Source: Planktothrix agardhii NIES-204
Lineage (GTDB): Bacteria > Cyanobacteriota > Cyanobacteriia > Cyanobacteriales > Microcoleaceae
Direction: 5' to 3'
DNA length: 64,000 bases
Assembly (NCBI GenBank): GCA_003609755.1
Contig: AP017991.1
Span: 186,001 to 250,000 of the forward strand
The first letter of the stretch is position 1. Every line of letters starts with the position of its first letter. Both the position numbers and the translations under genes were made by a program. The notes beneath the pieces are model-generated. The model saw nothing but the letters and a program-made list of their open reading frames with translations, was not told where the DNA came from and did no database searches. Positions 1 through 64,000 of this stretch are shown here, piece after piece.

Positions 1-332
1 CCTAAATCTTGTAATCCAGAGAAAGGATTTTCTTGGGGTAATAATCGAATTACAGCTTTTTCACCCCCGACACAGGGCAGGGTACTAACCCTCATATCGA
101 GGGCAACTTCTAAGTCTTTTCCTGATACATAATTCTCCCCAATTCTGCCATCTTGGGGGCGACGACTTTCGGCAATATCCATATTAGACATAACTTTAAT
201 TGCCACCCGATCCAATAATTTTAGATTCAAAATTTTTTGATCATCAACTAAATTTTTTAGAGCTTGTTCACAGTTAATACTCTGGTTTCTCAGTTGTTGC
301 CAAGCGGATAAAACGGGTGTTCTTGCAGTCAT
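1..332 (-). CDS. GspE/PilB-like secretion or pilus ATPase (partial, runs off the left edge)
   Basis: The first 110 residues are visible. They contain the block [16 protein letters not shown] followed by LRVSTLP-type sequence (here [20 protein letters not shown]), which is diagnostic of the N2 domain of type II secretion / type IV pilus assembly ATPases. The Walker A region would lie beyond the window. The ATG at 332 is preceded by an in-frame stop, so the protein starts only about 45 residues before this block. Family members normally carry 100-200 residues more there, including an ASDIHIEP-type motif that is absent. It is therefore a short paralogue or an N-terminally truncated gene. It is transcribed away from the DUF3352 gene across a 206-bp AT-rich spacer. 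Confidence 0.75.
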
Positions 333-538
333 AATAGGTTAACAATAGGATAAATATAATCCAATCAAAAATTGAGTCAATAAATACATCAGTTATCTAG
401 TATAATTATACAGGTAAAGTATATATTTTGAACTTAACTCTCCTTCAGTCTGTCTTGTTTGTATCGTAAGTACACAATTGACACATAATAAAGAAGGAAC
501 TCCCATCGGAAAATGTTATTCGCTCAACAGTTAAGCTT

Positions 539-2227
539 ATGAAAAGACGCTCATTTCCTAAAATTTTGGTAATTGGTCTAGTTGTTTTAGGACTCCTGGG
601 AATTGGGGGAGTTTATAAATTATCGGGTCAAAACCCGGCGGCTTTAGTTACAGGTAGCACAAAAACAGCACCAGAGGCGGCAATGTTTGTTCCTCGGACG
701 GCTCCGGCGATGGTTTCATTATTAGTAAATCCAGATCGGTTAGAATCAGTAGGAAAGATTTTAACCTTTTCTCAAAAAAGTAATAATAATCGGATTCAAC
801 TGAACCCAATTAAAGAAAGTTTGTTAACAAATACCGGGTTAAATTATGGGCAAGATATTCAACCATGGTTAGGGAATGAAATCACTTGGGCATTAATTAC
901 TCCTGATCTTGATCGATTAGCCAATAATGGTCAACAACCTGGGTATTTTGTGGCTTTGTCAACAAAAAATTATCAAAAAAGTCAGGAGATTTTAGATAAA
1001 TTTTGGCAAAAACAAGTAGATGCGGGTTTAGATATTGTTCAAGATCAATATCGAGGGGTTAAACTAATTTATCGCCGTCCCTTTCAAGGAACAATTGATG
1101 ATGCACCGACTTTAGTTATGGCTACAATTAATGATCGCTTTGTGTTATTTGCCAACTATCCCAAAGTGATGAAAGAAGCCTTAAATACGGTACAAGCGAA
1201 TCTGAATTTAAGTCAATCTGAATCCTATCAAAAAGCCTTAAAAGAATTAAAACCTGGGGGAGTGGGATTTGGATTTTTTAATTTAGGAGATTGGCAATTA
1301 GTAACTGACCAAACAGACGAATTTATCGGTCAAAAACCAAGTTTAGCCGTATCTTTAGGGATTAATTCTCAAGGATTATTAGCGGAAACCGCGTTAATTG
1401 CTACCGTCGAGGAAGATCCAACCCAACCATCTCCATCTTTTTCTCAACCCGTAGCAGCATTAAACTATATTAGTTCTAATAGTCCGTTATTAATTGCCGG
1501 AAAAGACTTAAATCAACTCTGGAAAGATTTCTCTGCTATTGTTGCAGCTAATCAACCTTTAGAACAATTTATTGCCCAACCTATAGACGGAATTAAAACC
1601 TTGTGGGGTTTAGATTTACCTGAAGATATTTTCAGTTGGGTGACAGGAGAATATGCCTTAGCTGTAGTTCCCCATAGCAATGAAAAATGGGATTGGGTGT
1701 TTGTGGCAGAACGTCCAGAAAATGCTAATTCAGCTATTGAAAATTTAGATAAAATAGCAACAGAACAAGGCTATAGTTTGGGATCATTTAATCTTAATAA
1801 TAATACCCTTTCCGCCTGGACAAAGTTAACCCCGATGGTTTTAGAGAAAAAGGATAAAGCCAAAACTCAAACTAGATTAATTCAAGCAAATGCAAAAGGA
1901 GTACATTCAACCGTAGGGAAATATGAAATTTTTACAACTTCTGTAGAAGCAATGGATGAGGTATTAGGATTGTCAAAAACGGAAAATTTGATTACTCAAG
2001 ATCCCGATTTTAAGGCTAGTATTGAAGTTTTACCTAAAATAAACGATGGTTATTTCTATCTCAATTGGCTAACCAGTCGGAATTTCCTTAATCAACAATT
2101 CCCTTTGTTTAAATTAGTAGAACTTTCGGCTAAACCATTTTTTGATAATTTGCGATCGTTTACCATTAGTAGTAGCGATCGCGTCGGGAATATTCAGCAC
2201 GCAACGGTATTTTTAAGACTGCGTTAA
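539..2227 (+). CDS. DUF3352 domain protein, membrane-anchored
   Basis: 562 residues. A single hydrophobic segment at about residues 9-27, after a KRR-rich start, looks like an uncleaved signal anchor, placing the rest in the periplasm or thylakoid lumen. The remainder matches the cyanobacterial DUF3352 pattern: an early AAMFVPRTAPAMVSLLVNPDRLE block and several later repeats of similar design ending in a TISSSDR-type C terminus. Members of this family have no established biochemical role that I know. The ATG at 539 is the natural start, since the hydrophobic anchor follows immediately. A TATAAT hexamer lies at 401-406 upstream, but no well-spaced -35 is visible. The gene is monocistronic as far as can be seen. 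Confidence 0.8.
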   Translation: MKRRSFPKILVIGLVVLGLLGIGGVYKLSGQNPAALVTGSTKTAPEAAMFVPRTAPAMVSLLVNPDRLESVGKILTFSQKSNNNRIQLNPIKESLLTNTGLNYGQDIQPWLGNEITWALITPDLDRLANNGQQPGYFVALSTKNYQKSQEILDKFWQKQVDAGLDIVQDQYRGVKLIYRRPFQGTIDDAPTLVMATINDRFVLFANYPKVMKEALNTVQANLNLSQSESYQKALKELKPGGVGFGFFNLGDWQLVTDQTDEFIGQKPSLAVSLGINSQGLLAETALIATVEEDPTQPSPSFSQPVAALNYISSNSPLLIAGKDLNQLWKDFSAIVAANQPLEQFIAQPIDGIKTLWGLDLPEDIFSWVTGEYALAVVPHSNEKWDWVFVAERPENANSAIENLDKIATEQGYSLGSFNLNNNTLSAWTKLTPMVLEKKDKAKTQTRLIQANAKGVHSTVGKYEIFTTSVEAMDEVLGLSKTENLITQDPDFKASIEVLPKINDGYFYLNWLTSRNFLNQQFPLFKLVELSAKPFFDNLRSFTISSSDRVGNIQHATVFLRLR

Positions 2228-2231
2228 ATTC

Positions 2232-2326
2232 CGTTGTTGGGATGAGTGCCCCTCCTGATGCGCTCAAGGGCAACAACGAGTTTTTAATGGGGGTTATGAT
2301 ACTTCTAGGGTGGGTTTTGCCCACCC
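2232..2326. repeat. Two dispersed hairpin repeats between DUF3352 and the type IIG enzyme
   Basis: The inverted repeat CGTTGTTG (2232-2239) / CAACAACG (2271-2278) encloses a GCGCTCAAGGGCAACAAC motif that recurs in related form at 28761 and 53433. A second perfect hairpin has GGGTGGG at 2308-2314 and CCCACCC at 2320-2326 with a TTTTG loop. A T-run after the first hairpin could end DUF3352 transcripts. They look like interspersed palindromic repeats rather than gene-specific sites. Confidence 0.55.
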
Positions 2327-2407
2327 GACAATTTAACGATTTAAAACCCGTTTTAATGACCTTAATTGATGTTAAGAAGATTGACATTTTTTTATTCAGG
2401 AAATCCG

Positions 2408-5400
2408 ATGCAAGTAACTAAAACCTTATTTCAAACTAAAATTCTCCACAATGCTATCCGCAATTTTGCCTTTCCTGATGATTTGCTAAAACGTCATGAA
2501 ATTCTTCAAAGTTGGATTGAAACCCTCAAAATGGGAACATTAGAAAAAGTCAAAGAAACGTCTTTACAGGGGGATTTTTTAAAAGATATTTTTCAGGATA
2601 TTTTAGGCTATCGGTCTGTGATTTCAGGAGAGGGAAAAACCTGGGAAATTCACGCCGAACAAACGATTTCTGATGGGGGTGGGTTTGCGGATGGTGCGTT
2701 AGGATTATTTACGAATATTGAAGGCAAACTACAGGGAAAAATTATTGCACCTATTGAATTAAAAAATGCTAAAAACGATTTAGATAGACCTGCACCCGGA
2801 CGCAAACTTTCTGCGGTTGAACAGGGTTGGCAATATGCTAATTATACAGAAAATTGTCGTTGGGTGATTGTTTCTAATTATCGAGAATTACGTCTTTATC
2901 AACTTAGCAAAACTCCGGCTTATTTTGAACGTTTTTTATTAACTGAATTGGCAGAGATCGCTAATTTCAAAAAGCTATATTATTTACTCTGTCGGACTAA
3001 TTTTTTACCCAAAACCGGACAACAACAATCGGTTATTGATCGGTTATTAGCTGATTCGGATACCGCCCAACAGGAAATTACAGAACAACTCTATCAAGAT
3101 TATCATAATGTACGGATTAATCTGGTTAATCATTTTCGCTTCACCGGGCCTAAAAATCTCCCAAATCGAGATAATGTTTTAATTGAAAAAGCTCAAAAAA
3201 CCTTAGATAGAATCTTGTTTTTAGCCTTTTGTCAAGATCGAGGGTTATTACCGAAAAACACCCTTAATAATGCTCATGATCACAAAGATCCTTATAATCC
3301 TCGATTCATTTGGGATAATTATAAATCAGTCTTTTCTTGGGTTAATAAAGGAAATGAAGATCCGCCAATTCCCGGTTATAATGGAGGTTTATTTGAACAT
3401 GACTCTTTATTAGATGAACAATTAACGGTTACTGACCCTCTGTGTACACAACTCAAAAATTTAACTAAATATGACTTTGAAACTGAGGTTTCCGTTGATA
3501 TTTTAGGACATATTTTTGAACAATCAATTACGGATTTAGAAGCATTAAAAGCTAAAACTCAAACCCAAGAATTTAATCCCAAATCCGGGAAACGCAAAAC
3601 CCAAGGAATTTTTTATACTCCGGCGTTCATTACTCAATATATTGTGCAGGTAGCCTTGGGAGGGTATCTCAAACAAAAGGAAGATGAATTACGCGATAGC
3701 CTCCGGCTGGGCGGAGCCCCTCGCTTTCAATTAAATATTACCACAAAAACCAACAAAAAGCAACAAAAACAGGCAGAAATTCAATTTTGGCAAACCTATC
3801 GAGATCAAGTTTTAAAACAAACCAAAGTTTGTGATCCCGCTTGCGGTTCGGGGGCATTTTTAATCGCGGCTTTCGATTATTTATTCCAAGATTATCAACG
3901 AGTCAATCAAGCCTTATCTTCCCTAGTAACAACACCAGAAATAGAGTTAGAACGTTTAGATACGATGATTTTAACTCAAAACTTATATGGGGTTGATTTA
4001 TCGGCGGAGTCGGTAGAAATTACTAAATTATCCCTGTGGTTAAAAACGGCTGAACCGGGAAAATCCTTAACGGATTTAGATGATAATATTAAACAAGGTA
4101 ACTCTATTGTTGCTGATCCTGAATTTAGCGATAAACCCTTTAACTGGGAAACAGAATTTCCTCAAGTATTTGCTAACGGGGGGTTTGATGTTGTTATCGG
4201 AAATCCTCCCTATGTCCGACAGGAATTATTATCACCAATTAAACCCTATTTAAAACAGCATTATCAATGCTATGATGGGGTAGCTGATTTATACGCTTAT
4301 TTCTATGAAAAAGGGTTAAATATCCTCAAACCCGCAGGGAAATTATCTTATATTGTTACTAATAAATGGCTAAAAGCGGGTTATGGTGAACCCTTGCGAC
4401 GGTTTTTTATTGAGAATAGCACTTTTGAGCAAATTATTGATTTTGGACACGCCCCAATTTTTGAAGATGCAGATACTTTTCCCTGTATTATATCTGTTTA
4501 TAAATCTTCTCCTTCTCAAGCTGAAATAACTGAACTAAAAACCTCTATTCCTGCTGAATTTAATGTTAAACTCTGTCCAGTTCCCAGGGAAAAATTAGCT
4601 AATATTAATTTAACTCAATATGTCCAAAATGAAGGTTATGATGTCTCTTGGTCAAGGTTTACAAGTGAATCTTGGAGTTTAGAACGTCCAGACGTTGAGG
4701 AGTTAATGAAAAAAATTCAGCGTGTGGGAATTCCTCTTAAAGATTTTGCCGGGGTTAAACCGTTATATGGAATTAAAACTGGGTTAAATGAAGCCTTTTT
4801 AATTGATGAGGAAACTAAAAATAAAATTGTTCAAGCTGACCCAAAATCTGCCGAAATTATTAAACCTTTACTTCGAGGTCAGGATATTAAACGGTGGTAT
4901 TCTAAATCAGAAAAATTATGGATAATTTTTACTAGACGAGGGTTAGAAATTGATGATTATCCGGCTATTAAAAATTATCTCAATTCCTATCGTCAAAAAT
5001 TAGAACCTTGTCCTAAAAATTGGAATAAAAACCAAGAGGGGGAATGGTTGGGACGCAAAGCAGGTCATTATCAATGGTATGAAATTCAAGATTCAGTAGA
5101 TTATTGGGAAATTTTGGAACAACCCAAAATCCTTTATCAAGAAATTAACACATATCCAGCTTATACAATAGATACGAACAATTACTATGTCAATAATAAA
5201 GTTTTTATTTTACCGAAAGCAGATTTTTATATTTGCGGTTGTCTTAACTCTCCGCTAGGTTGGTGGATAGCACATCAATTATTTCCCAAAATGATCGGAG
5301 ATTCTGTTACACCCCGTGGAGATTTAATGATTAATTTTCCTATCGGAGAACCTACAGATCAAATTCGTAATGAAGTTGAATCAATTGTTACCCGATTAAT

Positions 5401-5779
5401 TGAAATCACAAAAACCAATCAAACCGCTAATAATGATGTTTTAACCTGGCTACAAATTCAATATAAAGTTAAAAAAATCAGTCGAAAATTAGAAAACTTT
5501 GCCGACCTTAATTTTGAAGAATTAATCGAAGAAGTGATCAAACAATTACCCAAAAGTAAATCATCCGACCCCTTGGGAGTTAAAGGGTTAAAATCAATTC
5601 GAGAAGCCTATAACGAATATGTACCAGATATTAAAACTCGTAAACAAGAAGCACTAAACCTAGAAAAACGGTTATCCGATTTAGTTAATCAAGCCTATCA
5701 ATTAACCCCAGAAGAAATTGAATTAATGTGGAAAACAGCACCCCCTAGAATGCCTTTTTATCCAAGTTATAAAAATTGA
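2408..5779 (+). CDS. Type IIG restriction-modification enzyme (Eco57I / N6-adenine methyltransferase family)
   Basis: 1123 residues from the ATG at 2408, which has an AGGA ribosome site just upstream; an in-frame TTG at 2366 is less likely. The SAM-binding motif I CDPACGSGAFL lies at about residue 475 and the catalytic NPPY at about 600, typical of gamma-class adenine-N6 methyltransferases. The N-terminal part contains an ADGALG...IIAPIELKNAK arrangement compatible with a PD-(D/E)XK nuclease. The C-terminal third resembles TaqI-like specificity domains. One chain therefore probably cuts and methylates DNA; no separate specificity or nuclease gene is adjacent. A palindromic repeat at 3693-3724 has inserted in frame about 45 residues before motif I. 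PglX of BREX is a relative, but no BREX genes are nearby. Confidence 0.82.
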   Translation: MQVTKTLFQTKILHNAIRNFAFPDDLLKRHEILQSWIETLKMGTLEKVKETSLQGDFLKDIFQDILGYRSVISGEGKTWEIHAEQTISDGGGFADGALGLFTNIEGKLQGKIIAPIELKNAKNDLDRPAPGRKLSAVEQGWQYANYTENCRWVIVSNYRELRLYQLSKTPAYFERFLLTELAEIANFKKLYYLLCRTNFLPKTGQQQSVIDRLLADSDTAQQEITEQLYQDYHNVRINLVNHFRFTGPKNLPNRDNVLIEKAQKTLDRILFLAFCQDRGLLPKNTLNNAHDHKDPYNPRFIWDNYKSVFSWVNKGNEDPPIPGYNGGLFEHDSLLDEQLTVTDPLCTQLKNLTKYDFETEVSVDILGHIFEQSITDLEALKAKTQTQEFNPKSGKRKTQGIFYTPAFITQYIVQVALGGYLKQKEDELRDSLRLGGAPRFQLNITTKTNKKQQKQAEIQFWQTYRDQVLKQTKVCDPACGSGAFLIAAFDYLFQDYQRVNQALSSLVTTPEIELERLDTMILTQNLYGVDLSAESVEITKLSLWLKTAEPGKSLTDLDDNIKQGNSIVADPEFSDKPFNWETEFPQVFANGGFDVVIGNPPYVRQELLSPIKPYLKQHYQCYDGVADLYAYFYEKGLNILKPAGKLSYIVTNKWLKAGYGEPLRRFFIENSTFEQIIDFGHAPIFEDADTFPCIISVYKSSPSQAEITELKTSIPAEFNVKLCPVPREKLANINLTQYVQNEGYDVSWSRFTSESWSLERPDVEELMKKIQRVGIPLKDFAGVKPLYGIKTGLNEAFLIDEETKNKIVQADPKSAEIIKPLLRGQDIKRWYSKSEKLWIIFTRRGLEIDDYPAIKNYLNSYRQKLEPCPKNWNKNQEGEWLGRKAGHYQWYEIQDSVDYWEILEQPKILYQEINTYPAYTIDTNNYYVNNKVFILPKADFYICGCLNSPLGWWIAHQLFPKMIGDSVTPRGDLMINFPIGEPTDQIRNEVESIVTRLIEITKTNQTANNDVLTWLQIQYKVKKISRKLENFADLNFEELIEEVIKQLPKSKSSDPLGVKGLKSIREAYNEYVPDIKTRKQEALNLEKRLSDLVNQAYQLTPEEIELMWKTAPPRMPFYPSYKN
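3693..3724. repeat. In-frame palindromic repeat inside the type IIG gene
   Basis: A near-palindrome with GCGA (3693-3696) pairing TCGC (3721-3724) and CTCCG (3701-3705) pairing CGGAG (3712-3716). It is GC-rich against an AT-rich gene and encodes roughly DSLRLGGAPR between two normal-looking segments. It looks like a mobile interspersed repeat tolerated in a surface loop. Confidence 0.6.
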
Positions 5780-6186
5780 TTGTACAGTAATAGGCAATCT
5801 GGCTATGGGCATTTTTGAGGGAAACTCTGAATCTAATCGGGTTTGGTGGTATGATCGCGTCCTAACCACCTGAATCACTGCTATACCAGAAATTTGTTTT
5901 TGATCGATGCTCAACCAACAACGGCTAACCGTTGGAGGCCCCGACGTAACAAAACTTATTCTTTTTTCTCAGATAACTTCACTCAAGTCTATACAATAAT
6001 TGTCGGTACGATTTTTTATCAAATTAAAAAAAAGTTTAACTTAGTGAACGAGGTTAAACTCAGGTCGCGGGAGGGCATTCCGAGACTTAAAACGGACGTG
6101 GAGACAGTGTAAGACTACTTTTTCGGTAGCAACAGTCTGCGAAACGTCAACCCCATTCAGCGACCATCCTAAAAAGGTGGCGTGGC

Positions 6187-6223
6187 GAGAAATCCCCGTC
6201 CGTTTACGGCGAGGAGGATGTCA
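6187..6223 (+). mobile_element. IS200/IS605-like right-end remnant (hairpin)
   Basis: The segment AAATCCCCGTCCG...CGGCGAGGAGGATGTCAA closely resembles the conserved terminal hairpin that follows tnpB genes of cyanobacterial IS200/IS605 elements, from my memory of that consensus. The stem is imperfect and no transposase reading frame remains beside it, so this would be a solo, decayed end. It could alternatively be part of the apcE leader. Confidence 0.35.
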
Positions 6224-6241
6224 AAAATGTCTGGTTAATTA

Positions 6242-6276
6242 GCCAAAATCATTTTAATCTGAAAGATTAAATTGGC
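6242..6276 (+). promoter_or_regulatory. RNA hairpin in apcE leader
   Basis: TTTAATCT (6253-6260) pairs perfectly with AGATTAAA (6264-6271) around a GAA loop, and GCCAA (6242-6246) pairs with TTGGC (6272-6276) outside an asymmetric internal loop. It lacks a following T-run, so a stability or translation-control element fits better than a terminator. Function is inferred only from structure and position 135 bases before the apcE start. Confidence 0.4.
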
Positions 6277-6332
6277 AACGACTCAAGCAAGGATAGGGTT
6301 GAAAGCGTCCCGGCCAATGGCGTCGAAACTAA

Positions 6333-9152
<2,820 letters not shown>

Positions 9153-9199
9153 AATCAGTAATCAGTTATCAGTGTAAGAGTTAATAGTCAAGAGTTAGT

Positions 9200-9261
9200 T
9201 AACTAATAACTAATAACTAATAACAGCTTATATCCCTCTGTGTTTCTATGGAGGGATTTTT
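9200..9261 (+). terminator. apcE terminator preceded by heptamer repeats
   Basis: ATCCCTC (9232-9238) pairs perfectly with GAGGGAT (9251-9257), 12-base loop, followed by a T-run (9257-9261): a good rho-independent terminator about 80 bases after the apcE stop. Just before it is a tandem run of the heptamer TAACTAA. Confidence 0.75.
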
Positions 9262-9323
9262 ATTGCCGAATTATATAGCACTACGCATTACAGTTAAAAC
9301 ACTTCTAAATCCCGGAGCAGCCT

Positions 9324-9389
9324 GTTCCCTCCCCCCCAGCCCCCCGTGCACGGGGGGTTTGGGGGGCTGTTCCGGTGTTCCGGTGTTCC
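9324..9389. repeat. C/G-rich palindromic repeat, copy 1 (flanks flv1)
   Basis: A C-run, the hairpin CCCCCCGTGCACGGGGGG and a G-run, ending GCTGTTCCGGTGTTCC. An inverted near-identical copy sits at 13344-13406, on the other side of flv1-flv3. It lies just past the flv1 stop, where the hairpin could also act in termination. Confidence 0.7.
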
Positions 9390-9398
9390 CTGCTGTAA

Positions 9399-11123
9399 TT
9401 AATATTGGGTTCCCGTCTTCCGATAATGAACCGCCGTAACTCCATCTGAATTCAACACCTGACCCTGATGAACAGTGGCATAAATTACCCAATGATCGCC
9501 ACATTCCATCCGATTTTTTACCTCACAATCGAGATAGGCTAAGGCATCTTTTAAGATCAAACAACCCGTCGATGTTTCTTCCGTTTCTATGTCAACAAAC
9601 CGATTTTCTCCGGGTTCAAAACGCTTGAGAAAATGTTTTCGCAGTTGTTTTCCTTCCTGCAAAATATTGAGCACAAAGCGATCGCCAATATGAGTTAAGG
9701 GTTCCAAGGCCCGATCCTTAGCCACCGCTACGGTAAACCCAGGGGGGTTGAAGGTCGCCTGGGACACCCAGGAGGCTAACATGGCGCTGTACATCTCCCC
9801 CCGACGCCCGGACACGACGCACAACGAACCAACCACACGCCCCAAGGCTTGGGCGGTGCGATCGGCTCCCGCAGAGGTAGCTGTGGGACGAAATGCCCGG
9901 CGTTTTTGGGTGCGTTTGAGGGTTTGAGCAAAATCAATCGCCGCCTCTTTACAGGTTTGTAGGGTGACATCCGTGGGGGTAAATTTAACTCGGATGGGTT
10001 CAAAACCAAATTTATAACCCGCATCTTTTAAGCGACTTTCTAATAAGTCAATTGCCTCTCCACTCCATCCATAGGAGCCAAATACTCCGGCTAATTTATT
10101 CGTCGAAGCTGTATTTAAAATCACTCCTAAAGCGGTTTGAATTTGGGTTGGAGCATGACCTCCTAGGGTGGGAGAACCAATAATAAATCCATCACATTTT
10201 TCTAGGGCTTCTTGAATTTCTGAGGATTTGGCATATTCACAATTAATTAATTCTACGGCGATATCAGATTTTGTTAATCCTTTGGCGATCGCTTGGGCTA
10301 CTGTTGCGGTATTTCCATAAGCTGAGGCATATAATAATGCTACAGTTAAGTCCTGAGATTTCTGTTTTTCACTCCAATCTCGATATAAATTTGTTAGTTC
10401 TGTTTTGCCATGTTTAACTAACGGCCCATGACCGGTTCCATAGAATTTAATCGGAGGTAATTCCTTGATTTTATCGAGGTTAGAAAGAACATATTTAGCC
10501 TGGGCTGCATGAAGACAGTCATAATAGAACCGTCGATCATCGCTATAAACTGACCAGCCTTCATCAAAGACTTGATCGCCGCAAACGTGCGCCCCAAATA
10601 GCTTATCGGAGAATAAAATTTCCGTGGCTTGATCATAGGTTAAAATGGCATCGGGCCAGCGAGGAGTAGGAGTTAAAACAAACTGCAATTGATGACATTG
10701 ACCTAAATCTAAGGTTTCTTCTCCTTTGATGGTTAAAATTTTTAAGTTTTCAGTTTCAAAATATTCTCGTAATGCTAAAGCAGCCGGATTTGAACAAACG
10801 AATGTTATATTAGGTGATAATTCCAATAAAGCCTTTAATGTCGCCCCTCGATTAGCATTAAAGTGACCCAAAATAATATAATTCAACTGTTCCAAATTCA
10901 CACGAGTTTGTAACGCTTCAATGTAATTTTGGGTAAAGGATTCTCCGGGGGGATCAATAATTGCAGTTTGATCAGCTTCAATAATATAACTATTCGCCGT
11001 TGTTCCCCGTTGTAGGGAATATTCAACTTCAAATTTTAACCGTTCCCAAGTGCGCGATCGCACTATTTTTGTGTTATTTCCAATTAAAAAAACTTGAACA
11101 TCACGCGGTTTTTGATTATCCAT
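9399..11123 (-). CDS. flv1: Flavodiiron protein Flv1
   Basis: 574 residues with the three parts of cyanobacterial class C flavodiiron proteins: a metallo-beta-lactamase-like domain, a flavodoxin-like domain (VALLYASAYGNTATVAQAI) and a C-terminal flavin-reductase-like domain. The usual diiron ligand set HxExDH is replaced by HFNANR (residues 87-92), so Glu, Asp and the second His are lost, as expected for the Flv1/Flv2 type. The N-terminal motif DVQVFLIGNNT also fits Flv1. With Flv3 it takes part in light-dependent reduction of oxygen to water downstream of photosystem I. It lies 106 bases downstream of flv3 on the same strand, probably one transcription unit interrupted by a hairpin. Confidence 0.93.
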   Translation of the reverse strand: MDNQKPRDVQVFLIGNNTKIVRSRTWERLKFEVEYSLQRGTTANSYIIEADQTAIIDPPGESFTQNYIEALQTRVNLEQLNYIILGHFNANRGATLKALLELSPNITFVCSNPAALALREYFETENLKILTIKGEETLDLGQCHQLQFVLTPTPRWPDAILTYDQATEILFSDKLFGAHVCGDQVFDEGWSVYSDDRRFYYDCLHAAQAKYVLSNLDKIKELPPIKFYGTGHGPLVKHGKTELTNLYRDWSEKQKSQDLTVALLYASAYGNTATVAQAIAKGLTKSDIAVELINCEYAKSSEIQEALEKCDGFIIGSPTLGGHAPTQIQTALGVILNTASTNKLAGVFGSYGWSGEAIDLLESRLKDAGYKFGFEPIRVKFTPTDVTLQTCKEAAIDFAQTLKRTQKRRAFRPTATSAGADRTAQALGRVVGSLCVVSGRRGEMYSAMLASWVSQATFNPPGFTVAVAKDRALEPLTHIGDRFVLNILQEGKQLRKHFLKRFEPGENRFVDIETEETSTGCLILKDALAYLDCEVKNRMECGDHWVIYATVHQGQVLNSDGVTAVHYRKTGTQY

Positions 11124-11173
11124 AATCTTATATTAAAAAAAGTTTTTTTGATCTCTCTTGAGCCTTAAGCATC

Positions 11174-11220
11174 GATCCCCCCTGCATCCCCTGCCCTTAT
11201 TAAGCAGGGTTAGGGGGGAT
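11174..11220 (-). repeat. Intercistronic C/G-rich hairpin between flv3 and flv1
   Basis: ATCCCCCC pairs with GGGGGGAT and CCTGC with GCAGG around a CCTTATTAA loop. It fills most of the 106-base gap. It may attenuate flv3 read-through into flv1 or simply be a dispersed repeat; no T-run follows on the minus strand. Confidence 0.5.
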
Positions 11221-11229
11221 TAAGGGGGA

Positions 11230-12960
11230 TTAATAATGATTTCCGACTTTGCGATGGTGAACCGCAGGTAGCACATCAGGATCACTGACTCGTCCATTAT
11301 CAACGGTGGCGTAAACAATCCAATGATCACTTAACTCCATCCGACTTTGGACTTGACATTCTAAATAGGCTAAGGAATCTGTTAGAATCGGACTGCCATT
11401 ATTAGCAGTTTGGGTATTAATTCCTTCAAACCGATCCGCACCAGGAGTAAATCGTTTTAAGAAGTGTCTCATCAGTTTTTGATAATTACTTTCTGCCAAA
11501 ACATTCAGCACAAATTTATCATCAACCTGCATTAACGCTTCAATGGCTCGATCCTTAGCAACGGCAATGGTTAATCCTAATGGTTGAAAACTTGCTTGAG
11601 TCACCCAGGAGGCTAACATCGCACTACTAACTTCTCCTTTTTGAGCCGTAATAATATACAATCCACCGCTTAAGCGTCCCATGGCTTTATCTAAGTTACT
11701 ATCCAGGGATTTCATCTGCTTAACGGTTTTATCTCGACTCAACCATTGTCCGATATCTGTACCCGCTTCATCGCAGGTTTGATAGGTGGTATCATGGGGA
11801 GTTTCCGTAATCCGAATTGAAGGAAAGACTTGCTTTAATCCAGCATCATTGAGTTTAACTTGCAACGGATATAAGGATAAATCATTTCCGCCTCCCGACT
11901 CATATAAACCGTAGGATTGTTTATTATGAGCCGATGCAATAATAGTATTAATTGTTTCTTCTGCCAGTTCAGAACCTAAACCAGAAACCGGGGGCATTCC
12001 GATTATAAATCCCGCAGAACCCATCACTAATTCCCGCACTTCTGTCGCTTCAGCCTTGCGTAAATCCATCATTTCTACGGCAACACCTGTTTTTGTAATG
12101 CCGTGGGCGATGGCTTGGGAGAGGCGATCGCTATAGCCATAGTCGGAGAAATAAAACACCGCTACAGTGGTTTCAGATTTAGTTTGTTCGTGACTCCATT
12201 GCCAATAACGTCCTTTTAGTTCTTCTAAATTATGCCGTAATAATGGGCCGTGTCCCGTGGCAATAGTGGTAATTTCTCCTAAAGGTTCCATGCGTTTCAT
12301 CGCATTAATTACCGAACGAGCATTAGGAGCCATTAAACACTCATAATAAAAGTGAAAATCTGGTTCAAGTGCCGCTAAGTTTGTATCGTAGGTTTGATCG
12401 GAACAATAGTGCATTCCAAACGCATCGCAAGTAAATAAGGTTTGGCTTTTCCGATCAAAGCTAAAAATTGTATCCGGCCAATGTAAATTCGGAGCAGATA
12501 CAAATTCTAAAACATGATCATTTCCTAAATCTAAGGTATCGCCATTTTTAACTAATTTACGTTCAAAGGGGGTATGGGTTAAATTTTCTAAAAATTGAAT
12601 TGCTACCTTCGACCCCACAACCGTAACATTGGGAGCAAGTTCTAGGATATCTTTAACTAGGCCACTGTGATCGGGTTCGGTATGACTAATAATTAAATAG
12701 TCAATATCCGCAGGATTAATTAATCCTTTGAGTGTGTCTAAATATAGTTGCCGGAATTTGGCATGGGATGTGTCAACCAGGGCTATTTTTTCCCCGCGAA
12801 TGATAAATGAATTATAGGTTGTACCGTTTTGCAGGCCAAATTCTATATCAAATCTTTCCCGATCCCAGTCCAGGGAACGAATAGCAGTGGTATCAGCAGC
12901 AATCTCTTGAACTTCAATTGTTAAACGATTTTGTTTTACACGATCAGTGAGGGCTACCAT
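11230..12960 (-). CDS. flv3: Flavodiiron protein Flv3
   Basis: 576 residues with lactamase-like, flavodoxin-like and flavin-reductase-like domains. The complete diiron motif HTEPDH is present at residues 93-98, with further ligands in the HWPD and ATGHGPLLRH regions, which separates Flv3/Flv4 from Flv1/Flv2. The opening ITAIRSLDWDRERFDIE-like segment (here TTAIRSLDWDRERFDIEFGL) is characteristic of Flv3. It is the partner of Flv1 in the Mehler-like reaction that protects photosystem I under fluctuating light. It precedes flv1 on the minus strand. The ATG at 12960 is followed by a normal N terminus and has a GGGAGGTC ribosome site upstream. Confidence 0.93.
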   Translation of the reverse strand: MVALTDRVKQNRLTIEVQEIAADTTAIRSLDWDRERFDIEFGLQNGTTYNSFIIRGEKIALVDTSHAKFRQLYLDTLKGLINPADIDYLIISHTEPDHSGLVKDILELAPNVTVVGSKVAIQFLENLTHTPFERKLVKNGDTLDLGNDHVLEFVSAPNLHWPDTIFSFDRKSQTLFTCDAFGMHYCSDQTYDTNLAALEPDFHFYYECLMAPNARSVINAMKRMEPLGEITTIATGHGPLLRHNLEELKGRYWQWSHEQTKSETTVAVFYFSDYGYSDRLSQAIAHGITKTGVAVEMMDLRKAEATEVRELVMGSAGFIIGMPPVSGLGSELAEETINTIIASAHNKQSYGLYESGGGNDLSLYPLQVKLNDAGLKQVFPSIRITETPHDTTYQTCDEAGTDIGQWLSRDKTVKQMKSLDSNLDKAMGRLSGGLYIITAQKGEVSSAMLASWVTQASFQPLGLTIAVAKDRAIEALMQVDDKFVLNVLAESNYQKLMRHFLKRFTPGADRFEGINTQTANNGSPILTDSLAYLECQVQSRMELSDHWIVYATVDNGRVSDPDVLPAVHHRKVGNHY

Positions 12961-13185
12961 TCATGACCTCCCTAGATAATTGGTTATGACTTTGACTTGT
13001 TTCCCTATTGTGACACGGATTAATCGTAAAGATTTATTAAAAAACCTATCACCCAGTTCAGCTTTACTTTTGTAAATCTGTTGATGGTTGGCGAGTATCC
13101 TCGCTCCCCTGGCTTTTCCCGCGCCCATCTTTACAAAGCCTTAACAATTGCTAACAAATTTTTACACAATTCTTGAATAGGGGGC

Positions 13186-13214
13186 TTGACCCCTCACCCA
13201 GAAAAAGTTATATT
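13186..13214 (+). promoter_or_regulatory. Strong sigma-70 type promoter
   Basis: TTGACC (13186-13191) and TATATT (13209-13214) are separated by exactly 17 bases, the best-spaced consensus promoter seen in an intergenic region here. There is no gene on the plus strand downstream before 14580, so it most likely drives a small RNA. Confidence 0.55.
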
Positions 13215-13220
13215 GTGGTA

Positions 13221-13277
13221 TGTAGATGCACCCTGATGGTAGGGAGAGTGGCTAAGGCGACTCTCTCTTTCTTTTTG
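13221..13277 (+). ncRNA. Candidate small RNA (about 55 nt) with intrinsic terminator
   Basis: Starting about 7 bases after the -10 box, the predicted transcript ends in GAGAGT (13244-13249) / ACTCTC (13260-13265) followed by TCTTTCTTTTT. A consensus promoter and a terminator only about 30 bases apart with no coding potential between is the signature of a trans-acting sRNA. The sequence lacks the conserved Yfr1 core, so I cannot assign it to a known family. Confidence 0.4.
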
Positions 13278-13343
13278 TTCTTTGATGGTAGACCGTGAGG
13301 CAGGTTTATAAGTAGTTGCACAAAATAAATTACCTAGTTGAGA

Positions 13344-13406
13344 GAGGGAACACCGGAACAGCCCCCCCAAACCCCCTGTGCACGGGAGGCTAGGGGGGGA
13401 GGGAAC
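13344..13406. repeat. C/G-rich palindromic repeat, copy 2 (inverted)
   Basis: Reads as the reverse complement of the repeat at 9324-9389 with a few mismatches: GGAACACCGGAACAGC, C-run, a GTGCAC-centred stem, G-run and GGGAAC. The two copies are inverted with respect to each other about 4 kb apart. Confidence 0.7.
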
Positions 13407-13463
13407 AGGGTAGAGGATGTGTAATTAATTTTGTTTAGGTACTTATAGAACTTGCCCATATCC

Positions 13464-14084
13464 CTATCTCATGGCGGAACGTCCCTGTTTTCCCAATTTA
13501 AAGAATACAAAATAACCCAAATAAAGAATATAAACAGCTAAACCCACTAAAGCAAAAAAGCCTAAAAATTGAGGGGTCAAATTAGGACTAAAAGTTTGTC
13601 TATATAACCAGGGAGGGTCTAGCCAAATCCGACAAGTCCCATCGGCGATTAAATTTTTTTGACCTTGAGAAAATCCACAATGTACAACCGGAATTAAAGC
13701 GATCGCACCCAAAAGATTATAAACCGTCGCCGCCCAACGCCAGGAAGTAAAGATTAACTTCAGACCGGAATTAGGCATTTCTGAAACTTCTTCATTCAGA
13801 TCCACCCAAAACCAGAGGGAAATCGGAATTAAAACCCGTGCCATAATAGAAGTCAGAAAACCAATCGGAAGGGCAGCAATCATTAAATACAAACTAATTA
13901 TCAACAAACTAGCAACACGAAAATAGGTGATCATTAAGCGTTGAATGGCTTCAGCTTTCTGAACAAAAGCCCAAATAAAGATCACAAAGGGAATAATTAG
14001 TGCAAATATAACCGCCAGCCTATAGTCCGTCCAGACCAACGGTTGTAACCAAGAAGATTCGACGGCTAGTAAACAATTAAACAT
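13464..14084 (-). CDS. DUF3177-like integral membrane protein
   Basis: 206 residues with about five hydrophobic segments (near residues 22-42, 55-73, 78-95, 118-135 and 172-195) and a basic C terminus GKQGRSAMR. The pattern matches a cyanobacterial/plastid family of unknown function annotated DUF3177, which I recall with moderate certainty. [11 protein letters not shown] stretch between the last membrane segments is probably in a loop. A strong terminator lies upstream, between cp12 and this gene, so it is probably transcribed from its own promoter. No functional residue set can be identified. Confidence 0.6.
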
Positions 14085-14107
14085 CCTAAATTATTAAATC
14101 CAATAAA

Positions 14108-14153
14108 GAAAAATTAAGCAACTGGGTTAACTTAAGTTAACTCTCAGTTGCTT
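14108..14153 (-). terminator. cp12 transcription terminator
   Basis: AAGCAACTG (14116-14124) pairs with CAGTTGCTT (14145-14153) with an inner GTTAAC/GTTAAC stem, and on the minus strand it is followed by AATTTTTC. It lies about 40 bases past the cp12 stop, as expected for a rho-independent terminator. Confidence 0.8.
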
Positions 14154-14192
14154 ATCAATTAACAGAAACTAGACAGCTTAGAAAAGAACTGA

Positions 14193-14414
14193 TTAGTCTT
14201 CATAAATACGACATTCATGCGCACCAGGGTTATCGTTGCAATAGAGTTCAAAAGAGTTTTTGGGTTTTTTTTGTTTTTGGTGTGAAGCTTCAGCTTGTAA
14301 TTCTTCTACAGCATCCCAAGCTGCTGCACACTCTTTAGAGTTCGAGCCAGTAACATCACAGACTGTGCGGGCTTCCACTACTTCTTTCTCGATGACTTCG
14401 TTGATGTCGTTCAT
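14193..14414 (-). CDS. cp12: Calvin-cycle regulatory protein CP12
   Basis: 73 residues from the ATG at 14414, which has AAAGG five bases upstream; an ATG at 14456 would add 14 residues not typical of the family. It has the N-terminal Cys pair (RTVCDVTGSNSKECAAAWD), the core AWDAVEELQAEASHQ and the C-terminal pair (ELYCNDNPGAHEC). CP12 is an intrinsically disordered redox switch that joins GAPDH and phosphoribulokinase into an inactive complex in the dark. The C-terminal ECRIYED supplies the residues that enter the GAPDH active site. It is monocistronic, with its own strong terminator. Confidence 0.96.
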   Translation of the reverse strand: MNDINEVIEKEVVEARTVCDVTGSNSKECAAAWDAVEELQAEASHQKQKKPKNSFELYCNDNPGAHECRIYED

Positions 14415-14579
14415 AAACCTTTCGTCCAATCCAAATCTACTAAGTACAGGTTCCAATTCTACTTTAGAACATTTTTCAACAGTTCAGTCAACCCAGACAG
14501 TAACATTGATTGCATCTGCTGTATTCCACACAATCTGCTATCTTAGCACAAGAGAGCCGACTATTGAGGGAGGGCGAAG

Positions 14580-15860
14580 ATGGCAGAATCAACAACCAAA
14601 CCTATGCGCTGGGTCAGTGCTTTATCTGAACGTCCTTCCTTGGAAGCGGCGGTAAAAGAAGTTGTGGAAATTACTCAGGATGCCTTACGAGCTTCTCCAG
14701 ACCTAGGCTTAGTCTTTATTTCCTCGGCCTTTAGTAGTGAATATTCCCGACTGATGCCCTTACTCCAAGAACATCTCAAGCTTCCCATGCTGATCGGTTG
14801 TGGTGCAGGGGGTGTGATTGGCATGAATTCCGATTACCAGGCTGAGGAAATTGAGGGAGAACCCGCTCTTAGTCTCACTTTAGCCCATTTACCGGATGTT
14901 GCAATTCATCCGTTTCATCTATCGGCCGATGATTTGCCTGATTTGGATAGTTCCCCGGATCAATGGGTAGAATTAATTGGAGTTAAACCCGAAGATCAGC
15001 CCCAATTTATTCTGTTAGTTGATCCCTACTTTGGTCAAATTAATGATTTCCTGCTGGGTTTAGATTACGCCTACCCGGGTTCGGTAAAAGTGGGAGGAGT
15101 GGCCAGCACTGGAGCCATGGGTGGGGCTACAGGGGTATTTTCCGGTTCCAAACGCTATTCTGAGGAAATTGTTGGTTTGGCGTTGTCTGGTAATATTGTG
15201 ATTGAAACCATTGTTGCTCAAGGTTGTCGTCCCATTGGCCATCCCTATCGCGTGACCCAAGCTGAACGCAATATTGTTTTAGAAGTGGAAACTCCATCGG
15301 CAGATTCTGAACCAGAAACCAAGTTTTCCGTTTCTGTGCGCTTATCTCCCCTAGAAGCATTGCAGGATCTGGTACAGGAGTTAAGCGAAGAAGATCGACA
15401 ACTGGCTCAACATTCTTTGTTTGTTGGGGTAGTGCGGGATGAATTTAAACAGAAATTAGAACCTGGGGATTTTTTAATTCGGAATTTAATTGGCGTCGAT
15501 CCCAAGGCTGGGGCCATTGCTATTGGCGATCGGGTTCGTCCCGGCCAACGGATTCAATTTCACCTCCGAGATTCTCGCACTTCCGCAGAAGATTTAGAAT
15601 TATTAATCGAACGTTATCAACGACAGGCTTCTTCCTTTCCCCAAGGAGTCACAAATGCCGGAGCATTGATGTTTTCTTGTTTGGGACGGGGAGAAGGGCT
15701 TTATGGGGAACCTAACTTTGATTCCCGACTGTTCCGACGATATTTTAATATTCCCTTGAGTGGCTTTTTCTGCAATGGTGAAATTGGCCCGGTGCGAGAT
15801 ACTACGTTTCTACACGGTTATACCTCGGTTTTTGGAATTTGTCGGCAAAAAAATTATTAA
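14580..15860 (+). CDS. FIST N/C domain sensor protein
   Basis: 426 residues. The FIST_N domain spans about residues 35-230 (LGLVFISSAFSSEY, LIGCGAGGVIG, VKVGGVASTGAMGG) and FIST_C about 255-405, ending in SGFFCNGEIGPV, a hallmark of the family. FIST proteins are thought to sense small ligands and are linked to signal transduction. There is no transmembrane segment, so a cytoplasmic receptor is likely. The next gene encodes a CheC-like protein and starts about 45 bases after this stop, so the two are probably co-transcribed. Confidence 0.88.
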   Translation: MAESTTKPMRWVSALSERPSLEAAVKEVVEITQDALRASPDLGLVFISSAFSSEYSRLMPLLQEHLKLPMLIGCGAGGVIGMNSDYQAEEIEGEPALSLTLAHLPDVAIHPFHLSADDLPDLDSSPDQWVELIGVKPEDQPQFILLVDPYFGQINDFLLGLDYAYPGSVKVGGVASTGAMGGATGVFSGSKRYSEEIVGLALSGNIVIETIVAQGCRPIGHPYRVTQAERNIVLEVETPSADSEPETKFSVSVRLSPLEALQDLVQELSEEDRQLAQHSLFVGVVRDEFKQKLEPGDFLIRNLIGVDPKAGAIAIGDRVRPGQRIQFHLRDSRTSAEDLELLIERYQRQASSFPQGVTNAGALMFSCLGRGEGLYGEPNFDSRLFRRYFNIPLSGFFCNGEIGPVRDTTFLHGYTSVFGICRQKNY

Positions 15861-15904
15861 TTAATATCAATTCAATTTTTGTAAAAACTAAGTTTTTGAA
15901 GTTT

Positions 15905-16504
15905 ATGCAGGAAAATTCACAACAGCTTTTGGTTTTGACTCAATTGTTTAAAGTCGGTATTGATCGGGCGGATATGATGTTAGCAACTATCTGCCGATCG
16001 CCGATCAAGTTAAAGTTACTATCTATCGATTTATTCCCCCCGCAACAGTTAACTATGCAGTTGGAAAAACGGTTGGGTACTAAGGATCTAAAATCGGTAG
16101 AAATGGTATTTACAGGGGAGTTTCAAGGGAATACTCAACTGATGTTTCCGAAACAAACTGCGACAATATTAATTGATTTGATTGAAAGTGAAGATCGGCG
16201 CAAATTAGATAAAGGAGCTTTTGAAAAAGCCATTTTTAGCGAAGTAGGAAATATTTTTTATAATGGGATTATGGGAGTGATTAGTACCCTCTGTGAATAT
16301 GGGATTACCTATATGATTCCTAAATATAAAGAAGGAGATCTGAGAAATCTATTGTTCGGGAGTTTATCTCCTAAATATTCAATTGCTTTGATAGGAACTA
16401 TTGAAATATTCAAAGATCGAAATTTAGTCTTCTGGTTTCAATTTGATACTTTGGAAAAACTCTTGGAAAAAAGCAGTAATATTGAGGATTATTTTGATGT
16501 TTAA
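15905..16504 (+). CDS. CheC/CheX-like protein paired with FIST sensor
   Basis: 199 residues from the ATG at 15905; a TTG at 15839 would overlap the FIST gene and adds a non-conserved tail. The segment FSEVGNIFYNGIMGVIS carries the E-x-x-N signature of CheC/CheX/FliY phosphatase domains. Only one clear copy of the motif is seen, unlike classical CheC, which has two. With the FIST gene it suggests a small two-gene signalling module affecting response-regulator phosphorylation or MCP methylation. The family assignment rests on this single motif and context, so it is moderate. Confidence 0.5.
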   Translation: MQENSQQLLVLTQLFKVGIDRADMMLATICRSPIKLKLLSIDLFPPQQLTMQLEKRLGTKDLKSVEMVFTGEFQGNTQLMFPKQTATILIDLIESEDRRKLDKGAFEKAIFSEVGNIFYNGIMGVISTLCEYGITYMIPKYKEGDLRNLLFGSLSPKYSIALIGTIEIFKDRNLVFWFQFDTLEKLLEKSSNIEDYFDV

Positions 16505-16507
16505 TTG

Positions 16508-16566
16508 TAGGGGAGGGAATAGGGAATAGGGAATAGGGAATTACGAATGGGTAATGGGTAATGGGG
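16508..16566. repeat. Short tandem heptamer repeats
   Basis: Tandem GGGAATA units followed by GGGTAAT units, the short tandemly repeated repetitive (STRR) type common in filamentous cyanobacteria, between two convergent genes. Confidence 0.8.
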
Positions 16567-16621
16567 AAGAAAAGAGTTCACCCTTGGGGTTTTAGTTTTA
16601 GACTCATTTGTTTTCCATAAA

Positions 16622-17707
16622 TTAAGATAAAACTAACTGTGCAAAATTATCAATTTGATCTGTAGCACTAAATTCTTCAAAGTAGCGGCGCACAGACGGC
16701 GGAAAAACCTCAAAATTAAATTGAGTATCTCCGTTGGCGATATCTGCCCAAAAATAACGCAAATGGGGAACTAATTGTTCGGCTTCTTGAATCGTTAATC
16801 TTAACGGTGGATTGGTTAATAGTTTCATCATAAAGGGAAAAGAATGCTCCCCCATCCATTCCCGTGATTTTACGGATAAATCTGGCCAATCTTCAACGGC
16901 GGTAATTCGATGGGATTCTATCTTTAAAACGGGTTTTCCCTGAGCATTTGTATGAACACAAATCACACGATAGGGATGGGGATAACTAACTAATGATCCT
17001 GTGGTAATATCATAAATTCCTTGCCATTGGGCAATATCTTGAACGTGCAAATGTCCGGTAAAAACTAACTGCACCCCCGCCTGTTTTAAAATCTGTAAAA
17101 AACCAGGAGCATTTTCTAACATATATCTTCGTCCCAAGGGATTCGTCGCCTGTCCGGGTAAATGTTCAATCACATTATGATGAATCATCACAAAAACCAA
17201 TTGATTTTTGACTTGAGATAATACCTGTTCTAACCACTCTAACTGTTCTGACTTTAAACAGCCTATTTGATTGCCATTAACATCAAAATGATTGGAATTT
17301 AACCCAATTAATTGTAACCCGGGTAAAATTTCCTGGGTATAATCTAAACCTTGATGGTTTTCATAGCCAAAAGCTTGATAATATTGGGGAAATTCCTTCA
17401 ATCCAATGGAATTTTTATGGCTTTCTAATGCTGGAATATCATGATTGCCAGGAATTACATAAACTGGATAGGGAAGTTGGCTTAATCGTTGACTTAACCA
17501 TTGATGATTTTCCCGTTCTCCATGTTGAGTTAAATCTCCGGGTAAGAGTAGAAAATCTAAATCTAATTCCCCTAAATGGTCTAATGCCAATTCTAAAGCG
17601 GGGATACTCACTTCCACTAAATGGAAACGATGGGGATGATCCCAAATTGTTTGAGGCAGAGCAATATGCAAATCACTGACAATGGCAAATTTAAAATTTA
17701 AGTTCAT
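16622..17707 (-). CDS. Metallophosphoesterase (calcineurin-like)
   Basis: 361 residues from the ATG at 17707; an in-frame TTG at 17770 is less likely because the phosphoesterase fold begins directly with FAIVSDLH. Metal-binding motifs of the family are all present: DLH, GDLTQHGE, GNHD, MIHHN and GHLHVQD. It resembles the cyclic-nucleotide phosphodiesterase/Icc type of calcineurin-like enzymes, but the substrate cannot be read from sequence. The last 60 residues form an extra C-terminal segment. It is cytoplasmic, with no signal peptide when started at 17707, and is convergent with the CheC-like gene. Confidence 0.85.
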   Translation of the reverse strand: MNLNFKFAIVSDLHIALPQTIWDHPHRFHLVEVSIPALELALDHLGELDLDFLLLPGDLTQHGERENHQWLSQRLSQLPYPVYVIPGNHDIPALESHKNSIGLKEFPQYYQAFGYENHQGLDYTQEILPGLQLIGLNSNHFDVNGNQIGCLKSEQLEWLEQVLSQVKNQLVFVMIHHNVIEHLPGQATNPLGRRYMLENAPGFLQILKQAGVQLVFTGHLHVQDIAQWQGIYDITTGSLVSYPHPYRVICVHTNAQGKPVLKIESHRITAVEDWPDLSVKSREWMGEHSFPFMMKLLTNPPLRLTIQEAEQLVPHLRYFWADIANGDTQFNFEVFPPSVRRYFEEFSATDQIDNFAQLVLS

Positions 17708-18049
17708 AATTAAATCGGCAAAAGGGCTAACAAAAAAGGTATTACTCGACGCAATAATTAACAAAATCAAGGTATAATTAAACGTCCATCATTTTGTTAA
17801 ATTGGATGAACTTTGATCTCTTTACTAAAAGAATATAGCGAAATTAATCCCATTTTTTAAAGAATATTAATAATTTTAACATTACTTCATTATCCTCTCC
17901 CCGAACTGTCATATATTTTTATTTTTACAGATAAAATTAAACTCGCCTACAAAGGTCTAAATTTGTACTTTTCAATACATAAGAAACGGATTTTTGGAGG
18001 TATACAATCCGTAAATAATACCTTTTCCTTCCGATGGGTTTTTGCATAT

Positions 18050-18619
18050 TTAGTTATGTACAATAACGGGGGTTCCCACCGATGCCCACTCAAATAACCA
18101 TTTGGCATGATTCACAGCCACATTGGTACAACCGTGAGTAACAGGTGTACCAAATAAATTATGCCAATAGGCTCCATGAATAGCCATGCCCCCATCGTAG
18201 TACATTGTATAGGGAACATCGGGAACATCATAATCCGGGCCGGTCATGCGAGTTGTTTCATATTTGGTATAAACTTTAAAGACTCCGGTGCGGGTGGGAG
18301 TGTCCGCTTTTCCGGTGGAAACAATTACTGCATAAACGGGTTGATTTCCTTCCCAAGCTATTAACCTTTGTCGAGATAAATCTATTAAAATCCAACGTTC
18401 AGAAGATTGCTGTAATCCTATCATATTACGCGCAATCAGGTTGTGTTGTTCATTGGCGATCGCTAAATTTACTGGGGAAAATCCGGTGATTAATGTTAAT
18501 ATTGTCGCCGTTGCTATTATTCCCAAAAAACTTGATTTTGTTCTGGGAAAATGGGGTTGTTTGACCGGATTAAACCTGAAATCAGAGAGGGATTGAATTA
18601 GGGGGTTGAGCGTTTTCAT
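18050..18619 (-). CDS. L,D-transpeptidase (YkuD family)
   Basis: 189 residues. A membrane anchor or signal lies at about residues 32-48, followed by a YkuD catalytic domain ([16 protein letters not shown] to the end). The catalytic motif is MAIHGAYWH...THGCTN, with His148 and the nucleophile Cys164. Such enzymes make 3-3 peptidoglycan crosslinks or attach proteins to peptidoglycan in the periplasm. No peptidoglycan-binding domain is present. Members of this length are common in cyanobacteria in several copies. The gene stands alone on the minus strand. Confidence 0.9.
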
Positions 18620-18676
18620 AATCTACTCCTCTTGTTTAACTTAATTTAGATCAATGGGTGTGATTGTTAAATTCAA

Positions 18677-19321
18677 TTATAGGGAAATTTCCGAGAACTG
18701 TTGTAGGAGGGTTTGAGTTTTTTTGGCGATCGCTTGCCAATTTTGTTCTCCAATTAAATCAGGTGGAAATAAATCTCCAGCCAGTCCCACCGCGATCGCT
18801 CCCGCTTGAATAAACTCAACAGCATTGTTTAAAGTTACCCCTCCCGTGGGAATCAAGGGGATATTTCCCATCGGCCCTTTAATACTTCTAATATAATCTA
18901 CACCACCGACCGCAGAAATAGGAAATACTTTAACACAACTAGCCCCTGCTTGCCAGGCGGTGATGATTTCGGTGGGGGATAATGCCCCGGGAATTATGGG
19001 AATTTCCGCTTGTTTTGCCACCTGAATCATATCAGGGTTGGTATGGGGAGAAAATAGGAATTGCGCCCCGGATGCGATCGCATTCTGCACGTCTTCAATG
19101 GTAAATAATGTTCCAGTTCCGATCAAACATTCTGGCAATTCAGACCGTAATTCCGCAATTAATTCTGGGGCTTGATCGCTATTCCAAGTAATTTCAATTA
19201 ACCCCATGCCTCCGGCGGCGGTCGCCTGAGCCATTTGTTTTCCGAGTTGCCTTTGGCGAGTGCGGATAACGGCGATCGCTCGATATTTTTTTAACCAAGA
19301 TAACCAAAGTTCAGAATTCAC
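18677..19321 (-). CDS. eda: 2-keto-3-deoxy-6-phosphogluconate aldolase (KDPG/KHG aldolase)
   Basis: 214 residues, standard family length. Glu43 in LIEITW and the Schiff-base Lys131 in SCVKVFP are both in place, with the phosphate-binding PTGGV at about 156. It splits KDPG to pyruvate and glyceraldehyde-3-phosphate in the Entner-Doudoroff route, and may also cleave 4-hydroxy-2-oxoglutarate. The 6-phosphogluconate dehydratase gene is not adjacent. The spacing to the L,D-transpeptidase is 57 bases, on the same strand, but the functions are unrelated. Confidence 0.93.
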   Translation of the reverse strand: MNSELWLSWLKKYRAIAVIRTRQRQLGKQMAQATAAGGMGLIEITWNSDQAPELIAELRSELPECLIGTGTLFTIEDVQNAIASGAQFLFSPHTNPDMIQVAKQAEIPIIPGALSPTEIITAWQAGASCVKVFPISAVGGVDYIRSIKGPMGNIPLIPTGGVTLNNAVEFIQAGAIAVGLAGDLFPPDLIGEQNWQAIAKKTQTLLQQFSEISL

Positions 19322-19471
19322 TTTTAAATTAAAATATCCTTAAAATTGATTAACAATATTACCTAATTTATTATAGCATATTTAAGATATTATTATTCCC
19401 TATGCTCGTCTATAAAACTTAAAAATCTATGTTAAAATCAGAAAAATCAAACAATCTTATTAATTAAATTT

Positions 19472-19990
19472 ATGATTAGTGTAGAAGAATTAATTGAAAA
19501 ATATCAGCTTATTCCCCATCCTGAAGGTGGATATTTTCGAGAAACCTATCGTTCTGAGGGTGTAATTTATCAGAATGCTTTACCCGAACATTTTAAAGGT
19601 GATCGCAACTATTGTACAGGAATTTATTTTCTACTACCCCAAGGGACAAAATCCTGTTTGCATCGGATTCAATCTGATGAAATGTGGCATTTTTATTTAG
19701 GAGGTTCCATGACTCTGATCTTAATGCACGAAGACTATGGGGTACAAAATATTATTCTTGGGTCTAATATTTTAGCAGGAGAACAAGTCCAGTTTGTGGT
19801 TCCGGCGGGATGGTGGTTTGGGGGTTATCCTAATTCTGAAAGTTCCTATAGTTTCGTTGGTTGTACCGTTGCACCCGGGTTTGATTTTGCCGACTTTCAA
19901 TTAGCAAATCGCTATGAACTACTCCAGAAATTTCCAGGATCTACGGATATTATTTTAACATTAACCCCTGATTTAGAATTAATAATATAA
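19472..19990 (+). CDS. DUF985 cupin-like protein
   Basis: 172 residues forming a small beta-barrel. It opens with LIPHPEGGYFRETYRS and has SCLHRIQSDEMWHFYLGG and VPAGWWFGGYP, the conserved blocks of the DUF985 RmlC-like cupin family. The metal-binding His pattern of a cupin is partly visible (HRIQSDEMWHFY). The substrate and reaction are not established for this family. It starts at the ATG at 19472 and is divergent from the aldolase gene across 150 bases. Confidence 0.85.
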   Translation: MISVEELIEKYQLIPHPEGGYFRETYRSEGVIYQNALPEHFKGDRNYCTGIYFLLPQGTKSCLHRIQSDEMWHFYLGGSMTLILMHEDYGVQNIILGSNILAGEQVQFVVPAGWWFGGYPNSESSYSFVGCTVAPGFDFADFQLANRYELLQKFPGSTDIILTLTPDLELII

Positions 19991-20060
19991 CAGGAAGCAG
20001 GGGGAGCAGGGGGTGTAAACTCATTCGTAATTCGTAATTCGTAATTCGTAATTCGTAATT
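19991..20060. repeat. Heptamer tandem repeat ATTCGTA x5
   Basis: Five perfect ATTCGTA units at 20023-20057 preceded by a GGGGGAGCA unit, in the gap between convergent cupin and argS genes. It is STRR-type repeat DNA. Confidence 0.85.
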
Positions 20061-20067
20061 CCCCATA

Positions 20068-21825
20068 TTACATCCGTTCTAAGACAGAAATTCCTAACAA
20101 AGATAACCCTAATTTTAAGGTTTTTGCCGTTAAATCACATAATGATAAACGAGAAGTCCGTTGAGGTTCTCTGGCTTTCACGACGTCACATTGCTCGTAA
20201 AACTGATTAAATTTTTGGCTTAATTCAAACAAATATTGACATAAGCGGTTAGGTAATAAATCTTTAGCAACTTCCTCTAAAATATCCTGCAATTGTAATA
20301 AATGTTTAGCCAAAACCACTTCTTCATCTGCTTCTAAAACCAGTTGAATATCTGTTTCTAACTTTTGCCAATCAATATTTCCCTTACGACTAATTCCTTG
20401 AATTCTTACATAGGCATAGAGCATATAGGGAGCCGTATTTCCTTGTAATGATAACATTTTATCAAAACTAAAAATATAATCACTGGTGCGATTTTGGCTT
20501 AAATCTGCATATTTGACCGCACTTAAACCCACTATCTCTGCAACATGATCAATAAACTCTTGGGTTTCGGTGCGTCCTTCAGCTTTGATGCGGGTTTCTA
20601 AATCTTTTTTAGCATAATTAACCGCCTCATCTAATAATTCCCTTAAACGCACGGTTTCCCCAGAACGAGTTTTTAATTTTTTTCCATCTTCTCCTTTCAC
20701 AACTCCAAAAGCAACATGAACTAATTCGACATTTTCCGGTATCCAACTCGCCCGTTTTGCTACTTGCCAAAACTGCATAAAATGGTTAGATTGTCCAGCA
20801 TCAGTAACATAAATAATTCGAGTCGCTTTCTCGGTTTCAATCCGATGTCTTAACGCGGCTAAATCCGTTGTAGCATAATTATAACCACCATCGGTTTTCT
20901 GCACAATTAAGGGTAAAGGTTCTCCTTCTTTGTTAGTAAAACCTTCTAAAAACACACATTTTGCTCCTTGATTTTCGACTAATAATCCGATTTTATCTAA
21001 TTCTTCAACAATTTGGGGTAAAAATTGATTATAAAAAGATTCTCCTCTTTCAGTTAATTTAATCCCCAAATCATCATAAATTAACTGAAATTCCCGCCGA
21101 GATTGTTCACATAATAATTGCCACGCCCGACGGCTATCTTCTGCCCCTGCTTGTAGGCGTACAACTTCTTGGCGGGAGGTTTCTTTAAAGGTTTCATCCT
21201 GATCAAATCTAACTTTTGCTTGCCGATAAAATTCTACTAAATCCCCTAAATCGAGCGCATTTGCAGTGGTTAAAGCATCGGGATAAACTTCTTTTAAATA
21301 GGTAATTAACATTCCAAATTGAGTTCCCCAGTCCCCAACATGGTTCAGACGTAAAACCTCATGTCCTTGAAATTCTAAAACCCTAGCAATACTATCTCCA
21401 ATAATCGTAGACCTTAGATGTCCGACGTGCATTTCTTTAGCAATATTTGGACTAGAAAAATCTACAATCATTTTTTGGTTAGGGTTAACTTTAGGAATAT
21501 TTAACCGTTCATCCCCTAACATTTTTTGGAGTTGGATTTGTAAATAGTCTGTTTTCAAGCGTAAATTAATAAAACCAGGGCCAGCAATTTCCGGAGTTTC
21601 GCAAATTTCATCAATAATTAAATTGTCTATAATTTGAGTTGCGATCGCTCTAGGATTACTTTTTAAAGGTTTAGTTAAAGACATCGCCAAATTACATTGA
21701 TAATCACCAAATTTAGGATTAGTTGATGCAACTACCATCGGATCAATTGTGGCAAAATCTTCACCAAAGGCAGCTACTAACGCTTGATTAAATTTAATCT
21801 TGAGAAGTTCTACTGTAGATGTCAT
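20068..21825 (-). CDS. argS: Arginyl-tRNA synthetase
   Basis: 585 residues, a normal length. The N-terminal Arg-tRNA-synthetase domain is followed by the class I catalytic core with [17 protein letters not shown], in which HVGH is the HIGH box. KMSKS is not canonical ([10 protein letters not shown]), as is usual in ArgRS. The C-terminal DALR anticodon-binding domain begins near residue 465 and ends in the typical [11 protein letters not shown]. It charges tRNA-Arg in the cytoplasm. The start ATG at 21825 has no competing upstream start. Confidence 0.97.
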
Positions 21826-22035
21826 GATTAACGCTTTCGGTTTAAGGCTTAATTTAAGGATATCCTTGCCTATTGTACCTTAAAGAGAGTTGATTCTATC
21901 AAAAAACTAGAGTTTGAGGAATTTGTCAACTTCAGTCCTCCTTAAACTAAAATTACAGACTTAATTAATATAAGGCTGATAAAGGTGCATTCCTTGGGAA
22001 TATATTCGTTGTTCTCTGGTTAGCTTAAATTAGAA

Positions 22036-22404
22036 CTATCTAATACCGACTTGTGCTAAAATCTGAAACAGAATTGAATTAATAAAACTCAGGGCTAAAG
22101 CTCCAATTATAGCACTCCAAACTCCCCAACGTAAACGAAATCCTTCCACCAGTTTAGCCGCTAAAGCAAACATAGCCACGTTGAGAATAAACGAAACAAA
22201 AGATCCGGCAAAAATTAAAGTCGCTGGAGCTATAATTAAGGCTAAAATTGGACGAATTAAAGCATTAACAATTCCAAAAACCGCCGCCGAAATTAGGGCT
22301 TTTTTGAAATCCTCAATTTCAACTCCAGTAAATTGACTCAGTAAAGCAATCAAATATAAGCTGACGGCTGTTACTAACCAAGCGATTAACAAACTAACCA
22401 ACAT
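22036..22404 (-). CDS. YvlD/phage-holin-4-like small membrane protein
   Basis: 122 residues with four hydrophobic segments (about 3-24, 38-55, 57-80 and 92-115). It matches the Phage_holin_4_2 / YvlD family: FGIVNALIRPILALI and FVSFILNVAMFALAAKLVEGF. Despite the Pfam name, these are ordinary chromosomal membrane proteins and no phage genes are nearby. Function is unknown. It lies downstream of ychF on the same strand across 151 bases containing a hairpin. Confidence 0.82.
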   Translation of the reverse strand: MLVSLLIAWLVTAVSLYLIALLSQFTGVEIEDFKKALISAAVFGIVNALIRPILALIIAPATLIFAGSFVSFILNVAMFALAAKLVEGFRLRWGVWSAIIGALALSFINSILFQILAQVGIR

Positions 22405-22516
22405 TTTGAGAACTCCAATATTTCTATAACGCCTAATTTTAACCCTAATTCATCACAATCTGAAGATAAAATTATAAAATCTTTATTTTTCCTTAATAAA
22501 ATTTAAGATAAATTCA

Positions 22517-22541
22517 CCCCGCACCTGCTACCAGTACGGGG
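22517..22541 (-). terminator. Hairpin after ychF, probable weak terminator
   Basis: On the minus strand CCCCGTAC pairs with GTGCGGGG (one wobble) around a 9-base loop, just past the ychF stop. The T-run that follows is weak, so termination efficiency is uncertain. Confidence 0.45.
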
Positions 22542-22555
22542 TTTACCGTCAGAAA

Positions 22556-23647
22556 TTAAACATTAAATCGGAATAATAGCACATCTCCTTCTTGGACAAT
22601 ATACTCTTTCCCTTCACTGCGAACTAATCCTTTTTCCTTCGCAGCATTCATCGAACCAGTCGCCACTAAATCCTTATACGCCACCGTTTCCGCTCGAATA
22701 AATCCCCGTTCAAAATCAGAGTGAATCACTCCGGCGGCTTGGGGTGCAGACATTCCGGCTTTAATTGTCCAGGCGCGGGTTTCTTTCGGGCCAGTGGTTA
22801 AATAGGTGCGTAATCCTAATAATTCATAAGTGGCTCTAATTAAGGATTTTAAACCTCCTTCTTCTACTCCCAAAGAAGCCAAAAAGTCAGCCCGTTCTTC
22901 TTCCGACAAATCCACTAATTCCGATTCTACCTGTGCCGAAATAATCACTACTTGAGCATTATCAATTTTTGCCACTTCCCGGACTTTTTCAACTTGGGCA
23001 TTTCCTGTTGCTAAATCATCTTCTGAGACGTTTGTTGCATAAATTACAGATTTTTGAGTGACTAAACCCAACCCTTTTACTGCTTCTAGTTCTTCTTCAG
23101 TTAATATTGCTTGACGGGCGGGTTTTCCTTCATTTAATAAAACTGCAATTTTTTCTAAAGCGGTGACTTCAAATTGCGCTTCTTTGCTGGTTTTGGCTTG
23201 TTTGCGGGCGCGGTCGATGCGTCGTTCAACTTGAGATAAATCTGATAAGGCTAATTCTAAATTAATAATATCAATATCTCGCAAGGGATCAATTGAACCC
23301 GAAACGTGAATAATATCATCATCTTCAAAACAGCGAACGACATGAACAATGGCATCTACTTCTCGAATATGGGATAAAAATTGATTCCCTAACCCTTCTC
23401 CTTGACTCGCCCCTTTGACTAATCCAGCAATGTCTACAAATTCAATTCGAGTGGGGATAATTTGTTCAGACTTGGAGATTTTTGCTAATACATTTAACCG
23501 TTCATCGGGAACTCCGACAACGCCGACATTCGGTTCAATAGTACAAAAGGGAAAGTTCGCCGCCGTCGCCTTAGCATTGGCAACTAAAGCGTTAAATAAT
23601 GTCGATTTACCAACGTTGGGAAGTCCAACAATTCCGGCTCTTAGCAT
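22556..23647 (-). CDS. ychF: Redox-regulated ATPase YchF (Obg family)
   Basis: 363 residues, the standard length. G1 GLPNVGKST is close to the N terminus, G3 is DIAGLVKGASQGEGLGNQFL, and the non-guanine NVSE replaces NKxD at G4, explaining ATP preference. The C-terminal TGS domain (LRTYLTTGPKETRAWTI...EGDVLLFRFNV) is complete. YchF binds ribosomes and is involved in stress responses. The ATG at 23647 directly precedes the P-loop. Confidence 0.96.
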   Translation of the reverse strand: MLRAGIVGLPNVGKSTLFNALVANAKATAANFPFCTIEPNVGVVGVPDERLNVLAKISKSEQIIPTRIEFVDIAGLVKGASQGEGLGNQFLSHIREVDAIVHVVRCFEDDDIIHVSGSIDPLRDIDIINLELALSDLSQVERRIDRARKQAKTSKEAQFEVTALEKIAVLLNEGKPARQAILTEEELEAVKGLGLVTQKSVIYATNVSEDDLATGNAQVEKVREVAKIDNAQVVIISAQVESELVDLSEEERADFLASLGVEEGGLKSLIRATYELLGLRTYLTTGPKETRAWTIKAGMSAPQAAGVIHSDFERGFIRAETVAYKDLVATGSMNAAKEKGLVRSEGKEYIVQEGDVLLFRFNV

Positions 23648-23790
23648 GGGTTCGATGGTTGAGTTAAACGTTCAATAGACTATCAATTTATGATTATAAA
23701 CCTTCTGGGGACGAATTCAACAAAGCTGTATCTAAATTTAAAGAAGTTTCATCTTTAACTTGTTTCATTATTAAGATAAAATGAATGTAC

Positions 23791-23994
23791 TGTATGTGCA
23801 TTGTTTACCACAAAGACACAAAGACACGAAGAAAGAAAGAAGAATAATTAATGGGATATGGGTTGTGGAAATGGTATGGTTTAATCATAACATAGAAAAC
23901 CCTCATCAGTCCCTTGCCTGACTAAAAACTACTATCAACTTAGAATGACTCTTTTATCGGTTCCTTTGTGTCTTTGTGGTTACTTCTACATACA
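23791..23994. mobile_element. MITE-like element with 17-bp perfect terminal-type inverted repeats
   Basis: ACCACAAAGACACAAAG at 23807-23823 is the exact inverse of 23964-23980, and the outer TGTATGT (23791-23797) matches ACATACA (23988-23994). The arms enclose about 140 bases with no coding frame. It is a non-autonomous inverted-repeat element ending 11 bases before the DNA methyltransferase ATG, so it must contain or replace that gene's promoter region. Confidence 0.65.
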
Positions 23995-24005
23995 ATAGTT
24001 AAAAT

Positions 24006-25079
24006 ATGGATAATTCTCTTAAAATAGCAGATTTATTTTCTGGAATCGGTGGGTTAAGATTGGCTTTTGAAAGTGCTGATTATCAATGTGTTTATTCTTG
24101 TGACAAAGATCCCGCTTGTCAATCTGTCTATTTTAATAACTTTGGAGAAAAGCCAGAGGCAGATATTACTAAAATTGATTATAATAATCTTCCTAAATTT
24201 GATGTTTTAACGGCTGGGTTTCCTTGTCAACCCTTTAGCATTTGTGGAAAACGCCAAGGGTTTGAGGATACTAGAGGAACCCTATTTTTTCATATTTGTG
24301 AAATTATAGAAGTTCATCATCCTAGGGTTGTTGTTTTGGAAAATGTTAAACATTTGTTACATCATGATCAGGGAAAAACCCTCAAGACTATTTTATATTC
24401 TTTAGAAGATTTAGGCTATGCTGTTGATTATAAATTATTGAATGCTAAAGACTTTGGACTTCCGCAAAATCGAGAGCGAGTAATTATTGTAGCTTGCAAA
24501 GATAAAAAATTTTATTTCTCAAAATTGCAGAGGGTTTATCCTATTCCTAAATTAAGAGATTTTTTAGATCACAAGGGAAAATTTGAATACTTAAACCCGG
24601 AAGAATATACACTTATCGAGGGTTACAAACAGCAGTTATCGGGTCTGATTTTTGTGGGATATCGTAATAAGAATATCTGGAAAAAAGGGATTAGACCCAA
24701 CACAGAACATTTATCTAGGGTACATCACCAACCAAATCGAATTTACTCCATTGATGGAGTCCATCCCACCATTCCATCCCAGGAAACATCGGGACGTTTC
24801 TTTATTTATATTCCCGAGGAAAATCGAGTTCGTAAGTTAACTATCCAAGAATGTTATAGAATTATGGGGTTTCCTGATACGTTTAAACTCCATCCCAATT
24901 TGGGAGAATGTTATAAACAAATTGGAAATTCTGTTTGTATTCCTCTATTTCAAGAACTGGCAATACAGATTAGAGAGCAAATTTTTGGTTATTCTGATCA
25001 TCAGCATTTATCTGAATGGACGGTCAAACAATCAATTAAAGAACCTATTCAACTTAAAATACCAGGACTTTTTGAATAA
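24006..25079 (+). CDS. DNA (cytosine-5) methyltransferase of a type II R-M system
   Basis: 357 residues with all principal C5-methyltransferase motifs: I DLFSGIGGLRLAF (9-21), IV GFPCQPFS with catalytic Cys74, VI ENV (112-114), VIII QNRERVIIV (154-162) and X GNSVCIPLFQELA near the C terminus. The target-recognition region between VIII and X is about 110 residues and cannot be read for specificity. It protects host DNA at the site cut by the next gene. It is only 2 bases from the restriction endonuclease gene. The promoter region is occupied by a MITE-like element. Confidence 0.95.
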   Translation: MDNSLKIADLFSGIGGLRLAFESADYQCVYSCDKDPACQSVYFNNFGEKPEADITKIDYNNLPKFDVLTAGFPCQPFSICGKRQGFEDTRGTLFFHICEIIEVHHPRVVVLENVKHLLHHDQGKTLKTILYSLEDLGYAVDYKLLNAKDFGLPQNRERVIIVACKDKKFYFSKLQRVYPIPKLRDFLDHKGKFEYLNPEEYTLIEGYKQQLSGLIFVGYRNKNIWKKGIRPNTEHLSRVHHQPNRIYSIDGVHPTIPSQETSGRFFIYIPEENRVRKLTIQECYRIMGFPDTFKLHPNLGECYKQIGNSVCIPLFQELAIQIREQIFGYSDHQHLSEWTVKQSIKEPIQLKIPGLFE

Positions 25080-25081
25080 AT

Positions 25082-26185
25082 ATGAATTACAAAGAAAAAC
25101 TGTTAGAAATCTACAATAACGCTATTTCAATTATTGATATTGAAAATGAAATTCCTGAACAGGATAAAAACTCTATTTTAGAAATAGGCTCTAAGTGTAA
25201 GAGTCAGAAAGGAGTTTATACAGTTCTTATTACATTACTGATCTATAAGATTTTGAACCCTCAACAAGATATTAGGTATCATCAATCTAATATGCCTAGT
25301 GGTTTTTCTGGTCGAGTTATAGATACACAATATATTACACCAACCCTAAAACAATTAGGTCTTCCTGCAATGGCTGAAAGTGGTTGGTTAACCCGTTCTC
25401 TTGAACAGCCTTATCCTTATACCTTAAACTATGAGGGGAAAATCAATGATAAAAATGTTAAAAAAGCGTTTTTATCTATTATTGATTATGTTCAAAACAA
25501 CCCCGAAAAAGCAGAAATTTGTTTAAGGTTATTGATGAATCAGGTTATAGAAATTACCAAGGCAAATCAAATTAACATTGTTAAACTATCTAATCCTGAC
25601 AAGATTGATATTAAGACTCTGATCAATTGCCTGGATCAACATTTTAACTTTGACTATGAAACTCGTGGAGGTTCTAAACTTCCTGTCATTGCTTTTTATG
25701 CAATTTATAGTTGTTTAGTTACTGAAATTGAGAGATATAAATCCTGTACTCTCAAAATTTTGGCAAGCCATACGGCATCTGATCTGACATCTAAAAGTGC
25801 AGGAGATATTGAACTATTTGATAAAACAGGTAATTTATTTGAAGCGGTAGAAATTAAACACGGAAAGGAAATTGATCTTAACATGATTCATATAGCTAAA
25901 GAAAAGATTATTAAATATAATCCTCAAAGATATTTTATATTTGCGTCCAAAGATATTAAAGAATCAGAATCTAATCTGATTGAGATAGAAATAAAAAAAA
26001 TAGCAGAAACTCATGGTTGTCAGATTATTTTAAATGGGATTATTCCTACTCTCAAATATTATTTTAGACTAATTATGTCTTTAGAAAAATTTATTGATGA
26101 GTATTCAAAGCTTATTGAGTTAGATCAGGAAATTCAGACAATTCATAAAACTAAATGGAATCAAATTTTATCCAAATTTAATTAA
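25082..26185 (+). CDS. Type II restriction endonuclease, partner of the C5 methyltransferase
   Basis: 367 residues, starting 2 bases after the methyltransferase stop, a tight R-M operon. The region GDIELFDKTGNLFEAVEIKHGK (about residues 240-262) has the D...ExK arrangement of PD-(D/E)XK nucleases. The N-terminal half includes FSGRVIDTQYITP and AMAESGWLTRSLEQPYPY, which I associate with SacI-family endonucleases. That identity is from memory and only moderate, and the recognition site cannot be deduced. The gene ends 16 bases before the convergent cbiO stop. Low GC content relative to the photosynthesis genes is compatible with horizontal acquisition. Confidence 0.78.
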   Translation: MNYKEKLLEIYNNAISIIDIENEIPEQDKNSILEIGSKCKSQKGVYTVLITLLIYKILNPQQDIRYHQSNMPSGFSGRVIDTQYITPTLKQLGLPAMAESGWLTRSLEQPYPYTLNYEGKINDKNVKKAFLSIIDYVQNNPEKAEICLRLLMNQVIEITKANQINIVKLSNPDKIDIKTLINCLDQHFNFDYETRGGSKLPVIAFYAIYSCLVTEIERYKSCTLKILASHTASDLTSKSAGDIELFDKTGNLFEAVEIKHGKEIDLNMIHIAKEKIIKYNPQRYFIFASKDIKESESNLIEIEIKKIAETHGCQIILNGIIPTLKYYFRLIMSLEKFIDEYSKLIELDQEIQTIHKTKWNQILSKFN

Positions 26186-26201
26186 AATCCAGATATATCT
26201 G

Positions 26202-26939
26202 TTACCAATTAGGAGGTAAACCGTATAATTCTAACATTTCTTCATCTTGTAATAATTCATGAGTCGGACGCTCTACGACAATTTTTCCGTCAGCTAAAAT
26301 TAAGGATTTATGGGTAGTTTTTTTAATCCAATTCAGATCATGGGAAGCAACTAATATTACTTCTAAGGGTAACTCAGATAATATGGTAGCTAATTTTTTA
26401 CGCCAAGCGGGATCTAAACCGTTTGTTGGTTCATCTAAGATTAAAATACTGGGTTCTAAGACTAAAATTGATGCTAATGCAGCTAGGCGTTTTTGTCCTC
26501 CTGATAATTCATGGGAGGAGCGATTTTCATAATAGATTAACCCGAATTGAGATAAAACCAATCTTGCTTTTTCTTTTGCTTCTATCAGAGGCATTCCATA
26601 GTTAAGCAAACCAAACATCACATCTTCTAAAATAGTTGGCATAAATAATTGATCATCAGGATTTTGAAAAGCAAATCCTACCTGAAGACGAATATCAGAA
26701 AGATTTTTAGATTCTAAACTAATACCATTAATGAAAATCTGACCAGATTTGGGCAATTTTAAACCGATTAAGTTTTCTAATAAAGTGCTTTTACCCGCAC
26801 CTGTAGCTCCCATTAAAGCCACTCTTTCACCGGAATTTATGGTAAAAGAGATATTTTGCAATATAGGCTCTTGTCGGGCATATCCAAATATTAAATCTTG
26901 GACAATTAGGGTTTTTTCAGAACTATTAATTTTTGACAT
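26202..26939 (-). CDS. cbiO: Energy-coupling factor ATPase CbiO (cobalt/nickel transport)
   Basis: 245 residues: Walker A GATGAGKST, Q-loop FAFQNPDDQLFMPT, signature LSGGQKRLAALA, Walker B ILILDEPTNGLDP and the H-loop ASHD. The QNPDDQL form of the Q-loop is typical of ECF ATPases. It powers metal uptake with the membrane proteins encoded just upstream. It overlaps the end of cbiQ by 14 bases, so the two are translationally coupled. Confidence 0.93.
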   Translation of the reverse strand: MSKINSSEKTLIVQDLIFGYARQEPILQNISFTINSGERVALMGATGAGKSTLLENLIGLKLPKSGQIFINGISLESKNLSDIRLQVGFAFQNPDDQLFMPTILEDVMFGLLNYGMPLIEAKEKARLVLSQFGLIYYENRSSHELSGGQKRLAALASILVLEPSILILDEPTNGLDPAWRKKLATILSELPLEVILVASHDLNWIKKTTHKSLILADGKIVVERPTHELLQDEEMLELYGLPPNW

Positions 26940-27582
26940 AGGAAAAAAATGTTAATAAACTAGCGATAGTGCCAACAATAATTAGGGCAAAATTATCTCT
27001 GGGTGTTGATAGAGATTCTACGGGTAATTTACCTTGATAACCTCGCAAAATCATGGCATTATAAACTCGTTCAGATCGATCTAAACTGCGTAAATAAAGA
27101 GAACCGATCATGGCGGCACTTGTATAACGTAACCAACCGGAATAACCAGATAAACCTCGCAATTTTGCCGATTGTTGCATTTGACGAACTTCTGAGATTA
27201 ATATTTCTAAATATTGCCCAGTTAATAAGATAATTTCTTGAAAAGTTGCGGGAATTGGTAAACCTTTTAATGCAATTCCTAAACTATGGGATGGTAAGGT
27301 GATTAGAAAACTATTCATTATTAGTAAACAGACCAGGGAACGACTTACCATAAAACTGGCTTTTTCATATCCCATGGGTAAGGCTAATAATGAAAGGAAG
27401 ATTAATTCCGCCCCTAATAGTTTTGAGATGATTTTTAGGGGCGGTTTTAAAAGAATTACCCAAAAAAATGCGATCGCGCTATAGTAGGCTAAGGCCCACC
27501 ATACAGATGTTTTGAGTAAGGCAATTCCGATTACCAGGATCAGAGAAACCCGTAATTTAAACGGGATAGAAAGTTGAATCAT
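26926..27582 (-). CDS. cbiQ: ECF transporter transmembrane protein CbiQ
   Basis: 218 residues from the ATG at 27582, only 7 bases after the cbiM stop; a longer in-frame start at 27639 would overlap cbiM. It has several hydrophobic segments and the two cytoplasmic coupling motifs of the T-component, here QSAKLRGL and YNAMILRGYQGKLP. It transmits ATP hydrolysis by CbiO to the substrate-binding CbiM. It is the middle gene of the cbiM-cbiQ-cbiO operon. Confidence 0.92.
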   Translation of the reverse strand: MIQLSIPFKLRVSLILVIGIALLKTSVWWALAYYSAIAFFWVILLKPPLKIISKLLGAELIFLSLLALPMGYEKASFMVSRSLVCLLIMNSFLITLPSHSLGIALKGLPIPATFQEIILLTGQYLEILISEVRQMQQSAKLRGLSGYSGWLRYTSAAMIGSLYLRSLDRSERVYNAMILRGYQGKLPVESLSTPRDNFALIIVGTIASLLTFFSYVKN

Positions 27583-27589
27583 TGTTGAA

Positions 27590-28513
27590 TTATAACTGAT
27601 TTGGTTTACCAATTTGGAGAATTCCAAAAGCAACACCAAAACAGATTAAACTTCCGATAATTCCAGAAATGCTAGTGCCAATTTCTCCCCATCCTTTGAT
27701 ACTATAATCAGCGAAAGGTGTGGGAATACTAAACCGCACATTTTCGGCTAATTCAGCAAAACCGTGAATTTCTGCCACCTTTTCTAAACCATCGGGCCAA
27801 GCTGATGCAAATAAGGATAATACCCCGGCAATTAATAACGTACCAATTACTGGAATTAACCATTTATTTAATTGGGGTTGATCTCCGGGTAATAAATCGG
27901 GTCGGACTGTAATTAAATAAGTTAGAATTCCGGCGGTAATTAATCCTTCACCAATTCCAATTAAACTATGAACTCCGATCATTGCTGGTAAAATTATCGC
28001 CGCCTTAGCTGTCCCTGATAAAATTAAATTGATGGAACAAGTGATCGCGGCGGCAATAACACTAATTCCCCCAGCAATACCCGCAGCTAAGGGTAAGCGC
28101 AAACTAGAACCTCCTAATAATTGTTGGAGAATTTGTGTTAAGATCCAACCGACCCAAACTCCCACAATTGCCATGTTAAAAATATTGGCTCCTAAAGCGG
28201 TAATTCCACCATCAGCAAATAAAAAAGCTTGAATAAATAAAACCGTCGCAATGGATACAGAAGCTGCCCAAGGATTTCCTAAAATTACTGCCGCTAAAGT
28301 TCCTCCTAAAAGGTGTCCACTGGTGCCACCAGCTACCGGAAAATTAATCATTTGGGCGGCAAAAATAAACGCGGTTGTTAATCCCATAACTGGCGCGTAT
28401 CGTAACCCTACATTCTCGCGGGTACGCCCCAGACAAACTGCTAAAAATCCGGTGCTGGTAAGACTGGTAACAGTTGCTACTACGGGGGAAATAAATCCAT
28501 CGGGAATGTGCAT
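27590..28513 (-). CDS. cbiM: Cobalt/nickel transporter substrate-binding subunit CbiM with fused CbiN-like PDGLE domain
   Basis: 307 residues. The N terminus MHIPDGF supplies the free amino group and His2 that bind Ni or Co in CbiM/NikM, and GTSGHLLGG carries a second conserved His. About six transmembrane segments follow up to residue 200. After a linker, a second part with a membrane segment at 219-237, WPDGLEKVAE (PDGLE at 240-244) and a final membrane segment corresponds to the CbiN/PDGLE component, so M and N are fused. Co and Ni transporters cannot be separated by eye. It is the first gene of the cbiMQO operon. Confidence 0.92.
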   Translation of the reverse strand: MHIPDGFISPVVATVTSLTSTGFLAVCLGRTRENVGLRYAPVMGLTTAFIFAAQMINFPVAGGTSGHLLGGTLAAVILGNPWAASVSIATVLFIQAFLFADGGITALGANIFNMAIVGVWVGWILTQILQQLLGGSSLRLPLAAGIAGGISVIAAAITCSINLILSGTAKAAIILPAMIGVHSLIGIGEGLITAGILTYLITVRPDLLPGDQPQLNKWLIPVIGTLLIAGVLSLFASAWPDGLEKVAEIHGFAELAENVRFSIPTPFADYSIKGWGEIGTSISGIIGSLICFGVAFGILQIGKPNQL

Positions 28514-28794
28514 AAATTAAGCCCTAATCCTTGAATTGCTGTATGAATGAATTTATCAACATTAATAGTAAATACCTTTTTTCCATAATTTGCAATCCCC
28601 TCTAGGGGTATTGTCAGGAAAAAATAGCAAACAATATCATCTAACTCTTGTATTTACTGACTTTTCCATGAATAAAAATAAAATTTATGTTAGATGAGTG
28701 TATTTATTAGATATATTATAATATAGTAATATTTGGAGTTGAATTTTAGATTGTTAATATTTGCGCTTAAGCGCAACAACAACGGAGTTTTTTC
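28514..28794. promoter_or_regulatory. Divergent promoter region between cbiM and the decarboxylase gene
   Basis: 281 bases, AT-rich. It holds a CCCCT/AGGGG palindrome at 28597-28608, which could be an operator or hairpin for cbiM, and a perfect 16-base palindrome TTGCGCTTAAGCGCAA at 28761-28776, 18 bases before the decarboxylase ATG and related to repeats at 2260 and 53433. No cobalamin-riboswitch B12 box is visible. Confidence 0.4.
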
Positions 28795-30267
28795 ATGTTA
28801 GAGCAATTTCCAACACCATTATTAACGGCTTTAAAAAATTGTGCTAATCAACCCGACGCGCCCTTTTATGCCCCCGGACATAAACGCGGGCAGGGGATTT
28901 CACCTTTATTAACGGAATTCTTAGGAACTCAACTTTTTAAAGCAGATTTACCTGAATTACCTGAACTGGATAATTTATTTAATCCAGAAAGTGTAATAGC
29001 AGAAGCTCAATATCTTGCATCCGAAGCATTTGGGGCAGAAAAAACTTGGTTTTTAGTTAATGGGTCAACTTCTGGAATTATTGCTACTATTTTAGCTATT
29101 TGTGGAACTGGAGATAAAATTTTAGTCCCTAGAAATGCTCATCAATCTGTGATTTCAGGTTTAATTTTATCCGGTGCGATCGCAACTTTTTTACAGCCAG
29201 AATATAATCCAAGCTGGGATTTATCCTATAGTATTACTCCAGAAACCGTTGCTAAATCTTTACAACAACATCCCGATGCTAAAGCCGTATTAATAGTATA
29301 TCCTACTTATCAGGGAGTATGTGGAAATATTACCGAAATTGCTAAAATTACCCATCAATATAATATTCCTCTGATTGTAGACGAAGCTCACGGAGCGCAT
29401 TTTAATTTTCATCCCGACTTACCAACCCCAGCCCTAAAAGCAGGAGCAGATTTAACAGTACAATCTACCCATAAAATATTAGGTTCCATGACACAATCTT
29501 CCATGCTTCATGTTCAAGGAAATCGTATCAACAAAGAGCGTTTATCTCAAACCTTACAATTCGTCGAATCTACCAGTCCGAATTATATATTATTAGCATC
29601 CTTAGATGCTGCCCGTCAACAAATGGCAACCCAAGGCTATAATTTAATGAATCAAACAATATCCTTAGCACAAATAGCCAGAACAGAAATTAGCAAAATC
29701 CAAGGTTTATCTGTTTTTGGAAATCTCGAATTAAAACCTACATCAGGATGTGTTAACCTAGATATCACCCGTTTAACTATTAAAGTATCAAACTTAGGAA
29801 TAAGCGGGTATGAAGCCGATGAGATTCTCAGTCAACAATTCCATGTTATCGCAGAACTTCCTAGTCTTCATCACCTAACTTTTATTATTAGTTTGGGTAA
29901 CACTGAAACCGATATTTACCAACTAATTAACGGATTAAAAACCCTCTCCGTTGAATACCAACTTTCTGCGGCCTACCACCCTGCCCTTAATTTCTTTCCT
30001 ACACCCCACTCTGCGCCTTCTACACCCCCTTTTTCCTGTCGGGATGCTTTTTTTGCCCAAACAGAAAAACGTCCTCTTACAGACTGCGTGGGGTCTGTGA
30101 GTGCGGAAATTATTTGTCCCTACCCGCCTGGTATCCCCGTATTAATGCCAGGTGAAATTATCACCTCTGATGCTCTAAAATTTTTGCAACAAGTGATAGC
30201 GTTGGGTGGGAAAATAACAGGATGTAGTGATCCGAACCTGCAACAGCTTAAAATTGTTAAGGGTTAA
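28795..30267 (+). CDS. Orn/Lys/Arg decarboxylase family PLP enzyme
   Basis: 490 residues, the short cyanobacterial version without the N-terminal wing domain. It has the family opening APFYAPGHKRGQG, FLVNGSTSGI, the cofactor-binding VDEAHGAHF and the Schiff-base QSTHK with Lys227. The C-terminal domain includes SAEIICPYPPGIPVLMPGE. It should decarboxylate arginine, lysine or ornithine in polyamine synthesis; the exact substrate is unclear. A proline-rich insertion of about 15 residues (FPTPHSAPSTPP) precedes the C-terminal domain. The ATG at 28795 follows an AACGGAG ribosome site. Confidence 0.9.
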   Translation: MLEQFPTPLLTALKNCANQPDAPFYAPGHKRGQGISPLLTEFLGTQLFKADLPELPELDNLFNPESVIAEAQYLASEAFGAEKTWFLVNGSTSGIIATILAICGTGDKILVPRNAHQSVISGLILSGAIATFLQPEYNPSWDLSYSITPETVAKSLQQHPDAKAVLIVYPTYQGVCGNITEIAKITHQYNIPLIVDEAHGAHFNFHPDLPTPALKAGADLTVQSTHKILGSMTQSSMLHVQGNRINKERLSQTLQFVESTSPNYILLASLDAARQQMATQGYNLMNQTISLAQIARTEISKIQGLSVFGNLELKPTSGCVNLDITRLTIKVSNLGISGYEADEILSQQFHVIAELPSLHHLTFIISLGNTETDIYQLINGLKTLSVEYQLSAAYHPALNFFPTPHSAPSTPPFSCRDAFFAQTEKRPLTDCVGSVSAEIICPYPPGIPVLMPGEIITSDALKFLQQVIALGGKITGCSDPNLQQLKIVKG

Positions 30268-30345
30268 ATTAAGAATAGACAACTATTTATTTGTCCCCAA
30301 CCTAATCAATAAAAGTTGAAATCTCACCCCCAATTAATTCCCAAA

Positions 30346-30945
30346 ATGTCTAAACTTTGGCCTTATGTTACTCCGGGTATTCCTGATGATTTATTTGAAC
30401 GGTTGCCCGGTATCCCCTTGAGTAAGCGGGAAGTCCGTTTATTATTAGTATCCTTCATGCGATTGCAACCTGACTCAATTGTATGGGATATTGGGGCTGG
30501 AACCGGAACAATTGCGGTGGAAACGGGGCTATTATGTCCCCAAGGTCGAATTATTGCCATTGAAAGGGATGAAGATGTGGTGAATTTAATTCGAGTCAAT
30601 TGTGAACAGTTTGAACTACAAAATGTTGATATAGTTGAAGGGAGTGTCCCCGAATGTTTACAAAGTATTCCCTATCTACCTCATCGGGTTTGTTTGGAAG
30701 GAGGAAAACCCATTAAAGCCATTCTGCATGAAGTTTGGAAATACTTACAACCGCAAGGAAGAATTGTAGCCACAGCATCTAATTTAGAAAGTCTCTATGC
30801 CATTTCCGAAGGATTTTCCGAGTTACAAGTTCGCAATGTAGAAGTGGTTCAATCTGCCATTAACCGATTGGAAAAACGGGGAAATCATCAAACTTTTGAA
30901 GCCGTTAATCCTATGTTTATTTTAAGTGGTGAAAAAATAGATTAA
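30346..30945 (+). CDS. cbiT: Cobalt-precorrin C15-methyltransferase / decarboxylase subunit CbiT
   Basis: 199 residues from the ATG at 30346; an in-frame TTG at 30316 would add ten residues. It is a class I SAM methyltransferase with VWDIGAGTGTIAVE as motif I and the CbiT-type opening TPGIPDDLFERLPGIPLSKREVR. It acts late in corrin-ring synthesis at C15 with loss of the C12 acetate carboxyl, CbiE or CobL being the partner. It is the second cobalt/corrin-related locus here, since the cbiMQO transporter is 1.8 kb away, but the decarboxylase gene separates them. Confidence 0.9.
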   Translation: MSKLWPYVTPGIPDDLFERLPGIPLSKREVRLLLVSFMRLQPDSIVWDIGAGTGTIAVETGLLCPQGRIIAIERDEDVVNLIRVNCEQFELQNVDIVEGSVPECLQSIPYLPHRVCLEGGKPIKAILHEVWKYLQPQGRIVATASNLESLYAISEGFSELQVRNVEVVQSAINRLEKRGNHQTFEAVNPMFILSGEKID

Positions 30946-31004
30946 ATTTAAAATACGCTATAGATAACTGCCCCAGATCGTCTTAACTTCTGACTCCTAA
31001 CACT

Positions 31005-31895
31005 ATGCCTTCTTTGTCTCGTATTATCAGTGGAATTATTGGAATTATTTTAGCATTGGGAATGCTCATTTTTGGAGGATGGTATTTTACCCTGGGATTG
31101 AGTGTAATTATTTATTTAGGTCAATTAGAATATTTTCAATTAGTTCAAGCTAAAGGCACTGAACCTGCGGTTAAAACAACTTTATTTGTTAGCCAAGCCT
31201 TACTTTTAACCGCCGCATTTTCTCCTAGTTTAGTCGATGCGATGTTTGCCTTAGCTGGAACATTAGTCTGTTTTTATCTATTATTCAGACCTAAATTATC
31301 AAGCATTGCCGATATTAGTTCTTCAATTTTAGGCTTATTTTATGGGGGATATTTACCCAGTTATTGGGTACGGTTACGAGTTGGACTTGAACCCAATACT
31401 TTACTAGAAAAAGCCTTCGCTAGTCCCATTGCTTTTAATGAAAATTGGTTAGAAAATTGGTCAATTTCTAATTTATCCCCAGGATTAACTGCTACCTTAT
31501 TAGCTTTTAGTTGTATTTGGGCGGCAGATATTGGGGCTTATATTTTCGGAAAAACCTTTGGTCGGACTCGCCTCTCAGATATTAGTCCGAAAAAAACCGT
31601 TGAAGGGGCAATATTTGGGTTTTTAGGTAGTATTATCGTCGCCATATTGGGGTCTTGGTATTTACAATGGCCGGGGTTTCCTTGGCCGGGTTTAATCCTA
31701 GGATTATTAATTGGAATTTCCAGTTTATTAGGCGATTTAACCGAATCTTTAATGAAACGAGATGCAGGAGTTAAAGATTCCGGTCAACTCATCCCCGGTC
31801 ACGGTGGAATTTTAGACCGCGCCGATAGTTATGTTTTTACCGCCCCTTTAGTTTATTATTTCATCACATTATTTTTACCCTTGATGTCACTCTAA
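31005..31895 (+). CDS. cdsA: Phosphatidate cytidylyltransferase
   Basis: 296 residues with about eight hydrophobic segments. The C-terminal signature SLMKRDAGVKDSGQLIPGHGGILDRAD is the CDP-diglyceride synthetase motif with its metal-binding Asp residues. It makes CDP-diacylglycerol from phosphatidic acid and CTP in the inner membrane, leading to phosphatidylglycerol, which cyanobacteria need for photosystems. It lies about 60 bases after cbiT on the same strand, so co-transcription is possible. Confidence 0.95.
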   Translation: MPSLSRIISGIIGIILALGMLIFGGWYFTLGLSVIIYLGQLEYFQLVQAKGTEPAVKTTLFVSQALLLTAAFSPSLVDAMFALAGTLVCFYLLFRPKLSSIADISSSILGLFYGGYLPSYWVRLRVGLEPNTLLEKAFASPIAFNENWLENWSISNLSPGLTATLLAFSCIWAADIGAYIFGKTFGRTRLSDISPKKTVEGAIFGFLGSIIVAILGSWYLQWPGFPWPGLILGLLIGISSLLGDLTESLMKRDAGVKDSGQLIPGHGGILDRADSYVFTAPLVYYFITLFLPLMSL

Positions 31896-31956
31896 AAAAT
31901 CATCAGGCTATCCACCCGCTTATCTTAATATTATGTCCGATTGATCAACGAGAAAT

Positions 31957-32433
31957 TTAATGCTGATCTCGAAATTGTTTAATTAATTCTACGATCTCTG
32001 TATGTTTCTCCGAAGATGCCCAAATTAAAGCCGTCCAACTATTCTGATCTTTTGTAGTTAAATCTGCGCCACTATTTAATAATAATTCTACAATGGGTTT
32101 ATGTCCGCTTCCAGCCGCCCCCATTAACGCCGTTAACCCAAAATTAGTTTGAGCCTGAATATCCGCCCCGGTATCTAATAATAACTGCACCATTTCTAAG
32201 TAACCACTTGCCGCCGCTTCCATCAAAGGAGTCCAATGATCATTGTCAGACACATTAACATCCGCCCCCGCTTCTAGTAAGAGTTTTACTATCTCCTTTT
32301 TGCCTAAAGTAATCGCTGTAATTAATCCCGTATTTCCCTGTTCATTCTGAGCATTAATATCTGGGTTTTGACTTAAAGCCGTTTTAACTTGATCTATTTC
32401 TCCCGTTTGAATTGCCTGAATTAACTCAGTCAT
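31957..32433 (-). CDS. Ankyrin-repeat protein
   Basis: 158 residues, essentially four to five ankyrin repeats (NEQGNTGLITAITLGKKEIVKLLLEAGADVN and three close variants) with no extra domain or signal peptide. It is therefore a small cytoplasmic protein-binding scaffold of unknown partner. The repeats are complete and well spaced at 33 residues. It is divergent from selO and convergent with cdsA. Confidence 0.9.
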   Translation of the reverse strand: MTELIQAIQTGEIDQVKTALSQNPDINAQNEQGNTGLITAITLGKKEIVKLLLEAGADVNVSDNDHWTPLMEAAASGYLEMVQLLLDTGADIQAQTNFGLTALMGAAGSGHKPIVELLLNSGADLTTKDQNSWTALIWASSEKHTEIVELIKQFRDQH

Positions 32434-32606
32434 TGGTTTTGCTCCTTTCGTTTATTTAAAAGTATGGATATACAGTTAAGGATACCTCAAAAATAATAGC
32501 ATTTATCCCTTGCTTCTTAATCCCTAATCTAAGATTTTTCCCCTCAGAAATTGACAATTTTGCAAAATAGGGGTAATATTGTCAATAGACTATCATTAGG
32601 GATTTT

Positions 32607-34010
32607 ATGTCTAATCCGTTCCTGCACCTCGACTATGAACCCGCATTTGAGGCGTTAGGCGGTGACTACTCCGATATTGTCACGGCTGCGGAGTTCCCGA
32701 TGCACCAACTCCGGTTCCGCAATAATTCCGTATTAACCCAGTTAGGACTCAACCCCGAAACCGTTACCGACGAACATTTTATCGAAGCCTTTGGCAAATT
32801 TGAAGCCGTGCCTCCGTTGTTGGCCATGCGTTACCACGGCTATCAGTTTGGAGAATATAACCCCTATTTGGGTGACGGACGGGGGTTTTTATATGGCCAA
32901 GCGCGGGGAATAGACGGGGAATTATACGATTTCGGGACAAAGGGATCGGGAAGAACCCCCTACTCTCGAAATGCCGACGGTAGATTAACCTTAAAAGGTG
33001 GCGTGCGGGAAGTTTTAGCCGCCGAAATGTTGCATCGAATGCGAGTCAAAACCTCTCGGTGTTTAAGCTTAATTGAAACCGGGGAACAACTGTGGCGAGG
33101 AGATGAACCTTCCCCCACCCGTTCTTCCGTGATGATCCGATTTAGTCGCTCGCATATTCGCTTCGGAACCTTTGAACGACTACACTATTTTAAACGAAAA
33201 GATCTGATTGAAATTTTGTTAGATCACGTTATTACCTATTATTATTCTAGCATAAAATTAGAGAGCGATCGCTATATTTTATTTTACATAGAATTAGTCA
33301 AACGAGTCGCAGAATTAGCCGCCCAGTGGATGGCTTCAGGGTTTTGTCACGGGGTTTTAAATACCGATAATATGTCAATTACCGGGGAAAGTTTCGATTA
33401 TGGCCCCTACGCCTTTATGCCCGATTATAACCCACAATTCACCGCCGCCTATTTTGATTATGGAAAGTTATATTGTTATGGAAATCAGCCCTTTATTTGT
33501 GAAGGAAACCTAGAATTATTACAAAAACCGTTATCCTTAGTTATACCTTTAGAAGAACTTAAAGCCGGGTTAGACCCTTTTCAAAACTATTATCGAGAAT
33601 TCTATCGTCAACGGATGATTAATCGTTTAGGATTTGAACAACTTCCCACCCCAGAAGCAGAGGAATTATTGCAAATTACAATTAATTTACTCAAAAATAA
33701 TCGAATTAGCTATCCCGACTTTTTTATACAACTGCGAGAACAATTTTGTCAGCAATGGCAAGACCAACCCCAGAATATTTTAAAAGATGCTGAACCTATG
33801 GAATATTTAGAGGCTTGGAGACAACAATATTATCATCATTTACAAACCTTGTCTAATCCCGAACTCAATGAAATTCAACAACGATTAAACTATTATAATC
33901 CTCAAGTGGTGATTATTCGTCCTGAAATTGAAGCAGTCTGGGAACAGATTACACTTGAAGATAATTGGCAACCTTTTTATAATTTATTAACACAAATTCA
34001 AACAGAATAG
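32607..34010 (+). CDS. selO: SelO / YdiU protein adenylyltransferase
   Basis: 467 residues, the compact cyanobacterial form. The pseudokinase fold shows [40 protein letters not shown] and [17 protein letters not shown] with the metal-binding FDYGP. SelO transfers AMP from ATP to Ser/Thr/Tyr of target proteins. The C-terminal selenocysteine/cysteine of the animal and some bacterial forms is not evident here. The ATG at 32607 is followed directly by the conserved N terminus. Confidence 0.88.
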
Positions 34011-34225
34011 CAAAGTCTTAATTAAGGGCTAGAAAATCTTAAACAGGAGATTTATTGATACTATCTCAGCGCCCTATATCTTCCCTTACCCTACATCTTC
34101 AGGGAGATTTAGCCAGATCGAATCTAATTTTCAGTAAATTCAGTTAAAATATAGAAGTAATACTCTGGGCGTTAACCTGAAATTGGGCTTAACCCCAGCA
34201 GCAATTATTTTAAAGGAAAAATCTG

Positions 34226-34612
34226 ATGACAGAAAATCAACCCACGGATACACCCACGCCGATAACAACATCCATCCTAGACAGTATTAAAGGATTTATC
34301 GGTAAAATTCTGAGTAATTGGAAAGTCAGAATCACCCTACTAGGAATTGTGCTTTTAGGAGGAGCAATTTTCGCCTTCTTTTATCAACATATTATAGCAG
34401 AAATGGGAATGAAAATGTGGACAAGTAGTTCCGGTGCTAGGCCAATTGAATGTGTTTTGAAAGATAGTAATAATGATAATTATGTTAGCTGTAGCGCCTT
34501 ATTAGGTGATCAAGTTGTCCCGTTAGAGTGTAGTTCTAGTTTATTTAATTTGGGTTGTCGAGTTAATTATGGCTCTGCTGTACCTAATATTAAAGCCTCA
34601 AAAGGGAGTTGA
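34226..34612 (+). CDS. Small membrane protein of unknown function
   Basis: 128 residues, not recognised. A Thr/Pro-rich N-terminal tail (about 1-17) is followed by one transmembrane helix at about 35-55, then a soluble part with four cysteines (one near residue 76 and a later CSSS...GCR pair) that could form disulfides outside the membrane. AAAGGAAAAATC upstream of the ATG is a good ribosome site. It is followed at once by the palindromic repeat at 34621-34683, which has a T-rich tail and probably serves as its terminator. Confidence 0.65.
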   Translation: MTENQPTDTPTPITTSILDSIKGFIGKILSNWKVRITLLGIVLLGGAIFAFFYQHIIAEMGMKMWTSSSGARPIECVLKDSNNDNYVSCSALLGDQVVPLECSSSLFNLGCRVNYGSAVPNIKASKGS

Positions 34613-34620
34613 CAACAAAC

Positions 34621-35795
<1,175 letters not shown>

Positions 35796-35927
35796 ATTAT
35801 ATTTCAACATCACCGAATTAAAATTTTTCAAAGCCATGTATCAACGAAGTCACACCATGAAATTTTCCCTAATTCCTGAACTCGAAAACAGTTTATACTT
35901 TTTACAGTAACTCAGACACAAACAACA

Positions 35928-37397
35928 ATGGAATTTACAGCCACCAACACATCCTCCTTAAACTGGTCGGGAGACATCCTCGCCTTGGGTTTATTTGAAG
36001 ACCAGATAGAATTAACCGGGGACTTATCCACCTTAGATGATAAACTAGCCGGAACTCTAAAAGAATTAATCACAGAAACCGAATTTAAGGGAAAAGCAGA
36101 TAGGAGTATTTCAACTCGCGTGGGAGGAAATAGTCCCATTCGCAAAGTGATTTTAGTCGGTTTAGGTAAATCCGATGCTCTCAAATTAGACAGCTTACGC
36201 CGCGCCGCCGCCAATATTGCTAAAACCGCAAAATCCCTGAAAGGCAAAAGTCTTGGGGTGAGCTTACCAATTTTTGAAACTCCAGAAACCACCGCCCAAG
36301 CTATTACCGAAGGCATAGAATTAGCCCTCTATCAAGATACCAGATTTAAGTCAGAAACCGATGATAAGAGTCACGGAATTGAACAGATTGAATTATTAGG
36401 TTTACCCGGCACAGAATCCGCCATTACCCGGGCTAAACAAATCTGTTCCGGGGTAATTTTAGCCAGGGAATTAGTCGCCGCCCCTGCCAATGAAGTCACC
36501 CCGATTACGATGGCAGAAATGGCTCAATCCCTAGCCCAAGAATACGGCTTAGAATTGAATATTTTAGAAAAAGAAGACTGCGAGAAATTGGGGATGGGGG
36601 CTTTTTTAGGGGTTGCCCAAGCCTCGGATTTACCGCCTAAATTTATTCATTTAATCTATCATCCTTCAGTCACTCCTCGCCGCAAATTAGCCATTATTGG
36701 TAAAGGCTTAACCTTTGATTCCGGTGGGTTAAATATTAAACCCACAGGTGGCGGGATTGAAATGATGAAAGTCGATATGGGAGGCGCAGGGGCAACCTTT
36801 GGGGCGGCTAAAGCTATTAGTCAATTAAAACCGGACGTAGAAGTGCATTTTATTAGTGCGGTGACGGAAAATATGATTAGCGGCCGCGCCATGCACCCAG
36901 GGGACTTTCTAACAGCATCTAATGGGAAAACCATTGAAGTTAATAATACCGACGCCGAAGGACGATTAACCCTAGCTGATGCCCTGGTTTTTGCTGATAA
37001 ATTAGGGTTAGATGCTATGATTGATTTAGCCACTTTAACTGGCGCCTGTGTGATTGCTTTAGGAGATGATATTGCCGGGTTATGGAGTCCCGATGATCAG
37101 TTAGCAATCGAGTTAGAAACCGCCTCCAAAACATCAGGGGAGAAACTCTGGCGGATGCCCTTAGAAGACAAATATTTTGAAGGTTTAAAAGCCATCCACG
37201 CCGACATGAAAAATACCGGGCCAAGGGCTGGAGGGTCAATCACAGCCACCTTATTCCTGAAGCAATTTGTGGAAAAAACTCCCTGGGCCCATTTAGATGT
37301 TGCTGGCCCGGTTTGGGCTGATAAAGATAACGGTTATAATAACGCCGGAGCAACGGGTTATGGGGTGCGAATGCTAGTGAATTGGGTGTTGAGTTAG
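35928..37397 (+). CDS. pepA: Cytosol (leucyl) aminopeptidase PepA
   Basis: 489 residues. The C-terminal M17 peptidase domain has [25 protein letters not shown] and the hallmark [14 protein letters not shown], which supply the two-metal site. The N-terminal macro-like domain spans about residues 1-160. It removes N-terminal residues from peptides in the cytoplasm, and the Escherichia coli homologue also binds DNA. Length and motifs are complete. Confidence 0.96.
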
Positions 37398-37466
37398 TTG
37401 ATCTCCTAGCAGCATCGGGAAGGGGGAATCGGAATTTGGATCATTCCCCTACCTATTACCCATTCC

Positions 37467-39179
37467 CTATCCTTTAACATGAACTGGAAGCCAAACACTA
37501 AAAATAGAACCCTTATCCATTTGACTTTCCACCGTAATCACGCCTCCGAGAATTTGACATAAACGCTGACTAATTGCCAGTCCCAACCCAGTCCCACCAA
37601 ACCGTTTAGTTGTCGAAACATCTGCTTGAATAAAGGGTTTAAAAATATGTTGTAATTGCTCTTCAGTCATCCCAATTCCCGAATCTTTAACCCGGAATAC
37701 TAAATATTGAGACGAATTAGCAACCATTGTATACATAAATTCATCATCTTCTGGAATCGGGGGTTTTTCTTGGGTACGTTCAGCAATTAAATAAATCGTT
37801 CCTTTTTCGGTAAATTTAGAAGCATTGCTGAGTAGATTTAACAGAATTTGTCGAACTTTCGGCATATCGGCATACATAGTTCCAATATTCGCTTTGGTCT
37901 TGACCTTCAAAACATTATTATTTTTTTCTGCTAAAGGGGTAGCGGTGGTAATCACATCTTCTATGAGTTGATCAACAGGAAAATTTTCTAAATAGAGAGT
38001 AACATGACCCGCTTCAATTTTAGAAATATCTAAAATATCACTAATCATATCCCGCAGATGTTTTCCCGCAGTTTGAATCCTTTCTAGGTCGGGTAAAAAG
38101 TCCGTATAGCCTAAATCTTCCGATTCATCATGGAGCATTTCACTATAGCCAATAATCGCATTTAACGGCGTGCGAAGTTCATGACTCATATTCGCTAAAA
38201 ACACACTCTTAGAACGGTTAGCCGCTTCCGCTATAATTTTCGCTTTCTGTAATTCTTCCGTATATTCAGCCACCCGTTGAATTAGATGATTTAAAGATTC
38301 AGTTAATACCCCAATTTCATCGGAACTGGTAACGGGTGCTTGTAGGGCAAAATCCGATTCCTCACTCACCTGTTCTGCAACTTTAATCATAATATCCAGG
38401 GGAGTTGCAATCATATTACCCGTAAAAATTGCAAAGATTATTGCTAAACCAGTAGATAAAAATAAAGTTATGATAATAATTTTATTGCCTAAAGATTGAA
38501 TTTTTTCATAATCTTTTAGAGCAGTTTCAGCCCGCTTTCTGAATCTATTTTCCATTTGGGTTGTTTCAGCATAAACCGGATAAACTTGAATAATTCCGGT
38601 TGTCCGATTCAGGTTAATCAAAGATTTTTGAACCGACTGCAAAATTTGAGGATTCAAATTCGGTTTTTCCGTAGTTTGAATCAGGGTTTCAAACTGTTCT
38701 GAATAGCTAGTCAACTGTTCTTTATAGCGTTGAGTTAAGTCCTGTAGGGCTTGATAATCCTGTTGAATTGTAACATCCATTGTTTCAGGAATATCTTGAA
38801 GTTGTTGCAATTCATTATTCATCACAAAGATATTTGAACGCAGGGCGGAAACTCCCCGTTCAATTTTTTCTATATCCTTGGTATCGCTAAGGAACTGCGC
38901 TAGATTATCCTGATTATGCTTTAACTGGAGTAGACTTTGGCTGAGTCCATCGAGAACTTTTGCCTTTTGTTGGTCAATTTCTAATTGGGCACGCAAAGGT
39001 CGCACCGAATAGGTCGCCACCAAGAAGGCAGAGGTCACACCCACAAGGACGACCCCGACTACCACCCCATAACCCCAGCCAATTTTTTGCCGAATGCTTA
39101 AACGATTAAACATATACAGGACAATGCCAGGAGAAATTTTACTTTTAGTTAAGTTATGTTGAGACGAAATTGGAGACAT
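37467..39179 (-). CDS. Membrane sensor histidine kinase (HAMP, HisKA, HATPase)
   Basis: 570 residues from 39179; an ATG at 39113 ([16 protein letters not shown]) is an equally plausible start. Two transmembrane helices (35-57 and 232-256) flank a helical periplasmic four-helix-type sensor domain. Then come HAMP (about 258-310), HisKA with phospho-accepting His333 in [11 protein letters not shown], and HATPase_c with a complete [12 protein letters not shown]. No receiver domain is attached and no response regulator gene is adjacent, so it is an orphan kinase. The ligand is unknown. Confidence 0.92.
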
Positions 39180-39400
39180 CCGTGAGGTCGCTCTTAGCCT
39201 GGAAGTTCAATACTAATTCTATGCTAGGTTGCAAAGATATTCTTTAACTATACATTGGCTGATTACCTCATCTTTGATTTGGGTGGAAGTTTTTAGGTTT
39301 TTGATTAATAAGGCTGTCAATTAAAACATTTAATTATTTCTAATAGCTTCCAGGTCTTAGGTTAAGCTAGATCCGTAGCGTCTTCAAGTCTGTACTATTT

Positions 39401-39586
39401 GTGACTCGATCTCCTAATTCCCAAAAGTTAATTTTTTCCTACCTATTTGCGTCTATAACGGTTCTACTGGTCTTGTTATGGACGCTTAGGGGTCTATCTG
39501 TTTTAGCGTTTATCCCGGGTTATGTGATTTGGATTTTGCTATTTCTGTCTATTGCGACTGGAATTCTAAGTTCGATGAGTCGATAA
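39401..39586 (+). CDS. Small two-helix membrane protein
   Basis: 61 residues from a GTG start. It has a basic start (TRSPNSQK) and two hydrophobic helices at about 11-30 and 33-56. No domain is recognised, and the clean membrane pattern with positive-inside start is the main evidence it is real. The absence of an obvious ribosome site lowers confidence. It lies divergently from the kinase gene and upstream of rpsU. Confidence 0.45.
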   Translation: MTRSPNSQKLIFSYLFASITVLLVLLWTLRGLSVLAFIPGYVIWILLFLSIATGILSSMSR

Positions 39587-39636
39587 ACTTGAGTTGCTGG
39601 GTTCACCGAACCTAATATAGCAACCGCTTTGTAGCC

Positions 39637-39673
39637 ATTACAACATGGACTAGATATTGCCCATTGTTGTAAT
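39637..39673 (+). promoter_or_regulatory. Hairpin in the rpsU leader
   Basis: ATTACAACATGG (39637-39648) pairs with CCATTGTTGTAAT (39661-39673) with a single bulged T and a 12-base loop, about 70 bases before the rpsU ATG. A smaller GGTTCaccGAACC hairpin precedes it at about 39600. It could be a leader control element or a bidirectional terminator stem; no T-run follows. Confidence 0.4.
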
Positions 39674-39741
39674 ATTGCATGAAGGGGAATAATCCCACAA
39701 AAGATTTTCAAATGTTGTTGTAGACCATTTAAGGAGAGGAC

Positions 39742-39939
39742 ATGACCCAAGTTATTCTGGGTGAAAATGAACAGCTAGAGTCAGCATTAAGGCGTTTTAA
39801 GAGGGAAGTTTCTAAGGCTGGTATTTTGGCGGATGTTAGAAAAAACCGTCACTTTGAAACCCCTACAGAGAAGCGTAAGCGCAAGGCGATCGCTAATCAA
39901 CGTCAAAGACGTGCTTTCCGCAAAAAACGGACATCGTAG
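39742..39939 (+). CDS. rpsU: 30S ribosomal protein S21
   Basis: 65 residues, typical for cyanobacteria: [25 protein letters not shown] and a very basic C-terminal half with KRKRKA and RKKR. AAGGAGAGGAC gives a very strong ribosome site before the ATG at 39742. S21 is a small late-assembling subunit protein aiding initiation. It has a structured leader and a 3' region with possible weak hairpins at about 39989-40060. Confidence 0.95.
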
Positions 39940-40081
39940 CTCTAGTTTTGGTGATTTTCAAAACCTGAAAACTGCTTTTGTATCTACCGCGCCCCAACTC
40001 CCGCTTAATGCCTCATGGATGAAGCACCGGAGTAAAGTCGCGGATTTTGCTTTTTAGGGGAATCTTTAATTTTAACGCTTC

Positions 40082-40710
40082 TAGGACTTACGCATTGACA
40101 AATTAGCCCAAATATGAATGAATGGCTAAAATTACAGCATTCTTTTGGGGGGTAAAGTTTTTTCCACCACAAACAGGTGCAAAAAGCCCTTAAATGTAGA
40201 GTTTTTGCTAGTCAATTAATAGGGAACTTGCAGTTAGTTAATATTCAGCTTTTAGACCTACTTTTTAATTTAGGTAATGGAGAATGAAATCACGAACTAC
40301 CTCTAAAGATAAATTTCTTTGAATTTCATACCAATTATCAATCAGTGCCTCTGCCCTCATCAATTCTAATTGGACAAAAGCCCGAATTGAACAGAAGAAA
40401 TGGGTGAAAATAGCCGCAGAAATTCTCACCATAAACCTTTTAATTCCACAAAGTTGTTTGATGGCTCTGTGGTAACATTCAATTCCCCAATGTATCGAAT
40501 GTGTGGTCATAAAATCACTTCTAGTTATAACTTCAGTCTCCTTGATTTCCGGCAAAAACATGATATAGTATCTCTCTGTGTCGTTTTTGAACTTCTTCTG
40601 AATGGTTTCACGTTCTGACGAAATCGCCAACAATATCTACATTCACTTGTTGAGCTAAAATTGTTCCGTGAGCGAACAAATTTAAACCGTGATCAAGGAT
40701 ATTAAACCCA
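40082..40710 (-). mobile_element. Degraded IS701-like insertion sequence
   Basis: The left boundary has AGGACTTACGCA at about 40083-40094, a sequence commonly seen at cyanobacterial IS ends. Only the C-terminal third of a transposase remains (40265-40633). The other end is not clear and merges into the 3' flank of the rsbU-like gene. No direct repeat could be confirmed by eye. It separates rpsU from the DUF502-nusB-ftsY-rsbU run. Confidence 0.5.
40265..40633 (-). pseudogene. IS701-like transposase, C-terminal fragment
   Basis: 122 codons. SIHWGIECYHRAIKQLCGI and IRAFVQLELMRAEALIDNWY are the C-terminal part of IS4-superfamily (IS701-type) DDE transposases, containing the W-x-I-E...Y region around the catalytic Glu. 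The first two thirds, with the catalytic Asp residues, are missing, so it is a dead remnant. In another frame, the adjoining 40610-40727 region encodes only a short untraceable peptide. Confidence 0.75.
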
Positions 40711-42183
40711 TCAAGAGGATTCAGCATTAGAATCATCATTATTATCGCCTCCATCGCTAGATTTTACCTGCAACACTACGAGGGTCATATCATCCCCATT
40801 TCGGTTTTCTGCACCAATAAATTGTTGAACTTGTTCAAACAAATAATCCAGAATTGCTTGGGGATTTCTACAATTCTGACACGCCCAATGGAATGCTTGG
40901 CTAAGATTTTCCTCATCGAAGCGATCGCCTCGTTGATTCATCGCATCCGTAAATCCATCGGTATAATAAATAATTGTATCCCCTGGATAAAGTTGGATTT
41001 TATCTTCATAATAGCGACTATTCGCATCTAATCCAATCAACATTCCCAAAGTATCCAACCTGATAATATTATTAGTTGCAATCTGCCATAATAACGGGGG
41101 ATGATGGGCCGCATTACTATAGGACAACATTCGAGTCGCCGGATCATATTCCGAATAAAACAAGGTAACAAAGCGGCTAGAATTTTCCAAGTCCGCATAC
41201 ATAACTTGATTCAAATGCCCCAAAATCAAGGAAGGAGAATGGCGGTTTAATACCTCAGCCCGCAACATTCCCCTGGTCATAGTCATAATCAAACCCGCCG
41301 GAACTCCCTTACCCATGACATCGCCGATGACAATACTCCAGCACTCATCAGTATAGATAGTAAGATGATCACCCCGTTTGTCAAAATTAGAGGGAATAAA
41401 ATCATAATAATCTCCTCCGACTCGGTTCGCCGTTTGACATTGGGCAGCAATGTTTAAACCCGGAATTGTCGGGCATTTTCGAGGCAATAATTGTAACTGA
41501 ATTTCCGCCCCAATTTCTAATTCTCGATCTAAACGTTCCTTCTCCCGTAGGGAAGTTGCTAACTCATCATTGGCAATAGCAACGGCCGTTTGATCAGCAA
41601 CTAAACGGATTAATTTCTGACGGGTCGGTGTCCAAACATAATTAACATCATGACTAAAAACATATAACCGTCCGCGCTCGATATTATTCACCAAAATCGG
41701 TGTCCCGAATAACTGCACCTCGGGGCCAAGATAGCGACTAACTTGATAATCTAAATTTGCCGTATAGGTTTGTAATGCCGATTCCGATAAGTCTTCTAAC
41801 CTTCCTGTAGATGAGAGCGAGGTAATTTGTCGGGTTACGGCTTCGATCGCTTGCCGAATATCCTGACATTGACGTCCTTCCTGACAATGGAGCCGTTGAA
41901 ACCGAACTTGTCCATTAGGTTTAAATAATACTAAAGCCCCCCCATCAGAATCCGTCACCCGACTAGCAACTAAGGGAGTTAACTCTAAAAATTGATTCAG
42001 GTTGTTGAAGCTACGCAGGGCATACCCCAAGGAACTTAACAACTCGTTCACGTTTTGCTGTTCTCGGTGCAAACGCGCCACCATTTCCTTGAGGGCAAAA
42101 ACTGGCGTCGTTTCCGGTGTTGCAGAACCGGTAATCGAGTCAGCAAATTGATCGGAGCGTTTAGGGAGGGGCAAGGCTGTCAT
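40711..42183 (-). CDS. GAF-domain PP2C-type phosphatase (RsbU/SpoIIE-like)
   Basis: 490 residues. A GAF domain lies at about 50-215 (DGGALVLFKPNGQVRFQR, IERGRLYVFSHD), then the SpoIIE/RsbU phosphatase domain from about 235, with GGDYYDF, VIGDVMGKGVPAGLIM, YSNAAHHPPLL, DTIIYYTDGFTDA and RNGDDMTLVVLQV, so the metal-binding Asp residues are complete. It probably dephosphorylates an anti-sigma-factor antagonist or similar partner in response to a GAF ligand. It is last in a same-strand run with DUF502, nusB and ftsY. Its upstream gap is filled with tandem repeats. Confidence 0.92.
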   Translation of the reverse strand: MTALPLPKRSDQFADSITGSATPETTPVFALKEMVARLHREQQNVNELLSSLGYALRSFNNLNQFLELTPLVASRVTDSDGGALVLFKPNGQVRFQRLHCQEGRQCQDIRQAIEAVTRQITSLSSTGRLEDLSESALQTYTANLDYQVSRYLGPEVQLFGTPILVNNIERGRLYVFSHDVNYVWTPTRQKLIRLVADQTAVAIANDELATSLREKERLDRELEIGAEIQLQLLPRKCPTIPGLNIAAQCQTANRVGGDYYDFIPSNFDKRGDHLTIYTDECWSIVIGDVMGKGVPAGLIMTMTRGMLRAEVLNRHSPSLILGHLNQVMYADLENSSRFVTLFYSEYDPATRMLSYSNAAHHPPLLWQIATNNIIRLDTLGMLIGLDANSRYYEDKIQLYPGDTIIYYTDGFTDAMNQRGDRFDEENLSQAFHWACQNCRNPQAILDYLFEQVQQFIGAENRNGDDMTLVVLQVKSSDGGDNNDDSNAESS

Positions 42184-42197
42184 CTAAAACCTCACGG

Positions 42198-42405
42198 GAG
42201 AAGGGGAGCAGGGGGAGCCAGGGGGAGCAGGGGGAGCCAGGGGGAGCCAGGGGGAGCGGGGGGAGCAGGGGGAGCGGGGGAGGCAGGGGGAGCAGAAACA
42301 GTGCGACCGTCCTCGCTCGCTGAATATCACCCATTACCTATTACCTATTACCCATTACCTATTACCCAAAACCCAAAACCCAAAACCCAAAACCCAAAAC
42401 CCATT
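42198..42405. repeat. Minisatellite GGGGGAGC(C)A and tandem heptamers
   Basis: About ten 9-10 base units of GGGGGAGCA/GGGGGAGCCA at 42203-42300, then CATTACCTATTACC and five CCCAAAA heptamers at 42330-42405, filling the ftsY-rsbU gap. There is no spacer structure, so it is not a CRISPR. Such arrays are prone to length change. Confidence 0.85.
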
Positions 42406-42413
42406 ACTTTGAT

Positions 42414-43958
42414 TTAGCCACTGAGGAGGGCCTCGATAAACTCGTAGCTGGAAAACGGGCGTAAATCTTCAATACTTTCCCCAACTCCGATAAACCGAAT
42501 CGGTAAGCCAAGTTGCTGGACAATAGCTAGGGCAACACCACCTTTAGCAGTTCCGTCGAGTTTTGTCAATACTACCCCACTTAATTGAGCCACTTCTGAA
42601 AAAACTTCGGCTTGGCGTAAACCGTTTTGACCCAAGGTAGAATCCAATACTAACAAAGATTGAATTTTAGCTGATGGAGCGCGTTTATCAATGACTCGAC
42701 GGATTTTATTGAGTTCCTCCATTAAATTCTTTTTATTTTGCAAGCGACCAGCCGTATCAATAATTAACAATTCCGTATTTCGAGATATTGCCGCTTCTAT
42801 GGCATCATAAACCACCGCCGCCGGATCGGTATTTTTTCCAGGGTTCGCCACGACTTCCACACCCGTGCGTTCTCCCCAGACTTTCACCTGATCAACGGCC
42901 GCAGCCCGAAAGGTATCCCCAGCAGCGATTAAACACCGATAACCGGATTTTTGGGCTAAATGGGCAATTTTGCCGATGGTTGTAGTTTTACCCGCCCCAT
43001 TGACTCCGGTGACTAACCAAATATTGAGCGTATCTTTTTCCGGTGCGAAACTAATCGGATAGCCCTGGGAAAAGGGTTCTTCTAAAATTCCTCTTAATAT
43101 TTGTTTAAGATAGGCGATCGCTTGTTCAGGGGGGAGGGCTTCTTGACGAAGTTTATTTTGTAGGGCTTCAATCACGCGATCGGTGGCTGCAACCCCGACA
43201 TCCGCCTGTAATAGCATAGACTCAATTTCATCAACTGCCTGTTGATTTAATGGCCCTTGACCGACAATGGCTTTTAATTGGTTGAGTAAGTTGCGCCGTG
43301 TCCTTCCTAAAGCTTTCCAGAGTTTCTGTAACCAGGTAATTTCTTCTAAGGCGACTTGATCGGGACGGCGACCTTGATCGGCTAAGACCTGGGCCGACCA
43401 CATAAAGACCTCATCAAACACCATTCCCGCTTCCCCAGAGGCGATTTCGCTGGTTTCGGGTTCCGGTTCAATGGCGGTTTCTTTTAGCCGTTCTAGGCGG
43501 GTTTGGCGTTCTGTGGTTGATGCTGCCCAAAAAGGTAGGGGTTCTGTTGATTCTGGGGGAGCAGGGGGGGTTTTTGTCTCTGGGAGGTTGGTTTCAGGTG
43601 CGCTAACGAATTCGGGTGCAACTGTTGGTTCAGTAATGCCCCCCATTGACAAGGGGGGGGTGGGGGGGGCGGCTTCCGTTTCTACTTCTTGAATTTCCTG
43701 GGTTAAAACGGTCTGTTCAACTTCCGGTTCAACTTCCGGTTCAACTTCCGGTTCCGGTTCTTGTTGTTTCTGAATATTTTTATAAGCTGCCTTTGCCCAC
43801 TGTAAATAATCCTCAGAAATTTGAGGTTTTTCTTCCGAACTATCAGCCGTTTCAGTAGGTTGATCTACTTTGACTGGTTCGGATTGAACCTCCGTTTCCG
43901 GTTCTTGATTTTGATCTGTTTTTTCATTAAATTGACGACGAAACCAATTAAATACCAT
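42414..43958 (-). CDS. ftsY: Signal recognition particle receptor FtsY
   Basis: 514 residues. The first 200 form an acidic, Pro/Glu-rich A domain, followed by the NG GTPase: GVNGAGKTTTIGKIA (P-loop), DTFRAAAVDQ, DTAGRLQNK and TKLDGTAKGG. FtsY docks ribosome-SRP complexes at the membrane. The A domain contains EPEVEPEVEPEVE repeats and an in-frame copy of the C/G-rich repeat (43637-43672) encoding PPTPPLSMGG, which is not conserved and unlike its acidic surroundings. It lies downstream of nusB on the same strand. Confidence 0.95.
   Translation of the reverse strand: MVFNWFRRQFNEKTDQNQEPETEVQSEPVKVDQPTETADSSEEKPQISEDYLQWAKAAYKNIQKQQEPEPEVEPEVEPEVEQTVLTQEIQEVETEAAPPTPPLSMGGITEPTVAPEFVSAPETNLPETKTPPAPPESTEPLPFWAASTTERQTRLERLKETAIEPEPETSEIASGEAGMVFDEVFMWSAQVLADQGRRPDQVALEEITWLQKLWKALGRTRRNLLNQLKAIVGQGPLNQQAVDEIESMLLQADVGVAATDRVIEALQNKLRQEALPPEQAIAYLKQILRGILEEPFSQGYPISFAPEKDTLNIWLVTGVNGAGKTTTIGKIAHLAQKSGYRCLIAAGDTFRAAAVDQVKVWGERTGVEVVANPGKNTDPAAVVYDAIEAAISRNTELLIIDTAGRLQNKKNLMEELNKIRRVIDKRAPSAKIQSLLVLDSTLGQNGLRQAEVFSEVAQLSGVVLTKLDGTAKGGVALAIVQQLGLPIRFIGVGESIEDLRPFSSYEFIEALLSG
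43637..43672. repeat. C/G-rich dispersed repeat inserted in frame in ftsY
   Basis: CCCCCCATTGACAAGGGGGG followed by a G-run. Read on the coding strand it gives Pro-rich PPTPPLSMGG, the same kind of peptide (PPTPPCQGG) encoded by the repeat at 46858. The frame is kept. Confidence 0.7.
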
Positions 43959-43974
43959 AGTTTTTTTTAATATT

Positions 43975-44105
43975 AGTTATCAGTTATTAAGAGCCAGGGG
44001 GAGCAGGGAGTTAAACCCATTACCCATTACCTACCTATTACCCATTACCCATTACCTACCTATTACCCATTACCCACTACCTGTTCCCTATTCCCTGTTC
44101 CCTGT
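43975..44105. repeat. STRR tract between ftsY and nusB
   Basis: Alternating CCCATTA and CCTATTA heptamers and GTTCCCT units. The right end runs into the nusB coding sequence and encodes its last dozen residues. Confidence 0.85.
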
Positions 44106-44722
44106 TCTCCAGCTTTTAATTTATCGACAAATCGACGAAGAACGCCGTTAATAAAGCGAAAACTTTCTTCATCACTGTAGCGTTTTGCCAGTTCAATAGC
44201 TTCATTAATTGCCACTTGTTCTTGCAAATCTAAATACATTAATTCGGCAACGGCAATGCGGAGAATATCTCGATCAATTCGAGGGAGTCGGTTTAATTGC
44301 CAATCGACCAAGACATCTGTTAATAACTGATCGATTTCAGCTTTATGGGTATTAACTTGAATCAGAATATCAAGGGCATAATTACAGACTTCTTGTTGAT
44401 TGGCTAATTGTACCAATTCCGGTAATTCAATAGCGGTACTTAAACGATTAATTGCTCCTTGAACTAACTCAATGGCTTCATAAACCATTGTTCTAGCACT
44501 TTGTAAATCATTTGCCCGAATTTGGCTACCTAAAAGGCGATCGCTACTGCGTTGTAGTTCAGAAACCGCCGTTTCTAAGGACTCCTGACCTTCAGCCGTC
44601 AACGTCCGAACTGCGGCAATTAAAACATCATGTAATTCTTGAGTTTCCAGGCGCTCGGAAGTCGCAGGAAGTTGACTAATTCCAAGTAAAGCGAGTTCAC
44701 GGGCAGTACGACGGGCTTGCAT
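44063..44722 (-). CDS. nusB: Transcription antitermination protein NusB
   Basis: 219 residues. The N-terminal [16 protein letters not shown] and the C-terminal core [16 protein letters not shown]...[25 protein letters not shown] are classical NusB; cyanobacterial forms are longer than the roughly 140-residue E. coli protein. It binds boxA RNA with NusE (S10) in rRNA antitermination. The last about 12 residues ([15 protein letters not shown]) are encoded by heptamer repeat DNA and are not part of the fold. It lies between DUF502 (34 bases upstream) and ftsY. Confidence 0.94.
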
Positions 44723-44756
44723 AGGTTATAAGAATTTAAGAATAAAGATTGTCCCT

Positions 44757-45506
44757 TTAATTTTCGCTGACCCCAATGCCCTCATCTTCTAGGACAATAG
44801 CCGGAATTCTGTTTTCGGTTTTGAGCAGAGATTCTAATGGAGGTTCAGTTTTGGGGTTAAGGGCTTTCACCGTTGATGAAGACGTTGTATTAACAATTCC
44901 ACCGGATACGATAATTTTAAACGCATCTTCTACCGAGATGGTCAGGTTAATGACCTCCTGCTGTGGAACAATAGCATACCATCCACTGGTGGGGTTCGGG
45001 GTCGTGGGAATAAACACACTAACCATTTCCTCAGATAATTTGGACTGCATATCACCACCGACTGACCCAGTAACAAAAGCCAGTGACCAAAGACCTCGAC
45101 GGGGATATTCCACTAAGACTACACGACTGAATTTATCGTTTGAATCTCGTAAAAGGGTTTCTAAAAGTTGTTTCAGGGTTTTGTAAACCGAACCCGCTAG
45201 GGGAATAGCTTGTAAGATTTTTTCACCAAAGCCCAAAAGCCATTGTCCCGCAATATTACGGGCCATTAAACCAATAAATAATATTCCTGACAGGGGTACA
45301 GCTAACCCAACCAAAACATTCAGTAGGTTAACTAAAATGGGGTGCAAACCATCAAAGGGATTAATTTGCTTAGGAATACGGGTCAGAAACTCAATCACAG
45401 AACTGGAGATAGTGATGGTCAACCAGATTGTGGTTGCTAGGGGAATCACGACCAACAGACCTGCAATTAAGTCATTTTTTAAGTCCTGCTTCAAGCGTTG
45501 GAACAC
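44757..45506 (-). CDS. DUF502 family membrane protein
   Basis: 249 residues with two main transmembrane segments (about 14-37 and 58-82) and the conserved core IPLAGSVYKTLKQLLETLL and VVLVEYPRRGLWSLAFVTG of DUF502. The family is found across bacteria and plants and its function is unresolved. The VFIPTTPNPTSGWY motif is also typical. It is probably the first gene of the DUF502-nusB-ftsY-rsbU run, and is divergent from the TPR cluster. Confidence 0.9.
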   Translation of the reverse strand: MFQRLKQDLKNDLIAGLLVVIPLATTIWLTITISSSVIEFLTRIPKQINPFDGLHPILVNLLNVLVGLAVPLSGILFIGLMARNIAGQWLLGFGEKILQAIPLAGSVYKTLKQLLETLLRDSNDKFSRVVLVEYPRRGLWSLAFVTGSVGGDMQSKLSEEMVSVFIPTTPNPTSGWYAIVPQQEVINLTISVEDAFKIIVSGGIVNTTSSSTVKALNPKTEPPLESLLKTENRIPAIVLEDEGIGVSEN

Positions 45507-45662
45507 AGAGCGTCCAGTCTCCTCTTTTTTTTGGTGTTTCTCTTTCCTATTATTAACGATGATTTGTCTTTGCAGCGATCTATTTACCCAGATGGGAAGA
45601 AGAAATGAGGGCGGGCTTGAGCAGATGCTAGGAATGCCACTACTCTCAAGGTAGCCCAGGTA

Positions 45663-46994
45663 GTGTTTGAGAAACTAACTGTACAGAGAGTAGACAATTA
45701 CTCCCCTATTGCTAGAATAGATGGGGTTAGTTCACACCAACCTCGCGACATAGTACAGAATATAACAATCGCAAAGACTTTCTACCCATTTTTCAATCCT
45801 CAGCAAAACACTGTGAATCCAAGCATTGAAGACTTAATCCAATCAGCGATCACTGATTTAGATGTGGGAAATCTGCGAGAAGCTGATCAGACAATCTCAC
45901 GAATTTTAGCACGAGATCCCGATCATGCTCAAACCTATAAAGTTTTAGGGGATTGGTATGAAGTTCAAGGACTATTCCCAGAAGCCATTTCTGCCTATAA
46001 ACAGGCAATTAAGTTACAACCAGATTTTGTAGAAGCCTATGCCTATTTAGCTCAAGTTTTACGAAATACAGGAGAGTTTGAGCCAGCCTTTTTCTGTTAT
46101 AAAAAAGCCCTAAATTTGCGTCCAACTTGGACAGAATTATATTTTCAATGGGGTCAGGCTTATTACTGGAGTGGGGATATTCCCAAGGCGATTCGATGCT
46201 ATCAAAAAACCTTAGAACAAAACCCCAATCATGTTAACTCCTATTTTACCTTAGCAATGGCTTATGGGCAGTTGGGAGATACAAAACGAGCTATTGCACT
46301 CTATCAAAGAGTGATTCATCTGCAACCAGATTTTGCTAATGCCTATAATAATTTAGGTTGTTTGTTATTTGGTATAAATGATTATGACGGGGCTTTAGAA
46401 GCCTGGGAAAAATCATTAATTTATAATGATAATGAAATAGAAAAATCATTAATTTATAATAATATTGGTCAAGTTTTTAATGCTCAAGGAAGAATTAAAG
46501 AGGCGATTAAATCCTATCATCAAGCCCTAAACATTAAAGATGATTTTCCTTTGGCTTATACCAATTTAGGCAAAATTCTCCAGCAACAAAATCAACATAA
46601 AAATGCAGTTTCCTACTTTGAAAAAGTTATTGAATTAGAACCAGAAAATATATTTGCCTATACCGACTGTGGAGCTTCTTTACTCAATTTAGGAAGACTG
46701 GATGCAGCGTTGAGTTGTTTCAAAAAAGTTATTGAGCTAGAACCTAAATTTGTAGAAGGTTACTGTCAAGGAGTACAGAAACGTTCGGAATTGGATGAAT
46801 TATCTTTAGCCAGAAAGTCCTGTGCTGATTTTCTCATAGCATTACAACAGGATGATACCCCCCCAACTCCCCCTTGCCAAGGGGGGCTAGGGGAAGTACA
46901 TCTGTCCCCCACCCTTACCAAGAGGGGGCTAGGGGGGGTAAAACGGTCTATGAACATCTCTATCAAACCTATCTTCACCTGGGAAATACTTTAA
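45663..46994 (+). CDS. TPR protein, N-terminal half of a split TPR-GT61 gene
   Basis: 443 residues from a GTG start. After a 70-residue lead, about nine TPR units of 34 residues run to about residue 385 (AISAYKQAIKLQPDFVEAYAY and similar). The frame then enters a C/G-rich repeat at 46858, reads PPTPPCQGGLGE and SPTLTKRGLGG, and stops after about 20 unrelated residues. The missing continuation is the next entry, one frame over. Adding one C to the C7 tract at 46858-46864 would make a single 991-residue protein. It is either a pseudogene half, a phase-variable gene or a sequencing slip. Confidence 0.75.
   Translation: MFEKLTVQRVDNYSPIARIDGVSSHQPRDIVQNITIAKTFYPFFNPQQNTVNPSIEDLIQSAITDLDVGNLREADQTISRILARDPDHAQTYKVLGDWYEVQGLFPEAISAYKQAIKLQPDFVEAYAYLAQVLRNTGEFEPAFFCYKKALNLRPTWTELYFQWGQAYYWSGDIPKAIRCYQKTLEQNPNHVNSYFTLAMAYGQLGDTKRAIALYQRVIHLQPDFANAYNNLGCLLFGINDYDGALEAWEKSLIYNDNEIEKSLIYNNIGQVFNAQGRIKEAIKSYHQALNIKDDFPLAYTNLGKILQQQNQHKNAVSYFEKVIELEPENIFAYTDCGASLLNLGRLDAALSCFKKVIELEPKFVEGYCQGVQKRSELDELSLARKSCADFLIALQQDDTPPTPPCQGGLGEVHLSPTLTKRGLGGVKRSMNISIKPIFTWEIL
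46858..46941. repeat. C/G-rich repeat pair at the break of the TPR-GT61 gene
   Basis: Two tandem units: CCCCCC(C)AACTCCCCCTTGCCAAGGGGGGCTAG... and CCCCCACCCTTACCAAGAGGGGGCTAGGGGGGG, each with a C-rich arm and a G-rich arm able to fold. It begins with a C7 homopolymer. It belongs to the family present at 11174, 43637, 9324 and 13344. Confidence 0.75.
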
Positions 46995-48637
46995 CGATTT
47001 ACGGCAAGTTTGATCAAGCAGTGAGCTACTACCAAAAAGCAACACAAATTCAACCCTATTCAGTAGAAATTTATCTAAAATTAGGCAATTGTTTATTCAA
47101 AAATCAACAACTAAATGCGGCTTTAACGATTTATCAAATCGCTCTAAATCTACTCAAAAACGAGTCTATTTTTTCCCATATTCAGTTACTTGAAGTGAAT
47201 TTGCAATTGGGGAGAATATTGGAAAAACAAGGATATTGGGAATCTGCTGCGGACTACTATAGTCAAGTTTTACAGACTCAGCAGGAAAAGGAGTTTAATT
47301 CTTGGGTCAATGACCATCCCTCAATCTTAACTTTATGGCAAGAATGGGCAAATGCTCCCTATATTCAACAGACGGATATTCCTGAAGGAGTGTGTGATTC
47401 AACCCTAACCTGGCTGACCAATAATAATTTACAGGATAGCCATTATTGTAATCTATCAGGATTATGCGGTTCGCAAAACTTGGATAACTGGAAACAGACA
47501 CCCTCTAAACCGAATCAATGTGGGGGGTTAGATTGTGAAATCTGTCTCAAAAATGTGTTCAAATGCTTTCATTGGCAGAATTTGGGACAGGGAATTCAAA
47601 AAGGTTTGACATCCAAAAATAATACAGTTTCAACGCCTTTGTTTGTGGCGATAATTCCTAATGGACGAGCCTGGATTGTTCCCCAACAGAATTATTGGAT
47701 GGTTTGCAAAGCGATCGCTATTATTACACCTGATAATCAACTATTAGCCGATGTCTCAAGGGAATATCCCGCCCCCCTTCCGGGTTGTCCCAGTTATGAC
47801 CCACAACAGCATCAAGTTTTTCAACAGTCAGAATTACCGCCCCTAGAGACCATTGAAGGTCGGGTCGTAGTATTATCGGGGCTGTCGGGGAATGTCTATT
47901 TTCATTGGATGGTGGATGTTTTACCGAGATTGGAATTATTGCGCCAAAGTGGGATAAATTTTGATCAAATAGATTGGTTTTTAGTCAATAGTTACCAAGC
48001 ACCCTTTCAACGGGAAACCCTAACTCGCTTAGGAATTCCAGAGTTTAAAATCCTCGAAAGTGATCAATTTCCCCATATTCAGGCACAACAGCTAATTGTT
48101 CCCTCCTTTGCTGGACATACAGGATGGTTGCAACCCTGGGCAATTGATACTTTGCGCCGTTGGTTTCTCCCTAAAAGCTCAAATTCGGGTAAGAATTATC
48201 CCGAACGAATTTATATTAGTCGGGGAGATGCCAGCTATCGTCGGGTTTTAAATGAGGATGAAGTAATTCAATTCTTACGTCCTTGGGGCTTTGTGACCGT
48301 GCAACTTGAAACCCTATCCTTTACGGAACAGGTGGCTTTGTTTGCTGAAGCTAAGGTAATTATGGGGGCCCATGGTAGCGGTTTAACCAATATTCTGTTT
48401 TGTCAACCCGGAACCCAAGTAATTGAGTTTATGTCCCCCCACTATAATCGTCATTATTATTGGGTAATTAGTCAATATCTGGGATTAGAACATTATTGTT
48501 TGACTGGAGATGGGTTTGCTTGCTATCCGCTACGGGGGTTAATGTATCAAAATCCCCTGACCGAAGATATTTGGCTGAATCTGGTTTCTTTGAAAAGGCT
48601 ATTAGAAATACTGTTTGTCCGATCACCGTGGAAATAA
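46874..48637 (+). CDS. TPR plus glycosyltransferase family 61 (DUF563), C-terminal half of split gene
   Basis: 587 residues from a TTG located inside the repeat, not a convincing start. Residues from about 25 resume TPR sequence (HLGNTLTIYGKFDQAVSYYQKA), then a Cys-rich linker (CGGLDCEICLKNVFKC), then the GT61 domain from about 300. That domain has GNVYFHWMVDVLPRLELL, FDQIDWFLVN, ERIYISRGDASYRRVLNE and VIMGAHGSGLTNILFCQPG, the family hallmarks. GT61 enzymes transfer pentoses, hexoses or GlcNAc onto glycans or proteins. The catalytic domain looks intact, so the gene is probably recently split or only conditionally out of frame. Confidence 0.8.
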   Translation: MPRGARGSTSVPHPYQEGARGGKTVYEHLYQTYLHLGNTLTIYGKFDQAVSYYQKATQIQPYSVEIYLKLGNCLFKNQQLNAALTIYQIALNLLKNESIFSHIQLLEVNLQLGRILEKQGYWESAADYYSQVLQTQQEKEFNSWVNDHPSILTLWQEWANAPYIQQTDIPEGVCDSTLTWLTNNNLQDSHYCNLSGLCGSQNLDNWKQTPSKPNQCGGLDCEICLKNVFKCFHWQNLGQGIQKGLTSKNNTVSTPLFVAIIPNGRAWIVPQQNYWMVCKAIAIITPDNQLLADVSREYPAPLPGCPSYDPQQHQVFQQSELPPLETIEGRVVVLSGLSGNVYFHWMVDVLPRLELLRQSGINFDQIDWFLVNSYQAPFQRETLTRLGIPEFKILESDQFPHIQAQQLIVPSFAGHTGWLQPWAIDTLRRWFLPKSSNSGKNYPERIYISRGDASYRRVLNEDEVIQFLRPWGFVTVQLETLSFTEQVALFAEAKVIMGAHGSGLTNILFCQPGTQVIEFMSPHYNRHYYWVISQYLGLEHYCLTGDGFACYPLRGLMYQNPLTEDIWLNLVSLKRLLEILFVRSPWK

Positions 48638-48706
48638 ATATCTTAATCCCAAAAATCTGATATGTGAAACCCAAAACCCGATAGAATTGATTGGGGAAGA
48701 TCCCCA

Positions 48707-51262
48707 TTGAGTGTCAGCAACAGCAAACCAACTATGTTACCTAACGAAATTCGCGCCCGTAGTGTACAGTTTCTCCATCAACAAACAGAAATCTATATTA
48801 ATCAAGGGCAATTTGAGGATGCGATCAAGGCTTGCAACCAGTTGTTGCAAATTCAGTCTGATTATGCCCCCGGTTATAAACTGATGGCGGATATATTCCA
48901 AAGACAGGGGAAATTACAAGACGCCCAAGAATGGTATACCCGGACATTGCAACTTCAACCTAATTGGCCAGAAGTTCATGCTAACTTGGGAAGTCTGTAT
49001 GCTAAATCACAACAATGGCAACAGGCGATCGCTTGTTATCAAAAAGCTGTCACCCTGAAACCGGATTTCACTGGGGCTTATCGGAATTTAGCCAAAGTTT
49101 GGACACAACTTAATCAGCCCCAAAAATCCGCACAAGCCCTCTATCAAGCGTTTAAATTAGAACCAAATCAAGCCACCGCAGAAGAACATTTTAACCTTGG
49201 CCAGCAGTTGGCACAACAGGGAGCCACCACCGAAGCGCAGATCTGTTATCGGAATGCGATTGCACTCGATCCCAATTTAACCCCAGCCCATCAATCTTTG
49301 GCTAATCTGCTCAAAGACCAAGGAAAAGCCCAGGAAGCAACCCAGGTCTACCGGAAAGCGATCGAATTCAATACTCCGACCCTGGGAGCTCCAGCCCCTT
49401 CCGATACCCTAGCCGTCGCCACAGCCAGGGATTTATCACCCCAAGAAACTTTAGCCGGGGCCACTCGTCAGCAAACGGTGAGTCATAACACAAAAACCCC
49501 GATGAATCATCCTGGTAATCCCCAAACCTACTTAAAACAAGCCCAAGCCTATTGTGCCTTGAAAGAATGGGATCAAGCGATCGCTACTTGTCAAAAAGCA
49601 TTAAAATTACAACCGGATTTAGCAGAAGCCTATAAAATTCAAGGCAATGCTTTACAAATTTTAGGGGAAATGTCGGCGGCGATTCGTTGTTATTCAAAAG
49701 CTTTAGAAATTCAACCCCAATATCCAGAAGTTTATGCAAATTTGGGCAGTTTATATGCTCAGGAAGAACGATTAGAAAAAGCTGCATCCTATTATCAACA
49801 AGCGGTTAGTTTAAAACCGGATTTTGCCGGAGTTTATCGTAATTATGCTAAGGTTTTAACCCAAATGGGGCAGTTAGAATCAGCCTCCCAATGTTTGGAA
49901 AAAGCCTATAGTTTGGAACCGGAAAAAGCCACGGCGGAGGAACATTTTAATTTAGGTAATACCAGATTTAAACAAGGTCGATTTGATGAGGCGATTGCTT
50001 CTTATCAAAAAGCTTTACAACTTAATCCTCAGTTGGCAGGAGTCTATTATCAATTAGGGCAATTATATCAAGCCCAAGGAGAAATTGAATCAGCTATTTC
50101 TGCCTATCAAAAAGCCTTAGAATTAGAACCTTCTCGGTTAGAATTTTATTATGGCTTTGCCGATTTATTTGGCTATCAGGAACGTTGGGATGATGCAATC
50201 CGAGTTTATAACAAAATCTTGGAATTAGACCCAAATCAATCCGTTGCTTATTACAAAATCGGAGAAATTTTTAACCGTCAGTGGCGTTTAGAAGAAGCAA
50301 TTAATATTTATAAAAACTCAATTTCCTTGAATCCTAAATTGGTTTCTTCCTATTATGGATTAGGGAAAGTTTTAGTTAAACAGGAAAGTTGGCAAGAAGC
50401 AGTGCAGGTCTTGCGTCAAGCAGTACAAATGAACCCGAGTGGAGATGCGGAATCCTATAAAGGTTTCGGGGATGCACTGGCGAAAGTTGGGGAAGCAGAA
50501 TCGGCGATTAAAGCCTATCAAAAATCGACAGAACTTGATCATAGTCAAGCCGAAGTTTATCAGAAATTAGGGGATTTACTACGAGATCAAGAACAGTTGG
50601 AATCTGCTATTACAGCTTATCAACGTTCAATTGAACTGAATCCTAGTGTATTCTGGACACAGAATAATTTAGCGGATATTTTCTTTAAACAAGAACGTTG
50701 GGAAGCAGCTATTTCTGCCTATCAAAATGCGATCGCCTTAGATTCTAGCTACTCTTGGTCATATAATAGTTTGGCTGATGCTTTAGTTAATTTAGAACAG
50801 TTGGAAGCAGCAATTCCTGCTTATCAAAATGCGATTAAACTTAATCCTGAATTTCCTTGGTCTTATTATAATTTAGGGAAAGTTTTAACGGAATTAGAGA
50901 ATTGGGAAGAAGCGGTTGTCGCCTATCGGGGTGCAATTAAAGTTCAATCAGATTTACCGAGTATTCAAGAAAAACTCGCCGATGCGTTAAGAAATCGAGC
51001 TAAATTAGATTTACAGGAATCCTTGGATTATTATTATCAAGTAATTCAAGAAAACCCGGATCATGTGGCGGCTTATCATAAAGCCATTGAGATTAAACCC
51101 GATGATCCCCAATTGTATATTCAGTTAGCGAATACGTTGGTTAATCATGATCATTTAGATGGTGCGATCGTATTCTATCAAATGGCATTGCAGTTAGAAC
51201 CCGATCATCCTGAAGTAGTTAAGAAATTAGAGGGAATTGTGGAAAAAAAAAAGCTAGGTTAA
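48707..51262 (+). CDS. Large TPR-array protein, N-terminal part of a split TPR-GT2 gene
   Basis: 851 residues; the TTG at 48707 or the ATG at 48734 is the start. It carries about twenty TPR units. Residues about 60-180 and 320-440 are related by duplication (both contain PEVxANLGSLYA, AVxLKPDF and ATAEEHFNLG), separated by a non-TPR linker rich in Ala/Thr (PSDTLAVATARDLSPQ). The frame ends VEKKKLG in an A10 tract (51243-51252). One extra A would read on as KKARLTPYFSV... into the GT2 protein that follows, giving 1559 residues with the same layout as the intact gene at 53479. Confidence 0.8.
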   Translation: MSVSNSKPTMLPNEIRARSVQFLHQQTEIYINQGQFEDAIKACNQLLQIQSDYAPGYKLMADIFQRQGKLQDAQEWYTRTLQLQPNWPEVHANLGSLYAKSQQWQQAIACYQKAVTLKPDFTGAYRNLAKVWTQLNQPQKSAQALYQAFKLEPNQATAEEHFNLGQQLAQQGATTEAQICYRNAIALDPNLTPAHQSLANLLKDQGKAQEATQVYRKAIEFNTPTLGAPAPSDTLAVATARDLSPQETLAGATRQQTVSHNTKTPMNHPGNPQTYLKQAQAYCALKEWDQAIATCQKALKLQPDLAEAYKIQGNALQILGEMSAAIRCYSKALEIQPQYPEVYANLGSLYAQEERLEKAASYYQQAVSLKPDFAGVYRNYAKVLTQMGQLESASQCLEKAYSLEPEKATAEEHFNLGNTRFKQGRFDEAIASYQKALQLNPQLAGVYYQLGQLYQAQGEIESAISAYQKALELEPSRLEFYYGFADLFGYQERWDDAIRVYNKILELDPNQSVAYYKIGEIFNRQWRLEEAINIYKNSISLNPKLVSSYYGLGKVLVKQESWQEAVQVLRQAVQMNPSGDAESYKGFGDALAKVGEAESAIKAYQKSTELDHSQAEVYQKLGDLLRDQEQLESAITAYQRSIELNPSVFWTQNNLADIFFKQERWEAAISAYQNAIALDSSYSWSYNSLADALVNLEQLEAAIPAYQNAIKLNPEFPWSYYNLGKVLTELENWEEAVVAYRGAIKVQSDLPSIQEKLADALRNRAKLDLQESLDYYYQVIQENPDHVAAYHKAIEIKPDDPQLYIQLANTLVNHDHLDGAIVFYQMALQLEPDHPEVVKKLEGIVEKKKLG
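51243..51252 (+). other. A10 homopolymer at the TPR/GT2 junction (possible slippage site)
   Basis: Ten consecutive A residues in AAA-AAA phase, eight codons from the TPR stop. Runs of this length are known to allow replication or transcriptional slippage. A +1 change removes the stop and fuses the frame with the downstream glycosyltransferase without meeting another stop. Confidence 0.6.
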
Positions 51263-51339
51263 CCCCCTACTTTTCCGTCTCTCAATCTCAATCAGAATAT
51301 GATAAACTCTATCAGGCTTGGCTAAAATACAACACAATT

Positions 51340-51384
51340 CGTAGTGAGGTGTTCACGCCTCATAGCCCTAAAGGGCTTACTACG
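51340..51384. repeat. CGTAGT palindromic repeat, copy 2, inside the TPR-GT2 linker
   Basis: CGTAGT/ACTACG outer arms with nested GAGG/CCTC and AGCCCT-AA-AGGGCT stems. It encodes IRSEVFTPHSPKGLTTK between YQAWLKYNT and FKYQPLISI, where the paralogue at 53479 has an ordinary linker. It keeps the frame and also supplies the only GTG start of the separate GT2 frame. Confidence 0.75.
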
Positions 51385-53385
51385 AAAGATTTCAAATATC
51401 AACCCCTGATTAGTATTATTATGCCCGTTTATAACACCCCGGAAGCGTTTCTAAGCGAAGCAATTCAATCGGTGTTAGATCAGGTTTATACTAATTGGGA
51501 ATTGTGTATTGCGGATGATGCTTCGACGGCTTCCCATGTCAAACAGATATTAGAAGAATATCAACAGCAAGATAGCCGAATCAAAGTGGTTTTTAGAACT
51601 AAAAACGGTCATATTTCTGTAACTTCTAATTCTGCTTTAGAGTTAGCAACGGGAGAATTTATCGGGTTATTAGACCATGATGATGTTTTGACTCCTGATG
51701 CTTTATATGAAGTGGTGAGTTTATTAAATCAGAATCCCGTCGCGGATATGATTTATTCCGATGAAGATAAACTAAATGAAAAAGGAGAATTAACAGGTCA
51801 TTTCTTTAAACCAGATTGGTGTCCTGATTCCTTTTTGTCCCGGATGTATACTTGCCATTTCGGAGTTTATCGACGAGAAATTATCAACCAAATTGGAGGA
51901 TTTAGAACCGGATATGAAGGCAGTCAGGATTATGATTTAGTCTTGAGATTTACGGAAAAAACCGATAAGATTTTTCATATTCCTAAAATCCTCTATCATT
52001 GGCGGATTCATAGCAGTTCAGCCGCTGGAGGAACAGAAGCGAAACCCTATGCTTATGAAGCCGCGAAACGGGTGTTAAAAGATGCAATTGACCGCAGAGG
52101 AGAACCCGGAATTGTTAAAGATGTTCCGATTTATTTAGGACATTATCAAATCCGCTATAAAATTTTAGATTACAAGCGGGTGAGTATTATTATTCCGACT
52201 AAAGATTTAGGAAAAATCTTAAATCGCTGTTTGGAATCTATCTTTACTCTGAGCATTTATCCCGATTATGAAGTTATTGTCATTGATAATGGCAGTACGG
52301 AATCAGCAACCCAGGATATTTTAGAGAAATGGCAAGAAAAGGAACCGAATCGGTTTAGATATTATGCTTTAGATATTCCTTTCAATTTTTCTAAGATTAA
52401 TAACTATGCCGTTAGTAAAGCCACCGGGGATTATTTGCTATTCTTAAATAATGATACCGAAGTCATTCATCCTGATTGGATTGATGCGATGGTAGAACAG
52501 GCACAACGGCCTTCTATTGGTGCGGTGGGTGCGTTATTAAGGTATCCTGATAAAATCGTTCAACACGCTGGTGTTGTGGTGGGAATTGGTCATTTTGCCG
52601 CCCATAGTCACCGCATGGCATCGGAAACAGACCCCGGATATTATGGTCAAATTATTTCTATTAGTAATTATTCGGCGGTGACGGCGGCTTGTTTGATGTG
52701 TCGGCGAGAAATATTTACACAGGTGGGAGGGTTTGATGAACAGTTAGCAGTGGCTTATAATGATGTTGATTTCTGCTTGAAAATCGTTGAACAAGGGTAT
52801 AGGAATATTTATTTACCCCATGTTGTTTTATATCATTATGAATCAAAAAGTCGGGGTTATGATACAACTCCAGATAAGTTACAACGATTTATGCAGGAAG
52901 TGACGATTACACGGCAAAAATGGCAACGTTATGTTGATCACGATCCCTGTTATAATCCTAATTTAACCTTATCTGCTTCTGATTATAGTTTAAGGCAATT
53001 TTCTGAAGTAGAAATTAGTAAGATTGCCTTAGATTTTGATCATAACAAATTACAAGATTGTTCAATTGATCAACCAGAAATTGGAATTTATTATGGAATT
53101 AGTCAAATTTGTTTTAAAGGTTGGGTACTGGGACAGCAGGAGAAAATAACCGCAGTTCAAATTATTGGTAATTATGGCCAAGTAATTAAGGAAATTCCGA
53201 CCAATTTCCCCCGTGCTGATGTTCATTTACTGCATCCTGAAAACCTAAATTCAGAGTTTTGTGGATTTTGCGAAACAATTGAACTCAGAAATTTGTCTGA
53301 AGCAACAGAATTGTTATTCCAAGCTGTTCTAAACAACGAAACTTATGCTAAATTTGCAAAAGTAAAACTAGAAATCAACCATTAA
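51349..53385 (+). CDS. Tandem GT2 glycosyltransferase with C-terminal accessory domain
   Basis: 678 residues as a separate frame from a GTG inside a repeat; more likely the C-terminal part of a TPR-GT2 fusion. Two GT-A domains lie in tandem. The first spans residues 21-260 (SIIMPVYNTP, ADDAST, LDHDD at 108-112). The second spans 278-530 (SIIIPTKDLG, VIDNGST, LNNDTEV, GFDEQLAVAYNDVDFCLK). The C-terminal residues 585-678 form the GW...PRADV...CGF module shared with two other enzymes here. It probably transfers two sugars onto a surface glycan or lipid. The catalytic Asp residues are intact in both domains. Confidence 0.88.
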   Translation: MFTPHSPKGLTTKDFKYQPLISIIMPVYNTPEAFLSEAIQSVLDQVYTNWELCIADDASTASHVKQILEEYQQQDSRIKVVFRTKNGHISVTSNSALELATGEFIGLLDHDDVLTPDALYEVVSLLNQNPVADMIYSDEDKLNEKGELTGHFFKPDWCPDSFLSRMYTCHFGVYRREIINQIGGFRTGYEGSQDYDLVLRFTEKTDKIFHIPKILYHWRIHSSSAAGGTEAKPYAYEAAKRVLKDAIDRRGEPGIVKDVPIYLGHYQIRYKILDYKRVSIIIPTKDLGKILNRCLESIFTLSIYPDYEVIVIDNGSTESATQDILEKWQEKEPNRFRYYALDIPFNFSKINNYAVSKATGDYLLFLNNDTEVIHPDWIDAMVEQAQRPSIGAVGALLRYPDKIVQHAGVVVGIGHFAAHSHRMASETDPGYYGQIISISNYSAVTAACLMCRREIFTQVGGFDEQLAVAYNDVDFCLKIVEQGYRNIYLPHVVLYHYESKSRGYDTTPDKLQRFMQEVTITRQKWQRYVDHDPCYNPNLTLSASDYSLRQFSEVEISKIALDFDHNKLQDCSIDQPEIGIYYGISQICFKGWVLGQQEKITAVQIIGNYGQVIKEIPTNFPRADVHLLHPENLNSEFCGFCETIELRNLSEATELLFQAVLNNETYAKFAKVKLEINH

Positions 53386-53394
53386 ATTTAGGGT

Positions 53395-53455
53395 GCGTAA
53401 GAGCTTCTCGCACGCAACAACATGGAGCGCTGAAGCGCAACAACATCATGACTTA
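53395..53455. repeat. GCGCTGAAGCGCAACAAC dispersed repeat
   Basis: GTGCG...CGCAC followed by two GCAACAACAT units; GCGCTGAAGCGCAACAAC is close to the palindrome at 28761 and to 2260-2278. It lies in the 93-base gap before the next TPR-GT2 gene. Confidence 0.5.
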
Positions 53456-53478
53456 GTTCAATTCAGGAAATATCAAAA

Positions 53479-56400
53479 ATGCTATCTAAATCCAACACCT
53501 TCAAAACATCTACAGATTTACTAGAAGAAGCCAATAAACTGAAACAATCGGGTCAATTGCAAGCTGCCATTATTGCTTATCGTAGAGCAGCACAATTAAG
53601 CCCTAATTTTCATTGGATTTATCATAATTTAGGAGAAGCATTAGCAGAAAATAATCAACTATTAGAGTCAATTCAGGCATTTCAGCGTGCCATTGAACTA
53701 AATCCTGATTCAGCTTGGTCACAATATCAATTAGCAGAAGTTTTATTGAAACTTGGAAATTTACCCGATACAATTAAGACGTTACAATGTGCGATCGCTA
53801 TCAATCCAAATGCTAACGAATTTTATAATAGTTTAGGTCAAGCTCTATTTAAACAAGGTGAATTAGAACAAGCAATTAGTTACTATCAAAAAGCTCTGGA
53901 ACTTAATTCAGAAGATGCGATCGCTTATCAATATTTAGGAGAAGCATTAGCACAACAGGGTCAACTGGATGAAGCAATAGAGTCCTGTCGCAAAGCGATT
54001 GATCTCAATCCCAATTTAGGAAATACTTATGAAATATTAGGGAAAATATTAGTTCAAAAAGGTTTGTTTGAAGAAGCCTTAAATATATTGTTAGAAGCCA
54101 TACAATTTAATCCTAAATCACCAGAAATATATCATGCACTGGGAGATGTTTATTCTCATTGTCAACATTTTAATCAAGCTATTGATGCCTATTCCCAAGC
54201 AATTCAAATCAAACCCAATGCAGCGATATTTCATCACGGTTTAGGTAATGTTTTTGCTCACCTAAATCAATGGGAAAATGCCGTTTCTGCTTATTCCCAA
54301 GCAATCGTATTAAATCCTGAATCAGCCGAATGTCATCAGAGTTTTGCCGAGGTTTTAGTTAAATTAGAACGATGGGACGCTGCGATCGCTTCCTATTCTA
54401 AAGCGTTAGAATTAAATCCTAATTTAACAAAGATTTATTCTCAGTTGGCAGATACCTTAAAGTACCGACAAACCCCAGGCGATTTACAAAAAGCAAACCA
54501 ATATTATGAAAAATCTATTGAATTTGATAGTGAAGATATTGAAGTATATCAAAATCTGTTAAAATCCCAGCCGGATAACTTAGATTTATGTTGGAAATAT
54601 GCTAATTTATTATGGAGTAAAAATCAGCGTGAACAAGCACTAATTTATTATAAAAAAGTTAAAGATGCTCAACCCCAAGACTTTGAAATATTACTAAAGT
54701 TGGGAGAAGCATTTGTCAGGATGAGTGAGTTTGAAGATGCGATCGCTACTTACCAAAAAGCCTTAGAAATTAACCCCAATTCATCGGATATTTACCATCG
54801 TTTAGGGGAACCTTTAGAAAAAATAGGTGAACTGGAAGCAGCCGCAAAAACCTACCAAAAAGCCATTGAATTAAACCCTGACTTTTTTGGTTCCTATCAC
54901 AATTTAGGAGATATTCGACAACGCCAAAAGAAATTTGAACAAGCGGTTTTATCTTATAAAAAAGCGATTGAATCAAATCCTGATTTTTACTGGTCTTATC
55001 ATAATTTAGCTGATACTTTAGAAAAACAAGGTAATTCAGAAGAAGCGATCGCAACTTACCGCAAATGCTTAGAAATTAACCCCCATTTCGGTTGGTCACA
55101 CTGTAACTTAGCAACCGCTTTAGCTAAACAAGGTAAAATAGAAGATTCTCTACATCATTATCGACGAGCATCCGAACTTGATCCCGCATTAGGAATTGAT
55201 TTTAATGGCTTAAAAACTGCACTTTTAGATAAAATTCTAGTTGAAGATTATATGTATAAACTCTGGCGAGACAAGAACTTTCCCAGAGCAGCAGATTTAA
55301 GAAAAATGGCAGAAACGATGGAATTATTCGTGCATAAACCCGTATTTAGCGTGATTATGCCTGTTTATAATACCCCAGAAGAATTTCTCAGGGAAGCCAT
55401 AGAATCTGTGATCAATCAAATTTATCCCTACTGGGAATTTTGTATTGCTGATGATGCTTCCCCCTCTCCCCATGTTAAGGAAGTTTTAGAAGAATATCAA
55501 GCTAAAGATTCCCGAATTAAAGTCATTTATAGAACAGAAAATGGTCATATTTCTGCATCCTCTAACTCCGCCTTAGAATTAGCAACAGGAGAATTTATTA
55601 CCTTGCTGGATCATGATGATTTAATTACTCCCGATGGTTTATATGAAGTGGCTTTATTATTGAATCGGAATCCTGATTTAGATATGATTTATTCCGATGA
55701 AGATAAAATTAGTCCCAATGGTAACTTAATTAATCCTTACTTCAAACCAGAATGGTGTCCTGAATCCTTTTTGTCTCGGATGTACACCTGCCATTTAGGA
55801 ACCTACCGACGTTCTATTATAGAAGAAATTGGAGGTTTTAGAATCGGTTATGAAGGCGCTCAAGATTATGATTTAGTCTTGAGATTTACCGAAAAAACTC
55901 AAAAAATTGCCCATATTCCCAAAGTTTTATATCACTGGCGCATGCACTCCGGTTCCACCGCAGGAGGAAGCGAAGCTAAACCCTATGCTTATGAAGCATC
56001 AGAAAAAGCAATTCAGGATGCTGTAGATAGACGGGGAGAAACAGGAATAGTAACAGGAGTTCCAGGGTTTTTAGGACATCATTTAGTCCGTTATGAAATT
56101 ACAGATTATAAGAAGGTTAGCATCATTATTCCAACAAGAGATTTAGGGGAAGTATTAGACCGATGTTTAGAGTCTATTTTTACTCTAACAACCTATCCTA
56201 ACTATGAAGTGATTGTGATTGATAATGGTAGCGTTCAAGACTATACATTTAAAGTGTTTTCTAAGTGGAGTTCTCAGGAATCTTCACGGTTTAAATGTTA
56301 TCCTTTAGATATTCCCTTTAACTTCTCCACCATTAATAATTATGGAGTCAGTCAAGCAACGGGAGATTATTTACTATTCTTAAATAACGATACCGAAGTG

Positions 56401-56946
56401 CTTAATCCTGACTGGATAAATGCGATGGTAGAACAAGTCCAACGTCCTCAAATTGGTGCGGTAGGAGCGTTATTATTATTCCCAGATAATACGATTCAAC
56501 ACGCCGGAGTTGTCATGGGATTAGGGGGTGTTGCCGGGCATGGATATTATGCTATGTCTTCTGATATCCCTGGATATTTTGGCAATGTTATTGGGTTTAA
56601 TAATGTTTCTGCGGTTACAGGAGCTTGTTTGATGTGTCGGCGAGAAGTATTTGAAAAAATAGGGGGGTTTGATGAACAGTTAACGGTGGCTTATAATGAT
56701 GTGGATTTGTGTTTGAAAATGCTAGATAAAGGCTATCGAAATTTGTACTTACCTCATGTTACACTTTATCATCATGAATCTAAAAGTCGAGGTTATGAAG
56801 ATACACCGGAAAAGAAAGAACGTCTAAACCGAGAATCAAAAATTATTGCCGGACGTTGGAAAAAGTATATTGATAATGATCCTTGTTATAGTCCTCACTT
56901 GACAAGAGTTTGTCAGAACTTTAGTATTAAAGTGCAGGATAATTAG
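53479..56946 (+). CDS. TPR-array / tandem GT2 glycosyltransferase fusion (intact)
   Basis: 1155 residues. About fifteen TPR units span residues 10-575. After a linker with YKLWRDKNFPRAADLRKMAET, two GT2 domains follow: about 620-860 (SVIMPVYNTP, ADDASP, LDHDD) and about 880-1140 (SIIIPTRDLG, VIDNGSV, LNNDTEV, GFDEQLTVAYNDVDLCLK). It is the intact equivalent of the split pair just upstream, with very similar GT2 sequence, so the two arose by duplication. TPR arrays on such enzymes may position protein or glycan acceptors. It lacks the C-terminal accessory module of its neighbour. Confidence 0.92.
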   Translation: MLSKSNTFKTSTDLLEEANKLKQSGQLQAAIIAYRRAAQLSPNFHWIYHNLGEALAENNQLLESIQAFQRAIELNPDSAWSQYQLAEVLLKLGNLPDTIKTLQCAIAINPNANEFYNSLGQALFKQGELEQAISYYQKALELNSEDAIAYQYLGEALAQQGQLDEAIESCRKAIDLNPNLGNTYEILGKILVQKGLFEEALNILLEAIQFNPKSPEIYHALGDVYSHCQHFNQAIDAYSQAIQIKPNAAIFHHGLGNVFAHLNQWENAVSAYSQAIVLNPESAECHQSFAEVLVKLERWDAAIASYSKALELNPNLTKIYSQLADTLKYRQTPGDLQKANQYYEKSIEFDSEDIEVYQNLLKSQPDNLDLCWKYANLLWSKNQREQALIYYKKVKDAQPQDFEILLKLGEAFVRMSEFEDAIATYQKALEINPNSSDIYHRLGEPLEKIGELEAAAKTYQKAIELNPDFFGSYHNLGDIRQRQKKFEQAVLSYKKAIESNPDFYWSYHNLADTLEKQGNSEEAIATYRKCLEINPHFGWSHCNLATALAKQGKIEDSLHHYRRASELDPALGIDFNGLKTALLDKILVEDYMYKLWRDKNFPRAADLRKMAETMELFVHKPVFSVIMPVYNTPEEFLREAIESVINQIYPYWEFCIADDASPSPHVKEVLEEYQAKDSRIKVIYRTENGHISASSNSALELATGEFITLLDHDDLITPDGLYEVALLLNRNPDLDMIYSDEDKISPNGNLINPYFKPEWCPESFLSRMYTCHLGTYRRSIIEEIGGFRIGYEGAQDYDLVLRFTEKTQKIAHIPKVLYHWRMHSGSTAGGSEAKPYAYEASEKAIQDAVDRRGETGIVTGVPGFLGHHLVRYEITDYKKVSIIIPTRDLGEVLDRCLESIFTLTTYPNYEVIVIDNGSVQDYTFKVFSKWSSQESSRFKCYPLDIPFNFSTINNYGVSQATGDYLLFLNNDTEVLNPDWINAMVEQVQRPQIGAVGALLLFPDNTIQHAGVVMGLGGVAGHGYYAMSSDIPGYFGNVIGFNNVSAVTGACLMCRREVFEKIGGFDEQLTVAYNDVDLCLKMLDKGYRNLYLPHVTLYHHESKSRGYEDTPEKKERLNRESKIIAGRWKKYIDNDPCYSPHLTRVCQNFSIKVQDN

Positions 56947-57044
56947 TTATATTATTATTTACTAGCGGAATTTTTGTCTAGTAATAGATAGTAACAGTTA
57001 TGATTCTCACCTGAAAATTTTTTGAATATCCAGGAAATCTACTT

Positions 57045-58019
57045 ATGATTGCAGAAGACGACAAGATAATTGTAGCAATAGATGAGTCTTGGTCAAATGA
57101 TTACTCTATTACTATTAGAGGCTGGCTCATTTCTAAAAAGGGAGAATTAGACAAAGTAGAAATCTTTGTAGGGGGTAATGGTGTTCCCATTACTGCATGG
57201 TATCCTCGTCCTGATGTCACTGCTGTTTATTCTCAGTATCAAACTCAGAATTGTGGTTTTATTGTTCATCTCCCTCGCATTGCTAAACATCAAATCACGT
57301 TTAATACTCACAGTCAAGGTGAAACTTATAACAAAACACTTGTTTTCGATGGATCTTTACCTCCGTCTGCTAACGATTATATCGATGCTAGTAACTTAAT
57401 AGGAGATTTCGTTAATTTAGTTAACCAGAAACAGTTAAAAGTTTTAGAAATTGGTTCGCGCATTGTTTCCCCTGGAAGTGCCAGCAAGCGATCTCTATTT
57501 CCCCAGGCTAAATCTTACACAGGGTTTGACTACTATCCAGATTTCAATACGGATGTTGTTGGAGATGCTCATAAACTTTCTCAATACTTCGGAAATCAAA
57601 AGTTTGATGCAATTTTTTCTATCTCTGTCTTTGAACATTTAGCAATGCCTTGGCTAGTAGCCAAAGAAATTAGCAAAATTCTTGAAGTTGGTGGTATTAC
57701 TTATCATATGAGTCACTTTGCTTGGCCTCTCCATGAAAAACCTTGGGACTTTTGGCGTTTTTCTGATGAAGGCTTTAGGGTGTTATTTTCTCAAGCGTTA
57801 GGATTTGAAATCATCCAAGCAGGTCTATTTGCGCCATTACGCATTCATTTAGATAACGTGATTCCACCGCAAGAATTACTAGCAACACAAACAGGTTTTG
57901 GGGGCGTTGCTATTTTAGCCAAAAAAGTTAGAGAAGTGAATTATGATAAATTTAGATGGGATGTTACCTTAGATGAGATTTTAGATAGTGACAGCCACTA
58001 TCCAAAACCTCAGATCTAA
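57045..58019 (+). CDS. SAM-dependent methyltransferase with N-terminal accessory domain
   Basis: 324 residues. Residues about 15-105 match the accessory module of the cluster (GW at 26-27, PRPDV at 54-58, CGF at 70-72). The class I methyltransferase domain follows: VLEIGSR (133-139) as motif I, YTGFDYYPDFNTDVVGDAH as the acidic region, and FDAIFSISVFEHLAMP. Proteins with the FEHLAMPW...E motif methylate sugars or lipids in glycan clusters. It is the third plus-strand gene of the cluster, 98 bases after the GT2 gene, and convergent with the giant enzyme. Confidence 0.85.
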   Translation: MIAEDDKIIVAIDESWSNDYSITIRGWLISKKGELDKVEIFVGGNGVPITAWYPRPDVTAVYSQYQTQNCGFIVHLPRIAKHQITFNTHSQGETYNKTLVFDGSLPPSANDYIDASNLIGDFVNLVNQKQLKVLEIGSRIVSPGSASKRSLFPQAKSYTGFDYYPDFNTDVVGDAHKLSQYFGNQKFDAIFSISVFEHLAMPWLVAKEISKILEVGGITYHMSHFAWPLHEKPWDFWRFSDEGFRVLFSQALGFEIIQAGLFAPLRIHLDNVIPPQELLATQTGFGGVAILAKKVREVNYDKFRWDVTLDEILDSDSHYPKPQI

Positions 58020-58066
58020 TTTTCATACCAGAAATGAACCATCCCAAATCTAACAGTATTTCAGCT

Positions 58067-61000
58067 TCAAGCTGTAATGTATTTATATTGTTCAATCATT
58101 GCTGATAATAAATGTTGATCAAATTTTTCTTTTGGCTGTAGAACAACTAAAGTATCTGCACTTTCAATAGGATCAAAAAACTTCAACACATCATGATAAG
58201 GTGGACGATCCCAAAAATCGTGCATAATTACTTTAGTAGTTGTGTTGATATGAGATAAAGATTGTAATGCACAAGCGACTCGAAATCGACCATCAATAAA
58301 CACAAGATTAATGGGATCGGGTACTTTCTTCCAAATATCTGAGTAATACCTTGGCCAGTTTTCTTGAGAAGATTGATCGCGCGGATAACCCCAAGCACCA
58401 ACAGGCCCAATATTGATATGAAAAAACTGAACTAAACTATTTTCCACTGCTTTCTGAATCCTGTCATACTCTTGCAGTTTGTTGATAAAGTCGAAATCGC
58501 TTTCCACACTGTAGAGTTGTTTAACTCCGGTTTTGATTGCTAAACCTGTGCTCCCTCCGGCTCCAAACTCAATAACAACTTTTTGTCCCTGAAGATATTT
58601 TGTAAACAGTTTAACTTCAGCCTCTGACATTCGGGGAGTTGGAAGTTGAACATCTTTAGCGGATGTTGTTGTTGCTTGCGCTGTTGAAATTTGAATTTGA
58701 GGTGATGGAGGTTGTAGAACATTAACCCAGATAGCAGAATTCGTCTTAGACACCTGTTGGAATAATATTTCTTGTGCTGAACTCACTTCCTGAATAAAGA
58801 CAGATTGTTCTTGAGTATTTTGCCAAGGAAAGCGATAGGTCGGTTCTTTATTCAGGGATTCCAAAACTTTTGCATTTTTTCTACGTTCAGTTTGATTAGA
58901 ATGGGATTTAGATTTTTGAGTCATTAACCCTTGATTAATAGCTGGATAAAGCCCATAAATGGGTAAAGGTAGGGAATCGATCACAGCAGAAAATCTCATG
59001 AAACGTTGAGTCCATTCGGCATGACCAAACCCATATCCTTTAAATCGACTATCTAAGTAACCAACACAATTGAGAGCGTGTCTTGAAGATGTTGTACATT
59101 GTCCAGTCGTTACCTTGAGCAAATCGGGAGAAGTCGGCATTCCACCACTTTCTTTATAAATATCATGAGGACGCTTCTCTAAGATCCAGGGTGCTGCATA
59201 GTTAACATGATGCCAAATAGCGGTTGTCTCTAACCAAGCTAATTCCCATCCCTTTTCTATGGGAAAGCAGTCGTCCTCCAGTAGCATAATACAGTTTGCA
59301 TCTGTATACTCTTTTAAGGCATACAAAGCTCGATTTTTATTCCAACACACTCCTCGATTCTGACCTGTAAGAACTACCAAACCTTCTGATCGACACCATT
59401 CCACTGTGCCATCGGTACTTCCATCATCAGCAATTACAAGATAATAGGGGCTTGTTGTGTATTTTCTAATGCTTTCTACACATTTTTTGAGATGTTTCAG
59501 CCGATTATAGGTAATTACCCCAATTCCTAATCGATTTGTGGTTGCTTGTGATATAGTCTCCTGATTTCTTGCTTTGTTTTCCAGAGTTTTAAACGTTGTA
59601 AGACATTTTTCCTTGATTACCTCCTGATAATTAGGTACTTGCTTCAAAGATGCGCCTCTTGATACGTTTGCTCTAGGAAAAGGTTTTTTGGGTATCTCTT
59701 TACCCAAGAATGCACATAGTTTATCCCAGCCATCTCCTTCACAAATATTTAGAATCAGAAGGTCAGCTTCTCTGTGTTTGAAATATTCCTTAACATCTTC
59801 TAGGTGCTGGTCATATTTTTGGGAAAAAATATCTTCGTCATATTCGTCAACACCAGTCTGCTCAATCCGATATTTATACTGTATAGAATTCTGCTGTTTA
59901 GCCTTATGCCGAAAATGATTCATACAGGAGTTTAACCAACTTTTTTTATCCCGCACACTTAGAATAAATTTAGATCCTGGATATTGGATATCATATTCTT
60001 GATATCGAGTCTGGATCGGCATATCACTCAGGAATTCATGAGCAGGAATATCTTTGTCTGGTTCTAACAGATAATGCTTCGTTTTGTATCCAAGAACTTT
60101 CATGGCTACAGTCAAAGATGTTGTCCCTGTCTTTGATAATCCGATACAAAACACCTTATGATTTTTTGAGATTGGGTGATTGACTTCTTTCATGTTTTCT
60201 GTATTAAATATTATTGAATTTGAAGCCGACTCAATAGCAGATTTCAAAACTGGCACAAAACGTTGGATTGTTAAATCTTCTATTTGATTTTGATCATATT
60301 TTTCAAAGACAGCAAATTGTTTTTTTGTCCCATTGCCAGCACCTCTGTTTGATTTGATCCGAAACTCTTCCCTTGACTTCGTTAAATAGTGATTAATTCG
60401 GAGTTTTTTGACGGAAGTATGAGAAGTTTGTGGGCCAACAAAAACTTGGTGATTTTCTGTAACAGCTTGCTGATCATCTACATAAATAAAATGATGAGGA
60501 GTCGCCGATCTGATGGTTTGGGTCGGACGAATAATTGATTTCATCCGGCCATTATGGAGGATCAAGGCTTCATCCTCTAGGGGTCTTCGGGTAAAATTTT
60601 CCGTAACTAACCCTTTGGGTTTAGTGATGTGACCCGAACTCCCAAAACACAACCAATTCACTCCGATACCTGGATATTCCTTATATTCTTCTAATACTTT
60701 TTTTAAGTCATCTGCTTCTGAAGGGAATAAAAACTCATCTAAATCAATGAAAGCGATCCATTCGGATTCTTCTCGGTGGTGTTTTAGACAGTGGTTATAA
60801 CTCGAATTTTGACCCCCTTGTTCTGGCCATTCATGCCAAACAATTTCACCTCGGTCTATGTACGGCTTAACCTTTTCAAAAATATTATCGGTGCTATTAT
60901 TATCGTAAAGATAAAATCTTTCGACTCCGACTATTTTATGGAACTCTAACCATTCAATAATGTAAAGCCCTTCATCTTTGAGAATGGCACAAATACTGAG

Positions 61001-62521
61001 TTGGCATTTCGGTCTATCATTTAGAGGTTGGATAGCATTGGTTTGGGTTTTGGGGAATTCCGTTTGGATCTGTTGAAGTTGAGACGGAGATTGCTTCAGT
61101 TCAGCTTCGGTTTGGTGTAATTGCAGATGAGTTTCTTCTAACTCAGCTAGAACTTCATCAAATTGAGATTGCGATCGCTGTAATTCTTCTTTTGTTTCTT
61201 GCAGTTCTGAACAAGTTTTTGCCAAGTCTTGCTGCATTTTTTCTAACTCAACTTGGACAAATGTTAATTGTTCTGATTGCTGTTCAAACTTGATTTTTAA
61301 CTGCTCTAGTTCTTCGTTTAACTCAGTTTTTAAGTTCAATTGTCTTTTTAAATTAAGTGATTTTTCAGATATTGACAAAGCCTCGGCGGGCAAATTATCT
61401 AAACCGTTTTTATGCAAGTTATAAAAAAAATTATAAACTTTTATGTCAACCCCGTTATAATCATTAAGAAAGTCTACAAACTTACTATTGTTTAGGAGTT
61501 CTTTCTTATTTAAAGCTGGTTTTGAATTGATATTTTCTCGATTAACGATAGGTTCTATGATATCTTCTAAACCAATCAGGCTAACATATTTTTTAATAAA
61601 TTGACTATAATCCTCTGTTAATCCTACCAAATCAAAGTTTAATAAATTTTCTATAATTGCATCAGCATTATTGGAATCCGTTTTAAAATAACTAGATTGA
61701 GCATTCAATAACCATTTATTTTCTAGTAAAAAATCAATCACCTCAAGGGGGTTGGTTAAATCCCTTTCACAGAGGTTATATCCCATTTTTTTTATATGAT
61801 CTGGATGAGATTGATAAAATCTTGAGTTGTGATCGAACTGATGAATATAAGCCAGCCAATTTACATGGGAGATAATTTGATCAAAAGGGTTTCTGAGTAG
61901 AGTGACTAATAAATATTGATCTCGTTCAAAATTTTTATTAAAATACTGAATACCCAAATGGCCAGAAACAAAATCCCAGCTTTTTAGGATATCTAAATTT
62001 TTAAATTCCCAGGGTTGACTCGATTGTCGGTAGGATTCACAATGACTATTTCCATGTAAATAGGTATGTAAAAATTTATTAAATGAACTTCCTGCCGTTT
62101 TAGCAACATGGACAAAAAACGTTTTCTTTTTAGGGCTACGGAAAGAATATTGAGATAATTTTAGGTCAGCCAATGAAATTCTTTGAAAATTTTCCAAAAC
62201 AGCTTGAATCAAAATCTCTCCCGACTCTAAATTAATTTTTTCTAAGGCGAGATCAATCACAAAGCCACTGTGTTCAGCACCCGGAAAAGTTGCATAAATT
62301 TTAGCAGCACGAGGACGATGAATTGTTACAGGTGCGTACCCTACTAACTGACCATCTTGAATTAATTCAACACCAACTACAGGTGATTCTATTCCAATCA
62401 CCCAACCGGATAATTTTAGATGTTCTTCTATTGTTTGTGGAACCGGATCAAAGTCAAATTTACAAAATTTATCAGCTTCTTCTATGTTTTTATTAAGATT
62501 AACTTTTGTCAGTAATTTCAT
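58067..62521 (-). CDS. Giant multidomain glycan enzyme: accessory module, sulfotransferase, coiled coil, GT92-like, sulfotransferase, GT2, methyltransferase-like
   Basis: 1484 residues without interruption. Order: accessory module 35-125 (GW 39-40, RPR 69-71, SGF 85-87). Sulfotransferase 1, about 133-375, with PAPS loop KTAGSSF (141-147) and 3'-phosphate site LLRNPFDQIISHV. Coiled coil about 385-490 (Glu/Gln/Leu heptads). GT92/DUF23-like domain 505-760 (CAILKDEGLYIIEWLEFH, DLDEF at 593-597). Sulfotransferase 2, about 788-945, with LSKTGTTSL (795-803) and SVRDKKSWL. GT2 about 998-1200 (ADDGSTDGT, LEDDC). Class I methyltransferase-like fold 1295-1484 (VIEFGAGGSTG, VFIDGR). Each domain keeps key motifs, so it could add two sugars and sulfate them. 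Acceptor unknown; presumably cytoplasmic, as no signal or membrane segment is seen. Confidence 0.9.
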   Translation of the reverse strand: MKLLTKVNLNKNIEEADKFCKFDFDPVPQTIEEHLKLSGWVIGIESPVVGVELIQDGQLVGYAPVTIHRPRAAKIYATFPGAEHSGFVIDLALEKINLESGEILIQAVLENFQRISLADLKLSQYSFRSPKKKTFFVHVAKTAGSSFNKFLHTYLHGNSHCESYRQSSQPWEFKNLDILKSWDFVSGHLGIQYFNKNFERDQYLLVTLLRNPFDQIISHVNWLAYIHQFDHNSRFYQSHPDHIKKMGYNLCERDLTNPLEVIDFLLENKWLLNAQSSYFKTDSNNADAIIENLLNFDLVGLTEDYSQFIKKYVSLIGLEDIIEPIVNRENINSKPALNKKELLNNSKFVDFLNDYNGVDIKVYNFFYNLHKNGLDNLPAEALSISEKSLNLKRQLNLKTELNEELEQLKIKFEQQSEQLTFVQVELEKMQQDLAKTCSELQETKEELQRSQSQFDEVLAELEETHLQLHQTEAELKQSPSQLQQIQTEFPKTQTNAIQPLNDRPKCQLSICAILKDEGLYIIEWLEFHKIVGVERFYLYDNNSTDNIFEKVKPYIDRGEIVWHEWPEQGGQNSSYNHCLKHHREESEWIAFIDLDEFLFPSEADDLKKVLEEYKEYPGIGVNWLCFGSSGHITKPKGLVTENFTRRPLEDEALILHNGRMKSIIRPTQTIRSATPHHFIYVDDQQAVTENHQVFVGPQTSHTSVKKLRINHYLTKSREEFRIKSNRGAGNGTKKQFAVFEKYDQNQIEDLTIQRFVPVLKSAIESASNSIIFNTENMKEVNHPISKNHKVFCIGLSKTGTTSLTVAMKVLGYKTKHYLLEPDKDIPAHEFLSDMPIQTRYQEYDIQYPGSKFILSVRDKKSWLNSCMNHFRHKAKQQNSIQYKYRIEQTGVDEYDEDIFSQKYDQHLEDVKEYFKHREADLLILNICEGDGWDKLCAFLGKEIPKKPFPRANVSRGASLKQVPNYQEVIKEKCLTTFKTLENKARNQETISQATTNRLGIGVITYNRLKHLKKCVESIRKYTTSPYYLVIADDGSTDGTVEWCRSEGLVVLTGQNRGVCWNKNRALYALKEYTDANCIMLLEDDCFPIEKGWELAWLETTAIWHHVNYAAPWILEKRPHDIYKESGGMPTSPDLLKVTTGQCTTSSRHALNCVGYLDSRFKGYGFGHAEWTQRFMRFSAVIDSLPLPIYGLYPAINQGLMTQKSKSHSNQTERRKNAKVLESLNKEPTYRFPWQNTQEQSVFIQEVSSAQEILFQQVSKTNSAIWVNVLQPPSPQIQISTAQATTTSAKDVQLPTPRMSEAEVKLFTKYLQGQKVVIEFGAGGSTGLAIKTGVKQLYSVESDFDFINKLQEYDRIQKAVENSLVQFFHINIGPVGAWGYPRDQSSQENWPRYYSDIWKKVPDPINLVFIDGRFRVACALQSLSHINTTTKVIMHDFWDRPPYHDVLKFFDPIESADTLVVLQPKEKFDQHLLSAMIEQYKYITA

Positions 62522-62576
62522 AAAACCAAGGTATATTTTAGATAGAGAAGTAAAGTTAAAGTAAAACTAGATTACC

Positions 62577-63830
62577 ATGAACAGTGTATTGATCAACAAT
62601 GACCTAACTTCAGCAAACTATTTTGACCAAGCTAACAGACTAAGGCAACTGAACCAACTTCAAGAAGCGGTTATTGCTTACCGTGATGCCATAACCGAAA
62701 AACCCAATTTTTCCTGGTATCACCATAACTTGGGGGAAACCCTGGCTCAACTGGGTCAGGTAGAGGAGGCGATCGCCAGTTACCAAAAGGCCTGCGAACT
62801 CAACCCCAACTCGGCTTGGTCTTACTATAACCTAGGTGAACTCCTAGAGCAAGAGGGTAGAATCACGGAAGCAACGGAGGCCTATCGTCGGGCGGTGGAA
62901 CTGAATCCTGATTTTTATGAGTTTCAGCAGAGTCTCGGAAAACTACTCTGCCAACAGGGACAGTTTGCCCAAGCCATTAGTTCCCTAGAAAAAGCAATTG
63001 AACTCGAACCCGATGCCACTGCCTGTTATCAATATCTGTGGGATGCCTTTGCTCAACAGGGACAGGGACGCGAAGGCATAGCCTATTTACACAAAGCGGT
63101 GACGGCAACTCCCAACAGTGGGGAACTCCATCAGCAGTTAGCCGAAGCGTTAAAGGCTAATAATCAAATTCAGGAAGCGATCGCTTCTTACAAAAATGTA
63201 ATTCAGATTAACCCCAAATCCGCTTGGAGTTATTATCAGTTGGGGATGATTTGCCGAGATCAAGGTCAATATCAAGAAGCGATCGCTTACTACCGCAAAG
63301 CCACGGAATATGACCCCAAATCGGCCATTTATTATCATTTCCTGGGACATACCCTATCCCTGGTTCATCATTGGGAAGAAGCGATCGCAGCTTACAAGAA
63401 AGCCCTAGATCTCGCACCGACTTCAGCGATTATTTATCAACATTTGGGGGATGCGTTATCGACGTTACAGCGTTGGGAACAGGCGGCCACGGCTTACCGG
63501 AAATCCGTAGATTTGGAACCCCATTCCCTAGAAGCGCAAGATCATCTAGGGTTTGCCCTGGCCCAACTCCAACGCTGGGATGATGCGATTTTAGCCTATC
63601 GTCGGGCCTTAGATGTGAGCTTATCTGATGTCGTATATTTGCATTTAGGGGATGCCCTCGAACAACGTTCCCATGTTCAACCGATAGACAAAGATGCTCG
63701 TAACGATCTCGAAGATGCAGTTAATTGTTATCGTCAAGCCCTGGAATTAAATCCCAATCCAGAAGCTATTGACCAGAAATTAAATCATGCTCTATCCCAA
63801 CTCAATCAGGCTTCTAAATTAAGGAATTAA
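62577..63830 (+). CDS. TPR-repeat protein
   Basis: 417 residues, about eleven TPR units and nothing else. Its first 190 residues are paralogous to the start of the TPR-GT2 protein at 53479 (QANRLRQLNQLQEAVIAYR, FSWYHHNLGETLAQLGQVEEAIASYQKA). No transferase domain follows; it ends naturally and is closed by a strong terminator. It is divergent from the giant enzyme across only 55 bases, so the two probably share a promoter region and function. GC content is higher than in the other TPR genes of the cluster. It may be the scaffold partner of the giant enzyme. Confidence 0.88.
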   Translation: MNSVLINNDLTSANYFDQANRLRQLNQLQEAVIAYRDAITEKPNFSWYHHNLGETLAQLGQVEEAIASYQKACELNPNSAWSYYNLGELLEQEGRITEATEAYRRAVELNPDFYEFQQSLGKLLCQQGQFAQAISSLEKAIELEPDATACYQYLWDAFAQQGQGREGIAYLHKAVTATPNSGELHQQLAEALKANNQIQEAIASYKNVIQINPKSAWSYYQLGMICRDQGQYQEAIAYYRKATEYDPKSAIYYHFLGHTLSLVHHWEEAIAAYKKALDLAPTSAIIYQHLGDALSTLQRWEQAATAYRKSVDLEPHSLEAQDHLGFALAQLQRWDDAILAYRRALDVSLSDVVYLHLGDALEQRSHVQPIDKDARNDLEDAVNCYRQALELNPNPEAIDQKLNHALSQLNQASKLRN

Positions 63831-63847
63831 GCGTAACTGCGTAAATT

Positions 63848-63888
63848 AGAGAGTGCGTTAACATCCTATAACGCACTCTTAATTTTTT
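63848..63888 (+). terminator. Rho-independent terminator of the TPR gene
   Basis: AGAGTGCGTTA (63850-63860) pairs perfectly with TAACGCACTCT (63869-63879), 8-base loop, followed by TAATTTTTT. It is the strongest terminator in the window. Confidence 0.9.
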
Positions 63889-63890
63889 GG

Positions 63891-64000
63891 GGTACAAACT
63901 GAATTTTATTAAATCTTCCTAATGGTTGAAGTATTCGGTCGTTGACTCTAGCGTATAATAGTAATCAGAAAACTATCAGGTGTAGTTTTTAGGTGGCAGC
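63891..64000. other. Right-edge intergenic sequence
   Basis: AT-rich; contains TATAAT at 63953-63958 with no well-spaced -35 box. It may be the promoter of a plus-strand gene starting beyond the window. No coding sequence is supported. Confidence 0.3.

What the first reader, a model, noticed from the sequence alone, without database searches (positions are those of the whole stretch)
58067..62521. 1484-residue enzyme joining two sulfotransferases, two glycosyltransferases and a methyltransferase-like domain
Seen directly: one uninterrupted frame with, in order, an accessory module, a PAPS sulfotransferase (KTAGSSF), a coiled coil, a GT92-like domain (DLDEF), a second and different sulfotransferase (LSKTGTTSL), a GT2 domain and a methyltransferase-like fold. 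Known: each family works on glycans in other organisms. Inference: one chain builds and sulfates a glycan segment, an assembly-line arrangement I do not know to have been described. Sulfated cyanobacterial polysaccharides exist but their enzymes are mostly separate genes.
Basis: partly seen in the sequence, partly recalled or inferred. Interest (0 to 1): 0.85.

Follow-up and report, generated by a model that had tools for sequence, protein, structure and literature searches.

The report
Swappable five-enzyme sugar-sulfating fusion protein
A bloom-forming cyanobacterium (Planktothrix) carries one giant gene that welds two sulfate-adding, two sugar-adding and one methyltransferase-like unit into one protein, at a spot in the genome where its relatives carry different sets of such units, which suggests a quick way to change the chemistry of the cell coat.

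Summary
Profile or structure-database searches clearly recover GT92, Sulfotransfer_4, GT2 and a 3cvo-related methyltransferase-like module; the N-terminal Sulfotransfer_2 is weak but supported. Sulfotransferase, GT92 and methyltransferase-like motifs are present. dN/dS is 0.19-0.25 in the four catalytic modules with a close relative (one 40-codon GT2 piece: 0.39). No other genome searched shows the full architecture (61 family genomes held; overlapping samples of 388 in the order, 386 in the phylum).

The main new result is the locus. It lies beside a conserved TPR gene in 10 of 10 held Planktothrix genomes, with six occupant types. A genome labelled the same species matches the outer flanks mostly at 97-100%, but inside the gene shares only the first 124 codons and a ~100-base coiled-coil patch. 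Alignment ends against four genomes fall at module borders.

Best reading: a cytoplasmic fused enzyme that makes and sulfates part of a surface glycan, at an exchangeable glycan locus. Substrate, product and channelling are untested. Both AlphaFold models were too poor to use.

The parts
58067..62521 (-). whole fused gene, 1484 aa (P0001)
62150..62521 (-). residues 1-124, accessory module 'acc' (no Pfam family); head shared by five of ten Planktothrix genomes, own included
61391..62146 (-). residues 126-377, Sulfotransfer_2-type sulfotransferase; K141TAGSSF, R210NP...S218
61055..61369 (-). residues ~385-489, coiled coil in one heptad register
61111..61241 (-). coiled-coil DNA patch found at 74-87% inside the slot gene of six of nine other Planktothrix genomes (over 98-131 bases)
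60227..61015 (-). residues 503-765, GT92 glycosyltransferase; D593-L-D595-E596
59642..60166 (-). residues 786-960, Sulfotransfer_4; GLSKTGTTSL 794-803, D833, R857...S865
58736..59545 (-). residues 993-1262, GT2 glycosyltransferase
   Evidence: relative at 48-49% in G390
58070..58648 (-). residues 1292-1484, methyltransferase-like module related to PDB 3cvo; E1318FGAGG, D1410GRFR
62577..63830 (+). TPR gene (417 aa), conserved edge of the slot, divergent; 55 bp between the two start codons
57045..58019 (+). 324-aa methyltransferase-domain gene, other edge of the slot, convergent
53479..56946 (+). neighbouring TPR-GT2-GT2 gene
51349..53385 (+). neighbouring GT2-GT2 gene
46874..48637 (+). neighbouring TPR-GT61 gene

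Best explanation
This is a cytoplasmic multi-enzyme for a surface polysaccharide, formed by in-frame fusion and exchange of gene-sized modules at a variable glycan locus of Planktothrix. The two glycosyltransferase modules (GT92 and GT2) would each add a sugar to a growing glycan. The two PAPS sulfotransferase modules would sulfate different positions of that segment. The C-terminal module would use SAM or bind the glycan. The coiled coil would make the chain dimerise or recruit partners, and the N-terminal accessory module would bind or dock. Shown here: the frame, the modules and their motifs, low dN/dS in the catalytic modules that could be compared, and module-wise difference between genomes at one chromosomal slot. 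Inferred: that all modules are active, that they act on the same glycan, that the product is a sulfated surface polysaccharide, and that exchange changes the cell coat.
For: Modules and motifs. dN/dS: Sulfotransfer_2 0.245 against G426; Sulfotransfer_4 0.207, GT2 0.215 (241 codons) and methyltransferase-like 0.189 against G425. Glycan setting: GT61, GT2-GT2, TPR-GT2-GT2 and methyltransferase-domain genes alongside. APS kinase, which makes PAPS, in the genome (8.4e-64). No membrane-like stretch (highest 19-residue hydropathy mean 1.19). Separate genes side by side in G394. One place on an E. coli plasmid record matches the GT92 and GT2 modules in separate neighbouring genes (H1). Slot: beside the TPR gene in 10 of 10 Planktothrix genomes, six occupant types. 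Alignment ends at module borders against G255, G423, G425, G426.
Against: No product, substrate or expression data. Sulfotransfer_2 is barely over its cut-off; its relative in G394 has no Pfam match at 0.001 and lacks the 3'-motif arginine, so some copies may be inactive. One 40-codon GT2 piece has dN/dS 0.39, and GT92 has no relative close enough (28% identity, dS 1.95 to G426). The closest relative of the C-terminal half (G425, a MAG 73% complete) has a two-base scaffold gap and stops in the matched frames. The GT92 tree's scatter of the Planktothrix label is not beyond shuffled labels (85 of 500 shuffles as low). No exporter or polymerase among the nine neighbours scanned (at most 25 families shown per protein). 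Both AlphaFold models were poor.
Confidence: 0.6

Rival explanations
1. Molecular-ruler terminator and polymerase in one chain, like WbbB or the Klebsiella O7 ORF6: the C-terminal GTs polymerise, the N-terminal sulfotransferase caps the chain with sulfate, and the ~105-residue coiled coil sets the distance and so the chain length.
For: Terminator, coiled coil, two GT modules in one chain is a published layout; cyanobacterial orthologues of ORF6-O7 and an Ig-like possible CBM are mentioned there (passages of PMC11231755). One heptad register over ~105 residues. In Aeromonas salmonicida a WbbB gene lies next to a separate sulfotransferase-domain gene, though no sulfate is known in that O-antigen (passages of PMC4483657).
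Against: At the same slot the coiled coil is not kept between a terminator and a polymerase: in G425, G255 and G423 it directly follows the accessory module; in G157, G424 and G427 it is at the C-terminal end. Here a second sulfotransferase sits between the GT modules. No ABC exporter among the nine neighbours scanned; the rest of the genome was not searched for one.
Confidence: 0.15
2. The fusion is largely accidental: modules were stacked by recombination, some are decayed, and the chain works as one or two of its parts.
For: Variable module sets at the slot; weak Sulfotransfer_2 score; motif loss in the G394 copy; gap and stops in G425.
Against: A 1484-codon frame without stops; dN/dS 0.19-0.25 in the four comparable catalytic modules; sulfotransferase and GT92 motifs present.
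Confidence: 0.15
3. The target is not a polysaccharide but a protein glycan, glycolipid or small glycosylated metabolite decorated by the same chemistry.
For: The best solved relatives of the Sulfotransfer_4 module include oxamniquine-resistance sulfotransferases (that these act on a small molecule is recalled). Most of the 20 listed of 31 papers that name both Planktothrix and a sulfotransferase are about toxins or peptides (listing).
Against: Neighbours scanned are TPR, glycosyltransferase and methyltransferase-domain genes on the cluster side, with no peptide synthetase among them. In G255 and G423 genes that read like nucleotide-sugar genes lie next to the slot gene (named from recall, not scanned).
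Confidence: 0.08

Closest known systems
Synechan (xss) cluster of Synechocystis PCC 6803
   Same: two sulfotransferases of distinct subfamilies together with eight glycosyltransferase genes for one sulfated exopolysaccharide (passages of PMC8205485)
   Different: there each enzyme is a separate gene, with Wzx/Wzy genes in the cluster; here five catalytic modules are one chain, and no export gene was seen among the nine neighbours scanned
wps-1 cluster of Actinoplanes missouriensis
   Same: two sulfotransferases of different families, a GT2 and a SAM methyltransferase in one glycan cluster (passages of PMC13390465)
   Different: separate genes
WbbB, WbdD and Klebsiella O7 ORF6 (coiled-coil O-antigen terminators/polymerases)
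   Same: large chain with an N-terminal modifying enzyme, a coiled coil and C-terminal GT modules (passages of PMC11231755)
   Different: there the terminators are a Kdo-transferase or a methyltransferase with or without a kinase; here sulfotransferases, and the coiled coil is not kept in that place in the other slot genes
Capsule and O-antigen loci with conserved flanks and exchangeable genes
   Same: conserved flanks, variable glycan genes between them (recalled; a paper on plug-and-play Klebsiella capsule loci, PMC13043062, was seen only in a listing with the start of its abstract)
   Different: here the break falls inside a reading frame, so one gene keeps its 5' end and differs in its catalytic modules
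Plant galactan synthase (PDB 8d3t, GT92 by recall)
   Same: aligns with the DxD region of the GT92 module
   Different: eukaryotic; the match covers about 100 residues only

Membership tests
Sulfotransfer_2 (PF03567) | score over Pfam gathering cut-off | tested here: met
   24.6 bits against 22 with the domain cut out; 24 bits in the genome scan; not listed in the whole-protein scan
Sulfotransfer_2 (PF03567) | PAPS motifs: K in the 5' loop, R and S eight apart in the 3' motif (motif meaning recalled) | tested here: met
   K141TAGSSF, R210...S218; K and S invariant in seven of seven rows, R in six
Sulfotransfer_2 (PF03567) | sulfotransferase fold | tested here: inconclusive
   single-sequence AlphaFold model, mean pLDDT 34.5
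Sulfotransfer_4 (PF17784) | profile score and both PAPS motifs | tested here: met
   110.3 bits against 22.8; GLSKTGTTSL, R857...S865; D833 aligned with the TDLP aspartate of solved relatives (its role as base is recalled)
Glycosyltransferase family 92 | profile score and DxD region | tested here: met
   104.7 bits against 23; D593, D595, E596 invariant in ten of ten rows, own included
Glycosyltransferase family 2 | profile score | tested here: met
   50.1 bits against 23.3, covering positions 3-94 of 168
3cvo-like methyltransferase fold | sequence relation to 3cvo and glycine-rich loop | tested here: met
   E 1.9e-17; EFGAGGST in three of three rows, own included
3cvo-like methyltransferase fold | methyl transfer | not testable with these tools
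   3cvo itself is named 'of unknown function'
WbbB/WbdD coiled-coil terminator | terminator and polymerase separated by the coiled coil, kept in the genes at the same slot | tested here: not met
   coiled coil directly behind acc in G425, G255, G423 and at the C-terminal end in G157, G424, G427
WbbB/WbdD coiled-coil terminator | ABC exporter (Wzm/Wzt) | not tested
   none among the nine neighbours scanned; genome not searched
Synechan-type sulfated EPS cluster | two different sulfotransferases with GTs | tested here: met
   in one chain
Synechan-type sulfated EPS cluster | Wzx/Wzy export genes in the cluster | tested here: inconclusive
   none among the nine neighbours scanned

The most novel reading that the evidence does not exclude
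The slot is a cassette-exchange site for glyco-enzymes working inside one reading frame: a constant start region (55-bp intergenic, 124-codon head) and a shared coiled-coil seam let incoming DNA swap whole sets of catalytic modules, so that a strain changes the sulfation and linkage of its coat in one recombination event, for example under phage or grazer pressure.
Probability: 0.3. Interest if true: 0.78.

Novelty: new variant of a known kind. Interest (0 to 1): 0.58.

Why it matters
In the papers whose passages I saw, the enzymes of bacterial sulfated glycans are separate genes. A single chain with two sulfotransferases and two glycosyltransferases gives a compact object for testing how sulfation is coupled to chain growth, and possibly a tool enzyme. 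The exchange slot makes a further question testable: whether bloom-forming cyanobacteria diversify their coats by swapping enzyme modules within one gene rather than whole genes.

Tried and rejected
Rejected: that the frame is a chance open frame. Rejected: that the full architecture is common. No full-length match among 61 held family genomes (28 with any match at E 1e-12), 388 sampled of the order (41 with a match at 1e-30) or 386 sampled of the phylum (42 with a match at 1e-30), the window's own genome apart; the three sets overlap, and only up to 9 or 2 candidate stretches per genome were scored in full. Of 203 plasmid records and 188 phage records with a match, none covers 80% of the query at one place. 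The one genome-contig scan gave Planktothrix sp. UBA8402 and two weak relatives.

Led nowhere: AlphaFold on residues 1-377 (mean pLDDT 34.5) and on residues 770-1484 with three rows (38.5); no fold search was run on them. Viral-contig scans with A1, P0001 and A2 found no relative; with the GT92 alignment 11 loci, not used further. Promoter scan near chance (19 found, shuffled mean 16.4) and one terminator-like site (shuffled mean 2.9). NCBIfam matches of this protein were all below the curated cut-offs.

Literature: nine searches listed no title or abstract start that names this architecture or locus; only part of the matching papers was listed (20 of 31, 20 of 23, 20 of 33, 12 of 68). I saw passages of PMC8205485, PMC11231755, PMC4483657 and PMC13390465 and only listings of the others.

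Full report
OBSERVATION. The stretch 58067-62521 holds one open frame of 1,484 codons on the minus strand. With Pfam the whole protein gives Sulfotransfer_4 (7.7e-29), GT92 (5.3e-28), GT2 (1.2e-19) and Glyco_tranf_2_4 over the GT92 part (5.5e-16). Cut into six pieces, the stretch behind the accessory module gives Sulfotransfer_2 at 24.6 bits, just over the cut-off of 22. Because that is weak I tested it further. Its relatives in G426 and G394 share the loop KTAG[ST]SF. In a seven-row alignment with four other proteins found by the Sulfotransfer_2 profile in two Planktothrix genomes, the lysine and the 3'-motif serine are kept in seven of seven rows and the arginine in six; the G394 copy has lost it. 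Profile against profile the two groups match at 97.7% probability, E 2.3e-12. A profile of all seven finds bile salt sulfotransferases (2.8e-5 for the best) and heparan sulfate 2-O-sulfotransferase (1.2e-3) among solved structures; a search with the single sequence found no sulfotransferase. The C-terminal part matches 3cvo, a methyltransferase-like structure of unknown function, at 1.9e-17; EFGAGGST and DGRFR are kept in three of three rows, own included. In the GT92 part D593, D595 and E596 are kept in ten of ten rows, own included. A profile of it finds a plant galactan synthase at 1e-7. The Sulfotransfer_4 profile finds solved sulfotransferases at 2.5e-26.

HOST. The window lies in a 5.08-Mb genome, contig C1:186001-250000. 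A contig that carries the nearest relative of the C-terminal half is titled Planktothrix sp. UBA8402 and is the same sequence as G425, which the search labels 'same genus'. So the host is taken to be Planktothrix.

THE SLOT. Ten Planktothrix genomes are held, own included. In ten of ten the gene, or its place, lies beside the TPR gene of 62577-63830 (70-95% identity of its product in the others). In eight of ten the 324-aa methyltransferase-domain gene or a near copy is on the other side (in G255 a 67% copy, in G425 only its last 36 codons before the contig ends); in G423 it was not in the fetched stretch, and G428 has a different 230-aa gene there. Between these edges I see six kinds of occupant: (a) own: acc, Sulfotransfer_2, coiled coil, GT92, Sulfotransfer_4, GT2, 3cvo-like; (b) G426: acc, Sulfotransfer_2, coiled coil, a distant GT92, methyltransferase domains; (c) G425: acc, coiled coil, Sulfotransfer_4, an insert, GT2, 3cvo-like, with an assembly gap and stops; (d) G255 and G423: acc, coiled coil, TPR and a long C-terminal part without Pfam match; (e) G157, G424, G427: FkbM methyltransferase, GT11, GT92 (cut short in G424), and the coiled coil at the end; (f) G262 and G428: a 1,157-aa protein (TPR and methyltransferase domain in G262; the G428 one begins alike and was not scanned) and a 333-aa protein. 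The acc module in G157 and G424 rests on weak matches (25-31% identity).

BREAKPOINTS. G255 carries the label 'same species'. By DNA the own window matches it at 97-100% in most 200-base blocks between 48.8 and 56.4 kb (several drop to 83-96%), at 92-95% in 56.4-56.8 kb and at 64-79% from there through the methyltransferase gene. On the other side it matches at 100% from 63.3 kb on and at 80-97% between 62.2 and 63.3 kb. In between, only the first 124 codons and a ~100-base coiled-coil patch (61111-61209) match. The interval is about 4.2 kb here and 10.6 kb in G255. The blastn ends fall at 62150 or 62153 (end of acc) against G255, G423 and G425, at 61372 (end of the first sulfotransferase) against G426, and at 60157 (start of Sulfotransfer_4) against G425. 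These are module borders, to the accuracy of alignment ends. Synonymous divergence differs along one gene pair: against G425 dS is 0.26 in acc, 0.81 in the coiled coil, 0.74 in Sulfotransfer_4, 0.63 in GT2 (0.83 in its 40-codon second piece) and 0.52 in the methyltransferase-like module. That fits separate histories, though acc may also be held by its place next to the shared edge.

SELECTION. dN/dS is 0.245 for Sulfotransfer_2 against G426, and 0.207 (Sulfotransfer_4), 0.215 (GT2, 241 codons), 0.390 (GT2, 40-codon piece) and 0.189 (methyltransferase-like, 117 codons) against G425. It is 0.28-0.44 for acc in four comparisons and 0.16-0.26 for the coiled coil. GT92 has only G426 to compare, at 28% identity and dS 1.95, too far to be of use (0.38).

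GT92 TREE. The tree of 23 GT92 modules needs three changes of the Planktothrix label, and its starred branches force three: G157 and G427 group together, own and G426 elsewhere. But 85 of 500 shuffles need as few, and long branches (G426 above all) make places unsure.

THE COILED-COIL PATCH. A DNA search with the 170-base patch finds matches in nine of ten Planktothrix genomes at E 1e-3, own included. In six of the nine others (G157, G424, G427, G425, G255, G423) the best match lies inside the slot gene, at 74-87%. G262 has a 57-base match in the slot interval but outside the frames listed there, G426's only match is 29 bases elsewhere (its slot gene has a related coiled coil at protein level), and G428 has none. 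Weaker copies lie elsewhere in several genomes, own included. It may serve as a seam for recombination, but that is inference.

RARITY. Sulfotransfer_4 is found in 25 of 61 family genomes (22 over the cut-off); in the rows listed only P0001 (1,499-residue open frame) and G425 (803) have it in a frame over 650 residues. In the phylum sample 39 of 386 genomes have it; apart from P0001 the longest frame listed is 710, with a partial match. The first 377 residues of P0001 have matches at 1e-5 in 7 of 386 genomes, own included; none of the others reaches beyond position 173, so they are acc matches and not the sulfotransferase.

FUNCTION. The genome has an APS kinase for making PAPS. The protein has no membrane-like stretch. 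The neighbours on one side are TPR, glycosyltransferase and methyltransferase-domain genes. In G394, another genus of the family, an acc-Sulfotransfer_2 gene (no Pfam match at 0.001), an 818-aa gene with methyltransferase domains and a part 29% like the 3cvo-like module, a GT92 gene and a second, distant GT92-like gene lie next to each other. That is what one expects if the fused modules work in one pathway. Two published glycan clusters have two sulfotransferases of different families as separate genes (passages of PMC8205485, and PMC13390465). I therefore hold that the chain makes and sulfates part of a surface glycan. That the modules work in the order in which they stand is not supported, because the other slot genes change that order.

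THE RULER RIVAL. Coiled coils in WbbB, WbdD and Klebsiella O7 ORF6 hold a chain terminator away from the polymerase (passages of PMC11231755). P0001 has such a layout, but the other slot genes do not keep it. I give this 15%.

LIMITS. The held collection has one genome per species apart from the window's own, so frequency of exchange within a species rests on one pair. Both structure predictions were too poor to use. The order and phylum searches were samples, several genomes are fragmented drafts, and only up to 9 or 2 candidate stretches per genome were scored (the last column of their tables), so a distant full-length relative could be missed.

VERDICT. New variant of a known kind.

Noticed in passing
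L156:1483-2841, L157:1474-3144, L159:1495-2973: Other Sulfotransfer_2 proteins in two Planktothrix genomes also look like mosaics: coiled coil-acc-sulfotransferase, TPR-sulfotransferase, and sulfotransferase followed by two acc-like modules (module names partly read by eye).
   Followed up: partly
window 51349-53385 and 53479-56946: The GT2-GT2 gene and the GT2-GT2 half of the TPR gene are related paralogues: each matches the other's counterpart in G255 at about 73% DNA identity.
   Followed up: no
L083:8156-13624: G394 has acc-sulfotransferase, methyltransferase-domain, GT92 and distant GT92-like genes in a row, an unfused counterpart.
   Followed up: partly
L078:1773-2182: In the G425 relative an insert between Sulfotransfer_4 and GT2 holds two copies of a repeat of the form NPxxYxxxxxxLxxxxGxDLxxAxxHYxxxGY (read).
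   Followed up: no
L144-L154; records H21-H26: GT92 relatives occur in 11 viral-contig loci and in Synechococcus phage records.
   Followed up: no
family f31 genomes: Small genomes of about 2 Mb in another family of the phylum carry GT92 and 3cvo-like relatives, mostly in short single frames.
   Followed up: no
G255 C1, positions 13007-20656 of L071 followed by L074: Behind the slot gene of the same-species genome lie a second, TPR-like gene and a row of genes that read like nucleotide-sugar genes, turned the other way (not scanned with profiles).
   Followed up: no
L094:9730-9786: A 57-base remnant-like match to the coiled-coil patch lies in the slot of G262 just outside its open frames.
   Followed up: no
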